From NCBI GenBank assembly GCA_016212295.1, contig JACRGO010000183.1:1-9346 (forward strand): 9,346 bases of DNA. Direction: 5' to 3'. The notes beneath the pieces were generated by a model that was not told where the DNA came from, did no database searches, and worked only from the letters and a program-made list of their open reading frames with translations. Both the position numbers and the translations under genes were made by a program. This stretch comes from Nitrospinota bacterium. GTDB taxonomy: Bacteria > Nitrospinota > Nitrospinia > JACRGO01. Positions 1 to 9,346 of this stretch are shown here, piece after piece; position 1 is the stretch's first letter; each line of letters starts with the position of its first letter.

Positions 1-43
1 CGCCTTATTCATTAATATCCTATTGAAAGGACGCCACCGCCTA

Positions 44-88
44 TGAATTCCCCTCTTGAGAGGGGTGGCCGAAGGCCGGGGTGTGTCA
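44..88. repeat. Palindromic intergenic repeat
   Basis: Two adjacent small dyads are visible: CCCCTC-TTGA-GAGGGG at 50-65, then GGCC-GAA-GGCC at 67-77, followed by GGGGTGTGTC. From memory, elements of this layout occur in many copies between genes in Bacteroidota and other environmental genomes; only one copy lies in this window. It contains no convincing gene. A role as a mobile or REP-like element is inferred. Confidence 0.5.
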
Positions 89-112
89 GCGGGCTTTTTA
101 TACCAATCGCAT

Positions 113-140
113 GTTTGCCTTTCGGGGCAAACTTTTTTTT
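113..140 (+). terminator. Rho-independent terminator, rightward
   Basis: A perfect 7-bp stem, GTTTGCC at 113-119 and GGCAAAC at 126-132, closes a 6-base loop (TTTCGG) and is followed at once by eight Ts (133-140). The T-run is only on the plus strand, so it would end a rightward transcript entering from the left edge. The minus-strand lipoprotein gene to its right gains no T-run from it. Confidence 0.75.
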
Positions 141-229
141 CAAGACAGCTTCTCAGTTTTATCGCGTCATTTAACGCTTATCAATCAATGCTTTTTCATG
201 CCGCTGGCCCGGCGTCAAACCCTTCTCCT

Positions 230-733
230 TCAGTATCCCGGCGGGGTAATGAGCATTTCAGGGACATACGCCGGGTCCGGCGAATCCTCAAACCATAGCT
301 CAAGGTTAAGTGGGCCTGAGGACGCGTTTAAATGGTCATCGTACCAATAGTGGAAGAGAAAGGTTTTTTCTCCGCCGGTTCTCGGAATTTTTATCGAGAA
401 TTTTTGTAAATCGGACCAAGCCAGGTGGCTTAAATAAATGGACCCGGATTTAAGGCGGTTGCCATTTTCGTCCAATCCGGTGATAGCCAATGAGAGGGGT
501 TTCTCCACTTCCGAGTTTTCTTGTTTTTTGGCTTCTCCACGGACTATGATTTCCTTTTTATCGGATAGATCGTATTCCCAGCGGAAGGCAAAATCGCTAT
601 CGTTAAAGGACTTAGGATATTTATAAACATCAGCTTTAGCGATTTTTTTCCTAGGCGTGTTGGATGGAGGAGTGGCGCATGAAGCAATAAAACTAAAAGC
701 AAGTATGGCAATGATCGTTGATAAGGTTTTAAT
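230..733 (-). CDS. Putative lipoprotein with ATT start codon
   Basis: The predicted protein has 167 aa and no recognised family. The open frame reaches upstream of the first conventional start (GTG at 508) and encodes a textbook lipoprotein signal peptide: Lys2, a hydrophobic stretch (about residues 6-17) and lipobox IASC with Cys19, followed by the polar segment ATPPSNTPRKK. The only well-placed initiator is ATT at 733-731, seven bases after AGGAG; an in-frame TAA lies a few codons upstream (756-754), so no ATG, GTG or TTG is available. The mature part is rich in aromatic and charged residues with alternating strand-like segments (residues 45-160) and could be a small beta-sandwich; that is inference. 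It is probably anchored to a membrane facing the periplasm. It is likely monocistronic, with a possible promoter at 769-799. If the ATT start is wrong, the alternative is a 92-aa protein from GTG 508 lacking a signal peptide, which I consider unlikely. Confidence 0.7.
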   Translation of the reverse strand: MKTLSTIIAILAFSFIASCATPPSNTPRKKIAKADVYKYPKSFNDSDFAFRWEYDLSDKKEIIVRGEAKKQENSEVEKPLSLAITGLDENGNRLKSGSIYLSHLAWSDLQKFSIKIPRTGGEKTFLFHYWYDDHLNASSGPLNLELWFEDSPDPAYVPEMLITPPGY

Positions 734-745
734 GGATTTTCTCCT
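731..745 (-). promoter_or_regulatory. Shine-Dalgarno selecting an ATT start
   Basis: On the minus strand AGGAG (745-741) precedes ATT (733-731) by seven bases, the ideal spacing. The next in-frame codons upstream of the ATT are non-initiators back to a TAA at 756-754. The lipoprotein signal peptide begins exactly at this ATT. Confidence 0.6.
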
Positions 746-768
746 GATTTTGATTTATCGAATTTAGT

Positions 769-799
769 ATTTAACCACAATTTCACCCCATGTTGTCAA
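769..799 (-). promoter_or_regulatory. Possible sigma70 promoter of the ATT-start lipoprotein
   Basis: A perfect -35 hexamer TTGACA (799-794 on the minus strand) is followed after 19 bases by TTAAAT (774-769), a 4/6 match to the -10 consensus. The spacing is long and the -10 is weak, so this is tentative. It would give a leader of about 25-30 bases carrying the AGGAG site. Confidence 0.3.
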
Positions 800-921
800 T
801 CGCTGATCTTAAAACAAAGGGTTATGGCCCTTGATAGACCGAGTGGCCCGGATGCCGCCAATATATTCGCCTGCTCCCTACTTCCCTAAAACGTCCGCCC
901 TGACGCTTTCCGCGATCTTGG

Positions 922-1314
922 CTAGGTCGCGCCATGAAATTTTTTCCAGGTTTCCTCTATGCTTTCCTTTACCTGATTTCTCGGCATGTCCTTCGGGATG
1001 TAGTTAGCGGCGCCGAGGTTGAAGCAATCCTCAATGGAATCGAGGTCCCTATGCGCCGTGAGCATTATGATCACCGCGTCCGGAAACTCCGCCTTCAATT
1101 CCCTCAAAACCTCTTCTCCGTTTTTTTCCGGCATATTGATATCCAGAAGGAGGAGGCCGGGTCTGAGATCTTTATACATGGCGATGGCCTCCAATCCGTT
1201 TTTCGCCTCCCCGACCACCTCGAAATCAGTGGATCTCAAGGTGGCGGCCATGAGTTTCCTCATTGAGGCGTCGTCATCGGCTATCAAGACGCTTTTTTTA
1301 ACTTTGTCCGTCAT
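922..1314 (-). CDS. Stand-alone CheY-like response regulator
   Basis: This is a 130-aa single receiver domain with no output domain. The acidic pocket DDD is at residues 13-15, the phospho-acceptor Asp58 lies in LLLDINMP, Thr86 is in MLTAH, and the invariant Lys108 is in YIPKDMP, so all receiver residues needed for phosphorylation are present. Proteins of this type act in the cytoplasm by binding a partner after phosphorylation by a histidine kinase; no kinase or chemotaxis gene is in view. The start ATG overlaps the rubrerythrin stop (ATGA, 1314-1311), indicating translational coupling in one operon. The C-terminus is odd: shifting frame near a run of six T (940-945, plus strand) would replace the last residues with about 20 more, ending LAKIAESVRADVLGK at a TAG at 880-878. 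The end of the gene may therefore be frameshifted, or the true end may be at 878. The receiver call is firm; the pathway is unknown. Confidence 0.93.
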   Translation of the reverse strand: MTDKVKKSVLIADDDASMRKLMAATLRSTDFEVVGEAKNGLEAIAMYKDLRPGLLLLDINMPEKNGEEVLRELKAEFPDAVIIMLTAHRDLDSIEDCFNLGAANYIPKDMPRNQVKESIEETWKKFHGAT

Positions 1315-1850
1315 TTAAAATGCCTCTTCAGCAAGCCGTCAAGTATTTTGGCGTGCCTGGCCTCGTCCTCGGCCGCGATCCTGAAAAACCCGGAAAGTTC
1401 GTCCAGCCCCTGCGCCTTGGCCAGCGAAGCCGCCTCGTTCTTTCCCTTGTGGGCGCCTCTTTCCCCTGCCAGCATCTGCTCCATGTCCTTTTTGAGATCA
1501 TCCGCTATCTGGTTGCCGGCGTCCAGCTTGGACTTGAGGTCATTTATCTTGCTCCCGCGCTGAATGAAGTTGGCCCCATGATATGCCTCCTCCTGGGCTA
1601 TCCTGTAAAGGGCCTCCGCCACCTCTCCCATTCCCAGGGTTTGGGCCTTAAGCGCCATGGCCATGTAATGGGTCACCTCCCAGGTCTCACCCTTTATATT
1701 GGCCTCAAGATAACCGGCAAGGTCCATTACCCTTTTTTCTCCGGCGGCCTCCACGAACTTTTCCCTGGAAGCATAACAAACCGGGCAGGTTTCCGGGGCC
1801 GCTTCTCCAGTGTGCATATAACCGCAAACCGAGCATTTCCATTTCTTCAT
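1311..1850 (-). CDS. Reverse rubrerythrin (N-terminal rubredoxin-like domain)
   Basis: This 179-aa non-haem iron protein begins with a rubredoxin-like zinc/iron knuckle (C6xxC9 and C22xxC25), followed by a ferritin-like four-helix domain (about 45-175). The domain order is the reverse of classical rubrerythrin. Candidate di-iron ligands are visible: Glu55/Glu58 in helix 1, EEAYH at 87-91, Glu130 in helix 3, and EDEARH at 161-166. Proteins of this family reduce hydrogen peroxide in the cytoplasm of anaerobes, using electrons from rubredoxin or NADH-linked reductases. Translation starts at ATG 1850 behind a near-perfect AGGAGGA seven bases upstream, which points to high expression. It is the first gene of a two-gene operon with the CheY-like receiver, the stop and start overlapping by four bases. 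A promoter with a palindrome over its -10 lies at 1921-1949. The family call is confident; no ligand appears to be missing. Confidence 0.95.
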   Translation of the reverse strand: MKKWKCSVCGYMHTGEAAPETCPVCYASREKFVEAAGEKRVMDLAGYLEANIKGETWEVTHYMAMALKAQTLGMGEVAEALYRIAQEEAYHGANFIQRGSKINDLKSKLDAGNQIADDLKKDMEQMLAGERGAHKGKNEAASLAKAQGLDELSGFFRIAAEDEARHAKILDGLLKRHFK

Positions 1851-1920
1851 GCCTATATCCTCCTATTGTTGATTTTTTCCGGATTTGTTGTGAAACTAAT
1901 AGATGAAAAACGGATTTTAA

Positions 1921-1949
1921 ATTTTACTCGTAAAAGCCGGTAAACTCAA
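1921..1949 (-). promoter_or_regulatory. Candidate promoter of the rubrerythrin-cheY operon
   Basis: On the minus strand TTGAGT (1949-1944) and TAAAAT (1926-1921; 5/6 match) are separated by exactly 17 bases. Transcription would begin near 1914, giving a leader of about 64 bases that includes the strong Shine-Dalgarno. It faces the correct gene. Confidence 0.5.
1922..1935. promoter_or_regulatory. Palindrome over the -10 box (possible operator)
   Basis: TTTTAC-TC-GTAAAA is a dyad with 6-bp arms covering most of the proposed -10 hexamer. Its position would let a dimeric regulator block RNA polymerase. It does not match a PerR or Fur box that I recognise, so the regulator is unknown. Confidence 0.35.
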
Positions 1950-2095
1950 TAGGGGAAGTTGTGGGCGTTGGATTATTTATTCGCGAGTCATGATCTAATA
2001 TAAAAATTGCATAAGGAATCCAGGAAACCAGGAGAAAAAAGGAAATAACTTTTTAAATGAAGAACATAGCTTCGCAAATTAATTGATGAAAAACC

Positions 2096-2182
2096 GAACC
2101 ACGAATGAACACGAATATTTCATGAAAACATACTTTTTGACCTTAGAAATAATTAGTGTCTATTCGTGTTAATTCGTGGTTC
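2096..2182. repeat. Long inverted repeat with CACGAAT phrases
   Basis: A 22-base arm at 2096-2117 (internal phrases CCACGAATG and ACACGAATA) pairs with 2161-2182, with a single mismatch, around a 43-base centre. The arms are built from the phrase A/C-CACGAAT, seen commonly between genes in environmental genomes. It lies between the divergent rubrerythrin operon and the lipoprotein gene at 2245, ending 62 bases before the latter. The rest of the 1860-2240 gap is AT-rich and holds no gene I can support. Confidence 0.8.
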
Positions 2183-2210
2183 ATAAGCCTTTGTTTTATA
2201 AAGCAAAACT

Positions 2211-2238
2211 TTGAAATTCCGATACAGTAAATTAAATT
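2211..2238 (+). promoter_or_regulatory. Possible leaderless promoter of the 2245 lipoprotein
   Basis: TTGAAA (2211-2216, 5/6 match) and TAAATT (2233-2238, 4/6 match) are 16 bases apart. Initiation about seven bases beyond the -10 would fall on the A of the ATG at 2245. There is no Shine-Dalgarno, which fits a leaderless message. The -10 is weak. Confidence 0.35.
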
Positions 2239-2244
2239 TAATAT

Positions 2245-2700
2245 ATGAAATTCAGAATTCCACACTTGCTGATTATATTTTTCATTGCCGCGGCCGTTTC
2301 CGCGTGCGGCCAGCCAAAGGAAGATTCCTCCACTGAAAATATCCAGACCCAGGCAACAAAACAGGAGAGCAATACAAAAGAGAAGAAAATGTTGACAGAG
2401 GAGGAGATAGCCAAGGCCGTCGGGCCGGATGAAGACGAAAAAAAGGCGCAGCCCAAGGAAAAGCAAAAAAAACATGGAAGTGTAAAATCCCAGCCGGGCA
2501 TTAGCGCAAGGGAATACTTGAATTACCTTTCAGAAAGCCAGAAAAAGATGCAGGAGATAATAATCAGGAAAAAAGAAGCTTTTAAGGCGGAGGACATCAA
2601 GGACGTGGCCAAGGATCCCGGCAAGGTGGAGGAAAGATTTCTTGAATATGATAAAAACAAGGCTGAGGCCCTTCCCCCCATGGCGGATGTGCTTCCCTGA
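2245..2700 (+). CDS. Charged putative lipoprotein
   Basis: The 151-aa product starts with a lipoprotein signal peptide: basic MKFR, hydrophobic residues 7-17, and lipobox VSAC with Cys21. The mature protein is very hydrophilic: a Gln/Ser/Thr/Glu-rich linker (22-48), a Lys/Glu-rich stretch (48-78), then a helical region (87-140) with repeated Lys, Glu and Ile that may be coiled. No catalytic motif is visible and I recognise no family. It is most likely anchored on the periplasmic side of a membrane with a flexible tether. The start ATG has no Shine-Dalgarno and is preceded directly by AT-rich sequence. It stands alone between intergenic repeats and is followed by the CGCGGAG phrase repeat at 2738-2764. 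Confidence 0.8.
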   Translation: MKFRIPHLLIIFFIAAAVSACGQPKEDSSTENIQTQATKQESNTKEKKMLTEEEIAKAVGPDEDEKKAQPKEKQKKHGSVKSQPGISAREYLNYLSESQKKMQEIIIRKKEAFKAEDIKDVAKDPGKVEERFLEYDKNKAEALPPMADVLP

Positions 2701-2737
2701 TCCTATCCAAGGATATTTGAAATTTAAAAAAATTTTT

Positions 2738-2764
2738 CACCGCGGAGATCGCGGAGACGCAGAG
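2738..2764. repeat. CGCGGAG phrase repeat
   Basis: CACCGCGGAG, then ATCGCGGAG, then ACGCAGAG follow one another with a period of about nine bases, and are followed by AAAAAG. Phrases of this type recur in intergenic DNA of many environmental bacteria. Only one copy is in the window and it lies in the 114-base gap between two genes. Confidence 0.6.
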
Positions 2765-2814
2765 AAAAAGATTGCGCGAGATAAGTTCTCAGAATAGGCG
2801 AGTAAATTTCTAAT

Positions 2815-3105
2815 ATGGAAAGACAAGAGACTGTAAGGAAGGATATTATCGCGAGGCTTGAAGAGCGGACCCTATCCGCCAAGGAGATATCCGGCGCTGT
2901 CGGGGTGCGGGAAAGGGAGGTTTATGAGCACCTGGAGCATATAAAGAAATCGTTGGAAAGAGGCGAATCAAGATTAAAGGTACAACCCGCCGAATGCAAG
3001 AAATGCGGCTTTACGTTTCAAAAGAGGGAGAGGATGAAAAAACCTGGCAAGTGTCCAATCTGCCGGGGCCAGTCCATTGCGGGGCCTTTTTTTTATATTG
3101 GATAA
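2815..3105 (+). CDS. HTH regulator fused to C-terminal zinc ribbon (COG3357-like)
   Basis: This 96-aa predicted DNA-binding protein has an N-terminal winged-helix-like segment (residues 5-50), with the helix-turn-helix around SAKEISGAVG and REREVYEHLEHI, followed by a four-cysteine zinc ribbon, CKKC at 61-64 and CPIC at 80-83. The layout matches the family annotated as predicted transcriptional regulators with an HTH and a zinc ribbon, known from archaea and some bacteria. It probably binds DNA in the cytoplasm; its targets are unknown. No Shine-Dalgarno precedes the ATG; AAATTTCTAAT sits directly before it, with a -10-like TAAATT ending six bases upstream, so the message may be leaderless. 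The gene at 3118 follows after 12 bases, probably in the same operon. The family assignment rests on architecture and recall of the family. Confidence 0.85.
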   Translation: MERQETVRKDIIARLEERTLSAKEISGAVGVREREVYEHLEHIKKSLERGESRLKVQPAECKKCGFTFQKRERMKKPGKCPICRGQSIAGPFFYIG

Positions 3106-3117
3106 AGGAGACTGCGC

Positions 3118-3348
3118 GTGGGAGAACAATTACTCAGATGCAGGTGCGGAGCATCGGCTTTTTATCTGACAACTAAAGATGTCGGCCTCGTCTTTTTTAA
3201 AATAGCCTCAGACGGAAGGCCCATCTTCGAGAGCCAAGCGGATGCTGAATCAACCCGTATTGATGAAACGACCGTCATTTACTGCACCGCATGCTCATGG
3301 GAAGGGACCATAGCGGAACTCAAGGACAGCCAAAATAAATTCGGGTGA
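3118..3348 (+). CDS. Small zinc-ribbon protein
   Basis: This 76-aa protein starts at GTG with a Shine-Dalgarno (AAAGGAG) seven bases upstream. Two cysteine pairs, CRC at 8-10 and CTAC at 56-59, flank a beta-rich middle containing FFKIASDGRPIF, as expected for a split zinc ribbon. There is no HTH, membrane segment or catalytic motif. It follows the HTH/zinc-ribbon regulator by 12 bases and is likely co-transcribed, so it could be a partner or target of that regulator; this is inference from position only. I do not recognise a named family. The first pair is C-x-C rather than C-x-x-C, which is acceptable for a zinc site but less usual. A hairpin without a T-run (3385-3409) follows the stop. Confidence 0.75.
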   Translation: MGEQLLRCRCGASAFYLTTKDVGLVFFKIASDGRPIFESQADAESTRIDETTVIYCTACSWEGTIAELKDSQNKFG

Positions 3349-3384
3349 ATTAGTCGATACCGACATGGCGAAAGGGGATGGGCT

Positions 3385-3409
3385 CTTTTGGGTGGACTCC
3401 CCCCAAAAG
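3385..3409. repeat. GC-capped hairpin after the zinc-ribbon operon
   Basis: CTTTTGGG (3385-3392) pairs with CCCAAAAG (3402-3409), and inner GG/CC pairs extend the stem past one mismatch. It lies 37 bases after the stop of the 3118 gene. There is no T-run, so it may be a 3' stabiliser or part of a repeat rather than a standard terminator. From here to about 3670 the DNA is strongly AT-rich and holds no gene I can support. Confidence 0.5.
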
Positions 3410-3676
3410 GCCGCCCGGCAAATATACAGGGCTATTTTAAAAAAAAGAAACACGCCTATATAACCAAGCGGTGGAGAATAATCGGGTGGTTCCTTAAAAT
3501 TTACACGAATATTATTTTTAGAAAATTTATAGCTCGTGAATAAGGTTACAAAGAATAAAAATCTGTTCTTTTTAAGTGTTAACAATAAAATTCCTATGTG
3601 ATTATATTCTTAATTATCAATCTGTTACATTTCAAAACTTAACTTTTATTATTAAATATTTTCCTAAAAAAATATA

Positions 3677-3704
3677 TTGACAATTCTCCAAAGTTTGGTA
3701 TACT
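3677..3704 (+). promoter_or_regulatory. Strong sigma70-type promoter
   Basis: A perfect TTGACA (3677-3682) and TATACT (3699-3704, 5/6 match) are 16 bases apart, preceded by about 100 bases of very AT-rich DNA with A- and T-tracts that could act as an UP element. Transcription would start near 3711, twenty bases before the TTG start at 3732. This is the best promoter in the window. Confidence 0.8.
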
Positions 3705-3731
3705 GGTTTCAACTAACAGAGGAGAAAAACA

Positions 3732-3950
3732 TTGGATTTGGCGGTAACAGAAATAGAAAATAAATCAGATTTCAGTAAGGCCGAGAAAATTTCGCGGTAT
3801 GACCTGGAAACAATCAATGAAGCGCGAAGGCTTCTTGGTTTAAAGGAAATAAGTTCCCTGGACAAGGAATGCCTGAGGTGCAGCAGGCCTTTTAAATCCG
3901 AGGGCGACCATAATCGCCTTTGTGACAATTGCAGAAAAATCAGCGTATAG
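3732..3950 (+). CDS. 72-aa zinc-finger protein
   Basis: The first half (residues 1-45) is charged and helical; the second half is a compact zinc finger with CLRC at 47-50, His60 and CDNC at 64-67, in the pattern CxxC-x(13)-CxxC ending in RKI. Similar short 'CLRC...NRLCDNC' fingers occur as stand-alone proteins and prophage-type proteins in Proteobacteria; from memory they have no assigned function. It is probably cytoplasmic and may bind nucleic acid. Start TTG is chosen because AGAGGAG lies seven bases before it and a very strong promoter ends 27 bases upstream. A terminator follows at 3986, so the gene is a single-gene transcription unit driven unusually hard for an unknown small protein. 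Confidence 0.8.
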   Translation: MDLAVTEIENKSDFSKAEKISRYDLETINEARRLLGLKEISSLDKECLRCSRPFKSEGDHNRLCDNCRKISV

Positions 3951-3985
3951 ACCCCGGTTCGCCTGGTGAAGGGAATATTTTTTAC

Positions 3986-4007
3986 AGCCTCTCCCAGGCT
4001 TTTTTTT
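3986..4007 (+). terminator. Rho-independent terminator of the zinc-finger gene
   Basis: AGCCT (3986-3990) and AGGCT (3996-4000) form a 5-bp stem with loop CTCCC, followed by a run of eight Ts (4000-4007). It lies 35 bases after the stop at 3950. The stem is short, but the T-run is good. Confidence 0.65.
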
Positions 4008-4049
4008 CGCAACTTCTTACGCCACCCCTTTTGCGCTACCCATACGACG

Positions 4050-4140
4050 TGGCCGCAACCAAAATAAAATTTCGACCCCATTGAGACGTTTACGGTTGAA
4101 AAACTTGCGCGGAAAACGAAATTTCTGAACGCAATAATAT
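4050..4140 (+). repeat. Upstream block shared with the thioredoxin-like gene, copy A
   Basis: TGGCCGCAACCAAAATAAA (4050-4068) is identical to 5916-5934, and AAATTTCTG then AATAATATA before the start are also shared. In this copy the two parts are separated by about 50 extra bases bounded by AAATTTCG (4067-4074) and its exact inverse CGAAATTT (4117-4124). The block ends at the GTG start of the glycosyltransferase, which has no Shine-Dalgarno. It could be a shared regulatory leader or a repeat. Confidence 0.6.
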
Positions 4141-4141
4141 A

Positions 4142-5296
4142 GTGGCTAAAATCCTGCACCTCCATGTCTTGCCCCTTATCAGCGGTTCCGGGCTGAATAC
4201 TTTTCTCACCGCCAGGGGACTCAAGGCGCTCGGACACGAGGTGGATTTTGCCTGCGCTCCAGGCGGCAGGCTTGAGTCCCTTGTAAGGGACAACGGCATC
4301 GGATTCATCCCTATCCGGAACCTGGTGCATCCCATCCATCCCATTAAAGACCTCCTGGCCCTTTGGGAAATTTACAAGATTTTAAAATCAGGCGAATACG
4401 ATATCATGCATACCCACAATTCCAAGGGGGGCATTATTGGAAGACTGGCCGGGAGAATGGCCGGGACAAAGACCGTAATCCATACCGTCCACGGTTTCGC
4501 CTTTCATGAATATGAGTCCTGGACGCGAAGGATGCTTTTCATTTTCTTGGAAAAAATTTTCGCCCGCCTCTGCGACGCCCTTATTTTCATCTCACAACCC
4601 TTGATCGATACCGCCATCCGCCTCAAAATAGGCGACCCCAAAAAATATTTCAAGGTCTATAGCGGAATTGATATAGGATGGTTCCAAAAGGGGAACGGCG
4701 GACAAACCAGGAAAAATCACCACGTCATGCCAGAAGAAAAAATAATAGGCGTGGTTTCCAAGCTTTGGGATGGAAAAGGACTTGCGGATATCATCAAGGC
4801 TTTTGCCGCCCTGGCTATAAACAGAAACAACGTCAGGCTGATGATGGTCGGAGAGGGATATCTCGAAAGGAGCTTGAAAGACGCGGCTGTTGATCTCAAA
4901 ATCGCCGATAAGGTCATTTTCACCGGGTTTCAGTACGGGATACCTGACTTCACGCAGGCCATGGACATAGTCACTGTCGGATCTTATTTCGAGGGCATGG
5001 GAAGGGTGGTCCTTGAGGCAATGGCTTGCGGCAAGCCCATAGTCGCCACAAACGTGGGGGGAATTCCTGATCTTGTGGAAAACAATAAGACCGGCATCCT
5101 GCTAGAACCTGGAGACATAGAGGGTTTTAAAAGGGCCTTTGAAAAATTACTGGATGACGAAAAGCTTGCCAGGGACTTAGGTGAAAACGCCAGGAGGAAG
5201 ATCACCAGGCAATTCTCCTCTGATTTCATGGTGGAGGAAATAGCTGGAATTTATGAACTGCTCAGGCACAAAGGCACAAAGGGGCAAAGGCACTAA
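4142..5296 (+). CDS. GT4-family glycosyltransferase
   Basis: This 384-aa enzyme of the GT-B fold transfers a sugar from a nucleotide-sugar donor, most likely to a lipid-linked surface glycan on the cytoplasmic face. The N-terminal acceptor domain (1-185) carries the glycine turn SGSG near residue 14, MHTHNSKG at 89-96 and HTVHGFAFHEY at 114-124, typical of capsule or O-antigen enzymes. The donor domain (198-370) has LMMVGEGY at 233-240 and the retaining-enzyme signature EGMGRVVLEAMACGKP, with Glu284 and Glu292 spaced as in the E-x7-E motif. Start GTG 4142 immediately precedes the conserved AKILHLHV strand; there is no Shine-Dalgarno. The last nine residues, HKGTKGQRH, are encoded by an intergenic repeat arm and are probably not ancestral. 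No other glycan genes are adjacent, so the product is unknown. Confidence 0.92.
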   Translation: MAKILHLHVLPLISGSGLNTFLTARGLKALGHEVDFACAPGGRLESLVRDNGIGFIPIRNLVHPIHPIKDLLALWEIYKILKSGEYDIMHTHNSKGGIIGRLAGRMAGTKTVIHTVHGFAFHEYESWTRRMLFIFLEKIFARLCDALIFISQPLIDTAIRLKIGDPKKYFKVYSGIDIGWFQKGNGGQTRKNHHVMPEEKIIGVVSKLWDGKGLADIIKAFAALAINRNNVRLMMVGEGYLERSLKDAAVDLKIADKVIFTGFQYGIPDFTQAMDIVTVGSYFEGMGRVVLEAMACGKPIVATNVGGIPDLVENNKTGILLEPGDIEGFKRAFEKLLDDEKLARDLGENARRKITRQFSSDFMVEEIAGIYELLRHKGTKGQRH

Positions 5297-5377
5297 GGCA
5301 GAAGATTCAAAAGAGAGTTAAATCTCCCTTAACAAACTCTGCCCCTCTGTGCCTCTGCGCCTTTGCCCCTTTGTGCC
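5273..5377. repeat. Large inverted repeat between convergent genes
   Basis: GGCACAAAGGGGCAAAGGC (5273-5291) and its exact complement (5359-5377) form 19-bp arms; GGCAGA/TCTGCC and a small GTTAA/TTAAC dyad extend pairing inward. The arms consist of the phrase GGCACAAAG in several variants. The glycosyltransferase ends just past the left arm (TAA 5294-5296) and the phosphodiesterase stop (TAG, 5379-5377) shares one base with the right arm. It may end transcription in both directions although it has no T-run. Confidence 0.85.
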
Positions 5378-5844
5378 TAGCCGTTAACCTCCACGAACCG
5401 GAAATTGAATTTTCCATCATTAATTTCGATAATCCCAACGGATGGGCCATGGCCGTCTCTTGGACTAGAAAAAGCCCCTGGGCTGAAATAGGCCAGTCCG
5501 TTTTCCCTCAAAAGGACCCGGCGGTGCAGGTGGCCGAAGAGGACTATATCGTAGCCTTCGGCCTGGTCCTCCTCCCTGGAAAATATCTTAATCCTTGGAG
5601 GCTGGTGGGAAAGGAAGATGCGGACATTCTCGATTTCAACGGTCTCGGATAGCGGGAGGAAATTTCCCGCGTCGCAGTTCCCCTTCACCCCACCTATGAA
5701 ATTGTAGTGACTTTGGAGGATTTTCAACTCGCCAAGGAAAATGTCGCCCAGGGTGAGCAATAATGAATTCTTGGGGAAAAGATCTTTTACGTTCCCGGAG
5801 TTGATTGTCCCATGAGTGTCAGAGATGACCGCGATTTTGACCAT
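5377..5844 (-). CDS. YfcE/MJ0936-type metallophosphoesterase
   Basis: This 155-aa calcineurin-like phosphoesterase contains the full metal-binding set in order: SDTHG (Asp9, His11), LGD (Asp34), GNCD (Asn56, Asp58), LSH (His80) and GHLH (His105, His107). Length and motif order match the YfcE/MJ0936 group, small cytoplasmic enzymes that hydrolyse phosphodiesters in vitro with two divalent metals, often manganese; the physiological substrate is generally unknown. The ATG at 5844 begins the first beta strand (MVKIAVISDTHG) as in relatives; it lacks an obvious Shine-Dalgarno. It is convergent with the glycosyltransferase and divergent from the thioredoxin-like gene. The stop codon overlaps the end of the large inverted repeat, so the C-terminus (RFVEVNG) may be set by the repeat insertion. 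Confidence 0.92.
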   Translation of the reverse strand: MVKIAVISDTHGTINSGNVKDLFPKNSLLLTLGDIFLGELKILQSHYNFIGGVKGNCDAGNFLPLSETVEIENVRIFLSHQPPRIKIFSREEDQAEGYDIVLFGHLHRRVLLRENGLAYFSPGAFSSPRDGHGPSVGIIEINDGKFNFRFVEVNG

Positions 5845-5908
5845 GGCTATGATTACTTTTAAATTGAAAATCCACTTCTTAGTATATTATAGTTATCTTA
5901 AGGTGTAT

Positions 5909-5951
5909 GGCGGCATGGCCGCAACCAAAATAAATTTCTGCGTAATAATAT
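5909..5951 (+). repeat. Upstream block shared with the glycosyltransferase gene, copy B
   Basis: This copy has TGGCCGCAACCAAAATAAA at 5916-5934, running without interruption into TTTCTG and AATAATAT before the ATG at 5952. Just before it, GCGGC-ATG-GCCGC forms a small GC-rich hairpin absent from copy A. The gap 5845-5951 between the divergent genes also has a TATAAT on the minus strand (5891-5886) that could serve the phosphodiesterase, though no clear -35 is present. Confidence 0.6.
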
Positions 5952-6503
5952 ATGGAAGCAACACTGGAACAAAACAAACAGGCGTCTATCGCGGAGACCT
6001 TTAACCTCAACAAGATCATCCTGCTGGTCGCCGCCGCCTTGGTGCTCCGCGCGTTTTTCGTGTACGAGGAGCCATTGGTTCCCCTGAAGGTGGGAGACCA
6101 TGTGCCGGATTTCCATCTCTCCCTTTTTAACGGGAAACAGTTAAACCAAAAGGATATCATGGGCGCACCGCACGTCTTCTTCTTTTACGCCAACTGGTGT
6201 CCCTGCGCCAATTTCTCCATCCAGTTTTTTAACAAGGCCCACGTGGAATACTCAGGCAAGGGGATAAAATTCGTGGCGGTGGGATTTCAGGACAAAAAAG
6301 ACGCCTTGGAATCCTTCATCCAGCGCCACCAAGTACCCTTTACAGCCGGACCGGACGAAAAAAGCGATGTCAGTAAACTCTTTGGAATCGCCACTCCTCC
6401 CACAACGGTCTTCGTGAACTCGGATGGAAGCGTCGCGTCCATCTTCTCCGGTAAAATCAAGAAATACTCTGAATTAACAGAATATCTGGAGAAGCTTTTA
6501 TAA
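5952..6503 (+). CDS. Membrane-anchored TlpA/ResA-like thioredoxin with CxC site
   Basis: This 183-aa protein has one N-terminal membrane anchor (about residues 20-37) and then a thioredoxin/redoxin fold (44-183) expected outside the cytoplasmic membrane. Family marks are VGDHVPDFHL at 47-56, FFFYANWCPC at 76-85, the central FVAVGFQDKKDALESF, and the cis-proline segment IATPPTTVFVN with Pro149/150. The active site is unusual: W82-C83-P84-C85 gives Cys-Pro-Cys, one residue shorter than the normal C-x-x-C. The fold suggests a thiol-disulfide reductase for apocytochrome c or other exported proteins, or a peroxiredoxin-like activity; the CxC site makes the exact reaction uncertain. The next gene, two bases downstream, is a CcdA homologue, the usual electron donor for such proteins, so the pair is an operon. 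The start has no Shine-Dalgarno and follows the shared upstream block. Confidence 0.88.
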   Translation: MEATLEQNKQASIAETFNLNKIILLVAAALVLRAFFVYEEPLVPLKVGDHVPDFHLSLFNGKQLNQKDIMGAPHVFFFYANWCPCANFSIQFFNKAHVEYSGKGIKFVAVGFQDKKDALESFIQRHQVPFTAGPDEKSDVSKLFGIATPPTTVFVNSDGSVASIFSGKIKKYSELTEYLEKLL

Positions 6504-6505
6504 CC

Positions 6506-7186
6506 ATGTCCCCAGCCCTGGCCTTTTACGGCGGTCTACTCAACTTCTTCTCAATATGGATACTCTGCCTCCTGCAGATAGTCCCCTTCCTCTTTTCCTA
6601 TATGGTGGGCATGAGCCTGGCCGAAATCGGGGAAAGCAGCCAAAAAGAGAAGTTCACTGAAACCCTGACAGTGGTAATTTGCTCATTGTCCGGCTTCGGC
6701 TTTCTTTATTGCTCCCTCGGCGCCTCCACCACGAGATTCGCCTCGTTCCTGTTTCTTTACCAGTCCCTCCTCCTGCAGATAGGCGGAGTCCTTCTATTCC
6801 TTTGCTCAGCTTACTTCCTCGGCATTTTGAAAGTACCGGACGCCTTCCGGCTGCCGTTAAGGTTCATAGGAAGTTTTCTTGCCGGGGCCATCCTTGGGCT
6901 TGCCTACCAACCGTGCGTAACGCCTGCCTTGTCCGCCATCTACAACGCAATAAAGCGCCCTGGCACTTTTCCCCAGGGTTTTACCCTTTTGGTCTTTTAC
7001 ACTCTCGGTTTGCTGACAGCCTTGGGCATAGTGGGTTACGGCATGGTGTTCCTGTTCTCGCTGGATAAACTTAAAATACTCAGGAAGGCCGCGGTTAAAT
7101 TTTGCGGGCTTGCCCTGCTTTTTATCTCCGCGCTGCTCCTTCTGCAAAAGATGACGGTTTATAAGAGCATGCTGGTCAGAATGTAA
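6506..7186 (+). CDS. CcdA/DsbD-like transmembrane thiol transporter
   Basis: This 226-aa integral membrane protein has about six hydrophobic helices (roughly 5-34, 53-72, 82-107, 117-146, 157-185 and 194-214), the CcdA topology. The two redox cysteines are present: Cys21 in CLLQIVPFLFSY, aligning with the family's C-x5-P helix-1 motif, and Cys137 in AYQPCVTPALSAIY, matching the WTPC-GP motif of helix 4. CcdA proteins pass electrons from cytoplasmic thioredoxin through the membrane to an outside thioredoxin-like partner, here surely the preceding protein. ATG 6506 is two bases after that stop; GGAG about 15 bases upstream and the tight spacing suggest coupling. The residues before Cys21 (FFSIWIL) differ from the usual SP-C, so it is a divergent member. 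No terminator is evident; a degraded reading frame follows. Confidence 0.88.
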   Translation: MSPALAFYGGLLNFFSIWILCLLQIVPFLFSYMVGMSLAEIGESSQKEKFTETLTVVICSLSGFGFLYCSLGASTTRFASFLFLYQSLLLQIGGVLLFLCSAYFLGILKVPDAFRLPLRFIGSFLAGAILGLAYQPCVTPALSAIYNAIKRPGTFPQGFTLLVFYTLGLLTALGIVGYGMVFLFSLDKLKILRKAAVKFCGLALLFISALLLLQKMTVYKSMLVRM

Positions 7187-7188
7187 AA

Positions 7189-7430
7189 AGCCCGGCTATA
7201 GTAAAGAATGTTCAGAAAAACATAGGCGGTCTTTCCCATACAGTCGGCTATCATCTCGAAGACAGGGCATACAAGGCATTGCCGGCGCTCTTAAAGAGGG
7301 ATTTTGGAATTGAAGCAGAAGGGAGATTAAAGACGGCAAAGAGGTTATAATAATAGGCGAGGGCAAATCTCAACTATCGAAAGATGACATAGATGATTTT
7401 CTGAATATAGTAGAAAGGGTAACTCCTTAA
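7189..7430 (+). pseudogene. Decayed fragment of a PD-(D/E)xK-nuclease-like (DUF3782-type) gene
   Basis: Two reading frames together spell the C-terminal part of a known protein type. Frame one (7192-7347) reads VQKNIGGLSHTVGYHLEDRA, then YKALPALLKRDFGIEAEGRLK, ending at TAA 7348. The second frame (7341-7430) continues with EVIIIGEGKSQLSKDDIDDF and LNIVERVTP, ending at TAA 7428. From memory, intact relatives have an N-terminal coiled coil, then the LSxTVGYxLED and IIGExKxQ blocks, and a longer stretch between EGRL and the second block. Here the N-terminus and part of the middle are missing and the frame is shifted, so it is a relic. It starts a few bases after the ccdA stop, suggesting a deletion joined them. 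The assignment rests on motif recall. Confidence 0.7.
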
Positions 7431-7439
7431 ATTGTAATT

Positions 7440-7760
7440 TTATTTGCGGCCCTTCGCGTTCAATAGTCATGAGTCTGCGCCTCTCTGCCCTCTGCTCCAA
7501 TTGAAAATTGTCAATTGAGAATTGGCTTACACCTTCCGTCCTCCGCCTTTTGCCAATGATTTAATGGCATTGACCCAATGACTGTTTTTGATTTCAGGTT
7601 TTAAATCCGCATTCCGCAATCCCAAATCCGCAATCATCCCCGTCTCCAGCAATTTCCAATTGTCAATCGTAAATTGACTCTGTCTTCCGCCTTCCGTCCT
7701 CCGTCTTCCGCCTTTCACTGCCCCCTGCCCCCTGCCCCCTCTGATACCTGCCTTTTCATT
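7440..7760. repeat. Low-complexity phrase-repeat island
   Basis: This stretch holds no gene. It is a patchwork of short motifs: CAATTGAAAATTGTCAATTG (7498-7517); variants of CCAATGA; CCGCATTCCGCAATCCC and AAATCCGCAATC (7607-7634); TCCAATTGTCAATCGTAAAT (7656-7675) followed by TGACTCTG; a run of TCTTCCGCC/TTCCGTCC variants (7681-7712); and three near-tandem CCCCTG units (7718-7740). All lie on one strand as pyrimidine-rich text, and several recur at 8362-8460 and 8859-8930. Such mosaics are typical of intergenic DNA in some Nitrospirota- and Planctomycetota-type genomes (recall). Confidence 0.7.
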
Positions 7761-7791
7761 GCTCGTTACAGATTGCAAATCTGTAACGAGC
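7761..7791. repeat. Perfect palindromic element, copy 1
   Basis: GCTCGTTACAGATT (7761-7774) and its exact complement (7778-7791) flank the three bases GCA. The 3' flank CGGAAACTTA resembles that of copy 3 at 8645-8680. With the copies at 8497 and 8645 this is a small dispersed family. Its REP-like character is inferred. Confidence 0.85.
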
Positions 7792-7840
7792 GGAAACTTA
7801 AGTCAAAAGCAGACTTGACCCTTTTCTTGTCTCTGTCCGC

Positions 7841-8290
7841 CTATAATACGCCTCTAGGCGGGAGGAGTTTTTCAATGAGGGACTTGAGGAATGAAAGTTC
7901 CTCATTCTGTGCCTCAAGGGAGGTTTCTATCTGGGTTAGTTTCTTCTGCTGATTCCAGAGTATCCGTCCCATGATCCCCATTAAGGAAAGGGCAACTGTA
8001 ATAAAAAGCCCCAACATCCATTGGAGGATATCGAACCGTCCGTTGATATCATCAAATCGCTTATTAGTTGACTCCTTGAGGTCATTAATCTGCTGCTGAA
8101 TGGCCCTCTGTCCTTCATCCAACCTTTTTATCTCTGCCTTTAATTCCTTAATATCACCACGGATATTTGCCAGACCTTCAATAATCTCTCTGTCGGATAT
8201 GCGAGGGGCAACTTCAACCGCAAGGACATTCGCGGAAGGATACATGGCGCAGAACGCGAGAGACAGGATAATGAGAAAGGCTTTCTTCAT
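7841..8290 (-). CDS. Secreted or membrane coiled-coil protein, family unknown
   Basis: The 149-aa product has, in order, an N-terminal signal or membrane segment (MKKAFLIILSLAFCAMY, residues 1-17, possible cleavage after ANVLA), a heptad-rich coiled coil (about 35-82, IRGDIKELKAEIKRLDEG then IQQQINDLKESTNKRFDDIN), one transmembrane helix (about 86-108, WMLGLFITVALSLMGIM), and a second coiled coil to the end (112-145). It is probably an oligomeric inner-membrane protein with the first coil outside. Proteins of this layout are widespread in Aquificota- and Desulfobacterota-type genomes without assigned function (recall). ATG 8290 is preferred over an upstream TTG at 8329 because that TTG is part of the -35 hexamer of a good promoter and would prepend a non-signal sequence. 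The gene is embedded in a repeat island. Confidence 0.8.
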   Translation of the reverse strand: MKKAFLIILSLAFCAMYPSANVLAVEVAPRISDREIIEGLANIRGDIKELKAEIKRLDEGQRAIQQQINDLKESTNKRFDDINGRFDILQWMLGLFITVALSLMGIMGRILWNQQKKLTQIETSLEAQNEELSFLKSLIEKLLPPRGVL

Positions 8291-8299
8291 GATGCCTAA

Positions 8300-8329
8300 A
8301 GTGTAGCCGCAATACGGGAGGAATGTCAA
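8300..8329 (-). promoter_or_regulatory. Promoter of the coiled-coil gene, near-leaderless
   Basis: On the minus strand a perfect TTGACA (8329-8324) and TACACT (8305-8300, 4/6 match) are 18 bases apart. The ATG at 8290 is only nine bases after the -10, so transcription would start within about three bases of the start codon. No Shine-Dalgarno is seen. Confidence 0.55.
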
Positions 8330-8361
8330 TTGGATTTTGGGTCTCGAATTTTATATTGGGG

Positions 8362-8431
8362 ATTTTAAACCCAAGTCCTTAATCCCTCAGTCTCCAGCGG
8401 CTTTTTAATTGTAAATCGTCAATTGACTCTG
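8362..8431. repeat. 70-bp direct repeat, copy 1
   Basis: This block runs from ATTTTAAACCCAAGTCC through TCTCCAGCGG to TCGTCAATTGACTCTG and recurs with few changes at 8859-8930. A shorter relative is at 7642-7691. After it come more phrases (TCTTCCGCC; GTCAACTGTTAACTG and AAAACTGTCAAC at 8455-8480). It is non-coding. Confidence 0.8.
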
Positions 8432-8496
8432 TCTTCCGCCTTCGCCCTTCCCTGTCAACTGTTAACTGAAAACTGTCAACCGCCTTTTTTACTGCT

Positions 8497-8521
8497 CGTT
8501 ACAGGTTTGCAACCTGTAACG
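8497..8521. repeat. Palindromic element, copy 2
   Basis: CGTTACAGGTT (8497-8507) and AACCTGTAACG (8511-8521) flank TGC. It differs from copy 1 by paired changes (GATT/AATC to GGTT/AACC) that keep the stem intact. Confidence 0.85.
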
Positions 8522-8568
8522 CATCTTCCGCCTGGATTTACAATCCGTGGAGAGGCCTGCCCGCGCCA

Positions 8569-8621
8569 CCTGCCTGCCGCGCTCCGCTTGGCGCAGGCAG
8601 GAGCAAAGCGCGGCAGGCAGG
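8569..8621. repeat. GC-rich hairpin with GCAGGCAGG arms
   Basis: CCTGCCTGCCGCGCT (8569-8583) pairs perfectly with AGCGCGGCAGGCAGG (8607-8621). The 23-base centre contains a further GCGCAGGCAGG copy. It would form a very stable hairpin in either strand. Similar elements are common in environmental genomes (recall). Confidence 0.8.
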
Positions 8622-8644
8622 GATTGAAAATCCCGATGGTATGG

Positions 8645-8669
8645 CGTTACAGATTGCAAATCTGTAACG
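8645..8669. repeat. Palindromic element, copy 3
   Basis: CGTTACAGATT (8645-8655) and AATCTGTAACG (8659-8669) flank GCA and are followed by AGCGGAACTTA. The core and right flank match copy 1 at 7761-7800. Confidence 0.85.
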
Positions 8670-8680
8670 AGCGGAACTTA

Positions 8681-8775
8681 TCAGGGCTAAAGCCCCGATA
8701 TGATGTTTGCCCATTAACCCCAGCCTTAAGGCTGGGGTTAATGGAGGCATTCTATGAATTGGGCTTTAGCCCTGA
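8681..8775. repeat. Nested double palindrome (cruciform-type)
   Basis: The outer arms TCAGGGCTAAAGCCC (8681-8695) and GGGCTTTAGCCCTGA (8761-8775) are perfect 15-bp complements. Inside them lies a perfect 34-bp palindrome, 8711-8744, centred on CCTTAAGG with outer ends CCATTAACCCC and GGGGTTAATGG. The element abuts palindrome copy 3, and together they make a composite of about 130 bases. The frame open across it is a by-product of the symmetry, not a gene. Confidence 0.9.
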
Positions 8776-8858
8776 CAGCGCCACGGCCAACAAACTTGCT
8801 CGGATTGTTTACCGGAACCGTCGCTTTTAAATTCAGGATTTTAGATTTTAGATTTGGA

Positions 8859-8930
8859 ATTTTAAACCCAAGCCCTTTCAATCCCTAAGTCTCCAACGGC
8901 TTTCCAATTGTAAATCGTCAATTGACTCTG
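8859..8930. repeat. 70-bp direct repeat, copy 2
   Basis: This is a near-copy of 8362-8431 with the same blocks (TTTTAAACCCAAG, AATCCCT, AGTCTCCA, TAAATCGTCAATTGACTCTG). The two copies bracket the palindrome cluster 8497-8775, so the whole cluster could move or recombine as a unit; that is inference. Confidence 0.8.
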
Positions 8931-8983
8931 CTCAAGACGCGGCCGCATTTTCTCAGCCCATTTTGCCCGGCTGAAAATTGCTT

Positions 8984-9012
8984 TTGTATTTATGGTTTGC
9001 TGAGCATATAAT
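8984..9012 (+). promoter_or_regulatory. Promoter of the toxin-like gene, leaderless
   Basis: TTGTAT (8984-8989, 3/6 match) and a perfect TATAAT (9007-9012) are 17 bases apart. The ATG at 9021 lies eight bases after the -10, so the transcript would begin at or next to the start codon. There is no Shine-Dalgarno. Confidence 0.55.
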
Positions 9013-9025
9013 AATGCAATATGCT
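9003..9025. promoter_or_regulatory. Candidate operator over -10 and start codon
   Basis: AGCATAT (9003-9009) and its exact complement ATATGCT (9019-9025) are nine bases apart, with dyad centres 16 bases apart, covering the -10 hexamer and the ATG. Its position suits autorepression, as in many toxin-antitoxin operons. Chance occurrence in AT-rich DNA cannot be excluded. Confidence 0.4.
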
Positions 9026-9326
9026 GTATATCGAGGTTATTTCAAAACTTGGAAAGCATATTAGAACCACCAAAAGGCATTGGGACTATATTACCAGTAA
9101 ACATGAGTCAATAATTGGAATGGAGAAACAGATTGAAGAGACGCTGAAAAATCCCGTTTATGCCAGGCTCAGCAAGGAAGATAAAGAGGTATATCTTTAT
9201 TATGCCGCTTGCGGCAAATATTTTATGTGTGTTGTTTGCCGTCATCTTAATGGAGACGGCTTTATCATCACCGCATATTTAACAGACAATATCAAGAAGG
9301 GGGTGGCGGTATATGAAACCAATTAA
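9021..9326 (+). CDS. Putative toxin, DUF4258/BECR-fold nuclease-like
   Basis: This 101-aa protein resembles small proteins usually found directly before a DUF2283 gene. Typical marks in order are IRTTKRHWDYI (14-24), His28, a helix with EETLKNP (39-45), a conserved Ser51 followed by YLYYA (58-62), FMCVVCRHLNG (68-78), and GFIITAYLTDNIKKG (80-94). The alternating strands and late ITAY strand fit the barnase/EndoU/colicin-E5/RelE-like fold used by RNA-cleaving toxins; activity is inferred, not shown. It would act in the cytoplasm on RNA, held in check by its partner. The stop overlaps the next ATG by 14 bases, so the two are translationally coupled. The promoter is built into the start region with a possible operator. 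Toxin before antitoxin is the reverse of the classical order. The pairing makes this call stronger than the sequence alone. Confidence 0.7.
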   Translation: MLYIEVISKLGKHIRTTKRHWDYITSKHESIIGMEKQIEETLKNPVYARLSKEDKEVYLYYAACGKYFMCVVCRHLNGDGFIITAYLTDNIKKGVAVYETN

Positions 9327-9346
9327 TATAGCATACGACGCGACAG
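9313..9346 (+). CDS. Start of a DUF2283-like putative antitoxin (partial)
   Basis: Only eleven codons are in view, MKPINIAYDAT, then the window ends. The start lies inside the end of the toxin-like gene in another frame. DUF2283 proteins are short and begin in this manner (a strand reading I-x-YD followed by a small residue and Ala-Asp), and they commonly follow DUF4258-like genes. The identity is therefore supported by both the first residues and position, but the bulk of the protein is not visible. Confidence 0.5.
   Translation, partial: MKPINIAYDAT

Follow-up and report, generated by a model that had tools for sequence, protein, structure and literature searches.

A natural Cys-Pro-Cys TlpA/ResA-like protein paired with an altered CcdA homologue in Nitrospinota: a possible reductant branch of cytochrome assembly

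No signature of the thioredoxin fold is better known than CxxC; to our knowledge a second cysteine in the register of a CACA site is encountered mainly in laboratory variants. A redox-type Cys-Pro-Cys site like that of the protein described here, CPC-TlpA, is found in Mia40; however, Mia40 is a eukaryotic oxidase of unrelated fold. In E. coli TrxA, the change of CGPC to CACA gives a variant which, like the CACC variant, was found through restored periplasmic disulfide formation and forms Fe-S-bridged homodimers for which the CxC cysteines are essential (PMC2896474, PMC6210436). CPC-TlpA has the same C-x-C-A register (with Ala or Ser as the last residue) but differs from the engineered protein in being natural, membrane-anchored, of the ResA type and paired with a CcdA.

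In System I cytochrome c maturation, electrons pass from DsbD or CcdA to CcmG, then to CcmH and finally to the apocytochrome (PMC3884852). Atypical heme motifs are served by dedicated sets with a CcmH-like member, such as NrfEFG and SirEFG (PMC6976685). ResA and CcmG, the apocytochrome reductants of System II and System I, share with CPC-TlpA the anchored thioredoxin domain, the cis-proline, the fold and the pairing with CcdA. In contrast to both, CPC-TlpA has a CPC site, Ala or Ser at the resolving position and Ser at the position of Glu80 of ResA, and it belongs to a clade of its own. As with CcmH/NrfF/SirF of the NrfEFG and SirEFG sets, an extra CcmH-like protein is tied here to an atypical heme-motif protein; the present set, however, has no extra heme lyase found alongside and has its own reductant pair.

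The window analysed is the entire 9,346-base contig C143 of the 3.74 Mb draft genome G000 from the phylum Nitrospinota. On its forward strand, the ORF at 5952-6503 encodes CPC-TlpA (183 aa), in which an N-terminal TM helix (aa about 2-36) is followed by a ResA-type thioredoxin domain. The next ORF (6506-7186, forward strand) starts two bases past the CPC-TlpA stop and encodes a putative CcdA/DsbD-beta-like membrane protein of 226 aa, divergent and with six predicted TM helices, which is called CcdA' here. Elsewhere the window holds a rubrerythrin with an N-terminal rubredoxin-like domain (1311-1850, reverse strand) and a PF0610-like winged-helix/zinc-ribbon protein (2815-3105, forward strand). 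The dispersed repeat GGCCGCAACCAAAATAAATTT lies at 5917-5937, just upstream of the CPC-TlpA gene, and at 4051-4071. With at most one mismatch it occurs at 116 places in G000 (58 per strand; 0 for a reversed-pattern control), and several copies form inverted pairs about 109 bases apart. An ORF on contig C60 of the same genome (L102 4399-4773) contains the stretch HYHIVFGTKK, which resembles REP-associated transposases. From 7500 to 8930 the window is a patchwork of direct as well as palindromic repeats in diverged form, among them GTTACAGATTGCAAATCTGTAACG and a 51-base unit present three times.

CPC-TlpA matched the Pfam family AhpC-TSA at 1.3e-18, the NCBIfam ResA model NF002854 at 8.3e-23 and ResA in the PDB at 2.6e-23 (HMMER). 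With NF002854 it scored 81 bits, below the curated cut-off of 170, and thus ResA identity itself is not claimed. The AF2 model, a monomer with a pLDDT of 92.6, has an intact helix from residue 84 and is matched by ResA 1st9 with a Z of 22.5 and an rmsd of 1.4 over 136 residues; its nearest folds are ResA, ahead of peroxiredoxins. In two of the structure predictions, one row from a plasmid record was left out. The cis-proline, Pro150 (6399-6401, forward strand), is invariant across every TlpA row aligned, and the membrane anchor typical of the family is present. By its modelled thioredoxin fold and its ResA-type profile, CPC-TlpA is thus a member of the TlpA/ResA family, in line with the TlpA/ResA-like fold with a cis-proline proposed in the first-pass annotation. 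The six CPC proteins known from the genomes described below form a single clade (support 100/100).

The active site departs from the CxxC of this family. The W-C-P-C motif reported by the first-pass annotation is encoded by TGG TGT CCC TGC at 6195-6206 (residues 82-85), and the protein reads W82-C83-P84-C85-A86-N87-F88-S89, with W82 to A86 at 6195-6209 on the forward strand. The motif had been described as one residue shorter than usual, which is correct for the motif but not for the protein chain. No gap appeared at this place in HMMER alignments with ResA structures, in MAFFT alignments with other TlpAs or against an HMM of 24 CxxC relatives. Therefore C83 is the first cysteine of CxxC, and C85 occupies the second x, one position upstream of the usual resolving cysteine. 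That last position is Ala in the window copy and in G002 and Ser in the family f9, and all six proteins read CPC[A/S]. A one-residue deletion in CxxC, the geometry implied by the earlier description, is ruled out by the ungapped alignments, the chain being no shorter there; the second cysteine is shifted instead. The position of Glu80 of ResA, which is Glu in 24/24 CxxC relatives compared, is Ser in the CPC proteins (6/6; Ser89 in the window copy, 6216-6218, forward strand).

Among the 77 Nitrospinota genomes of the phylum search set, six carry the WCPC-TlpA/CcdA' pair (G000, G002, G071, G074, G075 and G076), and these belong to two families. The CcdA' orthologues are 56% (G002) and 39-41% (G071, G074, G075, G076) identical, and a WCPC TlpA lies directly upstream of each of them. 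In the TlpA profile search the six CPC proteins scored 317-363 bits, and the next match in the phylum scored 88 bits; CxxC was the motif of every TlpA read at the best-hit loci. The tryptophan, both cysteines and the proline are retained in 6/6 orthologues. Where computable, dN/dS was 0.10-0.24, i. e. the gene is under purifying selection, and the Cys and Pro codons vary synonymously. Hence the second cysteine is conserved in all six genomes, and a sequencing indel masking a C-x-x-C site is ruled out by their agreement, so that neither of the refuting conditions named in the first-pass annotation applies. Some TlpA matches in other Nitrospinota (G069:C13, G067:C97, G068:C125, G064:C30 and G018:C5) contain one in-frame TGA, possibly reflecting selenocysteine or frame errors. 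A scan of the genome collection with the short patterns of P0002 returned Nitrospinota matches only, viral-contig scans gave 0 relatives, and plasmid searches found annotated ResA/TlpA/CcdA genes only, both loci read being ordinary. The literature searched, which was open-access text, held no natural CPC TlpA.

For the window copy of CcdA' no Pfam match was obtained at E<=0.1. A six-member CcdA' profile matched T. thermophilus CcdA (5vkv) at 1.5e-15, and CcdA' matched paralogous CcdA at about 1e-19, which points to homology with the CcdA/DsbD TM domain. Like this domain, CcdA' has six predicted TM helices, and its two redox cysteines fall in the helices where they are expected. Cys21 (6566-6568, forward strand) lies in SIW[IF][LF]CLxQ, where the canonical motif is SPCVLP, and Cys137 (6914-6916, forward strand) lies in YQPC[VI]TP, which retains the canonical second CcdA motif. 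Both cysteines are invariant in 6/6, so that the divergent CcdA of the first-pass annotation stands, with its cysteines, two bases behind its partner. Unlike in 5vkv, the first motif has a three-residue insertion before the cysteine and has lost its first prolines, i. e. the Pro-flanked PCxxP is missing. In the CcdA' model (pLDDT 80) the helices break at both cysteines, which lie in two separate TM helices; the top Foldseek match was 5vkv, though weak (E 0.07).

In f9 the pair is part of a gene run in the order CTQCH protein (about 183 aa), CPC-TlpA, CcdA', a 270-aa protein, a CcmH-like protein (CcmH'), an FGE-sulfatase-like protein, a CX3CH protein and an ordinary ResA (WC[YH]PC). Four members of this set (CcmH', CTQCH, 270-aa and CX3CH) were profile-searched over the same 77 genomes. 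CcmH' and the cytochrome-like CTQCH protein each occur in exactly the six pair-bearing genomes and in none other. The anchored 270-aa protein was found in five of the six, the exception being G002, whose CcmH' copy lies at a contig end; the heme-type CX3CH protein was likewise found in five, the exception being G075, whose operon contig is just 10 kb long. Both gaps thus fall at or close to the end of a contig. None of the set members searched occurs in g22 or g23, the sister genera within f9. An identical six-of-77 set would arise by random placement with odds of about 4e-9; as the genomes are related, this corresponds to about two independent occurrences. In G000 the set is spread over four contigs, with the pair on C143, the 270-aa protein and CcmH' on C60, the CTQCH protein on C125 and, on C78, the CX3CH protein with an ordinary ResA after it.

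CcmH' scored 22-27 bits against PF03918, around the cut-off of 25. Its CPCECP motif was considered as a parallel cysteine shift, which was rejected: the ordinary CcmH of f9 is spaced alike (CLCGCG......C...CG), and CcmH' thus looks like a divergent paralogue rather than a new cysteine design. The 270-aa protein (L102 on G000:C60, 929-1678; L105, 7921-8772) has a single TM helix and two invariant cysteines in C-x9-C spacing (C81 and C91 in the G000 copy). It was considered as a detached DsbD alpha domain, an identity that is not claimed given zero Pfam or PDB matches. In the CX3CH protein (L105, 10235-11053; L106, 4790-5608; L107, 5735-6553; L137, 2447-3304; L138, 622-1494), the conserved KCYR[KR]CHG contains CX3CH in place of CXXCH, and the protein is weakly related to the heme domain of quinohemoprotein amine dehydrogenase and to SorB. 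As in dedicated cytochrome c maturation sets, an extra CcmH-like component is therefore co-inherited with an atypical heme-motif protein. G000 also encodes CcmE, CcmF and CcmC together with an ordinary WCYPC CcmG, and a 680-aa DsbD that adjoins a WCPPC TlpA, all named by family match, position and size. Given these proteins, the CPC pair is additional. No ordinary CcmH turned up in G000, where the CcmF contig ends.

These results suggest that CPC-TlpA, the altered CcdA and the cytochrome-assembly-like gene set make up a separate, specialised route for certain cytochromes. We give a probability of about one half to a dedicated extracytoplasmic thiol-reducing relay from CcdA' to CPC-TlpA and on to CcmH' and the apocytochrome. 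Electrons would cross the membrane through C21 and C137 of CcdA' and pass to the anchored CPC-TlpA, in which C83 would be the nucleophile and C85 its partner. The next acceptor would be the co-inherited CcmH', through which the electrons would reach the cysteines of the co-inherited cytochrome-like apoproteins (the CTQCH and CX3CH proteins); these could thereby be kept reduced so that the shared System I machinery can attach heme to them. What speaks for this relay is observed in sequence, fold, conservation and motif register, in the altered CcdA, in the co-occurrence and in the adjacency in f9; we count for it in particular the conserved pair in six genomes of two families, the matching presence pattern, the f9 order and the System I precedent. 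The direction of electron flow, the identity of the substrates and the link to heme attachment are what we infer. Several findings count against it: the set is scattered in G000 and G002, so that linkage there is co-occurrence in two lineages; the f9 run has no dedicated CcmF-type heme lyase, family matches of which lie elsewhere; these genomes have an ordinary CcmG with CxxC; Glu80 of ResA is missing from CPC-TlpA; and no relative of the 270-aa protein is recognisable in Pfam or the PDB. A bolder reading, which we regard as less likely than not, is that a natural CACA-register thioredoxin and its own altered CcdA form a separate reductant branch of cytochrome assembly specialised for heme proteins with a CX3CH motif or, going further still, that the protein is a natural periplasmic Fe-S-bridged CxC thioredoxin.

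It is unlikely that CPC-TlpA is instead a general ResA-like reductase with neutral variation at its active site and that the co-occurring genes reflect nothing but shared lineage history. Such a reading would fit the fold and the closest relatives, which are ResA, and the six sequences are one clade, so CPC may have a single origin. Yet C-P-C-x-N-x-S is invariant across the six orthologues at about 45% identity, CcdA' shows matched changes, and, besides the adjacency in f9, that family includes two sister genera, g22 and g23, from which every member searched is missing.

A natural counterpart of TrxA-CACA, with a [2Fe-2S] cluster bridging its dimer, or acting as a disulfide oxidase or isomerase and not as a reductase, is unlikely. 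The register is exactly that of TrxA-CACA, with Ala or Ser at the usual resolving position, and the engineered CACA and CACC variants form homodimers bridged by Fe-S. However, CPC-TlpA is encoded with a CcdA, i. e. a supplier of reductant, whereas the engineered protein needed none, and a membrane-anchored domain in the periplasm would need to obtain its cluster outside the cytoplasm. The model, too, is a monomer with its helix intact from residue 84, but clusters are beyond what AF2 can show.

Metal-binding sites often have the pattern CxC, and TlpA-type reductases serve copper-site assembly. Hence CPC could be a metal ligand or a copper-site reductant, as in TlpA/Sco, and function in metal-site assembly, e.g. 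in copper delivery to an oxidase. We consider this quite unlikely, as the co-inherited partners resemble cytochrome and CcmH proteins rather than oxidase subunits or copper chaperones, and no distal metal-ligand histidine is assignable in CPC-TlpA. Of the two functions proposed by the first-pass annotation, the distinct reductive pathway fits the conserved pair, the changed CcdA and the co-occurring CcmH-like and cytochrome-like genes, but the exported thiol peroxidase powered by CcdA is highly improbable: DsbD-powered peroxidases exist and the AhpC-TSA match would agree with one, but the PxxxT/SxxC signature is absent around either cysteine in 6/6 CPC proteins, no invariant Arg follows the motif among the six orthologues, and ResA ranks above peroxiredoxins in the fold comparison.

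Since the natural CPC site is conserved and its electron donor is matched to it, the pair lends itself directly to studying the effects of a cysteine shift on specificity and redox potential. If the proposed relay from CcdA' through CPC-TlpA is true, a reductant would be a third kind of specialised part, beyond the heme lyase, in dedicated cytochrome c assembly, here in a little-studied phylum.
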